Shown here piece by piece: positions 1 through 61,672 of a DNA stretch of 61,672 bases; within the stretch, counting starts at the first letter, position 1, and each line of letters begins with the position of its first letter. The position numbers were made by a program, and so were the translations under genes. This stretch comes from a virus, in the IMG/VR virus record IMGVR_UViG_3300025073_000054, positions 1-61,672 of that record, one strand, 5' to 3'. The notes under the pieces are model-generated. The model saw only the letters and a list, made by a program, of their open reading frames with translations, was not told the DNA's origin and searched no databases.

Positions 1-142
1 ATCGCCAACGTGCCTGACGACACGCCCATGGTGATCAGCGGACCCGACCACAGCCTGCCCTTCGCAGAGGCGGTGCTGGCCTACGCCACGACGTGCTGCG
101 ACGGGTCGCTCGACGAGCCCGACGACGGAGATGCGGTCGTGC
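1..142. repeat. Terminal direct repeat (left copy)
   Basis: This stretch is repeated at 61531-61672 with a single difference: G at 127 here, T at 61657. The pattern is what an assembler gives for a circular or circularly permuted molecule, so the two ends can be joined. True terminal redundancy is possible but the repeat is very short for headful packaging. The reading frame runs through the repeat from the gene starting at 61501. Confidence 0.93.
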
Positions 143-171
143 CCGTCGTGCGGATCGTGTGGGCGCGATGA
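1..171 (+). CDS. Small hypothetical protein, C-terminal part (gene starts at 61501)
   Basis: This is the 3' part of a gene whose ATG lies at 61501; joined across the ends it encodes 66 aa. The left copy of the repeat reads through codon GGA at 127 and stops at 169-171. The right copy has TGA at 61657 and would give a 52-aa product. No family is recognised. The stop overlaps the next start in an ATGA at 168-171, so it belongs to the plus-strand string of small genes. Confidence 0.6.
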   Translation: MANVPDDTPMVISGPDHSLPFAEAVLAYATTCCDGSLDEPDDGDAVVPVVRIVWAR

Positions 172-542
172 GCGCCCGCGTCCCCTGCCACGTCTGCGGC
201 GACCCTGTAGCCGTCCGCACCGACGGCTGCTTCCGCCAGCACAGCCGCTACCCCGCGGTATCGCGCTTCGCCACCTTCTGTGAGGGAACGAACCAGCGTG
301 CTGATGACGCTCGACTCGCGGCCCGCGGGAAGGTCTACATCGCCGCCGACGACGCGCGCCGGGCGAGGGCTCAGGCAGCGTCGGACATCGACCATGCCAG
401 GGCGAAGATCGAGCGGCTGGAGTCGCAGCTCCCGACGCTGGAGTCGCGCGCCGTCGACACCGCGCAGGCGCTGGCGGCGTTCGATCGCGAGCATCCCGCG
501 AGCGACGTGCGCCGGGTGCCGGTGGACGGGGGTGGGCGGTGA
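168..542 (+). CDS. Hypothetical protein with CxxC motif and coiled coil
   Basis: A 124-aa protein starting at the ATG of the ATGA overlap with the previous gene. The N-terminus has Cys-x-x-Cys (CHVCGDP) and further Cys/His residues, suggesting a small zinc-binding knuckle. The middle (about residues 60-105) is Ala/Arg/Glu-rich with heptad-like spacing, as in a coiled coil. Function is unknown. The stop overlaps the next start (GTGA). Confidence 0.6.
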   Translation: MSARVPCHVCGDPVAVRTDGCFRQHSRYPAVSRFATFCEGTNQRADDARLAARGKVYIAADDARRARAQAASDIDHARAKIERLESQLPTLESRAVDTAQALAAFDREHPASDVRRVPVDGGGR

Positions 543-973
543 CCTCCCGCCCCGAGGAGTGGCCCCCGTGCGTCGACTGCGACGAACCGGGAGCACGCAG
601 CACGTCCCCCGGCGGGCGCTGCCGCGAGTGCGACATTGAGCACATCGTCGGCACCGGCAGTTGCCGTGAGTGCGGGGTGTTCGTCATGCGCGAGGAGATC
701 GCGGGGCCGCGCGCCGCGCAGCACAAGCCCGGGTGCAGCCTCGCGGACAGCGACGACTACGGCCCGATGCCCTCGCGTGACGACGTGTGGAAGGCCGCCT
801 ACGGCACGCTCGTTGACCTCGCCGATGACTACGACCGCGAGGCCGAACGCCTCGCCGCGGATGACCCGCGGGCCGACGTGGTGCGGACGATCGTCGCGGA
901 CCTCCGGCGGCGAGCGGCGTTCTACCTGCCGCGCATCGTGGAGCGTCGGCGCGCTGCGGGGTGCGAGTCGTGA
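539..973 (+). CDS. Hypothetical Cys-rich protein
   Basis: A 144-aa protein from GTG 539, four bases inside the previous gene. The first 60 residues carry several CxxC pairs (CVDCDEP, CRECDIE, CRECGVF), typical of a zinc ribbon. The C-terminal half is helical and rich in Asp/Arg. The frame has consistently G/C third positions. No family is recognised. Confidence 0.6.
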   Translation: MTSRPEEWPPCVDCDEPGARSTSPGGRCRECDIEHIVGTGSCRECGVFVMREEIAGPRAAQHKPGCSLADSDDYGPMPSRDDVWKAAYGTLVDLADDYDREAERLAADDPRADVVRTIVADLRRRAAFYLPRIVERRRAAGCES

Positions 974-1149
974 GGCCCCCCGTCACCTGCGCCCGCCGCT
1001 GCGGCGCTACCGCCCCCGACGCGGAGACGGCGCTCTCGCTGCGGTGGGAGCACCTGCCGCCCGACTGGTGGGTGTGCGCGGAGTGCGAGGCGCGGGATGC
1101 TGCGGCGAGTGTCACGGCGCCCGATGCGGCGCGGGAGCGTGGGCGGTGA
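970..1149 (+). CDS. Small hypothetical zinc-ribbon-like protein
   Basis: A 59-aa protein from GTG 970 (GTGA overlap with the preceding stop). It has CARRC near the N-terminus and CAEC about 30 residues on, with WEHLPPDWW between, which suggests a four-Cys zinc knuckle. Function is unknown. Confidence 0.55.
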   Translation: MRPPVTCARRCGATAPDAETALSLRWEHLPPDWWVCAECEARDAAASVTAPDAARERGR

Positions 1150-1421
1150 GGTGTACGTGGTGCCGCCGCGCTGCGGTCGCATGGAGCATCGGGACGGAGG
1201 ACTCGCCCGACTGCGGGCGCTCGCGGTGCGTCCGGGCGACCGATGACGTGTGGCGTGCGCGAGAGGTGCTGCGCGCCCGCCTGTCGCGCGGCGGGGTAGT
1301 GAGCGGCGAGGCCTACGCCGCGACACAGCGGGCAGCGCGAGCGGCCGAGCTCCGCGGCGAGCCCATCGACTGGACGCGGCCGGTTGAGGGGTGGCTGATC
1401 TTCGACGCGGTGACCCCGTGA
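1146..1421 (+). CDS. Hypothetical protein
   Basis: A 91-aa protein from GTG 1146 (GTGA overlap). It starts with a CTWC pair and has a second pair further on (CGRSRC), again a possible zinc knuckle, followed by a helical Arg/Ala-rich stretch. No family is recognised. Confidence 0.5.
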   Translation: MRCTWCRRAAVAWSIGTEDSPDCGRSRCVRATDDVWRAREVLRARLSRGGVVSGEAYAATQRAARAAELRGEPIDWTRPVEGWLIFDAVTP

Positions 1422-1624
1422 CCCAGCGCCGCCGACTCTCCCGCGCGCAGGTGGCCGCGACGCCGGAGCGACGCATCCCGTCGCGGGCGGAGATGGAGGT
1501 GCTGCGGTACTCGCAGGCCATCGTCGATGCTCAGGCACGCGAGGATGTCGAGGCAGAGCGCCGCGCCGTCGAGCGCACCGGGCGGGTGCTGGTGGCGTGG
1601 CTGATCGGACGGTGGAGGCGGTGA
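1418..1624 (+). CDS. Small hypothetical basic protein
   Basis: A 68-aa Arg-rich protein from GTG 1418 (GTGA overlap). It is predicted mostly helical and has no Cys, unlike its neighbours. The middle reads as one amphipathic helix and the C-terminus ends in a short Trp-rich hydrophobic patch. Function is unknown. Confidence 0.5.
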   Translation: MTQRRRLSRAQVAATPERRIPSRAEMEVLRYSQAIVDAQAREDVEAERRAVERTGRVLVAWLIGRWRR

Positions 1625-1953
1625 TGGGCGACGACTGGACGATGGATGAGGTGCTGCGGACGCTGGCCGACTCGGCCGTGCGGCGCTTGGGCGAGGGCGT
1701 CGACTACCCGCAAGAGGGGCGGCGCCTGCGCTCCGCGGTGAAGTGGGCGCGCGATCACCTCGCCACGGTGCCCCGGCCCGTCGAGGGGTGCGTGGTCGGC
1801 GGGTGCACGGGCGTCGGGTCGTGGCGCTGGCCAACGCTCGACGGCGGCACGGTGCCTGTGTGCGAGCGGCACCACGACGCGGCGACGATGCTCGCTGAGC
1901 GCAAGGGTCTCGACGACGAAGAGGCGCTCTGGCGCGCGGCACGGGGAGGGTAG
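1624..1953 (+). CDS. Hypothetical protein
   Basis: A 109-aa protein. ATG 1624 shares its A with the previous TGA (TGATG); GTG 1621 is the alternative. The N-terminal half looks helical. The second half contains CVVGGC, then a CERHH signature that could complete a zinc site. No family is recognised. Confidence 0.55.
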   Translation: MGDDWTMDEVLRTLADSAVRRLGEGVDYPQEGRRLRSAVKWARDHLATVPRPVEGCVVGGCTGVGSWRWPTLDGGTVPVCERHHDAATMLAERKGLDDEEALWRAARGG

Positions 1954-2034
1954 GGAGAGCCGCACGCCGCAGGACGCGGGGCGGTGGGCAGCGGGGCCGT
2001 CAGGGCGACGGTGCTGCGGGGAGGTGGGCGTAGG

Positions 2035-2448
2035 ATGGAGGCGATGATGGACTACGAAGAGCGAGCACGGATCGAGCGGGAGCGGGAGCGCAACATCCCC
2101 GCGGAGGTCGTGCGCGAGTGCGGGCGCAGCGCGCATCTGATGGCGGCAGCGCGCTGGTACATCCAGGGCGCTGACGATGCGTGGCTGCGGTGCTTCGATG
2201 GCCTGCGGGCCGACTGCGAGCGCCTTGCCGGAGAGTGCGAGCGTCGCGGCTTGGTGATGACGCTACCCGTGGCCGAATGGCCCGCGGCGCACGTCTACCC
2301 CGGCGATGCGATGACCCGTGAGCAGGCGGCGGCGCTACTCCACGCGGCCGATACGCAGCGGTTGCTGTTCGACGCCGTGTGTCGGCTCGTGATGTTCGAC
2401 CCGATCGTGGTGCGGGTCGTCAAAATAGACGAAGCCCCGCCGGGGTGA
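2035..2448 (+). CDS. Hypothetical helical protein
   Basis: A 137-aa protein. ATG 2035 is preceded by GAGGTG at good distance, which decides it over the in-frame upstream start at 1984. The first 25 residues are almost all charged (repeated ER/RE); the rest is helical with scattered Cys. It is the last gene of this rightward string and its final codons form part of the terminator hairpin. Function is unknown. Confidence 0.6.
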   Translation: MEAMMDYEERARIERERERNIPAEVVRECGRSAHLMAAARWYIQGADDAWLRCFDGLRADCERLAGECERRGLVMTLPVAEWPAAHVYPGDAMTREQAAALLHAADTQRLLFDAVCRLVMFDPIVVRVVKIDEAPPG

Positions 2449-2461
2449 GCGACGGGGCTTC
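2431..2461. terminator. Bidirectional hairpin terminator
   Basis: A perfect 9-bp inverted repeat, GAAGCCCCG (2431-2439) and CGGGGCTTC (2453-2461), with a 13-nt loop. It lies where the plus-strand genes from the left end meet the minus-strand late operon, overlapping the stop at 2446-2448. The downstream U tract is poor, so efficiency is uncertain. Confidence 0.6.
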
Positions 2462-2760
2462 GGTGCGCGGGCTCCGGCCGCGTCGGGTCGATCCGTGGTC
2501 GCTCGGGCACGCCCTGCGGTGACGGTCGACGATTTGGCAGAAGGGCGCGGTCACATGAGGTGCCTCCGAGGTGGCACGCGGGCGCATCGGTCCGCGCGGG
2601 CTCTCTCGCCGATCCGGTGCGCCGCTCCCGGTGGCATAGCGGCACGAGGGCCGTCTGTCGCGTAGCCCGCATCACACCGCGCTCGCGCCCGCGCGTCAAG
2701 AGAACGCCGGGGCAGTGCGGCCACCTCGCGGCGGCCCCGGCCCCGGAAGGCGTCAGCGTA
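2462..2760. other. Non-coding gap, possible small RNA
   Basis: There is no convincing ORF in these 299 bases. On the minus strand a sigma70-like promoter can be drawn: TTGACG at 2699-2694, a 17-bp spacer, then TGTGAT at 2676-2671. Transcription from about 2664 would run into the hairpin at 2461-2431, predicting an RNA near 230 nt. A small inverted repeat (GTGCC...GGCAC) lies inside. This is a hypothesis only. Confidence 0.3.
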
Positions 2761-2877
2761 TCACGGCCACCAGCCGCGGAAGGCCCACCCGAGCAGTGCG
2801 TCGCCGATGCGGCGCAGCAGCTCCACGGGGCCGTGCGAGAGCAGCACGTCGAGGGCGCGAGCGAGCGCCCGCCTCAC
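2761..2877 (-). CDS. Tiny hypothetical peptide
   Basis: A 38-aa reading frame from GTG 2877, coupled to the stop of the upstream gene by a GTGA overlap. The peptide is helical and basic at first and ends in a Trp-rich tail (GWAFRGWWP), possibly membrane-seeking. Perfect coupling at the end of the lysis cassette is the main support. Confidence 0.4.
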   Translation of the reverse strand: MRRALARALDVLLSHGPVELLRRIGDALLGWAFRGWWP

Positions 2878-3035
2878 GCGGCCCCCGGGGCGTCGCACGG
2901 CGGCAACGGGCCGTCGCCCGGTGCCCCGTCGGGCGCACGCCAGTGCCCATCGGCGAGGCGCCTGCGGTGGCAGCGGGCGCAGGTGTGCGACCGCGGGCCG
3001 GTGGGGAGCCAGCGGTGGGCGTCGAGGGAGGTCAC
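2874..3035 (-). CDS. Small zinc-knuckle-like protein
   Basis: A 53-aa frame from GTG 3035, which overlaps the endolysin stop (GTGA). It has CARCHRRR followed by GHWRAPDG and a later Cys, a pattern seen in HNH-like or zinc-knuckle peptides, but too little is present for a family call. Confidence 0.45.
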   Translation of the reverse strand: MTSLDAHRWLPTGPRSHTCARCHRRRLADGHWRAPDGAPGDGPLPPCDAPGAA

Positions 3036-3817
3036 ACGGCCCCGCTGGGGATGCGGCTGGCGTCGTCGAAGTGCATCAGGTCCGCGGAAGACGCAGCCCC
3101 GAAGTCACAGCCGCCCCACCGCATTCCGCCCACGTCGCAGAGAGCGACCACGACCGCGCGGCGCAGGTCCATCAGCCCCTTCGCCGGGTTGCGGGTCAGA
3201 CGCGGGCGGGCGACCGGCTGGCCCACGACGAGCGGCACCCGGAGCGCCTGGTAGTCGGCCATCACCTGCGCTGGGATCGTGACCCCGGGCAGCGTGTCGG
3301 CCTCGCCCGCGTCGAGATCGTCGACCGCGGGGAAGTACGGCGCGAGGTACACCCGCACCGCCTCGGAGACGACGTGCCAGCGGTCCCACACGCTCGCGGT
3401 GCTCTCGCCAGCGCGGCGGGCGCTGAGGTCGCAGAGCACCCCAGCGGCGGCGCACGCCCGGCCGCAGGCGGCGATGAACGTCTTGCGGACCCCGGGCAGC
3501 TTCGCGCCGGCCGACTCGCCCCCGTAGACCAGCCCGCGGGCGGTGTGCGTGGCGCAGACGGCGTACCCGTTGCGCGAATAGTTGATGTCAATCGCGCGGC
3601 CCTTGCCGTGGTAGCCCGCGCCCTCGCGGTAGCCCCCGACGCCGCGCACGCCATGCCACGCGACGAACGTCGGTTGCTCCGACGCGGGGAGGGTCAGCAT
3701 CTCCTCGAGGTACACATCGCGGAGCGCGGCCTCGACGCGAGCGAGCTTCGCCCCGAAGGCACGGGAGACGCGCGGCGAGCGCCCGAGGAAGGGCGCCGCG
3801 ACGAGGTCGAGCGTCAC
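3032..3817 (-). CDS. M15-family peptidase, probable endolysin
   Basis: A 261-aa protein from GTG 3817 (GTGA overlap). About residues 69-77 carry HxxGxAxD (H70, D77), and a late His sits in a DLMHFDD motif near residue 249. These are the zinc ligands of VanY/L-alanoyl-D-glutamate-type M15 peptidases, which cut peptidoglycan cross-bridges. It lies at the distal end of the late operon beside membrane proteins, the usual endolysin site. No signal peptide is seen, so export would need a holin. Its last conserved His is followed by only about 12 residues. Confidence 0.75.
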   Translation of the reverse strand: MTLDLVAAPFLGRSPRVSRAFGAKLARVEAALRDVYLEEMLTLPASEQPTFVAWHGVRGVGGYREGAGYHGKGRAIDINYSRNGYAVCATHTARGLVYGGESAGAKLPGVRKTFIAACGRACAAAGVLCDLSARRAGESTASVWDRWHVVSEAVRVYLAPYFPAVDDLDAGEADTLPGVTIPAQVMADYQALRVPLVVGQPVARPRLTRNPAKGLMDLRRAVVVALCDVGGMRWGGCDFGAASSADLMHFDDASRIPSGAV

Positions 3818-4443
3818 CGGAACGCCCCCGCTTCGATCAGCTCGGGGTGCGTCGCCCGCAGCCACGCGAGCACGTCCACGGCGATCGTGAGCGGCGGGCA
3901 GAGCCCAGAGGCCATCGTCGTCAGGTGCGACTCGAGCACGCCCCGACCCAGCGCCACCTCGTCGGCCGCGAGGTGGTAGGTCTCGCTCGACAGGGACGCC
4001 AGCGCCCCGTCGAGCGTCGGGAGCATCCCCGTCAGCAGGTAGCCGACGAAGAGCCCCACCGCGTAGGCATCGGCCTCGGCGCGGGCGCGCAGCTCGGGGG
4101 AGGCCACGTAGTCGATGGAGGTGCGGACGGCGCCGCCCTCGTCGAGCTGCTTGTCGTGCTGGAACTCGTGGCTGACCGTCATCGCGTACCGCAGCGGGTC
4201 GGCCACGGCGGCGGGGGAGAGGACGATCACCGTCCCGGCGGGCGTGGGCACGGTGACACTGACGCGGCTGGCGCGCACCTCGAGCTCCGCGGCGAGTCCA
4301 GCGAGGGCGGGCACGGCGCGGGCGAGCGCGGAGAGCATCGCGCGTGCGGCGACCGCGGGCGCATCGTCGGGTGTAACGACGAGGGCGCCGTGCTTGGCGG
4401 CGAGGTGGGCGCCGAGGGCTTCGGAGACGTCGAGGGTCAGCAT
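3814..4443 (-). CDS. Putative zinc metallopeptidase (HExxH)
   Basis: A 209-aa protein; ATG 4443 lies 7 bases inside the preceding gene. Residues 92-96 read HEFQH, the HExxH zinc signature, on a predicted helix, with a downstream Glu/Asp-rich helix that could give the third ligand. No signal peptide or TM is seen. Placement between the DUF6527-like gene and the M15 endolysin suggests a cytoplasmic accessory role late in infection or a virion-associated protease; the substrate is unknown. A chance HExxH match is possible. Confidence 0.5.
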   Translation of the reverse strand: MLTLDVSEALGAHLAAKHGALVVTPDDAPAVAARAMLSALARAVPALAGLAAELEVRASRVSVTVPTPAGTVIVLSPAAVADPLRYAMTVSHEFQHDKQLDEGGAVRTSIDYVASPELRARAEADAYAVGLFVGYLLTGMLPTLDGALASLSSETYHLAADEVALGRGVLESHLTTMASGLCPPLTIAVDVLAWLRATHPELIEAGAFR

Positions 4444-4757
4444 GGGCGGAGGACTCCAGCGGTGAGGTAGCCGTGCCAGCCGCAGCCGTGCGGCGCGGCG
4501 TGGTGGATGGACGGGGAGAGCGAGAGCCCGACGCCGGTGCGCGGATCGCCCGCGGTGACGGTCCACGACGGGCCTCCCGCGCGCGGTCCGACCGGGAGGT
4601 GCGACTGCGACCCGCAGCCGGGGCACGCGAAGATGAAGCCCGCGGGCTCGCGCTCGCTGTTCACCAGCGGCTGCGCGTCGCCCGGCGTCGCCGGATCGTG
4701 GTCGGGGAGGTCTTCGACGATGCGTAGGGGCACCGTGCGTCGGAGGTCGATGGTCAC
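4437..4757 (-). CDS. DUF6527-like protein
   Basis: A 106-aa protein from GTG 4757 (GTGA overlap). A CPGCG motif followed by a P-SWTV strand, then LSLSPSI and a C-terminal GCGWHGYL segment, resembles the DUF6527 arrangement (Cys knuckle, SxSPSI, G-C-x-H-x-x-x). Such proteins occur in phages and defence islands without a proven activity. It is embedded in the lysis/accessory cassette. The family call is from memory of the motif pattern. Confidence 0.5.
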   Translation of the reverse strand: MTIDLRRTVPLRIVEDLPDHDPATPGDAQPLVNSEREPAGFIFACPGCGSQSHLPVGPRAGGPSWTVTAGDPRTGVGLSLSPSIHHAAPHGCGWHGYLTAGVLRPC

Positions 4758-5050
4758 CGGCTGACCTCGTCGTCGAGCGCGGACCAGTCCGTCGCGAGGA
4801 TGTCCGTCTGCGACGCGAGCCACGGGACCAGCTTGCAGTCGACGGTCTTCATCGCGATGAACGGGAGCCACGTCCCGATCGCCGCCGCGCCCTCACGGAG
4901 CGCGAACTCGCGATCGTTGTAGAGGTCGACGTAGCGGATCCACATCCCCTTGCCGTTCCACCCGGCGCGCTGGACGCGGATGCCCCGGCGCATGAAGGCG
5001 AGGGCGGTGCCGAAGTCGAAGCCGCGATCCGCGGCGATGCCAGCGCTCAC
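4754..5050 (-). CDS. Tad2-like (DUF2829) anti-Thoeris protein
   Basis: A 98-aa protein from GTG 5050 (GTGA overlap). It matches DUF2829 along its length: FDFGTALAFMRRG at the start, a GWNGKGMWI block, and the closing PFIAMKT...PWLASQTD block. DUF2829 includes Tad2, which binds and sequesters the cyclic-ADP-ribose-type signal of Thoeris defence. The length is normal for the family. Late-operon placement is somewhat unexpected for an anti-defence gene; other DUF2829 roles are possible. Confidence 0.8.
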   Translation of the reverse strand: MSAGIAADRGFDFGTALAFMRRGIRVQRAGWNGKGMWIRYVDLYNDREFALREGAAAIGTWLPFIAMKTVDCKLVPWLASQTDILATDWSALDDEVSR

Positions 5051-5805
5051 AGCGCACCCCCTTCCGACGCATCCGCAGCGCCCGCATCGGTCACGGGGCC
5101 GCAGTACGCGCGCCCGCCGAGGACGGTGCAGACCCCGCCTACCTGCGAGCACAGGAGATTCCCCGCGACGTGCCAGCGCTGCGACGCGCTGCACACGTGG
5201 GGGCGGTCGTTGATGCAGGTCTGCGCCTCGGGCTGGCAGCCGCTCACGGGAGGGTTGCGCGGACACCCCGCGAGCAGCGCGCCCGCGAGGATCGCGGCGA
5301 CGATGCAGGTGAGCAGCCCGGGGAGGTCGACGCTCCCCCGCTGCCCGTCGTCACGCATCGGCGGCACGACGGTCTGGCGGGCGTGCGGGTCGAAGGGCGG
5401 CTCGCTCTTGCGCGGGTCGACGGTCACCGCGCCGATGACGCGGCGCTGCGCGTCGAAGGCCACGCCGTCCGCGGGCGTCGGGTGCGGCGGCTCGGGGGCG
5501 CGGGTGGCGTGGACGTCGAGCGCGCCCTGCTTCTCCGCAGGGAGGGCGATGCCCAGCGGCGGGAGCGAGGAGCGCGCGGCGGCGTACTCGCGCCACGCGA
5601 CGACGAGCTTGCGGAGGTGCGGCGAGACGGTGCGGATGGCGCGGACGATGAGCGCGCGGCCGGGGTGGGCCTTGGCGTAGGCGTCCCAATGCTCGGGGGT
5701 GTCCCACCACAGCCACCACGACAGGGCGGCGCCGACGATGGGCCAGACGATGAGGGCGAGGATCAACGGCCAGTAGGGCCGCGCGAGGTCGAGGGCGTGT
5801 TGCAT
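5047..5805 (-). CDS. Two-TM protein with internal lipobox; candidate holin/spanin
   Basis: A 252-aa protein from ATG 5805. A hydrophobic segment rich in Trp spans about residues 11-34. After a soluble linker a second hydrophobic run (about 163-180) ends in LLAGC with Cys181, a lipobox. An in-frame Met150 precedes it and could start a separate lipoprotein of about 103 aa. The C-terminus has about eight Cys residues. The position in the lysis cassette and this layout suggest a holin or a nested spanin pair, but no homologous family was recognised. Confidence 0.5.
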   Translation of the reverse strand: MQHALDLARPYWPLILALIVWPIVGAALSWWLWWDTPEHWDAYAKAHPGRALIVRAIRTVSPHLRKLVVAWREYAAARSSLPPLGIALPAEKQGALDVHATRAPEPPHPTPADGVAFDAQRRVIGAVTVDPRKSEPPFDPHARQTVVPPMRDDGQRGSVDLPGLLTCIVAAILAGALLAGCPRNPPVSGCQPEAQTCINDRPHVCSASQRWHVAGNLLCSQVGGVCTVLGGRAYCGPVTDAGAADASEGGAL

Positions 5806-5807
5806 GA

Positions 5808-6689
5808 CTAGGTTCCTTCAGTGAGCGAGAGCGGACCCGCGCCGATCTCTTCGGAGGCGGGGTAGGACATCCACAGTGATTCGGTGCGGCGCTGGCCGCG
5901 GGTGTGGCGGGCGCTCTTGAGGGGCACGTCGAAGTCGACGCGACGCCAGCCCGCGTAGATGTCGTTGTAGAGGTCGGAGGCGTACCCGCTGACGCACACC
6001 CGCGCGCCACGCTCGACCGCCCCGCGGCAGGCGGCGGCGAAGCGATGGTGATCCTCGGTGGACGCGTCGTGGCGGTAGCCCCCGCCACAAGCCATCAACT
6101 CGGGGAGATAGGGCGGGTCGACGTAAACCATCGCGCCCTTACGGCCCCACTTCTCGATGAATGCTGCGCCGTCGATGCAGTCGATCGCCACATTGAGCAT
6201 CGACCGCGCATAGAGGTGGAGCGAATCGAGTTTCGTGGTGGCGCCCGACGGCCCCCACCCGCCCGCGGCGGTGTCGTGGCTGAGGGTGCGGCCCCAATTG
6301 CCGGGTGTTCGGGCGATCCCCGCGAACGCCTGCCGCCCAAGGACCCACACGCGCCGCGCCTCTTCCAGCGGGTCTTCGGAACGCGCCAGTGCCGCCGTGA
6401 ACTCCGTCAGTGAGTAGGGCGTGAGAGAGCACGCGCGCACGAGGTCTTCGGGGCGGTCGCGCAGCACGCGGAAGAACGTCACGAGCCGATCGTCAATGTC
6501 GTTGACCGCACGCCGCTGGTAAGCGGCGGCAGGCACGCGGAAGAACACGCTGCCTGCGCCCATACACGCCTCGACGTAGGTGGTCGCGTGGGCGAAGTGC
6601 GGGACGATCTTCTGGGCATTGGTGCCCTTCCCGCCGTACCGCTGGATCGGCCCGCCGCGGAGCTTCGTGGTATCGAGAGCGGCGTTCAT
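5808..6689 (-). CDS. dam: D12-class DNA adenine N6-methyltransferase
   Basis: A 293-aa protein from ATG 6689 (ATGA overlap). YGGKG (about 18-22) and the following EACMGAGSVFF form the AdoMet site; DPPY (191-194) is the catalytic motif of N6-adenine methyltransferases. Order and spacing fit the Dam/D12 family and the length is typical. It would methylate phage DNA, most likely protecting it from host restriction; the target site cannot be read from sequence. It sits in the late operon, between the receiver-domain protein and the two-TM protein. Confidence 0.88.
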   Translation of the reverse strand: MNAALDTTKLRGGPIQRYGGKGTNAQKIVPHFAHATTYVEACMGAGSVFFRVPAAAYQRRAVNDIDDRLVTFFRVLRDRPEDLVRACSLTPYSLTEFTAALARSEDPLEEARRVWVLGRQAFAGIARTPGNWGRTLSHDTAAGGWGPSGATTKLDSLHLYARSMLNVAIDCIDGAAFIEKWGRKGAMVYVDPPYLPELMACGGGYRHDASTEDHHRFAAACRGAVERGARVCVSGYASDLYNDIYAGWRRVDFDVPLKSARHTRGQRRTESLWMSYPASEEIGAGPLSLTEGT

Positions 6690-7279
6690 GGCGTGGCTCC
6701 GAGCGCGGCGGTGATGTGGTCGACGATGCGTGCGCGGTCGATGGGCTTCCGCATCGCGACCGCGCCCACCTTGTGAGCAGCCGTGTCGAGCGCGTCGGCC
6801 TCTGCCACGCCGCTCATGAGCACGTCACCCTTGCGGCCGATGGCCGCGAGGACGTCGGCGCCGAGCTCGTCGGGCAGCATCAGGTCGCAGAGCACCGCGC
6901 CGCAGTGGTGCAGCGACATGATCCCGCGGGCCTCCGCGCCGCTGCGCGCTTCGTACACCGGCAGCGACAGCGCCTCGCGGAGCATCGCGGCGAGGAGATG
7001 GCGGCAGCCGTCGTGGTCGTCGACGACGAGGATGGAGCGAGAGCGCGCGGCGACGGGGGCGGGCGCGGGCGGCGTGAGGCTGTGCCTGATGCGGTTGCCG
7101 AGCACATCGAGCGTCGGGCCGAAGAGCCGCAGGGTGACGCCGACGACGGCGCCGCCGATGAGCCCACCGACCCAGCCAGGGAGGTGGGAGAGGGACTCGA
7201 TCGCGTGGCCGCCGATGCCGGCCGCGGTGAGCTCCGCGAGGAGCACTGCCCACCAGGGAGAGGGAGCGTGGTCGCTCAC
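6686..7279 (-). CDS. Membrane-anchored response-regulator receiver protein
   Basis: A 197-aa protein from GTG 7279 (GTGA overlap). The N-terminus holds an amphipathic helix and a glycine-rich TM (about 36-54), then a Pro/Ala linker. Residues 82-193 are a receiver domain with the usual residues in place: acidic pair D87-D88, phospho-acceptor D132 in CDLMLP, S156, and K178 in the RKP motif. There is no output domain. The TM portion resembles small phage holin-like membrane segments. It lies directly ahead of the lysis cassette. It may be a phosphorylation sink or a signal-sensitive membrane protein; see findings. Confidence 0.75.
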   Translation of the reverse strand: MSDHAPSPWWAVLLAELTAAGIGGHAIESLSHLPGWVGGLIGGAVVGVTLRLFGPTLDVLGNRIRHSLTPPAPAPVAARSRSILVVDDHDGCRHLLAAMLREALSLPVYEARSGAEARGIMSLHHCGAVLCDLMLPDELGADVLAAIGRKGDVLMSGVAEADALDTAAHKVGAVAMRKPIDRARIVDHITAALGATP

Positions 7280-8271
7280 AGCCTCCGCACCCGTCGCATC
7301 GTCGAGACGCCGTTGATCGTGAGGGGCGTGGCGTTGCCGATGGCCTCGTGCTGCGCGACGCCAGCGGGAGCCCGCGACGCCAGCCAGGCGTAGGTGCACG
7401 TCGCCGCGCCGGGGCTGCCCGGGATCAGCGAGGCGTAGGCCCCGCTCATCGTCGCGAGCCCTGCGTCGCCAAGGAGCGTCGACCACGATTGCGCCCACGC
7501 GAGGGAGCCGTTGATCCACGGCACAGCCGCCAACTGGTAGTTGCCGAGGATGAAGTAGGCATCGCTCGCGGGGACGGTGTACGTGCCCGACGTCGCAATG
7601 GTCGCCGCCGCGCCGCCGTTCAGCGACCATGTGAAGCTCAGGTCATCGGCTGCGATGTCGAGGGCGATCGTGTTGCCGCCGGTCACCACCGCCTGCGTCC
7701 CGAGCTCGACCTTGGCGACCGCACCCGGGCCGGTGATCCCGGTGCGGAGGAAGTACAGGTAGCCGCTGCTGCCCGTCGCATTGACGCCGAGAATCCACCC
7801 GTTGCCCGAGCTCTGGTACGACGCGAGGATCTGCTCCGTCGCGGGCACGGAGTCCTGGTGGAAGCCCACGGCGATGCTCTGCCCACCCGCGAGCGTCGGC
7901 CCGACGGCGGTACCCGGCGACGCCGAGACGATGCCCGACACCGTGTAGGCCGCAGCCGCCGTCATCGGCCCGAGGGTGACGCCGAGGCGGTCGGCGCCGG
8001 CCACGCGCCACGTCCCAGCGACCGCGCTCCACAGGAGTGCGTCGTGGTCGGTGGCGAGGAAGGAGTCACCCGCCGCGGGAGACGCCGGAGCCGCGCCGAG
8101 GGTGCCCGCGCCGTAGGTGCCGCCAGCGCCCGCAGGCCCCGCAGGCCCCGCAGGCCCGGTGGCGCCCGTCGCCCCGGTAGCACCCGCGGCGCCCGTCGCT
8201 CCCGTCGGGCCAGCAGGCCCCACGCCCGGCGCTACGAGCGCGCCGCCGCCGTTCGGATCGATGCCGCTCAC
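7276..8271 (-). CDS. Tail fibre protein with collagen-like repeat
   Basis: A 331-aa protein. After a short leader, about residues 17-48 are Gly-x-y triplets (GPAG, GATG), a collagen-like stalk, followed by a globular Ala/Thr/Ser-rich β domain with no recognised fold. Collagen-like stalks are common in trimeric phage fibres. It is the third gene of a fibre cluster and may be the receptor-binding tip. Its ATG at 8271 overlaps the upstream stop (ATGA). Confidence 0.65.
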   Translation of the reverse strand: MSGIDPNGGGALVAPGVGPAGPTGATGAAGATGATGATGPAGPAGPAGAGGTYGAGTLGAAPASPAAGDSFLATDHDALLWSAVAGTWRVAGADRLGVTLGPMTAAAAYTVSGIVSASPGTAVGPTLAGGQSIAVGFHQDSVPATEQILASYQSSGNGWILGVNATGSSGYLYFLRTGITGPGAVAKVELGTQAVVTGGNTIALDIAADDLSFTWSLNGGAAATIATSGTYTVPASDAYFILGNYQLAAVPWINGSLAWAQSWSTLLGDAGLATMSGAYASLIPGSPGAATCTYAWLASRAPAGVAQHEAIGNATPLTINGVSTMRRVRRL

Positions 8272-8741
8272 GTCTCACCGCCCATCGTGAGCACGGTCAC
8301 GGCGCCGCGGTCGGTGGTGTCGACGTCCGTCATGCGGACGCGCATCCAGTGGTACCCGCGCACGTCCCAGAGCGGCGTGCCGCGCGTGGTGGTGCCGGTG
8401 GCCGTCGGGAGCGCGGCGAAGGCCTCGGGGTAGCCGTCGATGGCGCCCGTGGCGAAGCTCGATCCGTCGAGGATGTAGATGGGCACCCAGCTCGCCACGC
8501 TCGCGGCGGCGGTGTCAGGCGAGTCCATCGACCCGTCCACCGCGAAGACCGGCGCGCCGGTGATGCTCAAAGCGTTGCGCGCGTACTGGCACACCAGGCG
8601 CGCGTACTGGAGCGAGCCGAGCTTGATCGCCCCCGACGTGGCGTTGGCGGCATCCGAGGCGGCGGTCCCGACGACGGTAGCGAGCGAGGCGGTGAGCGAG
8701 TACGACGCGGCGCGCAGGCCGATGGTGGGGATCTTGGCCAT
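8268..8741 (-). CDS. Probable fibre/virion-associated protein
   Basis: A 157-aa protein from ATG 8741, rich in Ala, Thr and Ser and without TM segments or Cys clusters. Composition and position between two fibre genes suggest a structural role. No domain is recognised. It follows an 83-base gap that carries a strong hairpin. Confidence 0.5.
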   Translation of the reverse strand: MAKIPTIGLRAASYSLTASLATVVGTAASDAANATSGAIKLGSLQYARLVCQYARNALSITGAPVFAVDGSMDSPDTAAASVASWVPIYILDGSSFATGAIDGYPEAFAALPTATGTTTRGTPLWDVRGYHWMRVRMTDVDTTDRGAVTVLTMGGET

Positions 8742-8777
8742 GGGGGCTCCGGGGAGGGGAGGTCAGCAGGAGAGGGA

Positions 8778-8814
8778 GCGCACGGCGCGAGCGCCGGGGC
8801 TGCGCGCCGTGCGC
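8778..8814. terminator. Perfect 12-bp hairpin between fibre genes
   Basis: GCGCACGGCGCG (8778-8789) pairs exactly with CGCGCCGTGCGC (8803-8814) around a 13-nt loop. It lies just after the stop of the large fibre gene on the minus strand. It lacks a U tract, so it could attenuate transcription or protect an mRNA end rather than fully terminate. Confidence 0.55.
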
Positions 8815-8824
8815 CGGTGGGAGA

Positions 8825-10240
8825 TCAGGTCAGGCCGGTGCCGCCGTGCGTGTGCGAGGCCCCGCGCAGGATCTTGTACGTACCCGCGTCGGTGGTCGGC
8901 GCGAGGCCGTAGACGGTGAGGACGGCGGGAGCGCCGGTGACGGCGGTGTTGCTCACGATGAGGCACGGGGCCTGGGTCGCGGTGATGAGCCACATCCCAG
9001 CGCACTCGTTGAGCGTCATCGTCTGGTTGTCCGTCGTGGTGACCACCTGCCCCGCGGTCGCGAAGCCGGTCCCGGCGAACGCCTCGGCGGTGGCGGTCGG
9101 AGCCGCGGCGGCGGTGGTGCCGCCGATGGCGCCGTAGGCCGGAGCCGCACCGACGCCGCCGCTCTTGAGCACCTGCCCCACGGCCACGTCGGGCAGCGGC
9201 GCCATGGTGGTCGCACTATCGGCCACGAGCAGATCGCCGGTGGCCTGCGTTGCGTGCGCGAGGTGCACGGGGTTGAGCTTGTCGGCCACGGTGCCGACGA
9301 GGACGTTCGACCCGACGGTCAGCGTGGAGCCGAGCAGCAGCGCGCCGCCGAACTTCACGAGCCCATCGGTCACCAGCAGCGCGTACGCGTTGGTGAACGT
9401 GGCGTTGGCGCCCGCGATGGGAGCGCCCTCGATGTTGACGGTGGCCGCGTGCGTGACGACGCTCGCGCCGACGAAGCCGTAGGTGGGCGCGGTGATGACC
9501 ACGCCCCGCTGAGCCGCGAGAGCGCCCGTGGCCCACTGCCGCGTCGCAGAGAGGTTGAGGTGGACGCTCGGTGCCTCGGTGCCCGCGGTGATGAGCAGGT
9601 CCGCGCCGGCGGTGACCGCGAGGGCCGCAGCGGGGGTGCCCGAAGCCGACGCGGTGGGGGCGACGATCGGGGCGGCGGTGAAGGTCTGCACCCCGCTGAC
9701 GGACTGCGCCGCCTCGAGGAGCGCCACGGTGCCCGACGCGATGGCCGGGAGCGTGTGCTGCTGCGCGGCGGTGGGTCCGACCGTCCCGGCGATCACCGCA
9801 CCGTCGAAGCGGGAGGCGCCGTCGTCCACCCACAGCGCGTAGCTGTTGGTGATGGTGGCGTTGGTGCCCGCGGTCGGCGCCGCGTCGATGTAGAACGTCG
9901 CGGCGTTGGTGATGGTGGACGCACCCGCGAAGGCGTAGGTGGGCGCGGCGACCTTGAACGCCCGCTGCGACGTGATGGCGCCGGTGGCCCAGGTCCGCGT
10001 GGCGCTGAGGTTGAGGTACACCGAGGGCGACTCAACCGTCGTGGTGATGGCGAGGTCGGCGGCGGCGGTCACGGTCAGCGGGACCGTGGGCGTACCCGAC
10101 GCGGACACGGCAGGTGCGATGGCTTGCGAGCCCTCATCGACGGTGGCGCCGGTGAAGGTCACGGTGCCCGTAAACGTGTTGGCTCCAGTGAAGGTGTTGT
10201 TGTCGTCGAGGCCTGCGGCGGTCACGAATGAGCTGGGCAT
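8825..10240 (-). CDS. Large tail fibre with duplicated domain
   Basis: A 471-aa protein from ATG 10240. The N-terminus has TFTGANTFTG-type β repeats common in fibres. Two copies of an about 130-residue unit follow (about 30-160 and 170-300), each with SVYLNLSATR-like and ITNSYALWVDDG-like blocks. The C-terminus ends in SHTHGGTGLT; such HTH strings occur at fibre and spike tips. This suggests a trimeric host-recognition fibre downstream of the baseplate genes. Confidence 0.75.
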   Translation of the reverse strand: MPSSFVTAAGLDDNNTFTGANTFTGTVTFTGATVDEGSQAIAPAVSASGTPTVPLTVTAAADLAITTTVESPSVYLNLSATRTWATGAITSQRAFKVAAPTYAFAGASTITNAATFYIDAAPTAGTNATITNSYALWVDDGASRFDGAVIAGTVGPTAAQQHTLPAIASGTVALLEAAQSVSGVQTFTAAPIVAPTASASGTPAAALAVTAGADLLITAGTEAPSVHLNLSATRQWATGALAAQRGVVITAPTYGFVGASVVTHAATVNIEGAPIAGANATFTNAYALLVTDGLVKFGGALLLGSTLTVGSNVLVGTVADKLNPVHLAHATQATGDLLVADSATTMAPLPDVAVGQVLKSGGVGAAPAYGAIGGTTAAAAPTATAEAFAGTGFATAGQVVTTTDNQTMTLNECAGMWLITATQAPCLIVSNTAVTGAPAVLTVYGLAPTTDAGTYKILRGASHTHGGTGLT

Positions 10241-10310
10241 GGCAGTGCTTTCTTGCGAGCCGTGCGGCGTCGCGATGGGGTGCGGTGGAGGCGGTGGAGG
10301 CGGTGGAGGG
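10241..10310. repeat. Short tandem repeat in fibre intergenic gap
   Basis: The 70-base gap contains about three consecutive copies of the 9-bp unit GGTGGAGGC near 10285-10310 (plus-strand reading), at the 3' end of the gene that starts at 10853. On the minus strand it reads as CCACC runs. It may be a slippage tract; no coding role is seen. Confidence 0.45.
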
Positions 10311-10853
10311 CTACGGGCGCTTGCCGGTCTTGGCGGTGGCGTGCACGGTCAGCGTGGGGCGGCGGATCGCGACGCCCGTGTCGTTGTAGAGGTAGAGCGA
10401 GCCGGTCGTCGGGTCGGCGTAGAGCCAGACGTTCGTGATGACCTGGATGGCCCATGACGTCGTGGATGCGGGGACGGGCGGCACGCCTGCGGAGACGGCA
10501 ACCGACGCCGCTCCGAGCGCGCCGGTCCCGGTGTACCCGCGGCGCATCACGAGGTCGTAGTCGAGGAGGTAGTCGTTGACGCCACCCGGCTCCTGATCCG
10601 AGCCCGACGGTACGCTCCACGCGACCGTCAGCATCCGGTCGCGGTAGTCCGTCGCACCGTCGATCTTCACCAGCGTGCCCGTGGCAAAGTCCGCGGTGTC
10701 GTACATCCATTCGACGATGACGACGCCGTCCCCGAGCGTGGTGTGCGTGTTGTTGGAGTTGGCGGTCACCAGCCCCGCGGCGCGCGTCTGAATGTCGTTC
10801 AGCTCCGCCGCGAGGATCTGTTGGTTGGCGACGTAGGTCTGGACAGCTTGCAT
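10311..10853 (-). CDS. Probable tail/baseplate-associated protein
   Basis: A 180-aa protein whose ATG at 10853 shares its A with the upstream TGA (TGATG). The N-terminal 30 residues look helical, the rest β-rich with many Thr, Ser and Gly. Lying between the gp48-like gene and the main fibre, it is likely a fibre-attachment or virion protein, but no family was recognised. Confidence 0.5.
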   Translation of the reverse strand: MQAVQTYVANQQILAAELNDIQTRAAGLVTANSNNTHTTLGDGVVIVEWMYDTADFATGTLVKIDGATDYRDRMLTVAWSVPSGSDQEPGGVNDYLLDYDLVMRRGYTGTGALGAASVAVSAGVPPVPASTTSWAIQVITNVWLYADPTTGSLYLYNDTGVAIRRPTLTVHATAKTGKRP

Positions 10854-11455
10854 CAGAGCACCGTGTTGTTCGTGAGGGAGGCGGCGTCGTTGCAGTAGAA
10901 GCCGACCATCTGCTTCGACGTGAACACCGCCTTGGTGTGCGCGGGCTTCATCACATCGACCACGCTGGCGAGGGGCGCGATGGTGGGCGCGTCGTTGGGG
11001 TCGCGCGCGGTGTAGATCGTGAACGCGAACACCCTTGGCGGGTTGGCGTGCGAGTCGATGGCAGCCGTCTCGCGCATCGTCGGCGCGACGTCGTTGTTGA
11101 GCGGCGTGAGGGCGCTGATGATCGCATCGGGCGACCCGGAGAAGCGCGTGCGCCATCGGGCGAGAAGCGCGGCGCGGCGCTCTGTCGTCGTGAGACGGCC
11201 CGAGCTCACATGGAGCCCGAGCATCGTCTCCCATCCATCCAACAGGGCGGTGGCGTCGCGAGGAAACGCCTCCGCGAGCGAGTTGACGTTGGTGTCGCGG
11301 GAGTCGCTCAGCGCGGTCGCGAGCGCCACGGCGTCGGCCGCGTTGGTGCTGAGATCCGCCGCCGGGTACGCAGGCCCCATTAGGCGCAGGTGCATCCGTG
11401 CGATGTCCCCGATGGCGCCTTCCTTCGTGGGCAGAGGCTGGATGACGTTCGCCAT
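10853..11455 (-). CDS. Mu gp48/YmfQ-like baseplate protein
   Basis: A 200-aa protein from ATG 11455. Features fit the DUF2313 (Mu gp48, YmfQ) family: about 200 residues, a middle DGWETMLGL motif, then a helical RRAALLARWR segment and a C-terminal αβ domain. These connect the J-like baseplate wedge to the fibres. In Mu it directly follows gp47; here 3.2 kb of cargo separates them. It is the first gene downstream of the conserved element at 11507-11534. Confidence 0.7.
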   Translation of the reverse strand: MANVIQPLPTKEGAIGDIARMHLRLMGPAYPAADLSTNAADAVALATALSDSRDTNVNSLAEAFPRDATALLDGWETMLGLHVSSGRLTTTERRAALLARWRTRFSGSPDAIISALTPLNNDVAPTMRETAAIDSHANPPRVFAFTIYTARDPNDAPTIAPLASVVDVMKPAHTKAVFTSKQMVGFYCNDAASLTNNTVL

Positions 11456-11506
11456 GAGGTGTCAGGCCGCGCGGAGGGCGCAGGAATGCCGTTGCTAGAG
11501 AGGGTG

Positions 11507-11534
11507 GATGTCCGAATGGTGGGAGCGCAAGAGG
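11507..11534 (-). promoter_or_regulatory. Conserved late regulatory element, copy 2
   Basis: On the minus strand this reads CTCTTG, 7 variable bases, then ACCATTCGGACAT. The same arrangement occurs at 33243-33270 ahead of the packaging genes. Both copies precede minus-strand late genes, and this one also follows a terminator. A good -10 is not evident, so an activator-dependent promoter is the best guess. Confidence 0.5.
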
Positions 11535-11539
11535 GCGAC

Positions 11540-11568
11540 GACTGACCCCGGAACCCGGGGCCAGTCCC
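11540..11568 (-). terminator. Hairpin terminator after antirepressor-like gene
   Basis: GACTG, A, CCCCGG and CCGGGG, C, CAGTC flank a short loop, forming a stem of about 11 bp just past the stop at 11581. It would end the cargo transcript immediately before the conserved late element. Confidence 0.5.
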
Positions 11569-11580
11569 GCGGCGGTCGGG

Positions 11581-12459
11581 TCAGTTGGTCGAGGGGGCGA
11601 GGGCGAAGCGCCCCTGGTTCGCGCGGAGGTTGGCGGCGTGCACGTCGATCGCGCCGTCGAGCCACATCGCAAGCTGACGCTGCGCCACATCGAGGAGCCG
11701 ACGCGGGAGCATCGACCACGCGGACCCCGGGCCGTGGTGCCCGAGGATGGAGCGGAGCTTGTTCTCGGCGCGGCGACGCTCGGAGCGTAGGGCGCGCTTC
11801 GTCTGCGCCCGCAGGGCGGCGACGCGGCGGAGGGGCGTCACGATCTCCGTCATGGCGACCACCGGGCCGACAACGCCCGTGGAGACGTCGGCGCGCAGGG
11901 CGGCGACCTCGGCGCTCATGGCGGCGACCTGCGCCACGAGCTGCGGCACGACCGCGAGCGAAGCAGCGATGGCGCGGGCCATCTCCGGGTCGAGCCCCAC
12001 CGGGGCGGGGGCGGACGGGCGCTGGCGGTCGATCACCGCGTCGAACACCCGCACCATGAGCTCGGTCAGCTCCCACGCGCGGGGCGTGTCGGACTGCGTT
12101 GCGACGAGAAGGGTCTGCTCGCGGGTGAGCCAGAACTCGTTGACGATGATCTCGCGCGTGCCGCCCGTCGGGGTTTGCGAGCGCCCCACCGTGGGGCGCA
12201 CGTCGAGAGCGCGGAGCTTGCCCTCCTTGACCATGCGCTTGATGAGCTCGCGCACCTTGCGAGGGCGCTCGAAGCCCAGCCACGCGGCGAGGTCGAGGTC
12301 ACGCACGCGCGGCTTGTGGTCGCTGCCCTCGGCGGACAGCGGGAGGTTGATGCCACCGGGGAGGTGGGCGATCCATCGGCCGGGGGCCACCGGCTCGACG
12401 TCGAGCGGGACCTCCTTGCCTTCGGGCTGCTGATCGTGGTTCTGATCGTGAGTCGTCAT
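11581..12459 (-). CDS. Putative phage antirepressor (Rha/BRO-like)
   Basis: A 292-aa protein from ATG 12459. About residues 50-130 hold a DNA-binding-like domain (DLAAWLGFERPRKVRELIKR then VNEFWLTREQTLLVATQS), the pattern seen at the N-terminus of phage Rha and BRO-type regulators, where a predicted helix-turn-helix is followed by a hairpin. The middle is helical and the C-terminus basic. It belongs to the cargo cassette that splits the baseplate genes and could act on the repressor switch. The family assignment is tentative. Confidence 0.5.
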   Translation of the reverse strand: MTTHDQNHDQQPEGKEVPLDVEPVAPGRWIAHLPGGINLPLSAEGSDHKPRVRDLDLAAWLGFERPRKVRELIKRMVKEGKLRALDVRPTVGRSQTPTGGTREIIVNEFWLTREQTLLVATQSDTPRAWELTELMVRVFDAVIDRQRPSAPAPVGLDPEMARAIAASLAVVPQLVAQVAAMSAEVAALRADVSTGVVGPVVAMTEIVTPLRRVAALRAQTKRALRSERRRAENKLRSILGHHGPGSAWSMLPRRLLDVAQRQLAMWLDGAIDVHAANLRANQGRFALAPSTN

Positions 12460-12590
12460 GGGAGGGTCGTCCTGTGATGGCTGGCCCGTGCGACGTGTGA
12501 GCGTCGGCGGGCCGTTCTATGTGGGCCACGCGGCAACGGCCGCGCTTCGGTACGTCGCTCGACGGAATGCCGTGCGGGGTAGGTCTTGAG
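12460..12590. other. Short gap without a gene
   Basis: These 131 bases between two minus-strand genes hold no convincing ORF. CGGGAGGG just ahead of the ATG at 12459 can serve as its ribosome binding site. Confidence 0.4.
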
Positions 12591-12926
12591 TCACGCCCGA
12601 GCGTGGGCGCGGATCACCGGCAGCAGGTCCACCGCGAGGGCGGCGACGTTGCGGGGGTCGCGCGACCACTCATCGAGCTCGCGCACGTCGCGGGTCTGCT
12701 CCGTCCGCCGGGGCGTCGCGAAGCGGAGCGCCGCGACGAGGGCGCGGTGAAACTTCGGGTCGGCGGCGCTGCGGGGCGCCATCGAGAGCGCGAGGCCGCA
12801 GACCGTGCGCCAGTGCTTGGGCATCGGAGCGGGGGCGCCCTTCTGCCACTGGCGGTCGATCTTGTGGACGAAGCGAGCGGTGCGCCGGTCGGCCGCAGTG
12901 GCCGTGGTCTTCGTGGTGGTCATCAC
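12591..12926 (-). CDS. Hypothetical protein
   Basis: A 111-aa protein; ATG 12926 or ATG 12923 (adjacent in-frame Met codons). It begins with a Thr/Lys-rich basic tail and is otherwise helical and Arg-rich. It is coupled to the upstream 67-aa gene by overlap of start and stop. No domain is recognised. Confidence 0.55.
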   Translation of the reverse strand: MMTTTKTTATAADRRTARFVHKIDRQWQKGAPAPMPKHWRTVCGLALSMAPRSAADPKFHRALVAALRFATPRRTEQTRDVRELDEWSRDPRNVAALAVDLLPVIRAHARA

Positions 12927-13126
12927 GCCACCGCCCGCAGGCTGGAGACGCCACAGGACACCGGGCCGGGGCGGTCGCTGTCGACCGAAGCGAGAAAGGC
13001 CGCGCGCTCGTCGTCGAGGGCAGCGTTGAAGACGGGGCAGGCCGCGAGCTCGGCCCAGCGGGCGCGCTCCTGGTGGGCGTCGAAGCTGAGGCGGCCGATG
13101 GTGAGGCAGGCGATGGTGGTGAGCAT
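12923..13126 (-). CDS. Small hypothetical protein
   Basis: A 67-aa protein from ATG 13126, preceded by GGAGGG. It is helical with two Cys residues. It is the first gene of a minus-strand unit driven by the promoter at 13164-13192. Function is unknown; a small regulator is plausible from the promoter context. Confidence 0.55.
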   Translation of the reverse strand: MLTTIACLTIGRLSFDAHQERARWAELAACPVFNAALDDERAAFLASVDSDRPGPVSCGVSSLRAVA

Positions 13127-13163
13127 GGTTCCCTCCGTCGGGGCTCCATGCCCCGGTGAAGAG

Positions 13164-13192
13164 AGCCTAGGTCAGTGTCTAGACACGGTCAA
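13164..13192 (-). promoter_or_regulatory. Sigma70-like promoter with palindromic operator
   Basis: Minus strand: TTGACC (13192-13187), exactly 17 bp, then TAGGCT (13169-13164). The spacer contains the perfect 12-bp palindrome GTGTCTAGACAC (13175-13186), an obvious repressor site. It reads into the genes at 13126 and below. Confidence 0.65.
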
Positions 13193-13219
13193 GACATCGC
13201 TTGTCGTTTCTTGCTCGCC

Positions 13220-13248
13220 TTGCGTAGTAGCTAGCTCATGGCTAGGCT
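13220..13248 (+). promoter_or_regulatory. Sigma70-like promoter, near-leaderless gene
   Basis: TTGCGT (13220-13225), 17 bp, TAGGCT (13243-13248). The -10 hexamer is the same as in the divergent promoter. A small AGCTAGCT palindrome lies in the spacer. Transcription would begin about 2 bases before ATG 13257, so the mRNA should be leaderless or nearly so. Confidence 0.55.
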
Positions 13249-13256
13249 CCGCCGTC

Positions 13257-13478
13257 ATGCCCGCGAAGAAGCCTGCTACGAAGTCCGCCAAGCCCGCCCG
13301 TGACCGAAGCGGAGCCCTGTACGTCTTGCTGGAGCCGGAGCAACTCGCGTCGCTCGACGGGTGGGCAGAGCGCCTCAACGAGGGCAACACGGGGCCGCAG
13401 TGGAACCGCACGGCGGTCGTGCGCGCCATCGTGGCGCGGGCGCTGACCGAGCGCGGCGCGAAGGGCGAAGCCCCGTAG
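13257..13478 (+). CDS. Small basic DNA-binding-like protein
   Basis: A 73-aa protein with a Lys/Ala-rich basic N-terminal tail (about 20 residues), then a β-strand-like YVLLEPEQL, a helix and a final TAVVRAIVARAL helix. This is the pattern of a ribbon-helix-helix domain. It sits behind its own promoter facing the minus-strand unit, so autoregulation or control of the divergent promoter is plausible. It is the first gene of the plus-strand cargo. The RHH call is from secondary-structure pattern only. Confidence 0.55.
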   Translation: MPAKKPATKSAKPARDRSGALYVLLEPEQLASLDGWAERLNEGNTGPQWNRTAVVRAIVARALTERGAKGEAP

Positions 13479-13519
13479 CCGTTGACCGCCCCTCCCCCGG
13501 CGGGCGTAGCGTTGTGGGG

Positions 13520-14089
13520 ATGTTGATGCCCTACGACCCGCCGCCGGAGCCACAGCCGCCAGCCCCGCCCGCCGCGATGGGCGGCGCCGCGCCAAGCGGT
13601 AGACGCGTCGCGTTCCGGGTGTTCCTTGGCGTGGCACTGCTGTTCGCCGGGTGGTGCTTCCTAGGAACGCTCCTCACGTCCACAAGGCCCGACCCGGCCA
13701 CGACGACGCTCAGGCCGCTGGAGCACGTCGTCGCCTACAAGTCGCGGATCGGATTCCAGGTGTGCAGCCGCACGCCGCTCCGGCGATGCATCCTGGACTT
13801 CGTCTCGGATGCGAGCGGGACAGCGCGCACTGTCCGCATCGGCCCGATCGACGTGGATCCAGTCCCGAGCTGCGAAACCATCATGGACGATGCCAACGCG
13901 GCGTGCGCGGATGGCGGATTCGGACCCGGGATGCGCTGGGCTCGATGCGCGGCCCTGCACGGCTTCATCAGTCGAACGCTCGCGAGAACTCTCGATCCCC
14001 GCGACGATCCGCACGCTCACCCGCCGGGTGGGTTCATCCTGAACTGCGAAGAGGGCTATTTGAATGGCAGTTTTGACGACACGATGTAG
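13520..14089 (+). CDS. Single-pass membrane protein, cargo gene
   Basis: A 189-aa protein from ATG 13520. A Pro-rich N-terminus (about 1-32) is followed by a TM segment (about 38-58) and an about 130-residue outer domain with six Cys residues, spaced as possible disulfides. It is on the plus strand, against the surrounding late operon, with the lipoprotein gene overlapping its end. It is likely a lysogenic-conversion gene expressed from the prophage. No family is recognised. Confidence 0.6.
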   Translation: MLMPYDPPPEPQPPAPPAAMGGAAPSGRRVAFRVFLGVALLFAGWCFLGTLLTSTRPDPATTTLRPLEHVVAYKSRIGFQVCSRTPLRRCILDFVSDASGTARTVRIGPIDVDPVPSCETIMDDANAACADGGFGPGMRWARCAALHGFISRTLARTLDPRDDPHAHPPGGFILNCEEGYLNGSFDDTM

Positions 14090-14633
14090 CTCGCTCGCTC
14101 TGTTCGCTCTCGCCCTCGGTTGCTCCGCGGAGCCTGTACTCCTGCCCGACGCTGGCCCTTGTGGCGGGGCCTGCGGGGTCGGGACGTCGTGCGTGGCAGG
14201 AGCGTGCGTCGTGGACGACGCGGGCGCTCCCGACGCCGGAAGAACGGACAGCGGAGCAGTGGTCGATGCAGGCGAAGATAGGCCCACGGTGGACGCGGGC
14301 GAGCTCGACGCGGTGACGGTGGACGCTGGCGGGATGGATGTGGTCGACGGCGGGACCGACGCGCCCGACGTGGTCGATGTTCAGTGGCCCGCGCTCCCCG
14401 ATGGCTCCTACGCCTGGGACGTGGCGGCGTGTGAGCGGTGCAGGGTGGCGCATGGGGAATGCACCTGCACCAACGGCCGGGCGGTCTACACCTGCCTCGC
14501 GGAATACGCGGAGTGCGATGGTATGTTCGCCAACGGCTGCGAGGCGCACCTCACCGAAGACAGGGCGAACTGCGGGCGCTGCGGCAACGCCTGCGTCAGC
14601 GTTTTGGTGTGCAGGAACGGCCGCTGCCAGTGA
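14064..14633 (+). CDS. Cys-rich lipoprotein, lysogenic-conversion candidate
   Basis: A 189-aa protein from ATG 14064. A short basic start and hydrophobic run end in LALGC (Cys20), a lipobox for lipoprotein signal peptidase. A long Asp/Ala/Gly/Val linker with repeated VDAG follows. The C-terminal domain has about twelve Cys and closes with FANGCEAHL and NCGRCGNAC motifs, characteristic of surface lipoproteins in Polyangiales-type myxobacteria. It overlaps the previous gene by 26 bases, so both are co-transcribed. It ends one base before the stop of the convergent baseplate gene. A role in surface exclusion or a host-derived surface trait is inference. Confidence 0.7.
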   Translation: MAVLTTRCSSLALFALALGCSAEPVLLPDAGPCGGACGVGTSCVAGACVVDDAGAPDAGRTDSGAVVDAGEDRPTVDAGELDAVTVDAGGMDVVDGGTDAPDVVDVQWPALPDGSYAWDVAACERCRVAHGECTCTNGRAVYTCLAEYAECDGMFANGCEAHLTEDRANCGRCGNACVSVLVCRNGRCQ

Positions 14634-16160
14634 CTACGGCGTCACCAGCAACGTCCCTAGAATGACGACGGTCTTGGCCGCAGGCGTCACGTCGGTGCCC
14701 GGGGTCGTCACCGTGCAGGAGAGAACGCCGGTCGCCACCGCAGGCGACTGCGCCCCGTTGATGACGTCGGCCGCGAGCCCGGTGCGGTAGAGCGTCGCAC
14801 GCGCTTCGACGTCTTCGGCGGGCCACCGCGAGGCGGGGGTGGTGTCCCCCGGCCCGAGAGCGTCGAAGTGCGTGAAGACGTCGTCGCGGATCGTCCCCCA
14901 GTTGGGCGGGCACGGGTAGATCGAGCCCGTCGGGAACCCCACCTCCTGCCCCGTGGCCTGCGTAAACGTGGTGTCGCCCGCCGCGAAGTTCGGCGTCCCG
15001 AGCGTCACGGCGCGGTAGCCGCCGCGCTCTGTGGGCGTTGCAGGCAAAACGAGCGCGCGCAGCCCTTCGAGGGCGGTGTAGTCGCCGGTCACCTTGATGG
15101 TGGTGTCGGTGCTGAGGATGATCGCGATGCCGCCCACCCACGGGAACGCGTTGGCTGCGGTCATGGCGCAAGAGAGCACCACGTTCTGCGTCACCTCGCT
15201 GATCGCCTCGACGGCCGCATTGGCCGCGACCATCGTCACCGGCCGGAGCATCGTGCCGTCGTCGGTTGCGACGCCTGCGACGGTACGGTCACCCTCGATG
15301 TAGTCGCGAATGCGAGTGAGCGCCGCGCCGGCCGTATGCGTGCCGCCGTCGTCGACAGGCACCACCCGCAGGTGCGTGAGGACGTCCCCCTGCGCGGGGC
15401 CGACCGCCACGACGGTCACGCATCCCGGCGTGTCGGGGGTGCCTGCGCCCGGGTACGACGCGGGAGGCGCGAGGAGCGGGTAGACGTAGGCTCTCGTGAT
15501 GGTGGTGCCGGTGTAGTCCTCAACCCATCCTTGCCAGTCGGCGCGGTTGCCCGACGCGGGGCGCTCCTGGCGTCGGGCGATGATGCGCGCGGCCCACGAG
15601 GAGATGTCTTCTAGGTCCGTCCCGGGGGTCGCGACCGACGCCACAGTGCCGGTGCTGTTGAGCCCGGTGGGTGCGGAGACGAAGGTCAGTGTGTTGCCGA
15701 CGGTGCGGGTCGGGTCGGCGCCGATGTCCGCCGCGGTGACGGTGATGGTGCCGGTGCCCGCCGCGATCGTGACGCTGCTGTCCTCGACGGTGTACAGCGT
15801 GCCGTCGCTGTAGGCCATGCGGTACGTGACGCCCGTGGGGAACGTGTACGTCGCATCGACGCCGCTCGACACGGTGACGGTGTGCCGCGCCCTCAGCCCA
15901 GAGCGCCGAGGCACGCCGTCCACCTCGCCGTGACGCGCGAGCGCTTCGGGCGATGCCTGGTCAGGGAGGATGTCCCGCGACACGCTCTCGGCCTGCGCTT
16001 CGAGTCCTTCGAGGATCACCGCGAGCGCCGCCGCCTGGAGGTAGGCATCGGAGCCCGGGGCGATGAGCAGCGGGCGCTGGCCCGCGGAGATGTACTCCGC
16101 GCTCCACGTCGCGAGAATGCTGTCCCTGATGGTGGCGCGCGATCGTCCGGTGAAAGCCAT
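14634..16160 (-). CDS. Baseplate J-like protein (Mu gp47)
   Basis: A 508-aa protein from ATG 16160, preceded closely by the gp25-like gene. An N-terminal helical part is followed by β-rich regions and an RIIARRQERPASGNRADWQGW block, typical of the baseplate J family, then VYPLLAPP and VVAVGP strands. It forms the wedge of contractile-tail baseplates. The length is somewhat above that of Mu gp47. Its usual partner gp48 lies 3.2 kb further on. Confidence 0.8.
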   Translation of the reverse strand: MAFTGRSRATIRDSILATWSAEYISAGQRPLLIAPGSDAYLQAAALAVILEGLEAQAESVSRDILPDQASPEALARHGEVDGVPRRSGLRARHTVTVSSGVDATYTFPTGVTYRMAYSDGTLYTVEDSSVTIAAGTGTITVTAADIGADPTRTVGNTLTFVSAPTGLNSTGTVASVATPGTDLEDISSWAARIIARRQERPASGNRADWQGWVEDYTGTTITRAYVYPLLAPPASYPGAGTPDTPGCVTVVAVGPAQGDVLTHLRVVPVDDGGTHTAGAALTRIRDYIEGDRTVAGVATDDGTMLRPVTMVAANAAVEAISEVTQNVVLSCAMTAANAFPWVGGIAIILSTDTTIKVTGDYTALEGLRALVLPATPTERGGYRAVTLGTPNFAAGDTTFTQATGQEVGFPTGSIYPCPPNWGTIRDDVFTHFDALGPGDTTPASRWPAEDVEARATLYRTGLAADVINGAQSPAVATGVLSCTVTTPGTDVTPAAKTVVILGTLLVTP

Positions 16161-16171
16161 GGGGCGTCCTG

Positions 16172-16555
16172 TCAGGCGCTGCGGGTGAGCGCGCCGGTGG
16201 TCTGTCGAGCAGCGAGGCGGACGTCGTAGAAGTCGACGGTGTAGGTGACGTGCCCGCGGGCAGCGGACACCTTCGCGCTCACCTTGAGGTCGCGAATGGT
16301 CCCGGCCCTCACGAGGAAGTCGAGGCCCGCCTTGATGGCGGTCTCCGTGTCGGCGGGCGCCGAGGTGCGGAGCTTGTCGATGCGCTGCCAATCGACGCCC
16401 AGCTCCGGCATCGCGGGCGCGCTCCCGATCTGTGTGCGGAGGGCGATGAGCACCTGCTCGAGCGCCGGGGAGGTGGCCTTGGTCCACGTCGCCCGCGCGT
16501 CGAGCGTCGGCGCGCCGTCGACCCCGAGAGCGCGGGTGATGGCATACGCGGTCAC
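16172..16555 (-). CDS. GPW/gp25-family baseplate protein (Mu gp46)
   Basis: A 127-aa protein from GTG 16555 (GTGA overlap). It has the layout of the family: short N-terminus, helix with ALEQVLIALRTQIGS, then MPELGVDW and a C-terminal β-hairpin. gp25-like proteins start sheath assembly at the baseplate. The position between spike and J-like genes matches Mu gp46. Confidence 0.7.
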   Translation of the reverse strand: MTAYAITRALGVDGAPTLDARATWTKATSPALEQVLIALRTQIGSAPAMPELGVDWQRIDKLRTSAPADTETAIKAGLDFLVRAGTIRDLKVSAKVSAARGHVTYTVDFYDVRLAARQTTGALTRSA

Positions 16556-16818
16556 GTCACACCGCCGGGGATGGCGACGGGCGCCGCGGGGATGCCCACG
16601 CCGAAGGCGTCGATGGGGGCGGTGGCGGTCACGCTGGCGTTCGTCTGGATCTCGGCCACGACGCCCGAGGCGATGCCGTAGCAGAGCGCCTTGATGGCGT
16701 TCTCCTGATCGGTCGTCAGTGAGGCGGAGAAGCCGGTGTTGGTGCCGCCGATGATGGCGTTGTAGATGCGAAGCGCGAGACCACTTGTGCAGCCCGCGTC
16801 GCCTGCGTTGAGCGCCAT
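16552..16818 (-). CDS. Small tail-associated hypothetical protein
   Basis: An 88-aa protein from ATG 16818. Two helices with small residues precede a C-terminal Ala/Pro/Val-rich tail. It lies between spike and gp25-like genes, where some Mu-like phages carry an extra baseplate gene. Function is unknown. Confidence 0.5.
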   Translation of the reverse strand: MALNAGDAGCTSGLALRIYNAIIGGTNTGFSASLTTDQENAIKALCYGIASGVVAEIQTNASVTATAPIDAFGVGIPAAPVAIPGGVT

Positions 16819-16822
16819 GGTG

Positions 16823-17395
16823 TCAGCCCTTGAAGCGCGCGGAGCCCGCGGCGGTGGAGATGGTGTCCGTGGCGGAGGTGATGGTCCCGGTCACCGGGTA
16901 AGGCCCTGCCGTCAGCGCGAAGGCGTGCGTGTGCCCGGTGGTGACGTCGCCCACCACGGCGACCTTCTTCGTCCCGGCGTTGACCACGACGTCGCCGGTC
17001 CCGTGCGCGGTGATGTTGATCGCCCCGTTGTTGGCGCTGGTGATGTCGATGGCCCCCGACGCGCGGATGTGCACCACGGTCCCGGCGTTCGTCGCGTTGA
17101 CGCCGTGAAGCTTCGTCTCCCCCGCGGCGAGCGGCTGCACCGTGGCGCCCTTGTCGATCAGGAAGAGCGCGATGAGCTCATCCCCTCGACGCACCGCGAG
17201 CGCCTCGGTCGTGGCCGTGAGGGCGGGCGACGCCATGAGCCCCGCGGGCTGCGCTACCTCGACGCCGTCGAAGCGCTCCGCCGTGGCGTCGGCGCCCTCG
17301 CTCCCGACGCCGGCCACCTGCGCGGTGAGGACGCGGCGCGTGGTCGATGTGGTGAGCGAGAGCACCTTGAAGGCGTCGATGGGATCTTCGTCCAC
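16823..17395 (-). CDS. Baseplate spike (Mu gp45-like)
   Basis: A 190-aa protein from ATG 17395. The N-terminal third looks like an OB-fold; the middle is a run of short β-strands (GAIDIT, GAINIT, GDVVVN), as in a β-helix spike. TTGHTHAF near the end has the HxH motif that binds iron at spike tips. The order hub, spike, gp25 agrees with Mu. Confidence 0.78.
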   Translation of the reverse strand: MDEDPIDAFKVLSLTTSTTRRVLTAQVAGVGSEGADATAERFDGVEVAQPAGLMASPALTATTEALAVRRGDELIALFLIDKGATVQPLAAGETKLHGVNATNAGTVVHIRASGAIDITSANNGAINITAHGTGDVVVNAGTKKVAVVGDVTTGHTHAFALTAGPYPVTGTITSATDTISTAAGSARFKG

Positions 17396-17398
17396 GGG

Positions 17399-18670
17399 TC
17401 ACTCCTGGGGGATCACGGAGATGGAGTCCTTCGGCACGAGCACCATCGTCGTCGTCGTGCCCGTCGCGCGTCCGCCCTCGAAGGTGACGCTGGTGATGAG
17501 CATCGACTCGTCCAGCGGAGCGCCATCGGGCGAGGTGCACAGGTCGTCACGCACGCGCGCCATGGTGTTCAGCGCGTACAGGCGATCGACCCCGGAGACG
17601 GTCTGCCCGTGGCCCTGGACGGTGAGCTCGTAGCGGCGAAAGCTGGCCATCGCCTCCGCGATGACGCGCTCCCCCTCCTTCGCGCTCGCGGCGAGGGTGC
17701 GAGAGCGGGTGCTCTTGATGTGCCGCACCTGCGCGGGCATCGGGTCAGCGAGGAAGCCGCGGTTGACCGCCGTCGTCTCGACGCCGACGTTGAAGGTCTG
17801 CGAGCGGCTGCGGTTGGAGACGAGGTCGCCGCGCGTCGAGCCCGTGTAGACGTTCACCTCGGAGGGGACTTCCTTGATGGAGAAGTTCTCGGCGCCCTTC
17901 AGGATGTTGCCCGTGGCGACGCCGTTCTCGATGCGCCGGCCGAAGGTGAAGACGTCCGCCGTGCTGAACGCCGGGACGTCGACCACGACCGCGAGCCCAC
18001 CAGCCGCCGAGGGGGCGACCCACATGAGGAAGCCGACGCGACGGCACATCTCCTCAGCGAGCGCCCACGCCTTCTCCCCGGCGCGCGGGTGGCTCTGGTC
18101 GATGGGCTGCGCGCGACGCCTCGCATGGGCCGTGTGGACGCCGCGCGAGGGGCTGTGCGGCCGGGTGGTGTGCGTGGCGTGCGGGCGCGAGGGGCGACCG
18201 AGCGAGGCGCGGTTGGTGCCCGACTGCACCAGGCGCGCAGCAGCGGCATCGGTGACGAGGACGGACACGCCCAGCGGTGTGAAGAGGGCGGTGAGCGCGT
18301 CGGACAGCGCGAGGCCCTTCAAGCGCACAGTCGGGTCCGCGTCCCACGTCATCGCCATCCCGCCGAGGTCGCGGCCGCTGATGACCATCGTGGCCCCGCC
18401 CTTGTCGTCGGGGGCTGCGGTGCGAAGCGTCTCGATGCGCCCGGTGATCTGCGCCGCGCCGTCGACGGAGAGGGTGACGTTCTCCCCTAGCTTCACCTCG
18501 CGACGCAGCACCTCCCAGGACGCCTCACGCACGCCCAATGCGGAGCGCCACATGGAGATGGTCCATGGGTTGCCCGCGCGCATCATGTCGAGCGTGATGG
18601 TGTAGCGGTCGAAGACGTCGACATCGCTGCCCGATGAGAGCGTGACGGCGACGGTGTGCGGCGTGGCCAT
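17399..18670 (-). CDS. Baseplate hub (Mu gpP/gp44-like)
   Basis: A 423-aa protein from ATG 18670. It opens with β-strands and a FDRYTITLDMMRAGNPW block as seen in gpP-type hub proteins, with SARDLGGM-like and later hub-domain segments. About residues 142-190 are unusually Arg/His-rich and low-complexity (many HTARARR-like stretches) compared with the flanking sequence, which may be an insertion. The position between circularisation protein and spike fits Mu gene 44. Confidence 0.72.
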   Translation of the reverse strand: MATPHTVAVTLSSGSDVDVFDRYTITLDMMRAGNPWTISMWRSALGVREASWEVLRREVKLGENVTLSVDGAAQITGRIETLRTAAPDDKGGATMVISGRDLGGMAMTWDADPTVRLKGLALSDALTALFTPLGVSVLVTDAAAARLVQSGTNRASLGRPSRPHATHTTRPHSPSRGVHTAHARRRAQPIDQSHPRAGEKAWALAEEMCRRVGFLMWVAPSAAGGLAVVVDVPAFSTADVFTFGRRIENGVATGNILKGAENFSIKEVPSEVNVYTGSTRGDLVSNRSRSQTFNVGVETTAVNRGFLADPMPAQVRHIKSTRSRTLAASAKEGERVIAEAMASFRRYELTVQGHGQTVSGVDRLYALNTMARVRDDLCTSPDGAPLDESMLITSVTFEGGRATGTTTTMVLVPKDSISVIPQE

Positions 18671-18674
18671 CGGC

Positions 18675-19580
18675 TCAGGGCTTCGGGAGGATGGTCAGCA
18701 CGGTTCCGCCGAGGATGAAGAGCGGGTCAGAGACTGAGTTCGCCGCGTTCAGCAGCGTGGTCAACGAGGCGTCCCCGTAGACGCTCTGCGCCACCTCCCA
18801 GAGCGCCATCGTGCGCGGCACGGTGTAGAGCCGCGAGAGCGAGAGCGTCGGGGAGTAGCGGTTGCGGAGGTCGTAGATCGACGCGCGCAGGTCGAGCAAC
18901 GCCACCGTGGCCGCGTTGGCGCTGGCGGTGGCGAAGAGGGGGAGCACGAGGTTCGCGACGACGGGCGCGAGCATCGTGCGGAAGCACTCGGCCACGGCGC
19001 TGTGAGGGAGCGCGGCAGCCTCGAGCGCGGCGGTCTGCTCTGCGATCACGTCCGCGGTCGACGTCCACGCGCCGGCCGTGGCGCTCACCAGCGTCATCGC
19101 GGCGTCCGTGTCCGTTGCCTTCGTGACGAGCGTTGCCGGGGTGTTCGCGGGCGTCGCGCTCCACGGCGTCGTCAGCAGCGAGGCGCTCCCGTTATGCTCG
19201 GTGAACGTCACCTTGAGGTCGACGCCCGCTCGGTTGTCGGGGGACAACTCGCCCGTCCATCCGGTGATGGCGGCTGTGAAGGTGTCGTACCCCGGGAGCG
19301 TGAGGGCGCCAATGGGGGTGTCCTCGAAGAGCTGCACCATCGTCTCCCGCAGCGCGCGGAAGAGCGGGCCGTAGCGCGCGACCAACGCCGGGGTGTCGAC
19401 GCATGGGATGGTGAAGCTGCCCTTGTAGGGCTTCTGTCCGCACGGCTCCATGTCGGCCCCGCGGCGCAGGTAGGCCGTGTGCTCGGCGAAGTCGTGGCCG
19501 CCCTCGACGGAGAGCGCCGACACAGGGAAGGAGAGCGCCTCGTAGGTGGCTTCGGCGAGGGTGTCGAGGGGCTGAGTCAT
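18675..19580 (-). CDS. DNA circularisation/tail protein (Mu gpN-like)
   Basis: A 301-aa protein from ATG 19580 (ATGA overlap). It begins with FPVSALSVEGGHDFAEHTAY and KGSFTIPCVDTP, matching the N-terminal domain of Mu gpN/DNA-circularisation proteins, which are baseplate components. Its C-terminus ends in a LysM-like tail (ALWEVAQSVYGDASLTTLLNAAN with the closing ILPKP), a feature of many gpN-like proteins. Confidence 0.72.
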   Translation of the reverse strand: MTQPLDTLAEATYEALSFPVSALSVEGGHDFAEHTAYLRRGADMEPCGQKPYKGSFTIPCVDTPALVARYGPLFRALRETMVQLFEDTPIGALTLPGYDTFTAAITGWTGELSPDNRAGVDLKVTFTEHNGSASLLTTPWSATPANTPATLVTKATDTDAAMTLVSATAGAWTSTADVIAEQTAALEAAALPHSAVAECFRTMLAPVVANLVLPLFATASANAATVALLDLRASIYDLRNRYSPTLSLSRLYTVPRTMALWEVAQSVYGDASLTTLLNAANSVSDPLFILGGTVLTILPKP

Positions 19581-21670
19581 CGCATCACCCGGGGCGCGCC
19601 CGCGGGGGGCGTAGAGGACGCAGCGTGCGCGGCGTCGTGCGGCGACACGGTGGCGGTGACCGGCGCGCTCCCGATGCGCTCCACGGCGCTGATGAGCTCA
19701 CGGAAGAGGGGGATGATCGCGGCTCCGCTGAAGAACGTCTCGGCCACCGTCGCGGCCACGCCGCGCGAGGCGCGCTCTCCGGTGGAGAGCCGGTTGCCCT
19801 GCGCGTCGACACCCGAGCCCGCGGCCTTGGCGTCGCCGTAGAACCCGAGGCCCATACCCGCGCCCGCAGCCAGCCCGGCGAGCGCCGCAGGGCCGCCGCC
19901 CATGGAGGCGAGCGCCCACCCGCCGAGGCTCTTGGCGCCCGCGCCGAGGGCTGCGGTGGCGGCGCTACCGCCGAGCATGGCGGTGATGGGGTTCGCCGTC
20001 GCGAAGCTGGTCAGCGCGTCGCTGGCGCGGGTGAAGAGCCCCGGGCGTCGAGCGTCGGCCCCCGCGGCCTCCTGCTCTCGCATGAGGCGGGTACGATCCT
20101 CGGTCGCGCGGGTGGCGCGCATGGTCGCTTCCTGCTCCGGCGTGAGGGACGCGCGCTTGAGCCGCTCGACGGCGTCGTACTCGCGCATCGGGACACCGCC
20201 GACGTTCGTCATGCTCATGTACGACGCGATCGCGTCCACATCGGGGATGTTCATCAACTGCCGCGCGCCGCCGAGTCCGTTGGCTCCCATCGCGTTGCGG
20301 AGCGCGCCCGCATCGTTGTTGAACATCGTCCCGAAGAAGCGCGCCGCGTTGGAGGGCGTGTCGCGCACGTCCGCGTTCATCGCGTACTCCCCCGCCGCGT
20401 TCTTCGTGAACGCAGCCGCGAAGGCCGCTTGCTGCTCTGGGGTGCCGGTGCGGGCCGTCTCTGCGAGCGCGAGCCCGAGGCGGTTCTGACGAGGCGCGTT
20501 GGAGAGCGCGGTGCGGACGGTGTTCGTGCGGTTGGCGCTGACGCCCACGGTGCGCCCACCCGCAGCCTGCGACTGGAGTTGGGCGAAGAAGTCTTGCGCG
20601 ATCTCCGCGGTGATGCGGTCGCGATCGGCCGGCGCCGCGTTGGCGGTGCCGCTGCTGATCGCCTGCAAGAGCCCGGGGAGGCCCTGCGTCACCATCTGAT
20701 CCGTCTCGACGGAGCCCTCCAGCGCGGTCCCCACGGCGCCGCGGAGGATGCGCTGACGCATCGCCGGGTCGGCCACGCGGCGGCGCAGGATGGCGCCCAT
20801 GTTCACGATGCCCGTGACGTTCGTCGGGTCGATGGCGCCCGCGAGTTCCACGTCACCCAGGGTCGCCTCGATGCCCGCGCGCCGCGCCTGCCGGGTGTCC
20901 CCGCCGAGGGCGTTGGCGGCGGTCTGCGCGCTCGCGATGGCCGCGATGGCCATCTCCGGGGAGACGCCCGTACGGACCTCGCGCAACCGCGCCTGGATCA
21001 TCGCGTTGTCGGCCGCGTTCTCCGACTGCGACGTCCCGCGCTGGACCAGCGCCGTGTTGATGGCGGAGGTGCGCTCCGCCGCGGTCTGCCGCGCCGCCTG
21101 CGTCCGGTCGTGGGCGCCGGTGAGGGCTTGCGTGGCAGTGTTCGCCACCTGTCCGCCGACCTCGCGGCCCGTCGCGCGGCGCTCGCGGGTGAGGCTGTCG
21201 ATCTCCCGTTGCGCGGCACGCTCGCGAGCCACGCGGGCGGCGGCGAGGCGCTTGTGGATGTTGTCGCGCTCGGTCGCGAAGGCGGCGTCCGCGCGAACGC
21301 GCTTGCGTCCCTCGGCGACCTCGCGGCGCGTCTCGGCGGCGGCGCGCGTCTCCCTCGCCCGGGCGAGTTGCGCGTGGATGCTGTCGCGCTGTGCTGCGAA
21401 GGCCGCGTCCGCCTGCACGACCTTGCGCGCCTCGGCCTTCTCCTTCGCGGCGGTGTCCTTCGTAGCCTTCTCCCGCGCGCGGGCGAGGCGTAGGGAGATG
21501 CTCTCGTGCTCGCGCGCGAAGGTCTGGTCGATGCTGACGCGCTCGCGCCCGCCGCGCCGGGCCTGCGAGGTCATCACCGCCTGCGCCCGCTGCGTGATGC
21601 CCGGGATCTCGCCCATGGCGCGGCGGATCGCGGAGGTGTCCGCGTCGATGATGAGAGTGGCGCGTCCCAT
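19577..21670 (-). CDS. Tail tape measure protein
   Basis: A 697-aa protein from ATG 21670. It is the longest tail gene and mostly helical, with Arg/Ala/Glu-rich repeats near residues 55-170, including near-identical repeats of an ADAAFA-RD-IH-LA unit. A Gly/Ala-rich hydrophobic segment lies at about 570-625. The position just after the frameshifted chaperone is diagnostic. The modest length suggests a tail shorter than or similar to about 100 nm by the usual length rule. Confidence 0.82.
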   Translation of the reverse strand: MGRATLIIDADTSAIRRAMGEIPGITQRAQAVMTSQARRGGRERVSIDQTFAREHESISLRLARAREKATKDTAAKEKAEARKVVQADAAFAAQRDSIHAQLARARETRAAAETRREVAEGRKRVRADAAFATERDNIHKRLAAARVARERAAQREIDSLTRERRATGREVGGQVANTATQALTGAHDRTQAARQTAAERTSAINTALVQRGTSQSENAADNAMIQARLREVRTGVSPEMAIAAIASAQTAANALGGDTRQARRAGIEATLGDVELAGAIDPTNVTGIVNMGAILRRRVADPAMRQRILRGAVGTALEGSVETDQMVTQGLPGLLQAISSGTANAAPADRDRITAEIAQDFFAQLQSQAAGGRTVGVSANRTNTVRTALSNAPRQNRLGLALAETARTGTPEQQAAFAAAFTKNAAGEYAMNADVRDTPSNAARFFGTMFNNDAGALRNAMGANGLGGARQLMNIPDVDAIASYMSMTNVGGVPMREYDAVERLKRASLTPEQEATMRATRATEDRTRLMREQEAAGADARRPGLFTRASDALTSFATANPITAMLGGSAATAALGAGAKSLGGWALASMGGGPAALAGLAAGAGMGLGFYGDAKAAGSGVDAQGNRLSTGERASRGVAATVAETFFSGAAIIPLFRELISAVERIGSAPVTATVSPHDAAHAASSTPPAGAPRVMR

Positions 21671-21673
21671 GGC

Positions 21674-21868
21674 TCAGCCGTGGCCGATCATCAGAAGGGC
21701 ACGCCACATCGCCGCGCACGCGAGCCGCAGGGCGACCCAACGGCGGACGGAGACGCGGCCCGAGGGGAGGCCGTTGATCGTGACCCCGAAGGACGGCGGG
21801 CGAGCAACGAGACGCGCGAGCACAAGGGCTAGCCTCCCGAAGGCTGCGATGATGCGGAGGGTGCTCAT
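21674..21868 (-). CDS. Small hydrophobic/basic protein
   Basis: A 64-aa protein from ATG 21868, five bases past the frameshift product's stop. It has two short hydrophobic helices separated by a basic Pro/Gly hairpin. Function is unknown; it sits between chaperone and tape measure genes. Confidence 0.45.
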   Translation of the reverse strand: MSTLRIIAAFGRLALVLARLVARPPSFGVTINGLPSGRVSVRRWVALRLACAAMWRALLMIGHG

Positions 21869-21872
21869 GGGG

Positions 21873-22055
21873 TCAGGCGTCGAGGCCGAGCACGCGACGC
21901 ATCAGAGGGTCGCGGCTGGCTCGGTCGAGGGCGACGAGGGCGAGGAGCTGGAGCTCGTCAGCCTCTCGCGCTGGCACGCCAAGGAGTGCAGGGCACTTCT
22001 CAGCGTAGAGGAATCGAAGGACATGAGCCGGGAGGGCGGGGTCATCCCTTTTCCC
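21873..22055 (-). other. Programmed -1 frameshift extension of the chaperone
   Basis: The slippery heptamer G-GGA-AAA (22055-22049) lies in the chaperone frame. A -1 slip after codon 163 leads into a 58-residue extension ending at 21873 with LLALVALDRASRDPLMRRVLG, giving a 221-aa product. Pairs of a short and a frameshifted long form directly before the tape measure gene are a conserved trait of tailed phages. Confidence 0.75.
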
Positions 22056-22537
22056 AGCGCGGACAGGACCGCCTCGACTTCCTCCAGGCTCTTCGCCTGG
22101 CCGAGCGGGTTGCGGCTCGCGAGCCAGTCCGCGTAGGCCTCGAAGAGCTGGTTGAGCTCCGTGGCGTCGAGCAGTTCCCGCAGTGCGTCCGCGTCCTTGC
22201 AGATGAGCTCATGCGGCGGGGCGGGCTCGCAGAGCGCTGCGGCGAGGAGCTGCACCTTCGTCTCGAGGCCGAGCTCCGCGGCGCCGTCGGGCGTGCCGTA
22301 GAGATACTCCTCGCTCATGCCGCACTTCGGCCCCGTCAAGAACCGCAGCGCGTCGGCGACGGCCTTGACGCGCACGCTCTCCGGCACCGCCCGCAGCGCG
22401 AGCGGGATGCCGTCGAGGCGAGCGCCCGTGCCGTCGAAGAGGTCGAGGATGTGGACGGCGACGCCCTTGTCCCCGAGCGCCTTCGCGAGCGGGGTGCGGG
22501 TGTCCTTCACGAACCCGTCGAGGCCGTCGTTGCTCAT
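21902..22537 (-). CDS. Tail assembly chaperone, zero-frame product
   Basis: A 211-aa protein from ATG 22537 (TGATG overlap). The sequence is helical, starting near FVKDTRTPLAKALGDKGVAV. The zero-frame tail after residue 163 is low-complexity (Ser/Pro run) and ends at 21902, which supports frameshifting as the route to the functional long form. The order tube, chaperone, tape measure matches Mu gp41/42. Confidence 0.75.
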   Translation of the reverse strand: MSNDGLDGFVKDTRTPLAKALGDKGVAVHILDLFDGTGARLDGIPLALRAVPESVRVKAVADALRFLTGPKCGMSEEYLYGTPDGAAELGLETKVQLLAAALCEPAPPHELICKDADALRELLDATELNQLFEAYADWLASRNPLGQAKSLEEVEAVLSALGKGMTPPSRLMSFDSSTLRSALHSLACQRERLTSSSSSPSSPSTEPAATL

Positions 22538-22905
22538 CAGACGATGTTCACGAGGCGGCCGTTGAAGGTCATCGACTGCACGTTGGCCTTGTCGACGCCG
22601 CTGCTCATCTTGCAGTCGGAGATGTCGCCGACGCAGTTGTAGGTCTTGCCCGCGAGCTTGAAGCCGAGCGGCACCTCGGTCTGCGCCACGGTGAGCGCGG
22701 GCCAGTCGATCTCGAGCCCCGCCTGGGGGATGCCGCCGGAGACGGTGACCGAGACGCCCACGGCGCCGGGGGAGTGCCCTGCGTCACCGAGCAGCAGGGT
22801 CTTGACGCGGCTGTTGCCGCTCTTGATGTCGAGCTCGACGGAGTCCGACTGAAGCACGGGCACCCCGCGCACGATCACGAAGCCAGGTCCTGAGTAGACG
22901 GCCAT
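22537..22905 (-). CDS. Tail tube protein (Mu gpM-like)
   Basis: A 122-aa protein from ATG 22905. β-rich with VTVSGGIPQAGLEI and CVGDISDCKMS segments, the length and position of Mu gpM. It forms the inner tube inside the sheath. Confidence 0.8.
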   Translation of the reverse strand: MAVYSGPGFVIVRGVPVLQSDSVELDIKSGNSRVKTLLLGDAGHSPGAVGVSVTVSGGIPQAGLEIDWPALTVAQTEVPLGFKLAGKTYNCVGDISDCKMSSGVDKANVQSMTFNGRLVNIV

Positions 22906-22931
22906 TGCAGTGTTCCTTGTGGGTCAGTCGA

Positions 22932-24524
22932 TCAGGAGAGCTGGCGGACGTCGCCGCCGAGAACGTGGAGGCCCGGCATGGGCTCACACGGGATCTCGCA
23001 GTCCACGCGGCCGGGGGTGGCCGACGCGGTGACCGTGAGCAGGGCGAGGTTCGCCGTGACGTCCTTGATGATCGCCTGCTCCTCGTAGCCAGTGAGGATG
23101 CGGGCGATCTCCGAGCGGATCAGCGCCGGCGACGTGACGTTCGGAGCGCGCGGCGGGAGTCCGCCGCTGGAGTCGCTGGTGAGCTTGAAGCCCGCGTAAA
23201 GGGACGCGAGCTCACTGTTGAGCCCGTCGGCGACGTGGTCGCAGATGGTGACGTTGCTGGTGTCGAGCACCGCGTAGTTCGGCACGCCCGACGCCAGCGA
23301 CCGCGAGGTGATGCAGCGCGCGACGGTGACGAAGCCCGGGCGGTTGGCGCTCGGAGCCAGCGGCGTCAGGCCGTTGTTCAGCGCGCCCTCGATCTCCGTC
23401 GCGGTCGGCTGATCCGCGACGGTGTTCTGCGCGGTGACACTGACGAGCTCGAGCCCGTCGAGGTTGGCGGCGGGGTCCGTGGCCTCTCCGACGAGGCGCC
23501 CGCCCGCGGCGCTGTCACCGATGAGGCGAGCGGCGCCGACCTGCGCGGCGACCACCCACGGCGGGATGCGGCTGTTGTAGTGCCACACGATCTGGAGGCG
23601 CGACTTGTTGCGGCCGGTCGCGAGCGTCACGGCGGTGGCGTAGGCCGCGACCGTCGCCACGATGCCCTGCTGCCGCTTCTGCGAGGTCACCAGCGCGAGG
23701 CTGTCGAGGTGCGCGGCGAGCAGGTCGATGTTCGTGGCGTCCGTGCAGGCCGCGATGATGCGGTCGTACTTCGTGCTCGCGATGGCCTCGATGGCCGCGG
23801 TCCAGTCGTCCTGCGTCGCGCCGCTCGCGAAGCAGTACTCCCCGGAGACCTGCGAGCCACCCGAGAGCGTGGCGGTGGTGCCCGCGCCGCTCGACGTGCT
23901 CGTGGTAGTGATCACCGTCTCGGTGCCCGAGGAGCTGACGAACGAGAACGCGCAGGTGAGCGCGTTGCCGCGAGGGCCGTCGTGCTTGGCCGTGAGGGTC
24001 AGCACCCCAGCGAGGAACTGCGCGGTGAAGGGCAGCGTATCGAGGTCGTTGATGGCCTCGGCGCACGCGGTCGCGATCACCGTCGGGGTGTCGCCCGAAG
24101 CGACGCTCACGTCCGTGGAGAGCCCGCAGGCGCGGATGCGGATGGTGAACGCGGCGCTGGCGTTCGTCGCGAATGTGTTGACCAGCGAGGCGGCGGTGCC
24201 CGAGGCCTCGGCTACGCCTTCGAGGTAGACGGTCGCGTCGGGGTACTGCGCGAACACGGCCTCGGCCATGTTGTGCAGCTCCGACCCGCGGCCCGCGTAG
24301 GTGCCTGCGTCGTCGGCGCTGGCGCAGAACGTCGGTGTCGCGTCGGCCATGGTGCCCGCGGCGACGGCCAGCGTCGGAGCGGCGCCCGCGATGGCGGTCC
24401 CGATGCGGTTGCCCTGGAGGAGGATGGTCTTCGGGGCGTCGCCCGACGAGGTGCCCGCTCCGCCGAGGATGACGGCGAGGTAGATGCCCGGCGTCTTGCG
24501 CGAGGCGGCGAGTCCGGTGGTCAC
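22932..24524 (-). CDS. Tail sheath protein (Mu gpL-like)
   Basis: A 530-aa protein from GTG 24524 (GTGA overlap). It starts TPGIYLAVILGGAGTSSGDAPKTILLQGN, the typical opening of Mu-like sheath proteins, and ends with the tube-binding C-terminal domain (AIIKDVTANLALLTV, then RVDCEIPCEPM). Length is normal. It shows that the virion has a contractile tail (myovirus form). Confidence 0.85.
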   Translation of the reverse strand: MTTGLAASRKTPGIYLAVILGGAGTSSGDAPKTILLQGNRIGTAIAGAAPTLAVAAGTMADATPTFCASADDAGTYAGRGSELHNMAEAVFAQYPDATVYLEGVAEASGTAASLVNTFATNASAAFTIRIRACGLSTDVSVASGDTPTVIATACAEAINDLDTLPFTAQFLAGVLTLTAKHDGPRGNALTCAFSFVSSSGTETVITTTSTSSGAGTTATLSGGSQVSGEYCFASGATQDDWTAAIEAIASTKYDRIIAACTDATNIDLLAAHLDSLALVTSQKRQQGIVATVAAYATAVTLATGRNKSRLQIVWHYNSRIPPWVVAAQVGAARLIGDSAAGGRLVGEATDPAANLDGLELVSVTAQNTVADQPTATEIEGALNNGLTPLAPSANRPGFVTVARCITSRSLASGVPNYAVLDTSNVTICDHVADGLNSELASLYAGFKLTSDSSGGLPPRAPNVTSPALIRSEIARILTGYEEQAIIKDVTANLALLTVTASATPGRVDCEIPCEPMPGLHVLGGDVRQLS

Positions 24525-24781
24525 TGGTCAATCCCCTTCGAGGTGGCGTGCTTGGCGGAGGGAGCGAGCGGAGCGATGGCGGGCGGCACGACGAGCGCGA
24601 GCTCGCCGCGGCGCAGATGGCGCTGGTAGTCGGGGTGGTTGGCGACCACCTCGCCCTCGGGGAGTGCCTCGCGGGTCTTGCGGTGGCGGCCCGCGTAGCG
24701 GCCGGGGACGGGGCGGCCGGCGTCGTCGAGGTAGGGCGCGAGGAGGTCGCCCACCGCCCGGATGTGAAGGGGGTGTTTCAT
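24521..24781 (-). CDS. DUF2635-like protein (Mu gp38 position)
   Basis: An 86-aa basic protein from ATG 24781. The central LPEGEVVANHPDYQRHLRRGEL block is like DUF2635 members that sit between tail terminator and sheath genes in Mu-like phages. Role unknown. Confidence 0.65.
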   Translation of the reverse strand: MKHPLHIRAVGDLLAPYLDDAGRPVPGRYAGRHRKTREALPEGEVVANHPDYQRHLRRGELALVVPPAIAPLAPSAKHATSKGIDQ

Positions 24782-24807
24782 GGGGTGTCCTGTGCGGTGG
24801 GGAGGGG

Positions 24808-25428
24808 TCAGAACTCTTCGATCAGGGAGACGATCGGGTTCGGCGCGGCGTCCTCGGTGCCGGTGAGGTTCACGTCGCCTGCGATGGCGGTGAGGTCTTG
24901 GCCGTCGCCCGCCTGCGCGGTGGTCAGCGCGAGCGCAGGGAGCGGGCGGCGCGTCTCGAAGCGCACGCTGTAGACGTAGAGAGCGCCGCGCTTGATGAGC
25001 ACCGGGCGGCCGTAGTCGGCGACGCGGACGCGGCGGTCACGAAAGGCGCCGTCGAACACCAGCCCGTTGCAGAGCTCAAGCACGCGCTCGATCAGCGGGA
25101 GGAAGCCGGGGGTGAGCGGCGAGGAGCCCTGGACGGCTTCGTCGACTGCGCGCGGCTCTTCCAAGCACACGAGCACAGTCCACGACTCCAGCCCCGCATC
25201 TTCCACGCCCTCGATCGCATCGACGGTGCGCGTCGAGGCGCCGCCGTCGAAGCGGAGGAAGGCGCTGGGATACTGCGCGCAGGCGTCGACGATGCCCGCC
25301 TCGCTCACCTCGCCCGCGTAGCGGCCGACGAGGGCAAAGGGGAGGAGCGCCGTAGGCGTGCCCGTGTGCTGCCCCGCCGCGAGCGCTGCGTAGAGCGCCG
25401 TGTCGATGGTCGAGAGCGTGGCGGTCAT
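24808..25428 (-). CDS. DUF1834-type tail terminator (Mu gp37-like)
   Basis: A 206-aa protein from ATG 25428. It has an N-terminal helix, a central β-sheet with FLRFDGGASTRTVDAIEG, and a C-terminal YSVRFETRRPL segment, matching DUF1834/gp37. It caps the tail before joining the head. Position between head-completion and sheath genes agrees. Confidence 0.7.
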   Translation of the reverse strand: MTATLSTIDTALYAALAAGQHTGTPTALLPFALVGRYAGEVSEAGIVDACAQYPSAFLRFDGGASTRTVDAIEGVEDAGLESWTVLVCLEEPRAVDEAVQGSSPLTPGFLPLIERVLELCNGLVFDGAFRDRRVRVADYGRPVLIKRGALYVYSVRFETRRPLPALALTTAQAGDGQDLTAIAGDVNLTGTEDAAPNPIVSLIEEF

Positions 25429-25431
25429 GGG

Positions 25432-25797
25432 TCAGCGGGAGGCGCGTTCGCCTGCGCGGTGGAGGGCGACGGCCAGCTCCGCGTCGATGCCCGAGGCGCG
25501 GCGCTCCGCAGCCTTGGCGAGGAAGCGGCGAGGACGAATGAGCGAGGTGCCATCCTTGATGAAGGAGGCGTAGCGGGTGTCTGCGACGATGGGCACCGTG
25601 ACGTGGTTCGCGGTCGTGGTGACGGGTCCGCCGACCATCGTCCGCTCTTCCAAGAGCCCGGTGCGGTTCTCGTAGTCGTGATTCGCGCGAGCCTCGGCGG
25701 CAACCATCTCGCCCGCGCGCTCCATGCCCGCCGCGAGCTCTTCGGTGAGGGCCGCGTCGAGCTCGGAGAGCCACGCATCGACGCCCACGAAGCGCAT
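25432..25797 (-). CDS. HK97 gp10-like head-tail joining protein
   Basis: A 121-aa protein from ATG 25797 (TGATG overlap). A helical N-terminus with MVAAEARANHDYENRTGLLEE and later SFIKDGTSLIRPRRFLAKA gives the family pattern (N-R-T-G-L-hairpin then a YASF- and PRRFL-block). It joins the capsid portal to the tail. Confidence 0.7.
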   Translation of the reverse strand: MRFVGVDAWLSELDAALTEELAAGMERAGEMVAAEARANHDYENRTGLLEERTMVGGPVTTTANHVTVPIVADTRYASFIKDGTSLIRPRRFLAKAAERRASGIDAELAVALHRAGERASR

Positions 25798-26282
25798 CAG
25801 AAGTCGGAGGCGTCGCGACGGTCGGCGGCGCGGCTGTAGGGGTTCGTGTACGCGCCCGACGAGTCGGTGAGGTTGTTGTTCACGGCACGGGGGACGGGGC
25901 GCACGGCGGCGCTCCCGGGGGCTCGCGCATCGGCGTCGCGGTTCAGTTGCTTGATGAAGGCACGGGCCTGTGCGCCCTTGAGCGCGTAGCCGTTCTCCGC
26001 GTCGTAGGACGAATGCCGCGAGGCCGCGACGTCGTTGCAGAGGTCGACCACGCATCCGACGAGCGCCGGGTCGAGGGTATCGGTGGTCGTGTAGACGCCA
26101 TCGGGGAAGGCCGCGCGGGTCATCGCGCGGAAGTAGCTGTTGGCCTCGGCCAGGCAGAGCGTGAGGAAGGCGGTGTCCGCGGGCGCGCCGCCGCCGTTCT
26201 TCGCGTACAGGCGGTTGTACGCCTGCGTCGAGAGGCGCGCGGTCACGTCGGCCGCGACGGCGATGACGGTCTGCTCGCTCAT
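25797..26282 (-). CDS. DUF1320 head completion protein (Mu gp36-like)
   Basis: A 161-aa protein from ATG 26282 (ATGA overlap). It is all-helical with AEANSYFRAM and VDLCNDVAASRHSSYD, typical for DUF1320, and has a charged disordered tail. It forms part of the connector below the portal. Confidence 0.78.
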   Translation of the reverse strand: MSEQTVIAVAADVTARLSTQAYNRLYAKNGGGAPADTAFLTLCLAEANSYFRAMTRAAFPDGVYTTTDTLDPALVGCVVDLCNDVAASRHSSYDAENGYALKGAQARAFIKQLNRDADARAPGSAAVRPVPRAVNNNLTDSSGAYTNPYSRAADRRDASDF

Positions 26283-26611
26283 GGTGCGCGGTGCCAGTGC
26301 TCGCCTTCGGAGAGCTGTGCTGCGATGGAGGCGGGGATCTCGTCGCCGGGGGCGTAGATGCGCCCCCCGTGGATGGGGGTGAGGGCGACGAGGCGGAGGA
26401 GCGCCGCCGGTGGGGCCGCAGGGGGCTCCACAGGCGGCGCAGGGGGCGGGAGAGGGGCAGCTTGATGCAGGAGCGCCCCGAGGCCGCAGGGGCCTTCGAT
26501 GGCGTCGAGCATGGCAGCGGCGGAAGGCGACGCCGCGACCGGCTGCGGGGCCGCAGGCGGAGGCTGCGGGGCCTCCGGTCGGCGGTACGCATCGCGGTCG
26601 CGGCGGGCCAT
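26279..26611 (-). CDS. Pro/Ala-rich structural hypothetical protein
   Basis: A 110-aa protein from ATG 26611 (TGATG overlap with the capsid gene). It has a long Pro/Ala-rich first two thirds and a small folded end (HGGRIYAPGDEIPA, like a FluMu or head-protein tail). Similar Pro-rich proteins sit after capsid genes in Mu-like phages. Function unknown. Confidence 0.5.
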   Translation of the reverse strand: MARRDRDAYRRPEAPQPPPAAPQPVAASPSAAAMLDAIEGPCGLGALLHQAAPLPPPAPPVEPPAAPPAALLRLVALTPIHGGRIYAPGDEIPASIAAQLSEGEHWHRAP

Positions 26612-27645
26612 CAGCTCACCACCGTGGTGTACAAATAACCGGCCGACGAGCCCGCGACGAGCTTCTCATCGAGCGCCTCGGTCACCTTCACGAACTGGCC
26701 ACCGCGGACGCCCGGGAGGGGCGCGTCGATGACCTGGGTCTCGCGCTGCATGAACTGGAACTGCTTGGCGAAGACGCCGGTCTCGCGCGGCGAGGGGTCG
26801 TCGGTGACGCGGATGAGCGCGCACGACTTGCCCCACACGTAGCCGCGGACGCTCGCGGCGCCCTCGCGGTTGCTGTTGTACTTCATGCGGCCCACGTAGA
26901 CGGCGTCGAGCTCGAAGAGCGCGGCGACGAGGTCGGTGGTCACGCGGTCGGGCGTCGCACCGGAGACGGTGGCGGCGCGCGAGAGGATCAGTTCCTTCAG
27001 CTTCGGGTGGTTCTTGAGCTTCATCCACGCCTGCGCGCCGATGACCATCACGTTGGGCCGCTCGTCGACCGTCTCGAGGGCGTCGTCGATCTTCTGGACG
27101 GGGTCCGAGGTGGACGTGTCCCAGCGGTCCGCGCCCGCGAGGGCGGCGGTGTTGGAGCCGTAGCTACCCGACGCGAAGAGCAGCGCGGCGACGCGGCGCT
27201 CCTTGGCGATGTCGAGGCGCGAGGTCACGACCTTGACCGCGTGCATCTGCGGGTCGATGGGGGCGTCGGCGGACTCGATCTCCTTGTTGGAGACGAAGTC
27301 CATCAGGCCATAGTCGACGGTCGAGAAGTTGTCGGTGCTGATCTTGTAGCGGACGCGTCCGGGCATCGCCTCGGCGCCGGTGAGGGCCGCGCTCTGCTCC
27401 TCGAAGAAGGTGTCCGCGTCGTACTTGAAGAACTTGTCCGACGGCTTCATCACCCGCTGGATCGGGCACACCTTGTCCGCGATCGACTCGCGGTTCTGGA
27501 TGGCGCACGCGAAGTCCGAGAGGGCGCGGTCGATGTGCACGCTCGACGGCGAGAAGCTGAGCTCCTGCACCACGGCCTGCGCGCTGGCGAGGCTCATGCC
27601 CCGCTCCTGGAGCAGCTCGAGCTGCATGGATTCGATGTCGTTCAT
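26611..27645 (-). CDS. Major capsid protein (Mu gpT-like)
   Basis: A 344-aa protein from ATG 27645. An N-terminal helix precedes a HK97-type fold pattern: IADKVCPIQRVMKPSDKFFKYD, RWDTSTSDP, and the C-terminal ETQVIDAPLPGVRGGQFVKV strand. Length and gene order (after protease/scaffold and decoration genes) fit. This should be one of the most abundant virion proteins. Confidence 0.85.
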   Translation of the reverse strand: MNDIESMQLELLQERGMSLASAQAVVQELSFSPSSVHIDRALSDFACAIQNRESIADKVCPIQRVMKPSDKFFKYDADTFFEEQSAALTGAEAMPGRVRYKISTDNFSTVDYGLMDFVSNKEIESADAPIDPQMHAVKVVTSRLDIAKERRVAALLFASGSYGSNTAALAGADRWDTSTSDPVQKIDDALETVDERPNVMVIGAQAWMKLKNHPKLKELILSRAATVSGATPDRVTTDLVAALFELDAVYVGRMKYNSNREGAASVRGYVWGKSCALIRVTDDPSPRETGVFAKQFQFMQRETQVIDAPLPGVRGGQFVKVTEALDEKLVAGSSAGYLYTTVVS

Positions 27646-27650
27646 GGGGT

Positions 27651-28058
27651 TCAGCCGCCCTGCTTGATGAAGGGGTTGATGGTGCAGAGCACGCGGTCGC
27701 CAGAGACGGCGGACTCGAGGGCCTGGCCGATGACGGCGACGTTGACGCCGGCACCCGCGGTCTCGGTGATGACACCGCCGTCGGTGCCGCCCGAGGTCAC
27801 GAAGTCACCGCGGGTGATGGTGCCCGCAGCGACCAGCGGGTACGCGCCGCTGATGAGCACGTCGACGGTGTCGCCCGAGGCGCACGCGGAGCCGTCGGGG
27901 CGGAAGATGACGCCGAGGAGCGACGCGGTGGGATCGGCACCGCCGGGGAGGCGGACCTTGCTGTCAGCGGCGCCGACGCGGCAGATCATGCCGTCGGTGA
28001 AGATCGCCTCGGACTCGAGGGGGATCGGCGGCCCGGGGAAGCGAGAGGAGAGGCCCAT
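27651..28058 (-). CDS. Capsid decoration-like protein
   Basis: A 135-aa protein from ATG 28058. It is β-rich with repeated Gly/Val turns (PLVAAGTITRGDFVTSGGTDG), as in DUF2190/decoration proteins next to capsid genes. It lies between scaffold and capsid genes. Confidence 0.65.
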   Translation of the reverse strand: MGLSSRFPGPPIPLESEAIFTDGMICRVGAADSKVRLPGGADPTASLLGVIFRPDGSACASGDTVDVLISGAYPLVAAGTITRGDFVTSGGTDGGVITETAGAGVNVAVIGQALESAVSGDRVLCTINPFIKQGG

Positions 28059-28060
28059 GG

Positions 28061-28645
28061 TCAGTTACCCTTCCCGGCGCGCAGTTCACGCGACGCCTGC
28101 TTGAGCGCCGACTCCAGGGTCAGCGACTTGTCGGCGGCCATCAGCTCCTTGGCGCGGTCGGAGGCGGCGTCGTTGTGACGGGCCGCGCGACCGGAGACGA
28201 TGGCGGGCGCCTTCTCGCCACCGAGGGCGGTGGCGCGCGACATGAGCGCGATGGACGCGGCGGTCACCGCGGGCTTCGGGTACGCCTTCGAGAATGCGGC
28301 GAAGTCGTTGCGGGCGAAGCTCTCCAGCGCGGCGCGGCTCTTGGCCATCACCGGGTCGCTGCACAGGGCCTCGATGTGCTCCACGACCTCGCGGCTGTGG
28401 CGCTCCGTCTCGACGCTCTTGAGCGCCTCGTTCTCGGCTGACAGGACGGCCACCTTGGCGGCGTCGCTGTGCAGTGCGGTGATCTTCGCGGCGACGGCCT
28501 GCGCGTCGGACGCGAGCGGCAGACCCAGCGAGCGCCGGACCTCCGTGGACTCTTCTGCACGCGCGGCAACGTGCTGCGCGGCGGCCTCTTCGGTCGGAGC
28601 GGCGAAGCCGAGCCGAGCCGCGAGGGCCATCATGGTGGTGCTCAT
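28061..28645 (-). CDS. Scaffold protein, nested in the protease gene
   Basis: This 194-aa frame is the in-frame C-terminal part of the 559-aa protease-scaffold gene. ATG 28645 is preceded by AAAGGAAA, a better ribosome site than most here. The sequence is helical and charged (AKVAVLSAENEALKSVETER), as scaffolds are. It parallels Mu genes I and Z, where the scaffold starts inside the protease frame. Confidence 0.7.
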   Translation of the reverse strand: MSTTMMALAARLGFAAPTEEAAAQHVAARAEESTEVRRSLGLPLASDAQAVAAKITALHSDAAKVAVLSAENEALKSVETERHSREVVEHIEALCSDPVMAKSRAALESFARNDFAAFSKAYPKPAVTAASIALMSRATALGGEKAPAIVSGRAARHNDAASDRAKELMAADKSLTLESALKQASRELRAGKGN

Positions 28646-29740
28646 GCGGGTTTCCTTTGCGGCCCTCGAGCCGCGGGACATCGCCCCGGAATGGGGCGAA
28701 TCGTTGGAGCCGCCGGGCGACGTGCCCGGGGCCGAAGGGGTGCCAGTGGGCGGTGCGCGGACGGGCGCTGGAGCGAGCTCGGCGGCGACGTACCAGCGAT
28801 GCGTGCCCATCTCCTCCATGCCGTCGAACACGATCCCGTAGGCGTTGCCGTTGACCTCAGCGACGACGCCGGTGGACTGCCCGGCCATGTGGGGCGTGCC
28901 CTTCACGCGCACGCGGTCGCCGATGGCGTAGGAAACGGGGTCGTCGCCGGGGAGGGCAGCGAGCGCAGCGCGGATGGCCGCGAGCACCTCATCCGCACCG
29001 GTGAGCGCCGGAAGGCGCATCGCGCTGCGGAGCGAAGCGACGATGTCGTCAGCGTCGATGCCGCTCGCGTCGTCGGGCGCGGCGAGGAGCGCGGCCAGCT
29101 TCGCGAGCTCGGCGGAGACCGCGGCTTCGTCAGCGAGCGCCGGGAGACCGAGGACGGTACGGAGCATCTCCACCACGTCGTCGCGATCGTCGAGGTCGCC
29201 GTACCAGGCGCCAGCGGCGAGCGTGAGGCTCGCGGCGATGCGCGGGAGGTCGACCAGCGCGGGGTTGTTTGTGAGGCTGAAGCTCCACAAAAAACTACCC
29301 ACATCCGCGCCGGTCTCTTCATCGACCCCGCCTTGCACGATGGTGATGCTCCCGAAGGCGATCTCTCCACAGTCGACGGAGGCGCGCGTCGCCTCGTTGA
29401 CCCAACGGAAGCGCGCCTCCAGCGTCGCGCACGACGATCCACCGCGCTGCATCGCACCGACGCGCATCTCCACGATCCATGCGTGCGCCTTGCGGGCATC
29501 GGGGTGCGCGGTCGCGTCGGTGTCGGCGTGGTAGAGCACCACCGGGATCTCGCGGCCCCAGCGGAGGAAGTTGGCGACGCATGAGGCGAAGTCGGCGCTG
29601 GTGAGCTCAACGCCGGCGCCGCGGCCGCGGAGCTTCGTGGCGTAGGCCAGCACGTTCCATGGGCTGGTCGCCTGCGATGCCGCAAGGGGCATGGCGAGGC
29701 CGGTCACCCGCGCGCCTGCGGTGATGGGAGGGGAGGTCAT
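28061..29740 (-). CDS. Capsid maturation protease fused to scaffold (Mu gpI-like)
   Basis: A 559-aa protein from ATG 29740. About residues 35-185 are the protease part with a FASCVANFLRWGREIPVVLYHAD block and a WSFSLTNNPAL segment, typical for Mu I-type serine proteases. A linker with a DUF-like SH3 segment (about 270-320) leads to the C-terminal scaffold. It processes the scaffold before packaging. Confidence 0.72.
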   Translation of the reverse strand: MTSPPITAGARVTGLAMPLAASQATSPWNVLAYATKLRGRGAGVELTSADFASCVANFLRWGREIPVVLYHADTDATAHPDARKAHAWIVEMRVGAMQRGGSSCATLEARFRWVNEATRASVDCGEIAFGSITIVQGGVDEETGADVGSFLWSFSLTNNPALVDLPRIAASLTLAAGAWYGDLDDRDDVVEMLRTVLGLPALADEAAVSAELAKLAALLAAPDDASGIDADDIVASLRSAMRLPALTGADEVLAAIRAALAALPGDDPVSYAIGDRVRVKGTPHMAGQSTGVVAEVNGNAYGIVFDGMEEMGTHRWYVAAELAPAPVRAPPTGTPSAPGTSPGGSNDSPHSGAMSRGSRAAKETRMSTTMMALAARLGFAAPTEEAAAQHVAARAEESTEVRRSLGLPLASDAQAVAAKITALHSDAAKVAVLSAENEALKSVETERHSREVVEHIEALCSDPVMAKSRAALESFARNDFAAFSKAYPKPAVTAASIALMSRATALGGEKAPAIVSGRAARHNDAASDRAKELMAADKSLTLESALKQASRELRAGKGN

Positions 29741-29751
29741 CAGTGGGGCTC

Positions 29752-31116
29752 TCAGGCGGCTTCGTCAGTGTCGTCGGCGGGCTTGGCGCCGGGCTTCGGC
29801 GGTGCGCCGTCGGCTTCGGGCTTCGCAGGCACTTTGCCGCCAACAACCTCTTCGCCGTCCTTCGGGTCGGGGATGCTCTCGACGTCGCGCAACCACTTCG
29901 CCGGGACCGCGAGGCCGTGCCTCATGTAGAGGTCGAGCCGCTCCGCACGCGCCTTCGCGTCCTCGGGAGGATCGACGTTCAGCGCGAGGAAGGGGACCGG
30001 CGCGCGGTCGCCCAGGTTCATCCTCACGAGCGGCGTCAGCAGGTCGCGACGGATGACGTCGGCGAGGCCCTCCGCGTCGCTGCGGAGGAGCTGGAACATC
30101 GCGCGCAGGTGCACCTCCCCGAGCGAGCGGGCGCCCTTGTCGCCGGGGTCGCTGGTGAGCGTGCCGCCGAGGATGACCTTGGACATCTCCCCGTTGCAGA
30201 GCTTCACCAGCTCGCCGTGCACGCCGCTGTCGGGCGCTGCGATGACGGACAGGTCCGTCGTGTCGGGGATCACCGTGGTGACCGTCGAGCTCATCGCGTC
30301 GAGCGCAGCGGCGAGGATCTCGACGTCCTCGTCGTTCGCTCGCGGCTCCTTCAGCGGGTCGCGCCCCGTGGCGTACTTCCCCACGCGCAGCCCGCGGCCC
30401 GACCACTCCGCGAAGGCGATCCAGTCGCGGACGGACCAGCGCTTGAAGGCGCTGTACCAAACGATCGCACGCCCGAGACCCTCGCGCGTCGGGTACGTGC
30501 CGAAGGCGCGCGGGGTGTGCAGGATGAGCTTCCCGCGGGGGAAGGCCGCGGCGTCGTCGCAGGGGATGCCGGGGAAGCGCGCGAATCGGGTGTCCCCGCT
30601 CTGCGCGTCGTAGAGGTAGAGGCGCCAGTCGCGCTCGTTGCTCCATGCGAGCCGGCGCGCGTGGATCGGGTAGAGGTGCCGCGGGTAGAGGTAGCGCCCT
30701 TCGCGGGCGTACACCGCCTCGACGCCCGCACGGCCGTGGTAGGTGGCGCTTGCGAGTTGCTGGAGCGCGCCGCGGAAGGAGAGACCCAGCGAGCCCGCAG
30801 GGACTTCGACGGCGTCGAGCGCGTCCTGGCAGAGCCGCAGGGCCTTCGCCCCGTCGCGCTTCGAGGCGGTCGCCGGGAGGCGGAGTTCGTACTCCGCGCC
30901 GCTGACCGCCTGCTCGCGCTTCGCAAGGTCGCCATGCAGGTGCGGGTCGCCCTGGCGGACTTCGTCGAGGAGGTCGGCCCATCCCGCCATCTTGCCGGTG
31001 TCGGCCTCGCGCTGTACCGCTGTGATGGCCTGCGGCGTGAGGCCTGCGCCCAAGCGCCGCTGGTAGCGGTCCTGCGGCGAGGCGCTGGCGACGCGGCGGG
31101 TGGTGTCGGCGGGCAT
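29752..31116 (-). CDS. DUF935-type portal protein (Mu gp29-like)
   Basis: A 454-aa protein; ATG 31116 was chosen because it lies just past the terminase stop. It has LRLPATASKRDGAKALRLCQ, ARRLAWSNERDWRLYLYD and the LCNGEMSKVILGGTLTSDPG block of Mu-type portals. The C-terminus is a Pro/Asp-rich tail. No MuF-like gp30 gene follows it, unlike in Mu. Confidence 0.82.
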   Translation of the reverse strand: MPADTTRRVASASPQDRYQRRLGAGLTPQAITAVQREADTGKMAGWADLLDEVRQGDPHLHGDLAKREQAVSGAEYELRLPATASKRDGAKALRLCQDALDAVEVPAGSLGLSFRGALQQLASATYHGRAGVEAVYAREGRYLYPRHLYPIHARRLAWSNERDWRLYLYDAQSGDTRFARFPGIPCDDAAAFPRGKLILHTPRAFGTYPTREGLGRAIVWYSAFKRWSVRDWIAFAEWSGRGLRVGKYATGRDPLKEPRANDEDVEILAAALDAMSSTVTTVIPDTTDLSVIAAPDSGVHGELVKLCNGEMSKVILGGTLTSDPGDKGARSLGEVHLRAMFQLLRSDAEGLADVIRRDLLTPLVRMNLGDRAPVPFLALNVDPPEDAKARAERLDLYMRHGLAVPAKWLRDVESIPDPKDGEEVVGGKVPAKPEADGAPPKPGAKPADDTDEAA

Positions 31117-31126
31117 CGGGGGGAGG

Positions 31127-32632
31127 TCAGAAGCCCCAGGTGGGGGCGCGGGAGCGGACGGACACCTTCGTCGCGGCGGGCGGCGGAGGCTCGTAGAGCG
31201 AGAGCAGCCATGCATCGCAGGCATCGGGGCTGCGGTTGCCCGGGAGGCGCTTGCGGAGGTCGTCTTTGGACTCGACCTGAATCCGACCGCGCGCATCGGT
31301 GCGGTACTTCGGCGCCACCATCTCCGCTTGGAGCTTGGCGTCGTCGGGCACTGCGCCGCCTTCGCGGAGCCAGTCGCGACCCGCGAAGTGAAGCTCCGCG
31401 CGCAGGTTGATGAACTCGTTGACGGAGCTTGACGCGACGGAGGTGTTGACCGCGATGGCCTTCACCGTGTCGTTGCGAGCGAGCGCATCGAACACCGAGA
31501 CGCCGATGCCGTTCGCATCGACGTTGACCTGCGGGCGCTCATCCGGTCGGACGATGCCCGAGGCCGCGAGCGCCTGGAGAAACTGCGCCGCCGTCTCCGG
31601 GCCGTCGCCCGGGGGGAGGCGGATCAGCGGGTAGACGTAGTGGCCGCGGCGGGGCGCTGCGACCGTCTCATCGTCGCCGAAGCGCGCGACGTCGAGACCG
31701 ATGACCAGCGGGCCGGAAGGCTCCGTCTCGACGTGCCGCGCGACCGCGTCCAACACCAGCCCGAGGCCGATGACGGCATCGCTCGCGGTCGCCGGGAAGC
31801 GCCCGAGGACGCGCACCGCGTAGATGGGCGAGGTGCGCCAGTCCGGCCCCCAATCGACCCGCTTCTCTTCGACCCAGGAGCGAGTCGCGAGGCCTGGGAT
31901 CGGGGGCTCGACGTCGGCGGCCTCTTCGCTGCTGATGGACAGCGCGCGGTAGAGGTGCCGCTTCGTGTGGTGCGACTCGAAGAACGTCCCCGACTGCTGT
32001 GTCGGGTTGGAGGCGAGGAATATCTTGGCGCCCTGGCCGCCGGCACGGTTGCCCTCCAGCGCCTCGAAGACCTTGCCGGGTACGCCGGAGGCTTCGTCGA
32101 CAAGGTAGAGCAGGTGCGCGCCCGAGGTGCCCGCAGCCTTCTCCGGGTCCTTCGTGGAGAACCCGAACATCTCGCGACCATCGGGCCAGCGGACGCCGGT
32201 ATCGGGCGAGAGCGCGGGCTCGGGGAGGTCGTAGCCGCGATCGCGCGCCCTACGCCAGAGCGCGGTCACCTCGCGCCACAGGGTGCGGATGACCTGGCGG
32301 AAGCTCGAGCTCGTCATCGCGACCCGCGCGCCCGGTCGGGCTACGGGGTCGCTCGGGAACCACCACGCGAGGATCGCGAAGGAGGTCGTCTTGCCGGTCT
32401 TGTGGCCGCTGGTGACGGTCACCCGGCCGTGCGTGAGGATCGACCGAAGGAGCTCGGCTTGCTTCGGCCAGATCGTGAGGCCGAACACCTCTTGCGCGTA
32501 GACCACCGGGTCGGCGAGCGCCGCAGCGGAGGGAGTCGGGCGGCTAGTGCGCTGTGCCTGCGCCGTCGCCCGCGACTCCAGCCGCTTCTGCGCCAGCGTC
32601 GCGACCCGAGAGCACTGCGAGGACACGCTCAT
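31127..32632 (-). CDS. terL: Terminase large subunit
   Basis: A 501-aa protein from ATG 32632, overlapping the small-subunit gene by 89 bases. Walker A is SGHKTGKTT (about 75-83) and Walker B is LLYLVDE (174-180, catalytic E180). The nuclease half opens with GLDVARFGDD and includes NVDANGIG and a closing SPDACDA motif. It powers DNA packaging. Mu-like order follows. Confidence 0.9.
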   Translation of the reverse strand: MSVSSQCSRVATLAQKRLESRATAQAQRTSRPTPSAAALADPVVYAQEVFGLTIWPKQAELLRSILTHGRVTVTSGHKTGKTTSFAILAWWFPSDPVARPGARVAMTSSSFRQVIRTLWREVTALWRRARDRGYDLPEPALSPDTGVRWPDGREMFGFSTKDPEKAAGTSGAHLLYLVDEASGVPGKVFEALEGNRAGGQGAKIFLASNPTQQSGTFFESHHTKRHLYRALSISSEEAADVEPPIPGLATRSWVEEKRVDWGPDWRTSPIYAVRVLGRFPATASDAVIGLGLVLDAVARHVETEPSGPLVIGLDVARFGDDETVAAPRRGHYVYPLIRLPPGDGPETAAQFLQALAASGIVRPDERPQVNVDANGIGVSVFDALARNDTVKAIAVNTSVASSSVNEFINLRAELHFAGRDWLREGGAVPDDAKLQAEMVAPKYRTDARGRIQVESKDDLRKRLPGNRSPDACDAWLLSLYEPPPPAATKVSVRSRAPTWGF

Positions 32633-33029
32633 ATTCGTCGGGCGAGAGGCCCGCTTCCAGCTTCCCGAGCATCGCGTCGAGTTCGGCGTTGACCGCGCTC
32701 TCGATCGTCAGCTTGTCGCGGCGGCCCCATCGGTCGGAGGCGCTGCGTTCGAGGTACCACCGGGCGCTCTCGGCGTTCTCGATCGCATCGACACGCACGA
32801 TGGTGACCATCGAGGCCTCAGCCTTCGCCCGTGCGCGCGTTACGGCCTGACGAAACTGGCGGTAGCTCTCATCCGCAGGGTCTTCCGACTCGCCGCGGCT
32901 CATCCATCGGTAGTAGACGCGACCCGCGATGCCAGCGCACTCCGCCGCGACCTCGGGGTAGTTGCCCGCCTCGACGTCAGCGACGATGGCGGCTTGCACT
33001 TCGGGGGTGAGCTTCGACGGCCGCCCCAT
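32544..33029 (-). CDS. terS: Terminase small subunit
   Basis: A 161-aa protein from ATG 33029 (TGATG overlap). The N-terminal MGRPSKLTPEVQAAIVADVEAG helix-turn-helix is typical of TerS DNA-binding domains; the middle is a coiled coil and the tail is Asp/Gly/Ala-rich. It directs the large subunit to phage DNA. Confidence 0.82.
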   Translation of the reverse strand: MGRPSKLTPEVQAAIVADVEAGNYPEVAAECAGIAGRVYYRWMSRGESEDPADESYRQFRQAVTRARAKAEASMVTIVRVDAIENAESARWYLERSASDRWGRRDKLTIESAVNAELDAMLGKLEAGLSPDEYERVLAVLSGRDAGAEAAGVAGDGAGTAH

Positions 33030-33229
33030 CACGCCGCCACCGGCCAGAGCACCGCCTTCGCGGCGCGCGTCGCCCCGCTGCCGATGGCGACGGGTACGGT
33101 GGTCACGCGGGGCATCGTGGGGTCGTGCTGGCGTGCGGACCAGCGATCGTACAGACGAAGGGTGTGGCGAGGCGTAAAGCCGAGCAGTCGCGCTACCTGC
33201 GCGATCGTCAGCGGACGCAACTCGGCCAC
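33029..33229 (-). CDS. Small MerR-like helix-turn-helix protein
   Basis: A 66-aa protein from GTG 33229. It holds LTIAQVARLLGFTPRHTLRLYDRW, a MerR/excisionase-type winged helix. It is the first gene of the packaging operon, coupled to terS and 14 bases after the conserved late element. It may regulate late genes or bind DNA in packaging. Confidence 0.55.
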   Translation of the reverse strand: MAELRPLTIAQVARLLGFTPRHTLRLYDRWSARQHDPTMPRVTTVPVAIGSGATRAAKAVLWPVAA

Positions 33230-33525
33230 CGAAAACGACCCTGAATGTCCGAATGGTCGGGCGTCAAGAGCCCTGCGAAAGATTCCCCCGCGGGCCTCGC
33301 CGCCGTGGCCGGAGGGCGTCGCAGGGAGGGCGCGGTCGCAGTGCCCGGGCGAGCCGCCCTCAGAGCGGCGAAGCTCTGGCGAGCGCGCGAGAGTCAGACG
33401 GGCATGGCCTGCGACCACGGTCAAGAGCATTCGGCGGCGCGCGAATCCATCGGGCTATGCGCTGGTGGGTAGGTGTCGCAGGGTGTGCGCAGTTTGACAG
33501 CGCGCGTCAGGTGCGGGGTGGCGGG
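33230..33525. other. Gap between early and late minus-strand blocks
   Basis: These 296 bases contain no convincing gene. They hold the conserved late element at 33243-33270 and a small hairpin (CAGAGC 33361-33366 with GCTCTG 33373-33378). The gap separates the replication arm from the packaging genes. Confidence 0.5.
33243..33270 (-). promoter_or_regulatory. Conserved late regulatory element, copy 1
   Basis: Minus strand: CTCTTG, 7 bases, ACCATTCGGACAT, as at 11507-11534. It includes TTGACG, which could be a -35, but no good -10 is at the right distance. It lies directly upstream of the first packaging gene. Confidence 0.5.
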
Positions 33526-33822
33526 TCACTCAAGCACCCACACTGCCCTCGGCCTCATCCATGCGGGCATTGCCGCAAGATCCGCGTACCCCTCGCTAGT
33601 TGGGTCGAGCAGGTCAAGTAGGTCGACGCTCGGCGCGATGTCGACGGCGGGCGCGGGACGAGACATCCCAAGAGCTATCGCCCTCTGCATCGCCGCGTCG
33701 TGGTGCCTACCCCGTACGGCACGGCGTCGAGCGTTGACGGAGCGGGGCACCAGCGGGCCGAAGATGCAGCGCTGAACGAGAGCAATGAGGTACTGCGACT
33801 GGTCGCGGGTCAGGGTGCTCAT
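33526..33822 (-). CDS. Hypothetical protein
   Basis: A 98-aa protein from ATG 33822 (ATGA overlap). It is helical with a middle basic patch (NARRRAVRGRHHDAA). It is the last gene of the leftward early arm. Function unknown. Confidence 0.5.
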   Translation of the reverse strand: MSTLTRDQSQYLIALVQRCIFGPLVPRSVNARRRAVRGRHHDAAMQRAIALGMSRPAPAVDIAPSVDLLDLLDPTSEGYADLAAMPAWMRPRAVWVLE

Positions 33823-34160
33823 GCGCTCATCCTATCCTGACCCGCTCGCAGCCACGTCCCGCAGCGCCCCGCGAAGCCGTCGCCCGCGTCGTCGTAGGTG
33901 TAGCGGTCGACGGCGGCGAGTTCCTCCGCCGGGCGCGCGAGAGCCTCTAGTTCGCTGTCGAGGTCATCCCACGTCTGATCGCCCACCTCGATCCGGTCGG
34001 GCGGGTCGCCGCGATGGAACGTCCGATAGGCCTCCGCGAACTCTTCTGCTGTCACCGCGTGCATCACCGCCACACCCGACCGAACGCGCTGCACACCATC
34101 GCCAGCGCCGCGAGGCACCCCCCACGGATGCCGCTCCACGAACATCACCATCTCATGCAT
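33819..34160 (-). CDS. Hypothetical acidic protein
   Basis: A 113-aa protein. ATG 34160 shares its A with the upstream stop (TGATG); a Met at residue 33 (MHAVTAEEFAEAY) is the alternative start. The C-terminal two thirds are acidic and helical. No family. Confidence 0.5.
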   Translation of the reverse strand: MHEMVMFVERHPWGVPRGAGDGVQRVRSGVAVMHAVTAEEFAEAYRTFHRGDPPDRIEVGDQTWDDLDSELEALARPAEELAAVDRYTYDDAGDGFAGRCGTWLRAGQDRMSA

Positions 34161-34951
34161 CACGCCGCCCGCTCCTCCCCGCCCGCCCCCTGCCACGCCT
34201 CGCACGCCGCGCCCAGCGCCTCGACGCCCCACGCGGACAGCGCCGCGTCGGACGCAGCCTCCCGCGACGTGGCCGTGGTCAGCGCCTCCCTCGCCCGCAT
34301 CCCGTCGACCGTCATGGCGCACCCCGGCGACGGCCCCTCGCGCTGGTAGGTCGCCGCCGCCTTCGTGCGCGTGGCCGTCGCCCGGTCGAGCGCATCCCGC
34401 AGCGCCATCGGGGCGTGCTGCCCCGCGTAGAGCCGTGCGAGCGTCGCGAGGTCGCCGACGTGGGCGCGGTCGATCAGCCAGCGAAGCGCCGGCCGGTGCC
34501 GCGGGGCCGCTGCGTCGATGCGCTGCGACACCAGGCGCGCTCGAGCGCCGTCCCCTCGGTCGATGGCGCGCTCCGTCGCCGTCGTCTCGCACAGCCCCCC
34601 GCTGCTGTCGCGGCCGTTGTCGACGGAGCGCAGGTCGCCCGAGAGCATCTGCGCGGGCCGCATCGCCCGCAGCATCGCGGAGAACGCGCTCTCTGACGGC
34701 GCTTCTCCTGACGCGTCGGGCGCTTCGGGCACCACCCGCATCTCGACCCGCGAGGGGCGCCCGTCGTCGGGTCTGTCCTCGGGGACGTGGTGCACCGCGC
34801 AGGGCACCCCCAGGAGCGCCATCATGTCCCGGCACCGCAGGCAGTCCGCAGCGCTCTCCGACGGCGGCGGGGCGTGCCGCCCACAGGCGACCCCCAGCCG
34901 CAGGCACACGTCGCACTCGTCATCGCCCGTCGTCTCTCGCTCCGTCGTCAT
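34160..34951 (-). CDS. Hypothetical Cys-containing protein
   Basis: A 263-aa protein from ATG 34951 (ATGA overlap). The N-terminus has two CxxC pairs (CDVCLRL, CLRCRDM), as a zinc ribbon. The rest is helical and charged. It belongs to a string of unknown genes between resolvase and packaging. Function unknown. Confidence 0.55.
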   Translation of the reverse strand: MTTERETTGDDECDVCLRLGVACGRHAPPPSESAADCLRCRDMMALLGVPCAVHHVPEDRPDDGRPSRVEMRVVPEAPDASGEAPSESAFSAMLRAMRPAQMLSGDLRSVDNGRDSSGGLCETTATERAIDRGDGARARLVSQRIDAAAPRHRPALRWLIDRAHVGDLATLARLYAGQHAPMALRDALDRATATRTKAAATYQREGPSPGCAMTVDGMRAREALTTATSREAASDAALSAWGVEALGAACEAWQGAGGEERAA

Positions 34952-35145
34952 CGCCCCTCGCCTTCCGTCGCAAACACGGCCCCGTGCCTCGCCTCGATCA
35001 GCGCGCCGAGGCGCTCGATCTCCGCGTCCATCGCGCGCAGCTTCGCGCGCTCCACCTCAAGCTCCGCCCTCTCGGCCGCCCGCTTCGCCTCCGCCACCCG
35101 TCGCAGCCGTCGCCGCTGGCGGGCCGTCCCTGTGTCGCGCGTCAT
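34948..35145 (-). CDS. Small coiled-coil protein
   Basis: A 65-aa protein from ATG 35145 (ATGA overlap). It is almost one continuous charged helix (Arg/Ala/Glu heptads). It could be a small regulator or assembly factor; no evidence decides. Confidence 0.5.
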   Translation of the reverse strand: MTRDTGTARQRRRLRRVAEAKRAAERAELEVERAKLRAMDAEIERLGALIEARHGAVFATEGEGR

Positions 35146-35861
35146 CGCCCCTCGCTCCCTTCGCCCGTCACCGCACCACACGCCCGCGCCAACCGCGGGT
35201 CGTCGCTCGTCTGGTGCGCTGGCACCGCCTCCGTGTCCGCCAGCCAGAAGCACCGCCCGCACCTCGAGCACTGGCGCCACTGCCTCGCCGCCGCCCCGAT
35301 CGACCGCGCCCCGAGTCCCGCGTCGCTCGCGTCGCCCTTCGCGCCGTCCCGCGCCAGCCGTGCGATCGACGCGTGCGCCTTCGCCAGCCGCGGCTCTACG
35401 TCGTCGAGCGTCTCGCGCGCTTCGTCGAGCCGCGCCCGCAGCACCGCCACCACGGCCAGCGCCTCGCGCTCGCGGTACTGCGCCCCGCGGGCTACCGCCG
35501 CCAGCCGCTCGACCTCCGCCGTCGGGACGCCAGCCTGCGCCCGCAGGGCCTGCGCCACGCCCACCAGCACCTCCCCGGACGGCAGCGGGTCGCCCCGACG
35601 TGCCCGCGCGTCAAGGGCATCGCAGACCGCGTGGAGGTCGCGGAGAGCGCTCTCGGCCAGGTCGACGTGGAAGGCGACGGTGTCGCGCTCTGCGTCGAGG
35701 GCGCGCGTCAGCCGCCCCACCTCGTCGGCGCCAGCCCGCGGCGCCGCCATCGTCGCCGCGTCCCCTCGCTCCGACCACGGGGCGTCGGCCAGCGCCCGCA
35801 TCCTGTCGGCCACCGGCACACCGGGGACCGCTGCGGCACGTCGCTCGTCTTGCTCGCTCAC
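35142..35861 (-). CDS. Hypothetical coiled-coil protein with zinc knuckle
   Basis: A 239-aa protein from GTG 35861 (GTGA overlap). The middle is long and helical with heptad-like Ala/Leu/Arg spacing; near residue 195 a CSRCGRCF motif suggests zinc binding. No family. Confidence 0.55.
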   Translation of the reverse strand: MSEQDERRAAAVPGVPVADRMRALADAPWSERGDAATMAAPRAGADEVGRLTRALDAERDTVAFHVDLAESALRDLHAVCDALDARARRGDPLPSGEVLVGVAQALRAQAGVPTAEVERLAAVARGAQYREREALAVVAVLRARLDEARETLDDVEPRLAKAHASIARLARDGAKGDASDAGLGARSIGAAARQWRQCSRCGRCFWLADTEAVPAHQTSDDPRLARACGAVTGEGSEGR

Positions 35862-35983
35862 TTGCGGCGCCCCGCAATGGCCGCGAGCACTGCGGTAAGC
35901 ACGTCCCCCGCGAAGCCCGCGAGGACCAGCAGAAACACCAGCGTCCACCACGGATGCCGGTCCACGTACATCATCAGCGTCAT
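35858..35983 (-). CDS. Small single-TM protein
   Basis: A 41-aa protein from ATG 35983 (ATGA overlap). Residues about 11-36 form one TM helix (WWTLVFLLVLAGFAG), with a basic tail (GRRK), so the N-terminus is probably outside. Its stop is coupled to the next gene (GTGA). Confidence 0.5.
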   Translation of the reverse strand: MTLMMYVDRHPWWTLVFLLVLAGFAGDVLTAVLAAIAGRRK

Positions 35984-36663
35984 CGTCGCCCTCCGTCCGT
36001 CGTCAGCCGCAGCTCCACGCCGCCCACCGTCACCACCGCGCTCCCGCGAGCGAGCGCCGCGCAGAGCGCCGACGCCTCCCCCGGGGTCAGCCGCATCGCC
36101 ACCACGTCGGCGCGCTCGCCTGCGACCACCGAGGCGCGACCGTCGACGTGCACGATCGTCACCCGCGCCCCGTAGGGTCCAGCGACCTGCGACTCCCGCC
36201 ACGTCGCCCGCGTCTCGGCGGGGCCGTCGTCGATCCCCAGCGCCTCCGCAGCGGCATCCCGCGGGGCCTTGCAGGCGCTGGCGAGGTTGTCGGTATCCAC
36301 CCGCCGCGGCGAGACGCGCGTCACGCACACCCGCACCGGGAGCGGCGGGAGAGTGCGACCCGCGAGCCCCCGCAGCACGGCGGCGCGGAGGGCCTTCGCC
36401 CGCGACGACTTCGCCCCAAGGCTGTGGCCGCGGGCGTTCGCCTCCGACGCCAGCCGCAGCCCCGGCAGCTCCACAACCACGACCCCCGCAGCCGCGTCCA
36501 GCGCCCCCGGGAGCGCCTCCGGCGTCGTCGGACGGGCGCTGCCACGTCCCGGGCGCTTCGCGGGCGCTGGCGGGGCGACGGGCGCCCGCGGCGGGGGGTT
36601 GAGCGCCCGCAGGCTTGCCGGAGCGAGGGCCAGCGCTGCGGCGTGCGTCAGGCGGCGGGTCAC
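35980..36663 (-). CDS. RusA-like Holliday junction resolvase
   Basis: A 227-aa protein from GTG 36663 (GTGA overlap). The core (about 110-190) has VCVTRVSPRRVDTDNLASACKAPRD then AEALGIDDG, matching the RusA family (R, D-x-DNL, K, D-x-L-x-x-GxxDD). The N-terminus carries a Pro/Ala-rich extension of about 65 residues not usual for RusA. It would resolve branched DNA during replication or packaging. Confidence 0.7.
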   Translation of the reverse strand: MTRRLTHAAALALAPASLRALNPPPRAPVAPPAPAKRPGRGSARPTTPEALPGALDAAAGVVVVELPGLRLASEANARGHSLGAKSSRAKALRAAVLRGLAGRTLPPLPVRVCVTRVSPRRVDTDNLASACKAPRDAAAEALGIDDGPAETRATWRESQVAGPYGARVTIVHVDGRASVVAGERADVVAMRLTPGEASALCAALARGSAVVTVGGVELRLTTDGGRR

Positions 36664-37133
36664 GCGCGGACCTCTGCCCACGTCATCCCGTCGGACAGTA
36701 GCGCCAGATCTCCGAGCGCCTCCGCGATGGCCTTTGCGTCCGCGCGAGCCCTGCCACGATGCCGCTGCCCCTGCCCTCGCAGGATGCCCGCGAGGCCTGC
36801 GAATGCCCGGCGCGGCGAGCCCATGGCGTCCTCGTCGGCGGGGGTGATCCCGAGCTCCGCGTAGAGCCGCCGCATCTGCGCGTATCCGCGCCGCACCGCC
36901 GCGAGGCGATCGGCGGCGAAGGCACCGGCCATGCTCACCTTGCACGCCGGGCAGTAGAGCCCGCGCGGGAAGGTGTCGTTGTTCCACCCAGCTTCGTGCG
37001 CGGCATACGTCAACGACACCGCCGCCTCTGCCTCGGTGCCGCCCGCTCGCTCCATTCGCTCGGTGCAGCCGCTCCCGTCGCACGTCGCGATGGCAACCCA
37101 CCCGCCGCGCATCCCCCGCATGGAGTAGCTCAC
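36660..37133 (-). CDS. Hypothetical protein with Cys pairs
   Basis: A 157-aa protein from GTG 37133 (GTGA overlap); Met5 is an alternative start. It has CDGSGC and CPAC motifs in the first 60 residues, suggesting a zinc site, then a helical and basic region. Function unknown; neighbour of the helicase. Confidence 0.55.
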   Translation of the reverse strand: MSYSMRGMRGGWVAIATCDGSGCTERMERAGGTEAEAAVSLTYAAHEAGWNNDTFPRGLYCPACKVSMAGAFAADRLAAVRRGYAQMRRLYAELGITPADEDAMGSPRRAFAGLAGILRGQGQRHRGRARADAKAIAEALGDLALLSDGMTWAEVRA

Positions 37134-37564
37134 CGAGCGCTCCCTTCCGCGGACAGGACGAGGGCTGCGCGGCCCTCGTCGGTGATCGCGTACCACGGCG
37201 CGTCGTCGGCCGTGGTGAACCCGTCGCCGTCGACCTCGGCGCACACGCCGCCGCAGACCGCGAGGCCCCGGCGCACGAGGCTCGCGATGGTCGGTCCGCG
37301 CGCGACCATGCCGCGGATCTCCACAACGCCCGCACGGTGCATCGCCGATTCCCCGTCCGTGAACTCTCGCAGGCGCGCGAGGGTCCGCGCTTGTCCCGCG
37401 GACAGCGGCTCGCTGCGGCGTCGCAGGTCGCGAAGCGCGACGGCCACGCGATGCAGGTCACGCCAGACGCGCGCCTCCGGGGAGTCGGCGTCGTAGTCGA
37501 AGGGGCACCGGTCGCAGTCGGCGAGGATGCGGGCAAGGTCGGCGCTGGTGACGTGATCGTTCAT
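37130..37564 (-). CDS. Hypothetical winged-helix-like protein
   Basis: A 144-aa protein; ATG 37564 was chosen because CAGGAGAG precedes it. The second half looks like a winged helix (IASLVRRGLAVCG, then YAITDEGRAAL, as in MarR- or PadR-type wings). It lies just below the DnaB gene. Role unknown. Confidence 0.5.
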   Translation of the reverse strand: MNDHVTSADLARILADCDRCPFDYDADSPEARVWRDLHRVAVALRDLRRRSEPLSAGQARTLARLREFTDGESAMHRAGVVEIRGMVARGPTIASLVRRGLAVCGGVCAEVDGDGFTTADDAPWYAITDEGRAALVLSAEGSAR

Positions 37565-37584
37565 ATGACTCTCCTGTTGGTTCC

Positions 37585-39168
37585 TCACGCCGCACCCCGC
37601 CGGGCGTCGTCGCCGTCCGTCCACTGCGGCCCCAGGTCGAGGCTCCCGCTCTCCCCGCGGTACACCGGCGCGCCGCCCACGTCGGGGAGCCCGTCGCCCG
37701 CGCCGTAGCGGTCGAGCACGTCGTCGTCAGCGGGCACCGGGCCGGGGCTGCGGGTGCGGGTCATGCTGGCGCGGGGGTCGATGCGGTCGTCGGCGTCGGG
37801 GGCGTCCACGTCCTCGAAGCGCGTCGACTCCACGACGAACCGCAGCCGCACCGTGTCGCAGGGGCCGTTGCGCTGCTTCGCGACGATGACCTCCGCGATG
37901 CCTCGGTCCTTCGTCTCGCGGTCGTAGACCTCATCCCGGTAGACGAACATCACAATGTCCGCGTCCTGCTCGACGGCCCCCGACTCGCGCAGGTCGGAGA
38001 GCATCGGGCGCTTATCCTTCCGCGCCTCCAAGCTGCGGGAGAGCTGCGAGAGCGCGACCACTGGGATGCTGAGTTCCTTCGCCAGCGACTTCAGCCCGCG
38101 CGACACCTCGGCCACCTCACGCTCGCGGTTGTCGCTGCGCTGCTCGGGCAACACGAGCTGGAGGTAGTCGACCACCAGCATCAGCAGCGGCGACCGCGCG
38201 TGCTCGCGCTTGGCCTCGGCGCGGATCGTCGAGAGCTTCGCGGAGGGCACGTCGAACACGAAGAAGGGCAGCCCGTGCAGCCGGTTGGTGGCCGCGGTCA
38301 CGGCGGTGAGTTCGTCTTGCGTCATCGGTGCGAGGTCGGGGCGCAGGATCTTCTGGTTGTTGATCCGCGCCTCGCTCGCGACCGCGCGCCCGTAGAGTTC
38401 GGACTCCGGCATCTCCAGCGAGACGAACATCACCCGCCGCGCGGCGCCTTCCGCCGTGTCGCGCTCATCCTTCGCGGCGGCGACCACGGCGCCCATTGCG
38501 AGCGAGGTCTTCCCCATCGCGGGCCGCGCGCCGACGATCACGAGTTGCCCCGCCGAGGCGCCGCCCGTGAGGGCGTCGAGCGATCGCGAGCCGAGGGTCA
38601 CGCTCGACCCGGCGCCATCGCCGGCGCGGGAGAGGCGCTCCATCACGCCCTCGACGCCCTTCGCGGCGGACACCATCCGCGACGCAGCGCTCCCGGCGAG
38701 CTCCACGACGATCTTCGCGGCGACGCGCTGGAGGTCGTCGAGGGGCGACCCTGCGGCGCCTCGGGCCGCGAGCTCGGAAGCCAGGCGCGAGGCGCGGCGG
38801 GTCTGCGCCGACGTGCGGACGATCCCGATATGCGCCTCGAGGTGCGCCATCGGACACCAGTAGTCGCGGAACTCCTCCAGTGCCGCGGTCACGCCCTGGT
38901 TGCCGCCTGCGGTGTTGAAGCAGTTCATCGCCATCAGCTCGGCCCGGATGGTCGTAGGGTCGATCGCGCGGCCTGCCCGGTGGAGGCGGGCCATCGCGTC
39001 GAAGATCACGCCGAGGTCGGGCCGCACGAAGTCGGCCGGCGTCAGGCACCCGTCGACCACCGCCATGGCCTCGGTCTCGTAGACCAGGATCGCGCCAAGC
39101 ACCTCACGCTCGGCGGCGGCGGCGAAGGCGTCGGGTTCCATCTCGGCGGGTCGTTCAGCGCGACGCAT
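37585..39168 (-). CDS. dnaB: Replicative DNA helicase (DnaB family)
   Basis: A 527-aa protein from ATG 39168, overlapping the upstream gene by 14 bases. The N-terminal helical domain (about 1-165) includes AEREVLGAIL. The RecA-like core begins with the GSRSLDALTGGASAGQLVIVG region; Walker A is GARPAMGKTS (213-222), Walker B is LLMLVVDYLQL, then SQLSRSLEAR and LRESGAVEQDAD. It unwinds DNA at the fork. The C-terminal tail of about 70 residues is acidic and extra. It forms a unit with the upstream replication protein. Confidence 0.92.
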   Translation of the reverse strand: MRRAERPAEMEPDAFAAAAEREVLGAILVYETEAMAVVDGCLTPADFVRPDLGVIFDAMARLHRAGRAIDPTTIRAELMAMNCFNTAGGNQGVTAALEEFRDYWCPMAHLEAHIGIVRTSAQTRRASRLASELAARGAAGSPLDDLQRVAAKIVVELAGSAASRMVSAAKGVEGVMERLSRAGDGAGSSVTLGSRSLDALTGGASAGQLVIVGARPAMGKTSLAMGAVVAAAKDERDTAEGAARRVMFVSLEMPESELYGRAVASEARINNQKILRPDLAPMTQDELTAVTAATNRLHGLPFFVFDVPSAKLSTIRAEAKREHARSPLLMLVVDYLQLVLPEQRSDNREREVAEVSRGLKSLAKELSIPVVALSQLSRSLEARKDKRPMLSDLRESGAVEQDADIVMFVYRDEVYDRETKDRGIAEVIVAKQRNGPCDTVRLRFVVESTRFEDVDAPDADDRIDPRASMTRTRSPGPVPADDDVLDRYGAGDGLPDVGGAPVYRGESGSLDLGPQWTDGDDARRGAA

Positions 39169-40174
39169 GGGCGGCTCCCTGGGGGTCGTTGTCGGGGAAG
39201 GACTTCGCGGCGGCGAGAGCACGGACTTCGGCGAGGGCGGCGCGCACGTCCTCGCGGCTCGCGGGGTTCACCACGGGGACGCCGATCACGCGCTGGACAG
39301 GCAGCGAAGGCTGCCTCGGTGGGGTGATGTCGATGACACCCGATGCGAGAGGCGACGGCGCCTCGGAGTCGCTGCGGCCGAGCCAGCCCAGAAGGAACGC
39401 GCGCCCGTCGCGCTTGGGCTTCGTCTGCCCTGCGTTCCACGTTGCGGCGCGGAGAACCTGGCCGAGCACGTTGACGCCGGGGAAGGCGTTAGGCGCAGTC
39501 ACGCGGGTTGCGAAGTCGGCCACGCGCTTCGTGCACGGCGGCTTGAGCAGTGGGTCCGTCATGATCGCATCGAACACCGCTCGCGCCCTCGGGTCGGCGG
39601 GCGGGGCCTCGTCAACGGGTGCCTTCGGCTGGAGAACCCTGGGCGCTGGCCGGGGCGGCGGAACGTCGACCCCGGCTCTCTCCGGGTTCTTCTCTTCTGG
39701 TGACGGAGATGGTGACGGAGCCGGAGGAGGGCGATCGTCTTGCGAGTTTGCGACTCCCACTTGCGATCCGTCGCTGCGATCCGTTTGCGATCCGTTTGCG
39801 ATGCTTTGCGATCGACCACCCCACCGCGCTTCGTTGCCCTTGCGACCGGCCTCGCTTCGCTTGCGACCGATCTCCTCACGTCGGGCGGCGCGCTGCTCTT
39901 CGGTCCAGTTCCAGTCATGGAAGTCGTGGACGCGCCATCCGACACCGGGCTCTACGTCCCACAAGCGAGCCGACACCAGCCGCTCGATGAGCTGGTCAAC
40001 GACGCGCTGGGGCTTCGACGTGAAGCCGCGCACGGCGCCGGTGCGGATCACCCCGCCGAGTCCGTACTTGTTGCAGTAGATGACCGAGCGCATCCACAGG
40101 TCGGTGGCGTCCTCGCCCGCCTCAACCATCTTCGGGTGCGAGAGCACCCCATCATCAAAGGTGGACTTCGTCAC
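39155..40174 (-). CDS. Replication initiator/helicase loader-like protein
   Basis: A 339-aa protein from GTG 40174 (GTGA overlap). The first 110 residues look like a winged helix (FDDGVLSHPKMVEAG...WMRSVIYCNKYGLGG), the pattern of phage replisome organisers. A repeat-bearing middle (SQSIANGSQ and similar) is followed by a Pro-rich linker and a C-terminal domain with a DDNDPQ end that may contact DnaB. It is directly upstream of DnaB. Its gene holds iteron-like repeats. Confidence 0.6.
   Translation of the reverse strand: MTKSTFDDGVLSHPKMVEAGEDATDLWMRSVIYCNKYGLGGVIRTGAVRGFTSKPQRVVDQLIERLVSARLWDVEPGVGWRVHDFHDWNWTEEQRAARREEIGRKRSEAGRKGNEARWGGRSQSIANGSQTDRSDGSQVGVANSQDDRPPPAPSPSPSPEEKNPERAGVDVPPPRPAPRVLQPKAPVDEAPPADPRARAVFDAIMTDPLLKPPCTKRVADFATRVTAPNAFPGVNVLGQVLRAATWNAGQTKPKRDGRAFLLGWLGRSDSEAPSPLASGVIDITPPRQPSLPVQRVIGVPVVNPASREDVRAALAEVRALAAAKSFPDNDPQGAAHASR
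39740..39812. repeat. Iteron-like repeats, possible replication origin
   Basis: The word TTGCGA (once CTGCGA) occurs at 39740, 39748, 39761, 39774, 39785, 39796 and 39806; three of these continue as TGCGATCCGT. Later spacings are 13, 11, 11 and 10 bp, close to one helical turn. The stretch is less GC-rich than its surroundings. It lies inside the replication gene, as the lambda origin lies in gene O. The repeats may instead only reflect the Ser-Gln peptide repeat they encode. Confidence 0.5.
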
Positions 40175-41010
40175 CCCGCGCCTCCCACTTCCCGAATGAA
40201 AGCCAACAGCGCCGCCGAGGGGCGGAACCACTCACCGTCGGGGCGCACCCGGTCGGCAGCAAAGAGCGTGTGTAGCGACCGCTCCACCGCGAGCCCGCCG
40301 ACCATCCGGCCGATGATCTTCAGCGGGTGCGCGTGCGCGGTCTGGAGCGTCGAGAGGCGGCCGACAGGGTTGGCGCTGTATCCGATCTTTACCGGCCCGC
40401 CCTGTGTCGACTGGATGAAGTAGACCCAAGACGTGGGCGCCCGCTCCTGCACCTCGACGATGGACTTGCAGCCCATGCACTGCCCGCATCCGGTGGTCGT
40501 GTCGCCCAGGTGCACGATCACGCCGCCAGGGTGGCACTTCCAGACCAAGATGGCGCCGGACTCTCCGGCGATAGGCAGCACGACCGGGTCGCCATGGAAC
40601 CCGAGCTCATCGCCGAATGACGCGACAACCCCGTCCATTGCGAACTCACGAACATTGCGGAGCCAGTGAAAGCACCGCAGGCGCGAGTCAGACGGATCGG
40701 TTTTGATCGTCGCGAGATGGGCGTTATGCCCACCGTCGGTGTCGTATGAGATCAAACCGCCGAAGTAGTCTCCGGCGGCAGAGTAGAGGTTGGCGCTGAA
40801 TTCCCCATCGATATCTCGAACCGCCGGAGCGCCATCGACCAAGCGAACGGCGAACTCTAGCCGCATCGGTGGCTCTGCCGCGACGAACACATCATCGTCG
40901 CCGATGAGATGATCGCCAAGGCCCTCGTCATCGTCCACAGGGCCGATGTCATCGGGAAGCGAAGGGAAAGCCGCGTCGACCCAGGCGAGATTCTCTTCGA
41001 GAGTGTTCAC
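40171..41010 (-). CDS. T5orf172/GIY-YIG-like protein with unique N-terminus
   Basis: A 279-aa protein. GTG 41010 is chosen over upstream in-frame starts because GGAGG sits about 6 bases ahead. The C-terminal 85 residues (SWVYFIQSTQGGPVKIGYSANP, then VERSLHTLFAADRV and GEWFRPS) match T5orf172, a GIY-YIG-like fold. The N-terminal about 190 residues are acidic, with a CGQCMGC knuckle. T5orf172 domains occur in phage homing or anti-host proteins with unproven nuclease activity. Confidence 0.62.
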   Translation of the reverse strand: MNTLEENLAWVDAAFPSLPDDIGPVDDDEGLGDHLIGDDDVFVAAEPPMRLEFAVRLVDGAPAVRDIDGEFSANLYSAAGDYFGGLISYDTDGGHNAHLATIKTDPSDSRLRCFHWLRNVREFAMDGVVASFGDELGFHGDPVVLPIAGESGAILVWKCHPGGVIVHLGDTTTGCGQCMGCKSIVEVQERAPTSWVYFIQSTQGGPVKIGYSANPVGRLSTLQTAHAHPLKIIGRMVGGLAVERSLHTLFAADRVRPDGEWFRPSAALLAFIREVGGAG

Positions 41011-41543
41011 GGGCGCCTCCGATTCCGCGCGGCGCACGATGCGCTATCGCCGGTAGCCGGAGGATGCCCTATCCCATCATTGTTAGCAAGTTCGCTATGT
41101 CGACAATCGACTAACGACCCTGCTTTTCGTACTCCGCGCGCAGGCCGCACCGCTCGATCTGTCGCAGCACCGTGGCCGTTGCTTCGATCCCGAGCGCACG
41201 CCCCGCAGCCGACGCGTTCCAGTCGTGCGCTACCAGCGTCGAGCGCAGAAGCTCCCGCTCGGCTGCGAGCTTCGCAGCATCGCCCGTCTGCGAGAGCTTG
41301 GACTTCGTGCGCTTCGTCGCCTTCGTGGTCGCCATCGTGCGCGTCAGCATAGCGCCTCCCTGTGTCCATCGTCACCGCCCCCGTAGCTCTCGCCCTCGCT
41401 GCCCCGTCCCTCGCCCCCTGCCGCTGCCCCGCTGCCAGGCGCTCCGCCGCCGCAGGCGTCCCCGCGAGCGCGAGGCAGCGGGCGGCGACCACCTGCCACG
41501 GGCGCGGCTGCTGGCGCGCTGGGGTGCACCGGGGGGCGGTCAT
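41007..41543 (-). CDS. Doubtful ORF overlapping the next gene
   Basis: From ATG 41543, coupled to the previous stop by ATGA, a frame runs to 41007. The first about 60 codons read as coding (G/C-rich third positions), but the rest fully covers the better-supported gene at 41111-41350. The true product may be short or broken. Confidence 0.2.
   Translation of the reverse strand: MTAPRCTPARQQPRPWQVVAARCLALAGTPAAAERLAAGQRQGARDGAARARATGAVTMDTGRRYADAHDGDHEGDEAHEVQALADGRCCEARSRAGASALDAGSARLERVGCGACARDRSNGHGAATDRAVRPARGVRKAGSLVDCRHSELANNDGIGHPPATGDSASCAARNRRRP
41020..41110 (-). promoter_or_regulatory. A+T-rich intergenic stretch, possible promoter
   Basis: The 100-base gap upstream of the gene starting at 41010 is notably less GC-rich than its surroundings. 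A GTTAG/CTAAC inverted pair brackets about 25 bases, and TTGTCG, 17 bp, then ACAATG can be read on the minus strand. A local promoter for the replication genes is plausible. Confidence 0.3.
41111..41350 (-). CDS. Fis-type helix-turn-helix protein
   Basis: A 79-aa protein from ATG 41350 with GGAGG close ahead. It has a Lys/Thr-rich basic start, then LRSTLVAHDWNASAAGRALG and VLRQIERCGL, the two helices of a Fis/NtrC-type HTH. Possibly a regulator of the replication genes downstream. Confidence 0.6.
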   Translation of the reverse strand: MLTRTMATTKATKRTKSKLSQTGDAAKLAAERELLRSTLVAHDWNASAAGRALGIEATATVLRQIERCGLRAEYEKQGR

Positions 41544-41749
41544 GCGGGCCTCACAGCGGCCACGCGCACCCGCCGCACCGGGACGCCCGCGAGCATCCTG
41601 GGGATCAGCGTGGTGCCCACCTTCGCGCGCTGCGGGAGGTAGACGACAAGCTCCCCATCGCCCGCCCCGACCGTGACGCCGGGGATGGTCTTCACGAGGT
41701 GCGCTTGCAGGCGCGCGGCGAGCTCGTCGTTGCTGAGGTAGACGCTCAC
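41540..41749 (-). CDS. Small hypothetical protein
   Basis: A 69-aa protein from GTG 41749 (GTGA overlap) with an α/β pattern (LAARLQAHLVKTIPGVTVGA, VVYLPQRAKVG). It has no Cys and no TM segment. No family. Confidence 0.5.
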   Translation of the reverse strand: MSVYLSNDELAARLQAHLVKTIPGVTVGAGDGELVVYLPQRAKVGTTLIPRMLAGVPVRRVRVAAVRPA

Positions 41750-41943
41750 GCCGCCCTCCGCGCTGCGTCCCGCCGTGCGAGCTCGAGCGCCCGCAGCCAC
41801 CACCACACGCCGTCGCCCGCGGTGTCGTCGCGCCAGTAGCCGACGCGCACGGGGGTCCACCCCGCCGCGAGCAGCTCGGCGCTCTCCCCCACGGAAGGGA
41901 GCCGCAGCGGGCAACGCACGACGCGCTCCACAGCGGGCGTCAC
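41746..41943 (-). CDS. Small hypothetical protein
   Basis: A 65-aa protein from GTG 41943 (GTGA overlap). A Trp-rich YWRDD...VWWWLRALEL segment precedes a basic helical tail. Not recognised. Confidence 0.45.
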   Translation of the reverse strand: MTPAVERVVRCPLRLPSVGESAELLAAGWTPVRVGYWRDDTAGDGVWWWLRALELARRDAARRAA

Positions 41944-42254
41944 GGCGCACCCCGCAGGCGCCAGCGACCCTGCGCCCCGCGCTCGACGAGGCCCGAGCGC
42001 TGCATCCGGTGCACCGCCGCATCGGGCGCCACCCCGAGGGCGCGTGCGACGTCGCGGGTGGCGTGCACGAGCCCGTCGGCGAACACATCCGCGACACCGG
42101 GGCGAGGCCCACGCGTAGGCCGCACGGGCGCCACCACGGGACGCGGCTGCGGGGCGGTGTGCCACGGCCAGCGCCCGAGGGTGGCAGCGTCGCGGGGGTG
42201 CGAGACCACCGGGGGCGGGACGTCGCGCCAATCGTCGGGGAGGGCGGAGGTCAT
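41940..42254 (-). CDS. Winged-helix-like protein
   Basis: A 104-aa protein from ATG 42254 (ATGA overlap). The C-terminal half reads as a small winged helix (LVHATRDVARALGVAPDAAVHRMQRSGLVERG and a WRLRG end). Similar endings occur in the HNH gene product at 42875. Function unknown; a DNA-binding regulator is plausible. Confidence 0.5.
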   Translation of the reverse strand: MTSALPDDWRDVPPPVVSHPRDAATLGRWPWHTAPQPRPVVAPVRPTRGPRPGVADVFADGLVHATRDVARALGVAPDAAVHRMQRSGLVERGAQGRWRLRGAP

Positions 42255-42490
42255 CGCTCGCCCCGCAGTCGAGCCGCGAGCCCGTCGAGCGCTGCGTCAG
42301 CGGTCGCGCCCGTCGCTGCGGCGCACTCCTCGACGCCCTCGCCCGTCGTCGTGTAGACGCACGCCGCGGCGACGTACTCCCCCGAGTCGCAGCGGGTGAC
42401 GCGCACCGATCGCTTGCCGCGACCGGGGAGCCGGAGCGCGAGGGCCGCGGCGGTGTCCCACAGGGCGGCGCTCACGTCGTCACTCGGCAC
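42251..42490 (-). CDS. Small hypothetical protein
   Basis: A 79-aa protein from GTG 42490. It is Ala-rich, with a short β-hairpin (SVRVTRCDSGEYVAAACVYTT) and two helices, compact enough to be a small αβ fold. No family. Confidence 0.5.
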   Translation of the reverse strand: MPSDDVSAALWDTAAALALRLPGRGKRSVRVTRCDSGEYVAAACVYTTTGEGVEECAAATGATADAALDGLAARLRGER

Positions 42491-42660
42491 GCTGCGGCGA
42501 TGTCCACCGCGCTGGCGTCGAGCGCACGGCAGAGGGCCGCGGCGTCGCGCTCGGACAGCGACGGAGGGAGAGCCGCGAGGGCGGCGGCCACAAGGCGCTG
42601 GTGACGCGCGAGGGCGTCGGCGCAGGCGGCGACGCGGGGGCAGCGGAGGATGGTGATCAT
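42472..42660 (-). CDS. Small helical hypothetical protein
   Basis: A 62-aa helical protein from ATG 42660, starting MITIL as does the next gene upstream. Cys residues at positions 7, 13, 44 and 58 are not in a CxxC pattern. No family. Confidence 0.45.
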   Translation of the reverse strand: MITILRCPRVAACADALARHQRLVAAALAALPPSLSERDAAALCRALDASAVDIAAACRVTT

Positions 42661-42878
42661 CGGTCCCACCGCCCCGGCACGCGACGCCACCCGAGGCGCA
42701 GAGCGCGGAGCTTCCAGCGGTACGCCTCGTTCTCCGCCACCCACCGCGCGTGGTCGGCTTCGTAGATGCGCTGCGCCACGTCGTGGGGGTCGCGCACCGG
42801 GGCGTTGACGACGCCCGCGCGGTAGCCGAGCCAGAGCCCGACGAGACCGACGATGAAGGTGGCGAGGATGGTGATCAC
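42657..42878 (-). CDS. Small single-TM protein
   Basis: A 73-aa protein from GTG 42878. About residues 3-20 form one TM (TILATFIVGLVGLWLGYRAG); the rest is a charged, Trp-containing cytoplasmic tail. Function unknown; small TM proteins are frequent in phage early regions. Confidence 0.5.
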   Translation of the reverse strand: MITILATFIVGLVGLWLGYRAGVVNAPVRDPHDVAQRIYEADHARWVAENEAYRWKLRALRLGWRRVPGRWDR

Positions 42879-43564
42879 CGGGCACCGCCCACGACGCGCA
42901 GGCTTGCCGCGTCAGCGCTCTGCCACCGGCCTTGGGAGACGCGAACCACGCTGCTGGTGACAAGGAGCCTGGAGAGCGCCGTGGTGATGCGCACGCCCAT
43001 GGCCCTCGCTACCTCACTGGTCCTCCACTCGCGGCCATCGCTCAGAAGTTCAGCGACGGCGCGGGAGGAGCGGCTCTTCGCTCGCCGTGGCAGGTGATCA
43101 ACAGAGCCCAGGCTCTTCCAGTTGGCGCCGGTGAGCGCCGAGTGGATGCACCCCACGCTTACGCCGAACCGATCTGCGATCTCTGCGTAGCTCTCGCCGC
43201 GTGTGCGGAACTCGCGAGCGGAGAGCACGTCGCTGGCCGACAAGACGGCCCACGGCACGCTCTCGCCTTTCATCTGCCTGCCTTTCGCTACCTTGTCCGC
43301 CGTGTTCTCTGCGCTGGTCGCCAGGAAGAGGTGCGCGGGGTTCACGCACGGGGGGTTGTCGCAGTGGTGGCAGACACAGAGGCCTTTCGGGACGGGGCCG
43401 CGGGCGAGTTCCCAAGCCACTCGCGATGCGATGCGGTAACGACCGTCGATCCTGAACCTTCCGTATCCCTTGGTACTGCGGCCCGCAGTCCAGTTCATGC
43501 AACCCGCCTCGTCGGCGGGGGCGGCGTAGCCCCAGAACTTCTCGGCCATGGATTCGTTGTTCAT
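42875..43564 (-). CDS. HNH endonuclease with C-terminal winged helix
   Basis: A 229-aa protein from ATG 43564 (ATGA overlap). The HNH_3 core is at about 60-100: VCHHCDNPPCVNPAHLF, followed by TSAENTADKVAKGR, with the zinc Cys and catalytic His in place. A small HTH (FGVSVGCIHSALTGANW) and a C-terminal winged helix follow. This layout is of free-standing homing-type endonucleases (AP2/IEN-like arrays). It is probably selfish DNA between small early genes. Confidence 0.82.
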   Translation of the reverse strand: MNNESMAEKFWGYAAPADEAGCMNWTAGRSTKGYGRFRIDGRYRIASRVAWELARGPVPKGLCVCHHCDNPPCVNPAHLFLATSAENTADKVAKGRQMKGESVPWAVLSASDVLSAREFRTRGESYAEIADRFGVSVGCIHSALTGANWKSLGSVDHLPRRAKSRSSRAVAELLSDGREWRTSEVARAMGVRITTALSRLLVTSSVVRVSQGRWQSADAASLRVVGGAR

Positions 43565-44058
43565 CGCGAGCCTCCGGTGCGCCGCAGTTCCGCGCGGGCG
43601 TTGGCGCAGGTCGCGAGCGCCGCCGACGTCTCCGCGTTGGTGGCGTGGCAGCGCGCCTCGATCTCCTCGATCTCCGCCAGCGTCAGTTTGCGGTCGCGCC
43701 ACGCTTCGTTGACCGATCGCGCGAGGTCGCCCACGCGGGCCTGGACGTCGAGCGCGATCTCTCGCAGGTCACCCGTGACGACGGTCCCGGCCGCGGCTTC
43801 GATGGCAGCCGCGAGGTTGCGGAAGATGGCAGGCGCGAGCTTCGGCCCGAGCATCGCGATCTGGTGCAGCTTCGGGCGGCGCTCCGAGAGCGGGTTGCAC
43901 CACTCGCTGATGTGCTGCTTCGGCTCGTCGACCCTCGCTCCGACCGTGGCATAACTCACGGAGGCATCGGTCAACTTCATCGCCCGCAGCGTGCTGTGCA
44001 GCGTCTCCGCGCAGAGCACGTCGGCGGCGGCCTCGGGGTCTGGTGACGAAGACCTCAC
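43561..44058 (-). CDS. Helix-turn-helix regulatory-like protein
   Basis: A 165-aa protein from GTG 44058 (GTGA overlap). About residues 20-80 show a helix-turn-helix-like segment (SVSYATVGARVDEPKQHISEWCNP). The C-terminal half is coiled-coil helical. It could be a CII-like or toxin-like regulator; nothing decides. Confidence 0.5.
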   Translation of the reverse strand: MRSSSPDPEAAADVLCAETLHSTLRAMKLTDASVSYATVGARVDEPKQHISEWCNPLSERRPKLHQIAMLGPKLAPAIFRNLAAAIEAAAGTVVTGDLREIALDVQARVGDLARSVNEAWRDRKLTLAEIEEIEARCHATNAETSAALATCANARAELRRTGGSR

Positions 44059-44774
44059 AGCGTCACCGTGACGGCGCTGTCCGCCGTCGCGACAGTGCTC
44101 CCGTGACCCTCACCGCCCTTGACTGCCTGCTGCTCGCCGCCCTCGACTGCCTCGCTGCGGAGGTCGCCGCGGAAGCGCGCCGCGATACCGCGGGTGATGT
44201 GGGCGCAGTAGCCGAGAGCTTTGCGGGCGTCGGTGGACGTGTGCGCCCCTGCGGCGCTCTCGGTGTCCAGCGCGTCAGCCTCCAGCGCAGCGACGACCTC
44301 CGACCGCAGCACGTAGCGCGCGAGGTCGACGCCATCGCCCGCCACACGGTGCGCGGCCTCGCGGTGGAGCTGCGCGGCAGCGGCGAGCGCCCGACCGACG
44401 TGGTGCCCGTGGCGGCTGACGTCGGGAGCGACGCCCTCGGCCGCAGCGATCACGGCAGCGCGGAGGTCGGCGAGGTCGCGGGCGCAGGCGTCGGCCTCGG
44501 CGGTGAGGGCCGCACACCGACGCTGCGCCACGCTGAGCTCGCTGGTCCGCTGGTCGCGCTCCTGGGCGGTGGCGAGCGCGAGCCCGCGGTACTGGTCGCG
44601 CTCGCGGGTGAGGTCGGCGATGCCGCGCTCCAGGCGGGCCACGTCGGCGGCGAGGTCGGCGCGCTGCGGGGCCGTGGTCGACGGGGCCACGCGGACGGTG
44701 GTGTCGTCGGTCATCGCGACGCACACGCCGTCGGCGAGGTCGATGCGGGTGAAGGAGCCGAGGAGGGTGGCCAC
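44055..44774 (-). CDS. Hypothetical coiled-coil protein
   Basis: A 239-aa protein from GTG 44774. The middle is Ala/Arg/Glu-rich with heptad spacing; the ends look globular. The genome has several proteins of this type at 35142 and 57901. Function unknown. Confidence 0.5.
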   Translation of the reverse strand: MATLLGSFTRIDLADGVCVAMTDDTTVRVAPSTTAPQRADLAADVARLERGIADLTRERDQYRGLALATAQERDQRTSELSVAQRRCAALTAEADACARDLADLRAAVIAAAEGVAPDVSRHGHHVGRALAAAAQLHREAAHRVAGDGVDLARYVLRSEVVAALEADALDTESAAGAHTSTDARKALGYCAHITRGIAARFRGDLRSEAVEGGEQQAVKGGEGHGSTVATADSAVTVTL

Positions 44775-44777
44775 GCG

Positions 44778-44951
44778 CTACGCTCCAGCCGCCGACGCCG
44801 TAGCGCCCGCCGCGAGCGAGCCGACGCCCGCGATGATGGCGCCCACGAGGCTCGCGACGGTGAAGCCGCCGAGGATGAGGAGCGCGGCGCCGACGAAGAA
44901 CGCGGCCAGCGCCGCAGCGTGGCGAGGGTGCGCGCGGAGGAGGGGGAGCAT
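44778..44951 (-). CDS. Small two-TM membrane protein
   Basis: A 57-aa protein whose ATG at 44951 overlaps the upstream stop. Two hydrophobic helices (about 12-29 and 31-54) make a hairpin with small residues, holin-like in shape. Being in the early leftward arm, far from the lysis genes, it is probably not the main holin. Confidence 0.5.
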   Translation of the reverse strand: MLPLLRAHPRHAAALAAFFVGAALLILGGFTVASLVGAIIAGVGSLAAGATASAAGA

Positions 44952-45496
44952 CAGGCGGCTCCTGCGAGGGCCACGGGGGCGGGGCTCAGGAGCGGGTTCT
45001 GCCAGCGCGATTCGTCACGCACGGGACGGGGAGCGAGGCGACGCCACGCGCTGCGCTTGGTGCACTTGGCGCAGGATTCCTCGCGGCCGTGGCCGTGGTG
45101 CTTGCGGTACCACGCCTCCGACGCGGCCCTCTTCTCGACCGCTGCGGCGGCGAGTTCCTCGGGGCTGCGACGGGGCGCCGACTTGCGAGCGCGCGGCTTC
45201 GCCGTGAAGAGCATCGACCCGCGGTTGGCAGCCGGGAGCGACTCCAGAAACGCCGTGATGGAGCCGTCGTCGTGAAACCACTCGCGACCCCGCGAGGGCT
45301 CGACCAGGGCGGCGAAGCGACGATGCAGCGAGCGCTCCACAGAGCCGCTGCCCCGCATCGTCGCCACGAGCTCGATGTCCTCGCCGATCGCGCTCCGCAG
45401 CACGCACATACGGACGTGCACGTCGGCGGTCACGCCGATCTTGAAGAGCCCGGAGACGAGCCCGCGCACGACGTAGACGGTATCGGGGCGGCGCAT
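44951..45496 (-). CDS. T5orf172 domain protein
   Basis: A 181-aa protein from ATG 45496 (TGATG overlap; GTG 45499 is an alternative). The N-terminal 95 residues match T5orf172: VYVVRGLVSGLFKIGVTADV, then SVERSLHRRFA and GREWFHDDGSITAFL. The C-terminus is basic with a CAKC knuckle. It is the first gene after the XRE regulator on the leftward early arm; a second T5orf172 protein lies at 40171. Confidence 0.65.
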   Translation of the reverse strand: MRRPDTVYVVRGLVSGLFKIGVTADVHVRMCVLRSAIGEDIELVATMRGSGSVERSLHRRFAALVEPSRGREWFHDDGSITAFLESLPAANRGSMLFTAKPRARKSAPRRSPEELAAAAVEKRAASEAWYRKHHGHGREESCAKCTKRSAWRRLAPRPVRDESRWQNPLLSPAPVALAGAA

Positions 45497-45789
45497 CACG
45501 CTGCCTCGCGGTGTGCAAGAGCGGCCTTCGCGCGAGACACGGCGCGGCGCACGGTGTTCGTGCTGGGCGGATCGCCCTCGCCACGAACGAGGTACTTCAC
45601 CGAGCAGCCCAGCACGTCGGCCAGCGCAAGCGCCGTGTCGGCCGAGATGCGCTTGGCGCGCGATCCGTCCTCGATCATCGCGACGTGCGCAGGGCTCTTG
45701 AGCCCAGCGAGCCTGCCGAGCTCCACCGGGTCGAGGTCTATGAGGGCGCGCAGCGCGGCGACCCTCGATCCAACAGTGTCGTGGTCCAT
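45496..45789 (-). CDS. XRE-family regulator (Cro/CI-like)
   Basis: A 97-aa protein from ATG 45789. Residues about 9-65 form an XRE helix-turn-helix (LRALIDLDPVELGRLAGLKSPAHVAMIEDG). There is no dimerisation domain of CI type. It is the first gene of the leftward early operon, just past the operator-bracketed promoter at 45821-45826. By position it may act like Cro. Confidence 0.75.
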   Translation of the reverse strand: MDHDTVGSRVAALRALIDLDPVELGRLAGLKSPAHVAMIEDGSRAKRISADTALALADVLGCSVKYLVRGEGDPPSTNTVRRAVSRAKAALAHREAA

Positions 45790-45791
45790 GG

Positions 45792-45838
45792 GTCACAGAT
45801 GTAACGAACGCCCCGACCGAAGTCAATACATCTGTGAC
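45792..45838 (-). promoter_or_regulatory. Leftward early promoter with operator pair
   Basis: Minus strand: TTGACT (45826-45821), 17 bp, TACATC (45803-45798). An 11-bp inverted repeat brackets it: GTCACAGATGT at 45792-45802 and ACATCTGTGAC at 45828-45838 (plus-strand reading). One half site abuts the -35, the other overlaps the -10. The same arrangement recurs at 47003-47049. Confidence 0.78.
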
Positions 45839-45895
45839 GAAAGCGAGCGAGCCGCCGTGAACACAGCCATGTCGCCCGCTGCTAGCGTCGGTTTC

Positions 45896-46360
45896 GTGAC
45901 ATCCGGAACGACGTTCGCCCAGCGCCTGGGGCGGGTTCTCAAAGATCGCGGCTGGACGCCCTACGACTGGTCGAAGCGCGCGGGGCTCTCAAACAGCCAC
46001 GTCCAGAACATGATCGATCGCAACGCAGCGCAGGCCACGACGAAGACGGTCCACAAACTCGCCGTCGCCGCCGGGGTGAGCGAGTCATGGCTAGCGCGCG
46101 GGGATGGCTCGATGGAGCCGACAGCGCCGAGTGGGCTTGTCAGCGTGGATGTTGACGACCCGAAGATGAAGCATCGCGATGGCTTCGACGGGAACCTCCG
46201 CGCCGCGAAGAAGCTCCGCCGCCATGATGACTACGTGTGGGAGGCGCTGGCCGAAAGCGACCCGCTCGTGGTGGTACCTCTCACGCCCTCGCTCTTGGCT
46301 GACCTCGCGGACGTGCTCGCGAAGTACATCCCCGCGCCCGAACCGACGAAGCGAAAGTGA
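45896..46360 (+). CDS. XRE-family repressor, probable lysogeny repressor
   Basis: A 154-aa protein if started at GTG 45896; ATG 45869 and GTG 45856 are in-frame alternatives. TAGCGT at 45883-45888 is 7 bases before the GTG, so a leaderless mRNA is possible. Residues about 6-62 form an XRE helix-turn-helix (QRLGRVLKDRGWTPYDWSKRAGLSNSHVQNMIDR), with a C-terminal helical region. It lies divergent from the leftward operon and next to an ImmA-like gene. It is the best candidate for the master repressor. Confidence 0.72.
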   Translation: MTSGTTFAQRLGRVLKDRGWTPYDWSKRAGLSNSHVQNMIDRNAAQATTKTVHKLAVAAGVSESWLARGDGSMEPTAPSGLVSVDVDDPKMKHRDGFDGNLRAAKKLRRHDDYVWEALAESDPLVVVPLTPSLLADLADVLAKYIPAPEPTKRK

Positions 46361-46442
46361 CGTTTCCCGTCACACGCTGATCGCCCTGTGTTTGCGGTCA
46401 GTCCCGGAGAGCTCTACGAGTTTCGGGCACTCGTGGCGCGCG

Positions 46443-46994
46443 ATGGGTCCATTGACCAGCCATCGTAGCGGGACGCACCTTGCGACGATGATCCTTGCCG
46501 ACGCAGTGGGCGAGCCCGCGTTACTGGAGCTTCAGTACGCACCGCGTTCTGTAGATGCGCGGCTCATCGACGCGCTCGCTGACGAGGCCCGCTCCGGAGG
46601 CGACGAGCTTGATGACATCGCCCGCGGGCTAAAGGTGGAGGTTCGCACGGAGACGCTGCCGCACGGCGTGTACGGCCTCCGGGTGAAGCTGCCAAAGCCG
46701 CGACCCTCCGACGGTCTCGTGGGCTGGGTTCTCGTGACGGTGCTCAAGCCAGCGCTGCGGCGCCTGGTCGTGGGTCACGAGCTCGCGCATTGGATCGCGC
46801 GAAGCTCAGGGCTCGCGCACACGCACACTGACGTGTGGCTGATCGCGCTCGCGCTCCTGATGCCGACGGATGCAGTGCGAGCGATGCGCGATGCGCCCGT
46901 TGCGGAGGTGGCCGCTGCGTTCGGGGTGCCGTGGTGGGCGGCGGATGTGAGACTCAAAATATTGAGCCGTGACGACGGGTTAGCTGCTGCGTAG
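46443..46994 (+). CDS. ImmA/IrrE-type metallopeptidase
   Basis: A 183-aa protein from ATG 46443 (ATG 46488 is an alternative). HELAH (112-116) in the phrase LVVGHELAHWIARSSG is the zinc site of ImmA/IrrE peptidases, followed by the second helix with SGLAHTHTDVW and a helical end. ImmA cleaves the ImmR repressor in ICEBs1. Placement directly after the XRE repressor suggests the same: proteolytic release of repression. A short T-rich run after the stop may terminate. Confidence 0.72.
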   Translation: MGPLTSHRSGTHLATMILADAVGEPALLELQYAPRSVDARLIDALADEARSGGDELDDIARGLKVEVRTETLPHGVYGLRVKLPKPRPSDGLVGWVLVTVLKPALRRLVVGHELAHWIARSSGLAHTHTDVWLIALALLMPTDAVRAMRDAPVAEVAAAFGVPWWAADVRLKILSRDDGLAAA

Positions 46995-47001
46995 CTTTTT
47001 T
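46979..47001 (+). terminator. Weak terminator after the immunity genes
   Basis: AGCTGCTGCGTAGCT-like hairpin (short AGCT/AGCT stem) followed by six Ts, right at the stop of the metallopeptidase gene. The stem is very short, so this is doubtful. Confidence 0.3.
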
Positions 47002-47002
47002 C

Positions 47003-47049
47003 GTCACGAATGTATTGACTCCCGACCGAGCGGGCAATACAACTGTGTT
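47003..47049 (+). promoter_or_regulatory. Rightward early promoter with operator pair
   Basis: TTGACT (47015-47020), 17 bp, TACAAC (47038-47043). It is bracketed by GTCACGAATGT (47003-47013) and ACAACTGTGTT (47039-47049), each 9 of 11 identical to the operator at 45792-45838 and at the same distance from the -35 and -10. It drives the genes from 47088. Confidence 0.75.
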
Positions 47050-47087
47050 CCAGCGGAGCCGATGGAGGCGCCGCGAAGGAGCGCACG

Positions 47088-47321
47088 ATGTCCACCGCTT
47101 CCCTCGACGAGACCCTGACCCCCGGCTGCCGCGCCCTCGGCATCCACTCCCCCGCTCACCTCTCCATCGCGCTCCTCACGAGCCGCGCCCTCTCCTGCAC
47201 CGCCCGCAGCGTCGTCCGCGCGATGCACGACGCCCGCCGCCTGGGTGACGTCGCCGCGGCGAAGCGCGCCAGCGACGCGGCGGTTGCCGTGGCCGACGGG
47301 CTCATCGAGGTGGCGTCGTGA
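47088..47321 (+). CDS. Small hypothetical protein
   Basis: A 77-aa protein from ATG 47088 with AAGGAG about 7 bases ahead, the first gene of the rightward arm. It is helical and Ala/Arg-rich with two Cys residues (PGCRALGIH). Being first after a repressed promoter, a regulatory or host-takeover role is possible; nothing decides. Confidence 0.55.
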   Translation: MSTASLDETLTPGCRALGIHSPAHLSIALLTSRALSCTARSVVRAMHDARRLGDVAAAKRASDAAVAVADGLIEVAS

Positions 47322-47740
47322 GCGCGGCCCTCTCCGTCGGCGACCGCACCGCCCAGGAATACGGCTACGCCGACGAGGCCGCGCTCGACGCCGCCATCGC
47401 CGCCGCCGAAGCCGCGAAGGCGAGCGACGCCCGCTTCGACGCGCTCGTGCGCCGCGACCTCGCCGACTCGTGCCGCGCCCTGCGGTGGCGCTGCGCGGCG
47501 ACCCTGTGCGCCACGGCGACCCCGAGCGAGTGGTTCGATATGTCGCTCGACATCGGCGTGATTGCCGTCGGAGAGCGGAACCGCGCCCGCCGCAACGTCG
47601 TCGAGCAGGCCGCGGGCGCGATGGCGCGCAGCCGCCCCGACCTCGCGGCGCAGCACCTCGCCGACTTCTGCGGGCTCGACGTCGAGGCATGGGCGGCGCG
47701 GGTGCTCGCGGAGACGTCGACCATCGAGGTGCAGTCGTGA
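47318..47740 (+). CDS. Hypothetical helical protein
   Basis: A 140-aa protein from GTG 47318 (GTGA overlap). It is all helical; the middle carries several Cys residues (SCRALRWRCAATLC). No family. Confidence 0.5.
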   Translation: MSAALSVGDRTAQEYGYADEAALDAAIAAAEAAKASDARFDALVRRDLADSCRALRWRCAATLCATATPSEWFDMSLDIGVIAVGERNRARRNVVEQAAGAMARSRPDLAAQHLADFCGLDVEAWAARVLAETSTIEVQS

Positions 47741-47919
47741 ACGGCCTCCGCGCCACCTACGACCGCGAGGCTGCGGCCGAGTGGGAGAACCTCCTTGAGA
47801 TGGCGCCGCGCCCCGGTCGCCGGGTGTCCCTCGCCGTCGTGCGCCGCCTCGGTCGGGCTGCGGGCATCGACGCCGCGAGCATCGCCCTGGTGGCCGCTGC
47901 GGTCGGAGCGGTGCAGTGA
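47737..47919 (+). CDS. Small hypothetical protein
   Basis: A 60-aa protein from GTG 47737 (GTGA overlap), basic and helical, with RRLGRAAGIDAASIALVAAA at the end resembling a small HTH. No family. Confidence 0.45.
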   Translation: MNGLRATYDREAAAEWENLLEMAPRPGRRVSLAVVRRLGRAAGIDAASIALVAAAVGAVQ

Positions 47920-48116
47920 TGCCCCGCCTCGACGCTGCCCGCCCCGTGCTCTCCGCCGCCGAGCTTCGGGCGCAGGCCCGCAGCTACGAGCGCAAGGCCC
48001 TCGACGCCTACGACGCGGGGCGCCTGGACGATGGCGACCGCTACACCCGCCGTGCGCTGCTGGCCCGCAAGGCGAGCGGCCCCGCGTCGCTGCGGGCGAT
48101 CGGGGTGCGGTCGTGA
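47919..48116 (+). CDS. Small hypothetical protein
   Basis: A 65-aa protein from ATG 47919; GTG 47916 directly before it is the alternative. The LSAAELRAQARSYERKALDAYDAGRLDDG segment is like a tetratricopeptide-type helical hairpin. No specific family. Confidence 0.45.
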   Translation: MPRLDAARPVLSAAELRAQARSYERKALDAYDAGRLDDGDRYTRRALLARKASGPASLRAIGVRS

Positions 48117-48418
48117 CCCCCACGCATCGGCCACGCGCCGTGACGGCCCCGCCGTCGTCGGGCGTCCCCACGGTGCGCCAGCCCGGTCCGTGCCAGCAGC
48201 GGGCGCTGGTCGACGCGCTCCACCGCCGGGACGCTGCCACACGCGACGTGCTCGCGCTGGAGGCGACGCTCGATGGTGCCGCGAGGTGGCACGCACGCGC
48301 CACCTACGAGCGCGAGCGAGCGGCGCGCCTCGCGGCGACGTGCCGCGACTGCGGCAACGCGGCGCTCGCGGGTGAGCCGCGCTGCATGACCTGCGAGCTC
48401 GCGGCGGTCCAGGGGTGA
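48113..48418 (+). CDS. Hypothetical protein with Cys pairs
   Basis: A 101-aa protein from GTG 48113 (GTGA overlap). It has a Pro-rich start, a helical middle and a C-terminal CRDCGNA...CMTCEL zinc knuckle. It is followed by a 106-base gap before the recombination gene. Confidence 0.5.
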   Translation: MTPTHRPRAVTAPPSSGVPTVRQPGPCQQRALVDALHRRDAATRDVLALEATLDGAARWHARATYERERAARLAATCRDCGNAALAGEPRCMTCELAAVQG

Positions 48419-48524
48419 CCGCCCCAGCGAACCCGCGGGACTGCGCTCGCTCCCCTCAGCGCACCCGGCCCGTGGAGTCACTTGGACGGTCAGCCGATGA
48501 CGCTTTGAACGAAGGGATTGCTCA

Positions 48525-50123
48525 ATGAACACGACTCCTCAGCAAACGAACCTCGCCCGTGTGACCGCTGCCACGTCTGGCGCGCTCGCTGTGACCGAGA
48601 ACCCCGCCAACACCGCGGCGCTTGTCGCGAGCCTTGTGCTCAATGGCGACATCAGCGGGCTCGACCCGTCGCAGAAGGCCGTCTACTACGTCCAGCGCTG
48701 CCGCCAACTCGGGCTCGACCCCGCGAGCAAGCCCTTTCAGGTGCTCAAGCTGAACGGGAAGGAGATCCTCTACACCGACAAGGGCGCGGCAGATCAGCTC
48801 GCGAAGCTGCACCACGTCACCCGGCGCATCACGGACGGCCCGCGCGTCCACAAGATCGGCTCGCGCGAGATGCTCTACTGCGTCTGCGAGGCTTCGACGC
48901 CCGATGGTCGCAGTGAGATGGACGTCGCGACGCTGCCCATTGGTGACCTCGACAACGCGCTGATGAAGCTGGTCACGAAGGCCAAGCGGCGCGCGACGCT
49001 CGCGATCCTCGGGCTCGGGTGCCTCGACGAAAGCGAACTCTCGACCATCCCCGACCGCGTGATCGGTGAGCGGGTCGACGTCGACCTCGCGCTGGCGGGC
49101 ATCGAGGAGCCCAAGCGCCTGAGCGCGGGTGTCACCCGTCGCGTCAACGTCCACCACGACGCGGGCGGCGAGAGCCTCGGGGAGCACAACCAGCGCATCG
49201 CCGACGCGGAGCGCGCCATCGCCAACGGCGAGGCTAGTGACGACGTGGATGACGAGTTCCCAGCGATCGACGCCACCAGCCTCGACGGCCTCGCGGCGTG
49301 GTACGCGGGCCTCGGGCTGCGCGCTGAGGACACCGAACGCGCCGACGCCGCAGTGGGCCTCGCGTGCGACTACGCGATCGAGCGGGGCTACCGCCTCGCG
49401 AGCCCCGAACTTCACAGCGTGCTCGCGGGTCGGCTGCACCCGACGCTGCGAGCGATCCACGACGCGCTCGCGAAGCAGCACACGCCCGCCGCGGTGGTCG
49501 CGGCCTATCAGGAGCACGCGGGCGCGGTCGACCAGATCGAGCGCGAGGACGGCCGCAAGGCGTGCGTCACCGTGGGCGCCCGCTACTTCGGCGAGCGCCA
49601 CTCCCCCGCGCTCTCGGCGCAGGCCCGCGGCCCCGCCTTCCGCGCCGCCCTCTCCCCGCAGCCACCGACGCCCACCGGCACCGATGCGCCCACCGCCAGC
49701 GCGCCCGCGTCGGCGGACGGCGGCAGCGTCGCCCCGTCGCAGAGCGCCGGCGCGCAGGCGAGCGCGAGCCCCCGCCTGGTGCTCGACCCCGAGGAGACGG
49801 AGGCGCGCTACCTCCGCGACGATGCCATCGGTGCCGAGGCGTGGGCCTCGCACCTGGCCGCGTGCGTCGGAGTCTTCGCGATGGCAGGCGCCCACACGAA
49901 GCGCGTCGAGGCGTTCCGCGCCGCGGGTGTGCTCGCCGCCCGCCGCGGAGCGACGCTCGACGCCATTGAGGCGCGCGAGGGGGCGGGCGCTGACCGTGCG
50001 CGGGAGTGCCTCGACGGCTACCGCACGCGGCAGGTGGTGCCGATCGGCACCAGCGTCCGCGCCCGCTCGCACCGCGAGCAGGTGGCCGCCAACGCCTCGC
50101 TCAAGACGGCGGTGGGCCAGTGA
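48525..50123 (+). CDS. Putative single-strand annealing recombinase-like protein
   Basis: A 532-aa protein from ATG 48525 with AAGGGA ahead. About residues 35-175 follow a pattern familiar from phage recombination genes: LDPSQKAVYYVQRCRQLGLD, SKPFQVLKLNGKEILY, and ALMKLVTKAKRRATLAILGLG with CLDESEL. The rest is Ala-rich, low-complexity (PTPTGTDAPTASAPASADGG) with a final helical part. The RecT-like call is from motif memory and should be tested; the gene is longer than usual for that family. Confidence 0.5.
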   Translation: MNTTPQQTNLARVTAATSGALAVTENPANTAALVASLVLNGDISGLDPSQKAVYYVQRCRQLGLDPASKPFQVLKLNGKEILYTDKGAADQLAKLHHVTRRITDGPRVHKIGSREMLYCVCEASTPDGRSEMDVATLPIGDLDNALMKLVTKAKRRATLAILGLGCLDESELSTIPDRVIGERVDVDLALAGIEEPKRLSAGVTRRVNVHHDAGGESLGEHNQRIADAERAIANGEASDDVDDEFPAIDATSLDGLAAWYAGLGLRAEDTERADAAVGLACDYAIERGYRLASPELHSVLAGRLHPTLRAIHDALAKQHTPAAVVAAYQEHAGAVDQIEREDGRKACVTVGARYFGERHSPALSAQARGPAFRAALSPQPPTPTGTDAPTASAPASADGGSVAPSQSAGAQASASPRLVLDPEETEARYLRDDAIGAEAWASHLAACVGVFAMAGAHTKRVEAFRAAGVLAARRGATLDAIEAREGAGADRARECLDGYRTRQVVPIGTSVRARSHREQVAANASLKTAVGQ

Positions 50124-50731
50124 GCGCGCTCGACCGCGCCCTGACCCTCGCCCGCATCTCCCTCGCGTTCGGCCGCGTCGAGCGGGCCACGCTCCACGAG
50201 GACGGGGCGCGCGTCGAGACGGACACCGATCACACGGTCATGCTGGGCCTCGTCGCGTGCGAACTCGCCCCGGCGCACCTCGACAGGACGAAGGTCGCCG
50301 CGTTCGCTCTCGTCCACGACCTCGCGGAGGTCTACGCGGGCGACACCCAGACGCTCATCATCACCCCCGCGGGCATGGCCGAGAAGCGCGACCGCGAGGA
50401 CATCGCGAGAGCGCGCCTCGTCGGTGAACTTGGTGACGGGTCGTGGATCGCCGGGATGCTTGCGACCTACGAGCAGCAGCGCGAGCCCGAGGCGCGCTTC
50501 GTGCGGTTGATCGACAAGGTGCTCCCGAAGCTCACGCACGCCTTCAACCGCTGCGCGGCGGCAGAGCGTCTCACCGACCGGGCGGGCTTCGACGCGGCGC
50601 ATGCGCGGCAGTTCGCGAAGATGAGCGAGGAGTACCCCGAGTTCCCGGAGGCGCTCGACCTCCTGCGGGCGTCGATGCTGCACGCCGAAGCGCTGTGGCC
50701 CGAGGCGCAACGCACAGGCACCGACGGCTGA
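50120..50731 (+). CDS. HD-domain phosphohydrolase (YfbR-like)
   Basis: A 203-aa protein from GTG 50120 (GTGA overlap). It has an early DTDHTVMLGL His, FALVHDLAEVYAGDT (HD pair) and a late Asp in LIDKVLP, the metal ligands of HD enzymes. It is like YfbR-type 5'-deoxynucleotidases. Phages use these to shift nucleotide pools; anti-defence activity on cyclic nucleotide pools is also possible. Confidence 0.75.
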   Translation: MSALDRALTLARISLAFGRVERATLHEDGARVETDTDHTVMLGLVACELAPAHLDRTKVAAFALVHDLAEVYAGDTQTLIITPAGMAEKRDREDIARARLVGELGDGSWIAGMLATYEQQREPEARFVRLIDKVLPKLTHAFNRCAAAERLTDRAGFDAAHARQFAKMSEEYPEFPEALDLLRASMLHAEALWPEAQRTGTDG

Positions 50732-50838
50732 CCAGCGACGGCGGGGCATCGGCCTCGCCCGCTCGCTCGACGCCCTCGCGGGGGCGCGGAGGGAGCGGAC
50801 GACGCTTCGGGCAACGGCAGCGGGAGAGGGAGACGACG

Positions 50839-51231
50839 ATGGCACTCAAGGTGTTCGAAGTGGAGATCACGGTCACCAAGACCGTGCGCGCGACGGGGAC
50901 GATCTACGTGCTCGCGGAGAGCGCGGCGCAGATCAACAAGCTGGATACGGAGGAGTTCGAGAACCACGCCGACCGCGAGGATGAGGACGTCGACGACGTT
51001 GACCTGATCGTCACCGAAGCGAAGAGCACACCGCCCCGCGATGCGTCGCTCATCGTTCGCGACGGCGAGCTCGACGATGCCGACGAGGACGACTACGAGG
51101 AAGCCGAGGGCGAGCAACCCATCATCGACGACCGCACCCTCCCGCTCGCGCTGCCCCGCGTGGTCGCTGGCAAGGTCGTGGTCGAGCGCGTCACTGCGGT
51201 CCCCTTCTACCCGTCGCGCGAGGTGCGCTGA
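50839..51231 (+). CDS. Hypothetical acidic protein
   Basis: A 130-aa protein from ATG 50839 with GAGAGGGAGA ahead. The N-terminal 30 residues are a β-αβ pattern (KVFEVEITVTKTVRATGTIYV), then a very acidic stretch (Asp/Glu-rich, about 40-95) that could mimic DNA, and a β-rich end. Function unknown; DNA-mimic inhibitors have such composition. Confidence 0.5.
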   Translation: MALKVFEVEITVTKTVRATGTIYVLAESAAQINKLDTEEFENHADREDEDVDDVDLIVTEAKSTPPRDASLIVRDGELDDADEDDYEEAEGEQPIIDDRTLPLALPRVVAGKVVVERVTAVPFYPSREVR

Positions 51232-51452
51232 TGGACGGCAGCATGGCGACGGACGGAGCGCAGTACGCGGAGGGCGCGTTCTCGCAGGTGGTGTGCCGCG
51301 GGGGCGTGTGGTGGCACTGGCGGCGCATCCCTGTGCTCGGGGGGTTCGTCGAGGCGACGGGCCACGACCCGGTGCCGACGCGGCGCACGGTGGACATCGA
51401 CGCCACGCGGGCGCGCATCGCGAGCACGCTGCGACGGACGGTGTCGCAGTGA
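51231..51452 (+). CDS. Small hypothetical protein
   Basis: A 73-aa protein from ATG 51231 (TGATG overlap). A Trp-rich β segment (CRGGVWWHWRRIPVLGG) is followed by an Arg-rich helix. No family. Confidence 0.45.
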   Translation: MDGSMATDGAQYAEGAFSQVVCRGGVWWHWRRIPVLGGFVEATGHDPVPTRRTVDIDATRARIASTLRRTVSQ

Positions 51453-52108
51453 GCGCCGCTGATGGCGCCCCGGCGCTGGCGGTCGAGAGCGAGGAGCCGG
51501 AGACGCGGCGGCACCTCCCGGTGGTGAAGGTGCCTCACTCGCGTCGTGGTCACACGGAGTCGATGCGGCGCTACAGCAAGCACGAGTCTGCGCGGCGGGC
51601 GGCGCAGTACCCGGAGCAACCGGGCATCGACTACCAGCGCCCTGCGACGCGCGCGGACTGCCTCCCGGGCGGCGCCAACGCGCAGCGTCCGTGCCCTTTC
51701 GTGTCGTGCGGTCACCACCTCGCGGTGGAGGTCAACGAGGGCAACGGCAACATCAAGATCAACTTTCCCGGGGCGGACCGCGACCCCGACTTCGACGCGA
51801 TGCCGCACACCTGCGCGCTCGACGTGGCCGACGAAGGGGGCACCGCATACGACTTCGACGGGGTGACCCTCGAAGCCCTCGGGGAAGTGCTCGGCATCAC
51901 GAGGCAGCGCTGTCAGCAGTTGGAGGATGCGGTGTTTGCGAAGCTGCGCGCGGTGCACCCCGAGGCGTTCGCGAGGATGCTGGACCTGATCGGCGTCGAG
52001 AGCCCCGACATGATCGCGGCCATCGCCTCGGAGCGAGCGCTCCGCGAGGTTGACCCTGTGATCGCGCTCCATGAGATGACCCTCACGTCGAGTGGTGGTG
52101 AGCGATGA
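51449..52108 (+). CDS. Sigma-like HTH protein with Cys cluster
   Basis: A 219-aa protein from GTG 51449 (GTGA overlap). The middle reads RADCLPGGANAQRPCPFVSCGHHL, a Cys/His cluster, then CALDVADEGG and DFDGVTLEALGEVLGITRQRCQQLEDA, like sigma-70 region 4 (the helix-turn-helix that contacts -35). Similar regulators occur in deltaproteobacterial genomes. It may be the activator of late promoters. Confidence 0.65.
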   Translation: MSAADGAPALAVESEEPETRRHLPVVKVPHSRRGHTESMRRYSKHESARRAAQYPEQPGIDYQRPATRADCLPGGANAQRPCPFVSCGHHLAVEVNEGNGNIKINFPGADRDPDFDAMPHTCALDVADEGGTAYDFDGVTLEALGEVLGITRQRCQQLEDAVFAKLRAVHPEAFARMLDLIGVESPDMIAAIASERALREVDPVIALHEMTLTSSGGER

Positions 52109-52299
52109 CCCCTCGCGCCAAGAGCCAACCGACGCACTACAAGGTGGTCTGCATCTCGCTCTACAACGACGACATCGCCCGCCTCGACGCGGCGGTGCGC
52201 GAACTCAAGCGCCGCGGCCACACGAAGGCCAGCCGCTCCTCAGTGCTGCGCGCCGCGATGCTGCAAGTGGACCTCGCGGAGGTGCCCCGTGGCGTCTGA
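52105..52299 (+). CDS. Ribbon-helix-helix-like protein
   Basis: A 64-aa protein from ATG 52105 (ATGA overlap). The strand YKVVCISLYNDDIARL and the following helices with TKASRSSVLRAAM show an RHH pattern. Probably a DNA-binding regulator. Confidence 0.6.
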   Translation: MTPRAKSQPTHYKVVCISLYNDDIARLDAAVRELKRRGHTKASRSSVLRAAMLQVDLAEVPRGV

Positions 52300-52402
52300 T
52301 CGTCGCATCGAAGATCCGCGCACGCGGCGCTGGTACGCCGTCGCCATCGTCGCAGGGCACCGCCGCTGGGTGGCGTGCGATCCCCCGGGCGGTGCGCTGT
52401 GA
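52289..52402 (+). CDS. Tiny hypothetical protein
   Basis: A 37-aa frame from GTG 52289, overlapping the preceding gene, with its stop in a GTGA with the next gene. It is basic with a VAIVAGHRRWVACD segment. Support is coupling only. Confidence 0.35.
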   Translation: MASDRRIEDPRTRRWYAVAIVAGHRRWVACDPPGGAL

Positions 52403-52860
52403 GGCCCGCGCTGGTGTCCCCTCGCGTCGAGGGCGTGCGCCTCGCTCCCTCGTGGGCTGCGGTGGAGCGCGTGCTGTGGCTCGCGGCGCTGGACCGCTGC
52501 CTCCGCTCGACGCCCGACGACACGGCCCGCGTGCGGATCGCCACGGCGTCGATGCGCGCGGCCATCGGGCGCGACGGGCCGCGGGCCTACGGGGAGTGCG
52601 TGCTCGACGACGCACGGGAACTGCGGTGGCTCCACGCCCTGCGCGACCACCTGCGCCCGCACGGCATCCAGGGGCTCGCGGTGCTGGTGTGGTGCGCGGT
52701 GCTCGTGTGGACGGACGCGGCGAGGGCGCCGTGGTCGCGGCTCGCTGACGCGGCGGAGAGGGTGGCGCGGGCGATGCCCGAGAGTGCGACGGGACGCGCG
52801 GCAGAGGAGCTGCGGGCTGTGATGGAGGCGGAGTGGAAGGCGATGGAGGGCGGACGATGA
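52399..52860 (+). CDS. Hypothetical helical protein
   Basis: A 153-aa protein from GTG 52399 (GTGA overlap), Ala/Arg-rich and helical with a central hydrophobic stretch (GLAVLVWCAVLVW) that is short for a TM. No family. Confidence 0.5.
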   Translation: MRPALVSPRVEGVRLAPSWAAVERVLWLAALDRCLRSTPDDTARVRIATASMRAAIGRDGPRAYGECVLDDARELRWLHALRDHLRPHGIQGLAVLVWCAVLVWTDAARAPWSRLADAAERVARAMPESATGRAAEELRAVMEAEWKAMEGGR

Positions 52861-53567
52861 CGACGGAGAGGCCGATTCTGTTCAACGGCACGATGGTGCG
52901 CGCGATCCTCAGTGGAGCGAAGACCGTCACGCGGCGGCCCGTCGTGCCGATGGCAGGTAGGCAGCGCCAATGGCTGACGCCTACTCTGCTGACGCAGAGC
53001 CCGTGGCTGACGATGTGCCGCCTGAGCGAAGAGGACGGCGGTGACCTCGGCGCGCAGATGGAGCACCCGAAGGGCGGTCCGCTCGGATGGGTGCGCTGCC
53101 CGCTCGGCGCCCCCGGGGACCGCCTGTGGGTGCGGGAGACGTGGTGCCCCGGCGACTACTGGACGAGCGGCGTCGTGCACGATCCGCCCGAGGACATCCG
53201 CTACGCCGCGGACAACAGCGCGATCAGCTACGCCACGGGGAAGCCGCTGCATATCGACACCTCCGACTGGTCGGACCCGAAGCGGTGGCGCCCGTCCATC
53301 CATATGCCGCGGTGGGCCTCGCGGCTCTCGCTCGATGTGGTGAGCGTGGGCGTCGAGCGAGTGCACGACATCACCGAGGACGATGCGCGGCGCGAGGGCA
53401 TCGAGCCCGTCAACGGCGGCTGGGGACTCGCCGGGGAGTCGTGGTCGTGCGGGTCGGCGCGGGGCGCGTTCCAGACGCTGTGGGATCTCATCGGCGGTGA
53501 CGGGGCGTGGCGAGCGAACCCGTGGGTGTGGCGGGTGGAGTTCGCGCGGGTGGAGGGCGGACGATGA
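52857..53567 (+). CDS. ASCH/PUA-like phage protein
   Basis: A 236-aa protein from ATG 52857 (ATGA overlap). It opens RPILFNGTMVRAILSGAKTVTRR, the recurring start of phage ASCH-like proteins, then GDRLWVRETWCP and a C-terminal NPWVWRVEFARVE strand. ASCH domains are RNA- or nucleotide-binding. Role in the phage unknown. Confidence 0.7.
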   Translation: MTTERPILFNGTMVRAILSGAKTVTRRPVVPMAGRQRQWLTPTLLTQSPWLTMCRLSEEDGGDLGAQMEHPKGGPLGWVRCPLGAPGDRLWVRETWCPGDYWTSGVVHDPPEDIRYAADNSAISYATGKPLHIDTSDWSDPKRWRPSIHMPRWASRLSLDVVSVGVERVHDITEDDARREGIEPVNGGWGLAGESWSCGSARGAFQTLWDLIGGDGAWRANPWVWRVEFARVEGGR

Positions 53568-53785
53568 CGACGCTAGGACTGACGCAGCACGACGTATTCG
53601 CGGCGACCGCCGAGGCTGAGAGGCACCGGCGCGAGGTCGATGCAGCCGTCGCCGCCGAGCGCGCCCGGTGCGCTGCGGTGTGCCGCGAGGTGGCGGAGAA
53701 CTACAGCATCGACGACGTGGCCTCCCGCGCCGCCGCTGCGCTGGAGTGCGCCGAGGCGATCGAGCGCGGGGCGGTGACGCCGTGA
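53564..53785 (+). CDS. Small helical protein
   Basis: A 73-aa protein from ATG 53564 (ATGA overlap). Ala/Arg/Glu-rich helix with two Cys spaced by four (CAAVCREVAENY), as in several small phage coiled coils. No family. Confidence 0.5.
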   Translation: MTTLGLTQHDVFAATAEAERHRREVDAAVAAERARCAAVCREVAENYSIDDVASRAAAALECAEAIERGAVTP

Positions 53786-53955
53786 CCACCCTCCTACTCC
53801 GCGCGCTCCTCGCCGCGCTCGACCCGCTGCACGCTGCCCACGTCGCCACGGAGCGCGCGGGCTGGCGGCGCACGTCGGCGGTGCTGCGGGTGCTCTGGGT
53901 GCGCGGCTCGACGCTCGCGGCGGACGTGGGCGGGTACGGAGGGGCGCCGTGGTGA
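53782..53955 (+). CDS. Small hypothetical protein
   Basis: A 57-aa protein from GTG 53782 (GTGA overlap). A helical start and a basic middle; the last residues are Gly-rich. No family. Confidence 0.45.
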   Translation: MTTLLLRALLAALDPLHAAHVATERAGWRRTSAVLRVLWVRGSTLAADVGGYGGAPW

Positions 53956-54296
53956 CCCCCCGCATCCTCGACGCCCTGCGCGACGCCGTCACCAGCGTGC
54001 TCGTCGCGCGAGGGGAGGCGGCGGATGGGCTCTACGTCGACCGCGACCAGTGGGGCGTGTCCATCGGTGTCACGGTCTGCGGCTGCGGCGTCGAGTGGAT
54101 CTACGAGACGTCCATGGACCGCGCCGAGGCGGTGGGCCTCGCGTGGGCTGCGGTCGTGCGGGAGCTACAGCACGAGGTCGACGCCGCAGCGCACGTCGCC
54201 GCCGCGACCCGTCGCCCCGAGCGCAAGGCCGCGGCGGTGGAGCGGCTGCGACGGGCACGCGCTGCGCTGGCTGCGGCGCGGGAGGCGGGGGAGTGA
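53952..54296 (+). CDS. Hypothetical protein
   Basis: A 114-aa protein from GTG 53952 (GTGA overlap; GTG 53949 is the alternative). A β-rich N-terminal half with VTVCGCGVEWIYET is followed by a long charged helix. No family. Confidence 0.5.
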   Translation: MTPRILDALRDAVTSVLVARGEAADGLYVDRDQWGVSIGVTVCGCGVEWIYETSMDRAEAVGLAWAAVVRELQHEVDAAAHVAAATRRPERKAAAVERLRRARAALAAAREAGE

Positions 54297-54712
54297 GCGC
54301 CGCCCGCCAGCTCCCGGCGCGTGTGCTCCCGCTCACGCAATGGGTGTCCGTGGCCGACGTGATGGCCTCCCTGGGACTCCCGAAGCGCACGGCCTACGAC
54401 CATCTGCGCCGCGCCGCTGGACGCGCCCATGGTGCGCGCGGCACGCTCCGCGTCCCTGTCGCCGTCTGGGAGTCCTACGCCTTTACCGCCTTCGGAGGTG
54501 CCTCGTGTCGAGTCGAGTCTACAAGCGCGGCAAGTCGCCGTATTGGCAAGTCGAGTGGTACGACGTCAGCGGTCAACGACACCAGCGAAGCAGCCAATGC
54601 ACCGACCGGGCGGCGGCTCTCGCTCGTCTCCGGGAGTGGGAGCGATCGTCCGCCGATCCGGCCCGTGCAGCCGCGACGGAAGCGACGCTGCGAGACGCCC
54701 TCGACGCCCTGA
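54293..54712 (+). CDS. Excisionase-like helix-turn-helix protein
   Basis: A 139-aa frame from GTG 54293 (GTGA overlap). Residues about 17-60 form a small winged helix (WVSVADVMASLGLPKRTAYDHLRRAAGRAHG), as in excisionases. The last about 70 residues overlap the integrase gene in another frame and look like out-of-frame sequence, so the working part is probably the first half. Position directly before the integrase favours a directionality factor. Confidence 0.55.
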   Translation: MSAARQLPARVLPLTQWVSVADVMASLGLPKRTAYDHLRRAAGRAHGARGTLRVPVAVWESYAFTAFGGASCRVESTSAASRRIGKSSGTTSAVNDTSEAANAPTGRRLSLVSGSGSDRPPIRPVQPRRKRRCETPSTP

Positions 54713-55761
54713 TTGACCTGCGCGCCGAGGAAGCGAAGGCGGGCCGCAAGAGCCATGCGACCGTCGCGTTCTACGTGAAGAAGGCCGGTCACCCGGTGCG
54801 GGTCTTCGGGACCGACGCGCGGATGTCCGATGTGACCGGCCGGTCCATCGACAAGTACATCGCGCGCCGTCGAGGAGAGGACGCCTCCGACTCGACGATC
54901 CACAAGGAGCTCGTGCTCCTGCGATCGGCCTGCGCGCTCGCGGCCCGTCGAGGGCTCTGGCCGCACGACGTCGGCCGCGTCTTCCCCCGCGGATTCTCCC
55001 CGGCCTACGTCCCCCGCACCCGGTGGCTACCGCCCGACGAGGTGAGCGCGCTCCTGCCGCATCTGCCGGTCGACCGGGCCGCCATCGTCGCCTGGATTCT
55101 CGCGACGGGCGCCGAGTGGGCTGCGGTCCAGGGGGCGATGGCGGAGGACCATGACCTGGTCGCGTGGGCGGTGCGGGTCCGCGGCACCAAGCGCTTGGCC
55201 CGCGACCGGGTGGTCCCGCTGTCCTTCGCGTGGCAGCGGGAGCTGGTCGCGTGGGCGCTCGAGCACGCCCGGTCGGCCGGCGCGCGGATGCACCGCCCCT
55301 GGGGCAACGTCCGCCGCGACCTCCACCGCGCGTGCGACCTCGCCCAGATCGACCCGTGCTCCCCGCACGACCTGCGGCGCACCTTCGCCCACTGGCTGCG
55401 GTCGGAGGGCGGCTCCCCCTCGACGGTCGGCGCGGCGCTCGGCCACCGGGACGGGCGCATGGCGGAGCGGGTGTACGCCAAGCTGGGGCCGGAGGAGCTG
55501 CGGTCCGCAGTGTCCCGGGAGTGTCACAACAGTGTCCGGGATTCTGCGAAACCGACCGCACCGCTCGCACTCCCTGCATTGCGAGATCGGCGGAAAAGAG
55601 CGGGAAACGCGGTGCCCAGAGACGGAGTCGAACCGCCGACACGGGGATTTTCAATCCCCTCTTCGGGCATCGTCATTCGCTTGCCAGCAAGCCCTTTCGT
55701 GAAGGCCGCAGCAGGCGACGTCACGACAGTGTCCGGTCCCCGCCTGCGCGTCGCCCGATGA
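54505..55761 (+). CDS. int: Tyrosine integrase
   Basis: A 418-aa protein from GTG 54505 with GGAGG about 6 bases ahead. An N-terminal arm-binding part (YKRGKSPYWQVEWYDVSGQR) and SAM-like core-binding helices precede the catalytic domain: HDLRRT (His288, Arg291), ALGH (His314), RVYAKL (Tyr324), and Lys229 in GTKR. The first Arg is absent: the motif reads TGAEW (201-205). From about residue 368 the frame runs through attP, so its last 50 residues change on integration. Confidence 0.85.
   Translation: MSSRVYKRGKSPYWQVEWYDVSGQRHQRSSQCTDRAAALARLREWERSSADPARAAATEATLRDALDALIDLRAEEAKAGRKSHATVAFYVKKAGHPVRVFGTDARMSDVTGRSIDKYIARRRGEDASDSTIHKELVLLRSACALAARRGLWPHDVGRVFPRGFSPAYVPRTRWLPPDEVSALLPHLPVDRAAIVAWILATGAEWAAVQGAMAEDHDLVAWAVRVRGTKRLARDRVVPLSFAWQRELVAWALEHARSAGARMHRPWGNVRRDLHRACDLAQIDPCSPHDLRRTFAHWLRSEGGSPSTVGAALGHRDGRMAERVYAKLGPEELRSAVSRECHNSVRDSAKPTAPLALPALRDRRKRAGNAVPRDGVEPPTRGFSIPSSGIVIRLPASPFVKAAAGDVTTVSGPRLRVAR
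55508..55515 (+). repeat. Integrase arm-site candidate 1
   Basis: CAGTGTCC occurs here, at 55530-55537 and at 55727-55734, all in the same orientation and flanking the core at 55611-55659. Arm-binding integrase sites have this layout. Confidence 0.5.
55530..55537 (+). repeat. Integrase arm-site candidate 2
   Basis: Second copy of CAGTGTCC, extended to ACAGTGTCCGG as in the copy at 55726-55736. It is 73 bases left of the core. Confidence 0.5.
55611..55659 (-). other. attP: attP core: 3' half of tRNA-Phe
   Basis: Read on the minus strand these 49 bases give a complete anticodon arm (GGGGA stem, loop with GAA anticodon), a 5-base variable loop, a T arm and the acceptor 3' strand ending in CC. 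The 5' half of a tRNA is missing, so this is not a working gene. It is the site by which the phage integrates at, and restores, a host tRNA-Phe gene. Confidence 0.85.
55727..55734 (+). repeat. Integrase arm-site candidate 3
   Basis: Third copy of CAGTGTCC, 68 bases right of the core, within the last codons of the integrase gene. Confidence 0.5.
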
Positions 55762-55791
55762 CGCGCCGCAGCGGGTAGCCTGCGGTCGCAT

Positions 55792-55812
55792 CCTGTAAGC
55801 CCCGCTTACAGG
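55792..55812 (+). terminator. Hairpin after the integrase
   Basis: CCTGTAAG (55792-55799) pairs with CTTACAGG (55805-55812) around a 5-nt loop, just past the integrase stop. No U tract follows. It may end the rightward arm. Confidence 0.5.
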
Positions 55813-55896
55813 TCCACGTAAGCCAACGGCCGCCACGCGAAACCGCTGCGGCCGCAGGGGTTCGCGCGAAATCGACCGCGCACCCTGACGGAAGTA

Positions 55897-55925
55897 TTGA
55901 CCATCCGATATATCGGACGTAGGTA
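55897..55925 (+). promoter_or_regulatory. Promoter with palindromic operator
   Basis: TTGACC (55897-55902), 17 bp, TAGGTA (55920-55925). The spacer contains the perfect 14-bp palindrome TCCGATATATCGGA (55904-55917). It reads into the genes at 55974-56828, which may be expressed separately from the integrase. Confidence 0.65.
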
Positions 55926-55973
55926 TTGGAAGCCGGGAGCGAGGGAGCTACCGGCGCAGGAGCTACGACGACC

Positions 55974-56213
55974 ATGACGACCACCACGACCCGCTCTTTC
56001 CGCATCACCAACCGCTCGACGGGCGCTGACTTCGGCACCTACACCAGCGACGCCGCGGGCGACGTGGCACCACTGGAGGCGCTCGCGTCGATGCACCGCG
56101 ACGCCGGGTACGACGTCGCGATCGACGAGACGGGCACCGAGTTCGTGTTCGCGTCGGAGAGCGCCGCGCGCCTCTGCGGTGGTCTCGACGTCTGGCGCGT
56201 GCAGGAGGTCTGA
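55974..56213 (+). CDS. Small hypothetical protein
   Basis: A 79-aa protein from ATG 55974 with CAGGAG ahead, the first gene behind the palindromic promoter. A Thr-rich start is followed by a β-αβ pattern (FRITNRSTGADFGTY, later VAIDETGTEFVF). No family. Confidence 0.55.
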   Translation: MTTTTTRSFRITNRSTGADFGTYTSDAAGDVAPLEALASMHRDAGYDVAIDETGTEFVFASESAARLCGGLDVWRVQEV

Positions 56214-56316
56214 CCCACGCCCCGCAGCGCCCACGGGCGCACGCCACCGCCCCGCACCCTCACGGGCCGGGGCTTGAGGCGTTGAGGGGCACGGACGCCC
56301 CGCAGGAGCACACGCC

Positions 56317-56577
56317 ATGCACACCATCACCGCCGCCAATCTCGCCGATGCCCTCACTCTCTGCCCTGCCGCCGATCAGGCGCGCGAGCTCGTCCCCGGC
56401 TGCATCACTTGGGGGATCACATACGCGGGCGGCCAGCGCGGCCAGATGACCGAGTGGCCCTCGGGCCGCGGCGCCATCGCCCTCGGCGCGGACAGCCAGT
56501 GGGGCGACTGGAATGGCGACGTGCTGACGACCGAGGACGGCGCCCGCTACGACCGCAGCGGCGTCGAGGCCGTCTGA
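56317..56577 (+). CDS. Small hypothetical protein
   Basis: An 86-aa protein from ATG 56317, after a 103-base gap. It has a helical start, then Gly/Trp-rich strands (CITWGITYAGGQRGQMTEWPS). No family. Confidence 0.5.
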   Translation: MHTITAANLADALTLCPAADQARELVPGCITWGITYAGGQRGQMTEWPSGRGAIALGADSQWGDWNGDVLTTEDGARYDRSGVEAV

Positions 56578-56828
56578 TGCCCCGCCCCACCCCCAGCCTC
56601 GCCAGCTCCATCGCCGCCCTCTCCCACGCCGCGTCCGCCGGCCAGCCCGCCTGGGTCACCCCCGACGCCTGGCAGGCGCTCTCGCTCGCGGTGGCGCTCC
56701 TCACCCGCGACGCCCACGCGCTCCTCGCCCGCGGAACGGTGGTCGCCGCAGCCGGGGAGCTGCGCGTGGGGCTCGACACGCTGTACCGGTGGCGCACAGG
56801 CGGCTGGCTGTCGGGGGGTGGGCGGTAG
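56577..56828 (+). CDS. Small HTH-like protein
   Basis: An 83-aa protein from ATG 56577 (TGATG overlap). The C-terminal VVAAAGELRVGLDTLYRWRTGGWL looks like the second half of a helix-turn-helix. It ends 4 bases before the convergent stop at 56832. A DNA-binding role is possible. Confidence 0.5.
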   Translation: MPRPTPSLASSIAALSHAASAGQPAWVTPDAWQALSLAVALLTRDAHALLARGTVVAAAGELRVGLDTLYRWRTGGWLSGGGR

Positions 56829-56831
56829 GGC

Positions 56832-57212
56832 TCAGCGGTAGAGCGCTGGGTCGACGGGCTTCGGGACGCTGATCGTCACCCGCCCGGTCTTGCCGTCGCG
56901 ATGGAGCAACGTGTGCGCCGACCACTGCGCCGCGCGCATGGCGTCGGCGATGGCCTGGATCACCGGCACATCCTCGCGGATCGTGACCGGCTTGCGAGGC
57001 GAGGATCGCAGCGCGTCGACCACCTCCATGACGCGCGTCGTGATGCGGTTCGTGTAGTCGACCACAGGCTCACGGAGCAGATCCGCGGGCGTGGGGATGT
57101 CAGGCGGCGTGGGGACGCGCTTCGTGGCGTTCCGCTGGTCGCAGGATGCGAGAGAGTGGCCGTCGTCGAGGGCGCCGCAGCGGCGGCATCGGTCGTGGTC
57201 GTCATAGCTCAT
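56832..57212 (-). CDS. Hypothetical protein
   Basis: A 126-aa protein from ATG 57212 (ATGA overlap), last of the leftward accessory string. The N-terminus has CRRCGALDDGHSLASC, a Cys/His cluster; the rest is helical with a β-rich end. No family. Confidence 0.55.
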   Translation of the reverse strand: MSYDDHDRCRRCGALDDGHSLASCDQRNATKRVPTPPDIPTPADLLREPVVDYTNRITTRVMEVVDALRSSPRKPVTIREDVPVIQAIADAMRAAQWSAHTLLHRDGKTGRVTISVPKPVDPALYR

Positions 57213-57376
57213 GATCGGGGCTCCTTCGTGGTCGCGCGTGCCGCGCAGTCGGGGTCATGGGACGGGCGCTCGCCTTCGAGCCACTCGCCCGCGCACTCCC
57301 GGCACTGCCAGCCGGGCGCGAGGACGCTGGTGCCGAGGACGATGATGGGCCGGGTGATGCGGCGGAGGATGCTCAC
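57209..57376 (-). CDS. Small hypothetical protein with Cys pair
   Basis: A 55-aa protein from GTG 57376 (GTGA overlap). A hydrophobic N-terminus (RRITRPIIVLGTSVLAPG) precedes CRECAGEW and a later Cys, a likely zinc knuckle. No family. Confidence 0.5.
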   Translation of the reverse strand: MSILRRITRPIIVLGTSVLAPGWQCRECAGEWLEGERPSHDPDCAARATTKEPRS

Positions 57377-57438
57377 GGCGCGCGCTCCGCCATCCACTGC
57401 ATCGCCGCGTCGATGGCGTCGGGGAGCGGGGATCTCAC
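57373..57438 (-). CDS. Tiny hypothetical peptide
   Basis: A 21-aa frame from GTG 57438, with GTGA overlaps to both neighbours. It encodes a short helix ending in MQWMAERAP. Too short for a family; support is the exact coupling on both sides. Confidence 0.35.
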   Translation of the reverse strand: MRSPLPDAIDAAMQWMAERAP

Positions 57439-57743
57439 GTGTGCCTCGACGTCACAAACCACTCGATGGCGCCGGGGTCGATGCCCTCGCGGCTCACCAT
57501 CGGGTGCGCCTTGCACCACTCGACGCCGGAACCGCACTCCTGCCAGCCGCCCTCGCCGCCGCAGTCGTGGCAGCGGTCGCCACCGGGCTGGCTCCAGTCG
57601 GGGTCGTCGTCAAAGACGAAGCCATCGCCGCTGCACGTCGGGCAGCCAAGGTGCACGACGCTCGACCCGCACCGGGCGCACTGCGCGTCCCACTCCTGGC
57701 CGTCGTCGGGTGGACGGCGCGCGATCATGCTGTCGACGCTCAC
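57435..57743 (-). CDS. DnaJ-type zinc-finger-like protein
   Basis: A 102-aa protein from GTG 57743 (GTGA overlap). CARCGSS, CPTCSGDG and CHDCGGEG give three CxxC pairs; the latter two are CxxCxGxG repeats of DnaJ type. There is no J domain. It could be a zinc-binding scaffold; function unknown. Confidence 0.6.
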   Translation of the reverse strand: MSVDSMIARRPPDDGQEWDAQCARCGSSVVHLGCPTCSGDGFVFDDDPDWSQPGGDRCHDCGGEGGWQECGSGVEWCKAHPMVSREGIDPGAIEWFVTSRHT

Positions 57744-57904
57744 CGCCCGCACCTCCCCCGCGCCGGGGCGCAGGTGGTCGCGGCGAGGCGTCGAGCTAGC
57801 GCAGCACGCACCTCCGCGGCCGTGGGGACGGCGCCGTAGAGCGCGAGCGCGGCGACGGTGGACGCGCTCAGAGCGATCGTCCGCGTGCCCGTCGAGGCGC
57901 TCAC
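57740..57904 (-). CDS. Small hypothetical protein
   Basis: A 54-aa protein from GTG 57904 (GTGA overlap). Ala/Thr/Arg-rich; about residues 7-30 are mildly hydrophobic. No family. Confidence 0.4.
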   Translation of the reverse strand: MSASTGTRTIALSASTVAALALYGAVPTAAEVRAALARRLAATTCAPARGRCGR

Positions 57905-58440
57905 CGCCCCTCCCCCGCCGCGTCGAGCGCGGGTGTGGGCCAGACGCAGGGGCGACCGCTGGCGTCGAGCGCCCACCATCGCGATGGCTGCCGTCCGCCG
58001 ACGACGTAGCTGGAGACGTCGTCTTGGCGCAGCCCGTGCGCGAGCCGCGCATCGATGCGGTCGTTCCAGTTCGTCCGCCACAGTCCGCCCGCCGCAGCGT
58101 GCGCCGCGATCTCCGCGTCCGTCGGCGCCACCGTGCGTCCCTCGATCGTCGCCCGCTGCGCGTCGAGCTCCGCGAGGGCCCCACGCCAGTTGCCGTGGTT
58201 GCACCGCGACGTCAGTCGCGCATCGTCGCGCTCCGCAATGAGCACAGCGGCCTCAGCCCGCAGCCGCGCGACCTCCGCCTCGGCGGCCTCGGCGCGGGTG
58301 CGATGGGTCGCCGCGTCGTCGAGCGCGTGCGTGAGGTGCGACTGCGCGGTGGTGAGTTCGTCGCGGAGTTCGTCGAGGAGCCCGACGGCGCGACGCAGCT
58401 CTGCCGCGAGCACGCGCGGCGGGGCGAGGTCGTCGCTCAT
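57901..58440 (-). CDS. Coiled-coil hypothetical protein
   Basis: A 179-aa protein from ATG 58440 (ATGA overlap). The first 100 residues are one long Ala/Arg/Glu/Leu coiled coil; the end has a small Trp-rich globular part. Role unknown. Confidence 0.5.
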   Translation of the reverse strand: MSDDLAPPRVLAAELRRAVGLLDELRDELTTAQSHLTHALDDAATHRTRAEAAEAEVARLRAEAAVLIAERDDARLTSRCNHGNWRGALAELDAQRATIEGRTVAPTDAEIAAHAAAGGLWRTNWNDRIDARLAHGLRQDDVSSYVVGGRQPSRWWALDASGRPCVWPTPALDAAGEGR

Positions 58441-59414
58441 CGCCCCTCCGCAGCCGCGATGGCGACGTCGAGCGCGGTGCGAGTGACTCGCTCTTGCTCG
58501 TAGGCCGAGAGCAGCGCGCCCGCGTCGATCGACGCGAGGGGACCGGGGAGCGCGTCGAGTTTCGTGAGGTACTCCCGCACCACCCGCGCCTCGACGTAGC
58601 CGCCGGGGGCGCCGCGCAGGAGGGCGTCGGTCGCGGCCTTGGCGGATGCGTGCGCCTCACACGCGGCCTGCGATGCGGCGAGGGCGGGCGACTGCGGCGC
58701 CCCTGCGACGAAGACCATGAGCGCGTCGAACAGGTCGGGCGGGGCCACCGGGACGGCCGCGGCGGACCGTGCCGTCTCGCACTCCCGCTCCGCCCGCACC
58801 GCCGCCCGCAGCCCGTCGAGGGCGCTGCGGGCGGTGTCGCGCTCTGCCCGCGCCTCCGACAGCAGCGCGTGCGGGCTCTTGCCGTCCGCCCATTGGAGGG
58901 ACAGCACGAACTCCCGCCCGCCCATCGTCCCGCGCCACTCGGCGCAGTTGGGCGCGTCGGCTGCGGTCGACACGATCGCCTCGATGCACAGGGCCATCGC
59001 ATCCTCGAAGGTGGGCGCACGCGCAAGCATCCGGCCCTGCCGCTCGGTCACCTCGCCGAGAGCGACGGCGATCTCCCGCGCCTCGTCTCGCTCCCGCTCC
59101 GCCGTCGCCAGCGCGTCGGCGAGGGAGAGGACGTCGCGGGCGAGGTCGTGCACCATCGACGTGTCCATGAGCGTCCCGCCGTGAGGGCCGGGGGCGAGGG
59201 AGAGTAGCTCCCGCACGCGGTCGAGGGGGATCACAGCGCGGGCGGGCTCTCGCGCGTGCTGCGACGACGCGCCGTGCAACGGGCACCCATCGTCGTCGAG
59301 CGTCCGCTCTCCGTCCGCACCGGCACCCTCGTAGCGGGGGCCGCACGCGCAGTCGCCGCACACGGGGCACCACCGCGCGGAGGAGCCGGTGCATCCGGCG
59401 TCGAGGGGGATCAC
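58437..59414 (-). CDS. Hypothetical coiled-coil protein with zinc motif
   Basis: A 325-aa protein from GTG 59414. The N-terminus has CPVCGDCACG and a later Cys/His; the rest is helical with long Ala/Arg/Glu heptads. The genome has several such fusions. Role unknown. Confidence 0.5.
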   Translation of the reverse strand: MIPLDAGCTGSSARWCPVCGDCACGPRYEGAGADGERTLDDDGCPLHGASSQHAREPARAVIPLDRVRELLSLAPGPHGGTLMDTSMVHDLARDVLSLADALATAERERDEAREIAVALGEVTERQGRMLARAPTFEDAMALCIEAIVSTAADAPNCAEWRGTMGGREFVLSLQWADGKSPHALLSEARAERDTARSALDGLRAAVRAERECETARSAAAVPVAPPDLFDALMVFVAGAPQSPALAASQAACEAHASAKAATDALLRGAPGGYVEARVVREYLTKLDALPGPLASIDAGALLSAYEQERVTRTALDVAIAAAEGR

Positions 59415-59632
59415 TCGCCACCTCCCGTCACGCTGGCCATCGCCTTGGCGACCATCTCGACGAACTGAGCCCGCACCTCGGGGGTGTTCTCATCGAAGGT
59501 CGCGGGCATCGTCGCGCCGATGGCCGCGAACTGCGGTCCGAGGAGCGCCTTCATCGACGGGTAGATGACGCGGGCGAAGTCCTCCGCGGTCGGAGGGAGA
59601 GCGCCGAGGGCGACCAACAGGCGGCGGTCCAT
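59411..59632 (-). CDS. Small hypothetical protein
   Basis: A 73-aa protein from ATG 59632, overlapping the preceding stop (TGATG). It is helical (LPPTAEDFARVIYPSMKALL) with no Cys and no basic patch. No family. Confidence 0.5.
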   Translation of the reverse strand: MDRRLLVALGALPPTAEDFARVIYPSMKALLGPQFAAIGATMPATFDENTPEVRAQFVEMVAKAMASVTGGGE

Positions 59633-60549
59633 CACTCGCCTCCCGTGGGCGCGGCGATGGCTGCGATGGGAAGAGTCCCCGCGCCGATGGCTCCAGCGAG
59701 GTCGACCGCCGTCTCGTAGTGCGCGATGGCGGTATCGCTCCCAGCGTCGAACGCGCTGGCCCACAGCGCCATCTCGTCGCGACACAGGGCACGGGCACGC
59801 TCCCGCTCCGCCGCCACCGCAGCCGCCACGTCGGCGGCGTGCTGCACGGCGAGGGCGCGGAGCTCATCGCCAAGCCGCCGCGTCTGGTCGCAGCCCGCCT
59901 CGTAGTCGCCCGTCAGGTCCGCGACCTTCGCCCGCAGCTCGTTCACCTCGCCGCGTAGTAGGGCGGCCTGCCCCTGGAGCGCGTCGATGATCTGCTCTGC
60001 ATCGTCGAAGGCGACCATGAGACACCGCACGTCGCGCGCATCAAGGTCGCTGGTGCTGTAGCCGCCCGCAAGCGACGCCACGACGCGCTCCAGCGCGGGC
60101 GTGCGGTCGCCGTCGTCGCAGCCCTCCGGCGGCGCGGCGTCGTACATCGCGCGCACCCGTCGCAGGTTGTCGCGAGCATCGGGCGCCTCGATCGCCGCCA
60201 CGTCGAGCGCGGGGAGCGGCTGCGCGGCGAGGGCTGCGACCGTCGCGAGCGCCCGCTTCACCGCAACGAACGCCGCCGCGTTGGCATCGCGCGTCGGGCC
60301 GTCCATCCCGCGGCAGACCACGACGCTGTGCCACGTCCCATCGGGCTTCTGGTGCGCCCGCGCGTCGTCGTGGATGACCACGGCGAGTTCCTGCGGCGCC
60401 GCGTCGATCAGGCGACCGTCGCGGATCTCCGCCACCTCCAGGGTGCCGGGGGTCATCGCGGCGAGCAGGCTGCGCGCTTCGTCCGCGCCCATGAGGTCGC
60501 CGATCGCCGCCACGTCGATCGCCGCGAGGGCGTCGTCGGGGGCGGTCAC
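59632..60549 (-). CDS. Hypothetical coiled-coil protein
   Basis: A 305-aa protein from GTG 60549 (GTGA overlap). It has a mixed α/β N-terminal half (ELAVVIHDDARAHQKPDGTW), then a long helical region with one Cys-rich spot. No family. Confidence 0.5.
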   Translation of the reverse strand: MTAPDDALAAIDVAAIGDLMGADEARSLLAAMTPGTLEVAEIRDGRLIDAAPQELAVVIHDDARAHQKPDGTWHSVVVCRGMDGPTRDANAAAFVAVKRALATVAALAAQPLPALDVAAIEAPDARDNLRRVRAMYDAAPPEGCDDGDRTPALERVVASLAGGYSTSDLDARDVRCLMVAFDDAEQIIDALQGQAALLRGEVNELRAKVADLTGDYEAGCDQTRRLGDELRALAVQHAADVAAAVAAERERARALCRDEMALWASAFDAGSDTAIAHYETAVDLAGAIGAGTLPIAAIAAPTGGE

Positions 60550-60917
60550 GCGGGCCTCGCGAGCGCGTCACCCGTCGCGACGGTGACGTCCGTCCAGTCG
60601 ATTATGGGCAGCCCCGTGCTGCCGTCGATCAACGCCACCGCGTGATCGTGAGCGATCGTGAGCCCGTGGAGCACACCGTCACGGCGGGCACGCTCCGCCG
60701 CCTCCGCACGCGTCGCCTCCCCCGGCGCGAGGATCTCCCGTGCGGGCAGCGCCCTCGCCCCGGCGTAGGCCGCGACCGCAATGCGCGGGTCGGCAGCGCC
60801 GCAGAGCCCATCGCCGTTCGGCACCCACGGCGCTCCGACCATGTGACTCCGCGCGAGGGACACCTCCCTCACCTCGCCCGACTCCAGCACCACCCGCCAC
60901 GTCTCGGGGGCGGTCAC
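60546..60917 (-). CDS. Hypothetical protein
   Basis: A 123-aa protein from GTG 60917 (GTGA overlap). A β-strand-rich N-terminus (TWRVVLESGEVREVSLA) is followed by a helical middle and a C-terminal strand. No family. Confidence 0.5.
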   Translation of the reverse strand: MTAPETWRVVLESGEVREVSLARSHMVGAPWVPNGDGLCGAADPRIAVAAYAGARALPAREILAPGEATRAEAAERARRDGVLHGLTIAHDHAVALIDGSTGLPIIDWTDVTVATGDALARPA

Positions 60918-61168
60918 TGCGCTGCCTCGCTGTCGTCGCTCTCGACCATCGGGCCGCGCCTGCCGCGCCCGACGGCGACGACGAGCTCCGTCCGCGTGGT
61001 CACCAGGAAGACGGTCCACTGGTCGTCATCCTCAGCCCGCGCCCACACGTCGAAGTGGTCGCTCCACCCGTCGTCCGCGTGCGCGTCGACGTACTGCTCC
61101 ACAGCCGCGCTGATACCCGTCGCCTCGATCACCTGCGGGTCGTCCCTGTCCACCACGTATCGCGCCAT
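60914..61168 (-). CDS. Hypothetical acidic protein
   Basis: An 84-aa protein from ATG 61168 preceded by GGAGGTGAG, the strongest ribosome site in this string. It is acidic with a β pattern (WTVFLVTTRTELVVAVG). It is the first gene of the leftward accessory operon. Function unknown. Confidence 0.55.
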   Translation of the reverse strand: MARYVVDRDDPQVIEATGISAAVEQYVDAHADDGWSDHFDVWARAEDDDQWTVFLVTTRTELVVAVGRGRRGPMVESDDSEAAQ

Positions 61169-61214
61169 CGCTCACCTCCGCCGCCCCGTCGTGGGGCTAC
61201 TGGCGAGATACGTA

Positions 61215-61255
61215 CACCAATCTGGTATCAACGGGCAACCTTTGTGGTATCAATC
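61215..61255. promoter_or_regulatory. Divergent regulatory region with direct repeat
   Basis: TGGTATCAA occurs at 61223-61231 and again at 61245-61253, two helical turns apart, and ACCA-ATC-TGGT forms a small inverted repeat at the first. This lies between the leftward gene at 61168 and the rightward RHH-like gene at 61262, as an operator would. A minus-strand promoter (TTGCCC, 18 bp, TACGTA) can be drawn but is weak. Confidence 0.5.
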
Positions 61256-61261
61256 GGAGCC

Positions 61262-61504
61262 ATGACTGGTTCATCGCCCCCCAAGGTCCGCCGCCGACGT
61301 GCGAAAACACCCCGGATGGCCCGCCCCAAGATCCCCGACCGCGCGGAGTTCACCGCCCGCGTGCCCGCTGCGTTGCTCGCGAAGGTCGACGCTGCGGTGC
61401 GCGGACGCATGGAGGTTGCCCCGTCGTTCACCCGCACCGATGCGTTGGTGGAGGCGCTCGCGGCGTGGATCGCAGCCGAGTCCGCGAAGGGCAGTGAGCG
61501 ATGA
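61262..61504 (+). CDS. Ribbon-helix-helix-like regulator
   Basis: An 80-aa protein from ATG 61262. A very basic N-terminal tail (about 25 residues) is followed by EFTARVPAALLAKVDAAV, the strand plus helix of an RHH, and FTRTDALVEALAAWI, its second helix. It lies downstream of the TGGTATCAA pair, so it is likely autoregulated and could also control the divergent operon. Confidence 0.65.
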   Translation: MTGSSPPKVRRRRAKTPRMARPKIPDRAEFTARVPAALLAKVDAAVRGRMEVAPSFTRTDALVEALAAWIAAESAKGSER

Positions 61505-61530
61505 CCACCGTCGGAGATCTGCGCCGCGCC
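61501..61530 (+). CDS. Start of the small gene that crosses the ends
   Basis: ATG 61501 (ATGA overlap with the RHH-like gene) begins a small protein continuing at base 1 and ending at 171 (66 aa in all). In the right repeat copy a T at 61657 makes a stop after 52 residues. No family is recognised; it is the first of the small plus-strand genes. Confidence 0.6.
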
Positions 61531-61672
61531 ATCGCCAACGTGCCTGACGACACGCCCATGGTGATCAGCGGACCCGACCACAGCCTGCCCTTCGCAGAGG
61601 CGGTGCTGGCCTACGCCACGACGTGCTGCGACGGGTCGCTCGACGAGCCCGACGACTGAGATGCGGTCGTGC
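61531..61672. repeat. Terminal direct repeat (right copy)
   Basis: Duplicates 1-142 with one substitution (T at 61657 for G at 127). It is the assembly overlap expected for a circular or permuted molecule. Confidence 0.93.

Follow-up and report, generated by a model that had tools for sequence, protein, structure and literature searches.

We identified, in an environmental contractile-tailed phage, a protein in which a complete receiver (REC) domain follows a putative membrane hairpin at the N-terminus, the two being fused, and whose gene lies between tail-fibre genes and a candidate endolysin. In our judgement there is an even chance that this protein, TM-REC, acts as a host-phosphorylatable switch on the phage lysis machinery, fused to its membrane partner. 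Receivers also occur beside lysis genes in unrelated marine phages, which suggests that in some phages the timing or manner of cell breakage responds to a bacterial phosphorylation signal. In the usual description, the time of phage lysis is set by a clock intrinsic to the holin, and there is a substantial chance that receiver-based control represents a new kind of lysis control. If so, a phosphorylatable receiver wired into lysis cassettes across several phage groups would amount to direct sensing of the host metabolic or stress state, and genes that currently go under the names PhoB or auxiliary metabolic gene would gain a function.

The window analysed is the whole 61,672-nucleotide record IMGVR_UViG_3300025073_000054, a 61.7-kb environmental virus (GC 72%) that carries sheath, capsid, portal and terminase genes, DnaB and an integrase. 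The integrase is of the tyrosine type (54505-55761, plus strand; 3.9e-11), which makes a temperate lifestyle possible. The TM-REC gene occupies positions 6686..7279 on the minus strand, exactly as the sequence-only reading had placed it, and encodes 197 amino acids. It has a GTG start at 7279, supported by a homologue on a second environmental contig (L013; IMGVR 3300042549_009633), and its stop codon ends at 6686. The start overlaps the stop of the upstream gene for a collagen-like tail-fibre protein (7276..8271, minus strand; profile searches) within a GTGA, and the stop overlaps the start of the downstream gene for a Dam-type N6-adenine methyltransferase (5808..6689, minus strand; profile searches) within an ATGA. 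Given these 4-base overlaps on both sides, TM-REC is probably co-translated with the fibre genes. Its GC3 (0.93) is like that of the other genes of the phage.

The receiver spans residues 80-195 (6695..7042, minus strand). Pfam Response_reg (PF00072) matches residues 83-189 over profile positions 1-110 of 111 with an E-value of 1.3e-12, at 48.3 bits against a curated cut-off of 30.2; a match by chance is excluded. All five active-site residues are present, based on the sequence, on alignment with the L013 homologue and on comparison of relatives: the acidic pair D87-D88 of the Mg2+ site (7016..7021), the phospho-acceptor D132 (6884..6886), the switch serine S156 (6812..6814) and the conserved lysine K178 (6746..6748), which is followed by a proline (all on the minus strand). 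These are the residues on which the sequence-only reading had based its claim of a complete receiver, and the structure prediction it called for agrees: AlphaFold2 returned a confident alpha/beta REC fold for residues 79-195, with block-mean pLDDT values of about 80-95. The top matches listed in a Foldseek search of the PDB with this model are receivers, with E-values of about 1e-7. The same reading had remarked on a missing output domain, and none was found by Pfam, by other profile searches or in the AlphaFold2 model; the chain ends at REC helix alpha5. TM-REC therefore lacks the C-terminal output domain that would make it a classical DNA-binding response regulator. Like the CheY/Spo0F-type single-domain response regulators (PF00072), it has the receiver fold, the same five active-site residues and no output domain, but it differs from them in its fusion to an N-terminal putative membrane hairpin, in its location in a phage late operon and in lacking a cognate kinase in the phage. 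TM-REC is the only receiver of the phage, and no histidine kinase-type ATPase (HATPase_c) was found among its proteins. Any phosphoryl group would thus come from the host or from a small phosphodonor.

For the first 70 residues, two Gly-rich helices are predicted. Helix 1 (residues 9-30; 7190..7255, minus strand) was modelled by AlphaFold2 with low pLDDT and is weakly hydrophobic (Kyte-Doolittle 1.22). Helix 2 (residues 35-68; 7076..7177, minus strand; hydropathy and AlphaFold2) contains a Gly-rich putative membrane segment at 36-54 (WVGGLIGGAVVGVTLRLFG), followed by an Arg-containing stretch. This segment is the best 19-residue Kyte-Doolittle window of the protein, and its score of 1.52 is marginal: TM-REC ranks 11th among 41 proteins of the same phage, behind several soluble structural and tail proteins, so hydropathy alone establishes no transmembrane segment. 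The most conserved N-terminal block relative to the L013 homologue is itself Gly-rich (LPGWxGGxxGG-(x10)-GPTLDV), and a two-helix hairpin is predicted for the N-terminus of both proteins, with low confidence for TM-REC and better confidence for L013. Membrane insertion of the TM-REC N-terminus is thus plausible, given the Gly-rich block kept in L013, the two adjacent modelled helices and the Arg after the segment. Of the glycine-rich transmembrane segment that had been read from the sequence, the glycine-rich character stands, with the conserved block and the hairpin models in its favour, whereas hydropathy does not mark it as a clear transmembrane helix. The label "holin-like" gained no backing from family searches. 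Searches of the N-terminal half against Pfam and PHROGs gave no family, and no holin family at permissive thresholds; the only matches were weak ones to two PHROGs of unknown function (phrog_1563 and phrog_31856).

In order of transcription, the tail fibres are followed by TM-REC, Dam, a membrane protein, a Tad2-like protein, the gene at 4437-4757, an HExxH protein and an M15-type peptidase. The membrane protein (5047..5805, minus strand) has two strong hydrophobic segments and a LAGC motif before a Cys-rich tail; its counterpart in L013 (8575-9345) adjoins REC directly. Both proteins have an N-terminal transmembrane segment and a second hydrophobic segment that ends in a lipobox-like GC motif before the Cys-rich tail, and neither belongs to a recognised family; we consider this conserved REC neighbour a candidate spanin or holin. 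The Tad2-like protein (4754..5050, minus strand; PF11195, 5.1e-20) may act against Thoeris, and its gene looks like an insertion into the late cassette. The HExxH protein (3814..4443, minus strand), which has a syntenic gene in L013, shows weak similarity to mod_HExxH (1.3e-3) and phrog_13834 and is fast-evolving compared with the adjoining endolysin. The M15-type peptidase (3032..3817, minus strand) is a candidate endolysin with the H/D/H pattern expected of this family (H70..D77..H148), and it scores below the Pfam cut-off. No holin was recognised by family in the cassette. With an endolysin defined by a sub-threshold M15 match plus a motif, the term "lysis cassette" is reasonable, though unproven, for the region around TM-REC. 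The gene had been described as lying directly ahead of the lysis genes: lysis-type genes do follow further on, but the immediate next gene is the Dam methylase, and it is in L013 that REC adjoins the membrane protein.

The L013 contig, reached with the endolysin as query, carries a second such fusion in the same M15 endolysin neighbourhood, the type of case that a search for membrane-receiver fusions beside phage endolysins had been proposed to find. Its protein is 48% identical to TM-REC, aligns from the N-terminus to the end, including the N-terminal block, and keeps all five active-site residues. Both phages share the core order REC, membrane protein, HExxH protein and M15 endolysin; the M15 proteins are 87% identical, the HExxH proteins 33% and the membrane proteins 42-48%. 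By its position, TM-REC fits a group proposed here, the stand-alone RECs of phage lysis cassettes: its gene comes after a tail-fibre gene and only a few genes ahead of the candidate endolysin. In both phages, the fusion links the functions of membrane part and REC in one protein. The ratio dN/dS between the two genes is uninformative because GC3 is about 0.93. The Dam and Tad2-like genes are absent between the core genes in L013. Thus, REC belongs to the shared core, and Dam and the Tad2-like gene look like insertions or cargo. Dam used as query in viral contigs gave no match. With TM-REC as the single query, no close relatives were found in IMG/VR, nor were any found among isolated phages.

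The distinction between core and cargo bears on whether TM-REC might instead be a phosphate sink or decoy. A membrane-tethered REC could drain or block host histidine kinases, keeping host stress responses (envelope stress, dormancy, defence) silent late in infection, and its lysis neighbours would then be coincidental. This possibility draws on the single-domain receiver with a complete active site and no output, on the absence of a kinase in the phage, and on the neighbouring Dam and Tad2-like genes, which are host-conflict genes. However, those two genes are not common to L013, whereas REC and the lysis genes are. A general decoy would also be expected early rather than in a late fibre/lysis operon, and it need not adjoin membrane lysis proteins in lineage after lineage. 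We therefore regard a sink as unlikely.

Receivers beside lysis genes were also found in isolated Alteromonas phages. An idealised receiver query was mostly masked and returned largely host-contaminant records, and was replaced by real receivers, including CheY, used in tblastn; these queries carry no positional information. CheY led to the Alteromonas podovirus R8W, and the R8W REC, together with the receivers found with it, led to H4/4, R9Y1-3, XX1924, PB15, PT11-V19, PT11-V22 and PT15-A5, a set that includes podo-, sipho- and myoviruses. The general layout is a tail fibre, a membrane or coiled-coil protein, a stand-alone REC, and then an endolysin, spanin or holin. Neighbourhoods were inspected in R8W, H4/4, R9Y1, R9Y2, XX1924, PB15, PT11-V22, PT15-A5 and PT11-V19, and REC lies among lysis genes in every one except PT11-V19. 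R8W and H4/4 encode a class II holin, a transmembrane coiled-coil protein, REC (overlapping in R8W), a two-TM protein and the terminase. R9Y1, R9Y2 and the IMG/VR contigs L027-L030 have a transmembrane coiled-coil protein, REC and a lysozyme, while XX1924 and PB15 have an XhlA-like "hemolysin", REC, a DUF5675 or M15 endolysin and a GTA-type holin. In PT11-V22 and PT15-A5, a transmembrane coiled-coil protein, REC, an Rz-like spanin and a two-TM protein occur in this order, and an endolysin is present too. The PT11-V19 REC (L023 3998-4450) is degenerate, having lost the phospho-Asp and the Lys; it still lies beside a transmembrane coiled-coil gene, and the genes downstream of it are unannotated. 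There is some relatedness among the Alteromonas cases, which are therefore not all independent. The lysis-cassette reading made from the sequence alone is thus strengthened considerably by the recurrence of the same kind of gene between tail-fibre and endolysin, spanin or holin genes in unrelated phages, although its holin family identity is not.

The gene upstream of REC in the Alteromonas phages encodes a small single-TM coiled-coil protein or an XhlA-like protein. XhlA-type "hemolysins" are small coiled-coil membrane proteins of lysis cassettes. The XX1924 partner matches the corresponding family (phrog_937, 1.2e-12), whereas TM-REC has no such match, so the parallel with this family is functional only. 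By the positive-inside rule, most partner coiled coils and the fused REC are predicted to be cytoplasmic, opposite to two i-spanin controls; one partner (PT11-V22 ORF29) gave a tie. No homology was detectable between the membrane parts of the fused group (our phage and L013) and the Alteromonas partners. The parallel between the two groups is therefore one of architecture only: the membrane partner is a fused hairpin in our phage, where its transmembrane character is marginal, and in L013, and a separate upstream gene in the Alteromonas phages and in a further environmental contig, G006 (IMGVR 3300042908_000747).

G006 was reached through the capsid protein (MCP 78% identical). At the end of this contig, the stop of a transmembrane coiled-coil gene overlaps the start of the REC gene, giving an unfused pair, and the REC gene is followed by one for a transmembrane protein with a lipobox-like motif. 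The G006 REC keeps the phospho-acceptor Asp and has Arg in place of the Lys. Both G006 and PT11-V19, which lacks the phospho-Asp and Lys, retain the domain in the same place; thus, not every relative depends on phosphorylation. This is what would be expected if the REC fold served a membrane lysis protein as a constitutive module for dimerisation or docking, phosphorylation being vestigial. We think such a scaffold unlikely for TM-REC, considering that the five active-site residues are kept in TM-REC, L013, R8W/H4-4, the R9Y group, PT15-A5 and PT11-V22. Values of dN/dS for REC in the Alteromonas phages (0.08-0.16) show that it is under purifying selection there. Receivers are abundant in bacteria, and one could in principle have been captured from a host by chance and carried along without a selected function. 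Such a capture is extremely improbable, as it is contradicted by conservation: L013 has a full-length divergent homologue with the same neighbours, the Alteromonas group shows purifying selection, and the GC3 of 0.93 is like that of the other genes of the phage.

Several of these Alteromonas genes have been annotated as CheY-like or "response regulator" genes (R8W gp48, H4/4 gp44, PB15, XX1924, V22 gp30, A5 gp11 and R9Y1 gp12). Like TM-REC, they encode a REC located after tail-fibre genes, by membrane coiled-coil and lysis genes; unlike in our phage and L013, where the two are fused, their REC is stand-alone and a distinct gene, in most cases overlapping, encodes the membrane protein. In the publications on R8W, V22 and A5, the gene is interpreted as PhoB or as a metabolic or signalling auxiliary gene, not as a lysis gene. 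In R8W, gp48 was annotated as PhoB and a role in phosphate adaptation was inferred (PMC8228385), whereas in V22 and A5 a CheY-like class II auxiliary metabolic gene was assigned to a host-recognition module, with its neighbours left unknown (PMC7289586, PMC10579305). The Pfam receiver match in R8W gp48 (L018 5013-5474) covers only 4-115 of 153 residues and no DNA-binding domain is present, so PhoB is a mis-annotation. TM-REC could likewise be an auxiliary gene that travels with the tail-fibre (host recognition) module and acts on host physiology or gene expression, unrelated to lysis. The position after the tail-fibre genes favours this, as do the published names (PMC8228385, PMC7289586, PMC10579305), and the order tail fibre, REC and lysis genes also fits travel with a host-recognition module, as argued for V22 and A5 (PMC10579305). 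Still, we assign it a small chance: no DNA-binding domain is present, and REC is flanked upstream by a small membrane partner and on its far side by a spanin, holin or endolysin. No paper tying a receiver to phage lysis was found in the open-access literature.

If TM-REC is a lysis switch, its cytoplasmic REC would be tethered to the inner membrane by the N-terminal helical hairpin, and the protein would be expressed together with the late tail-fibre and lysis genes. REC would receive its phosphoryl group from a histidine kinase of the host or from a small phosphodonor, for example acetyl phosphate, and the phosphorylation state may alter how REC associates with other copies of itself or with a holin or antiholin in the membrane. 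Lysis could then be advanced or delayed by TM-REC according to the state of the host. A more general form, in which two-component signalling feeds straight into the lysis clock, is put forward here as a tentative possibility: a host-phosphorylated receiver, membrane-anchored or membrane-partnered, would gate the holin and make lysis responsive to host physiology or superinfection, in a device that recurs in unrelated lineages in fused and two-gene forms. The idea that the arrangement suits a host with many two-component systems found no footing, as capsid and endolysin scans of bacterial genomes gave no match and hence no host.

A functional parallel exists in phage N4, whose class III pinholin gp63, with its regulator gp62, has a region near the transmembrane segment named the Receiver domain, in which mutations alter lysis timing (PMC12642591). 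As proposed for TM-REC, a cytoplasmic domain is attached to a membrane lysis protein; however, "Receiver" there labels a short conserved region beside the transmembrane segment that is not named CheY-type. We claim no sequence relation and rejected N4 as a relative, the shared name being a coincidence. Other candidates were also set aside. The receiver of Komp_PAO1_1 has an HTH-like tail and looks host-derived. In Bhz63, a regulator annotated as PhoP-like adjoins a gene with a kinase-related annotation and has no annotated lysis genes directly beside it, and MW462191 encodes an annotated PhoP-like regulator with no annotated lysis genes directly beside it and with a tail fibre and an NlpC/P60 peptidase upstream. 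Many receiver matches came from phage records that resemble host chromosome contamination (e.g., "Listeria phage LM 4-11-1" and "Acinetobacter phage MD-2021a"). One further environmental contig, L011 (IMGVR 3300007722_001623), has a terminase 87% identical to that of our phage and a capsid only 47% identical, suggesting that phages of this group exchange modules.
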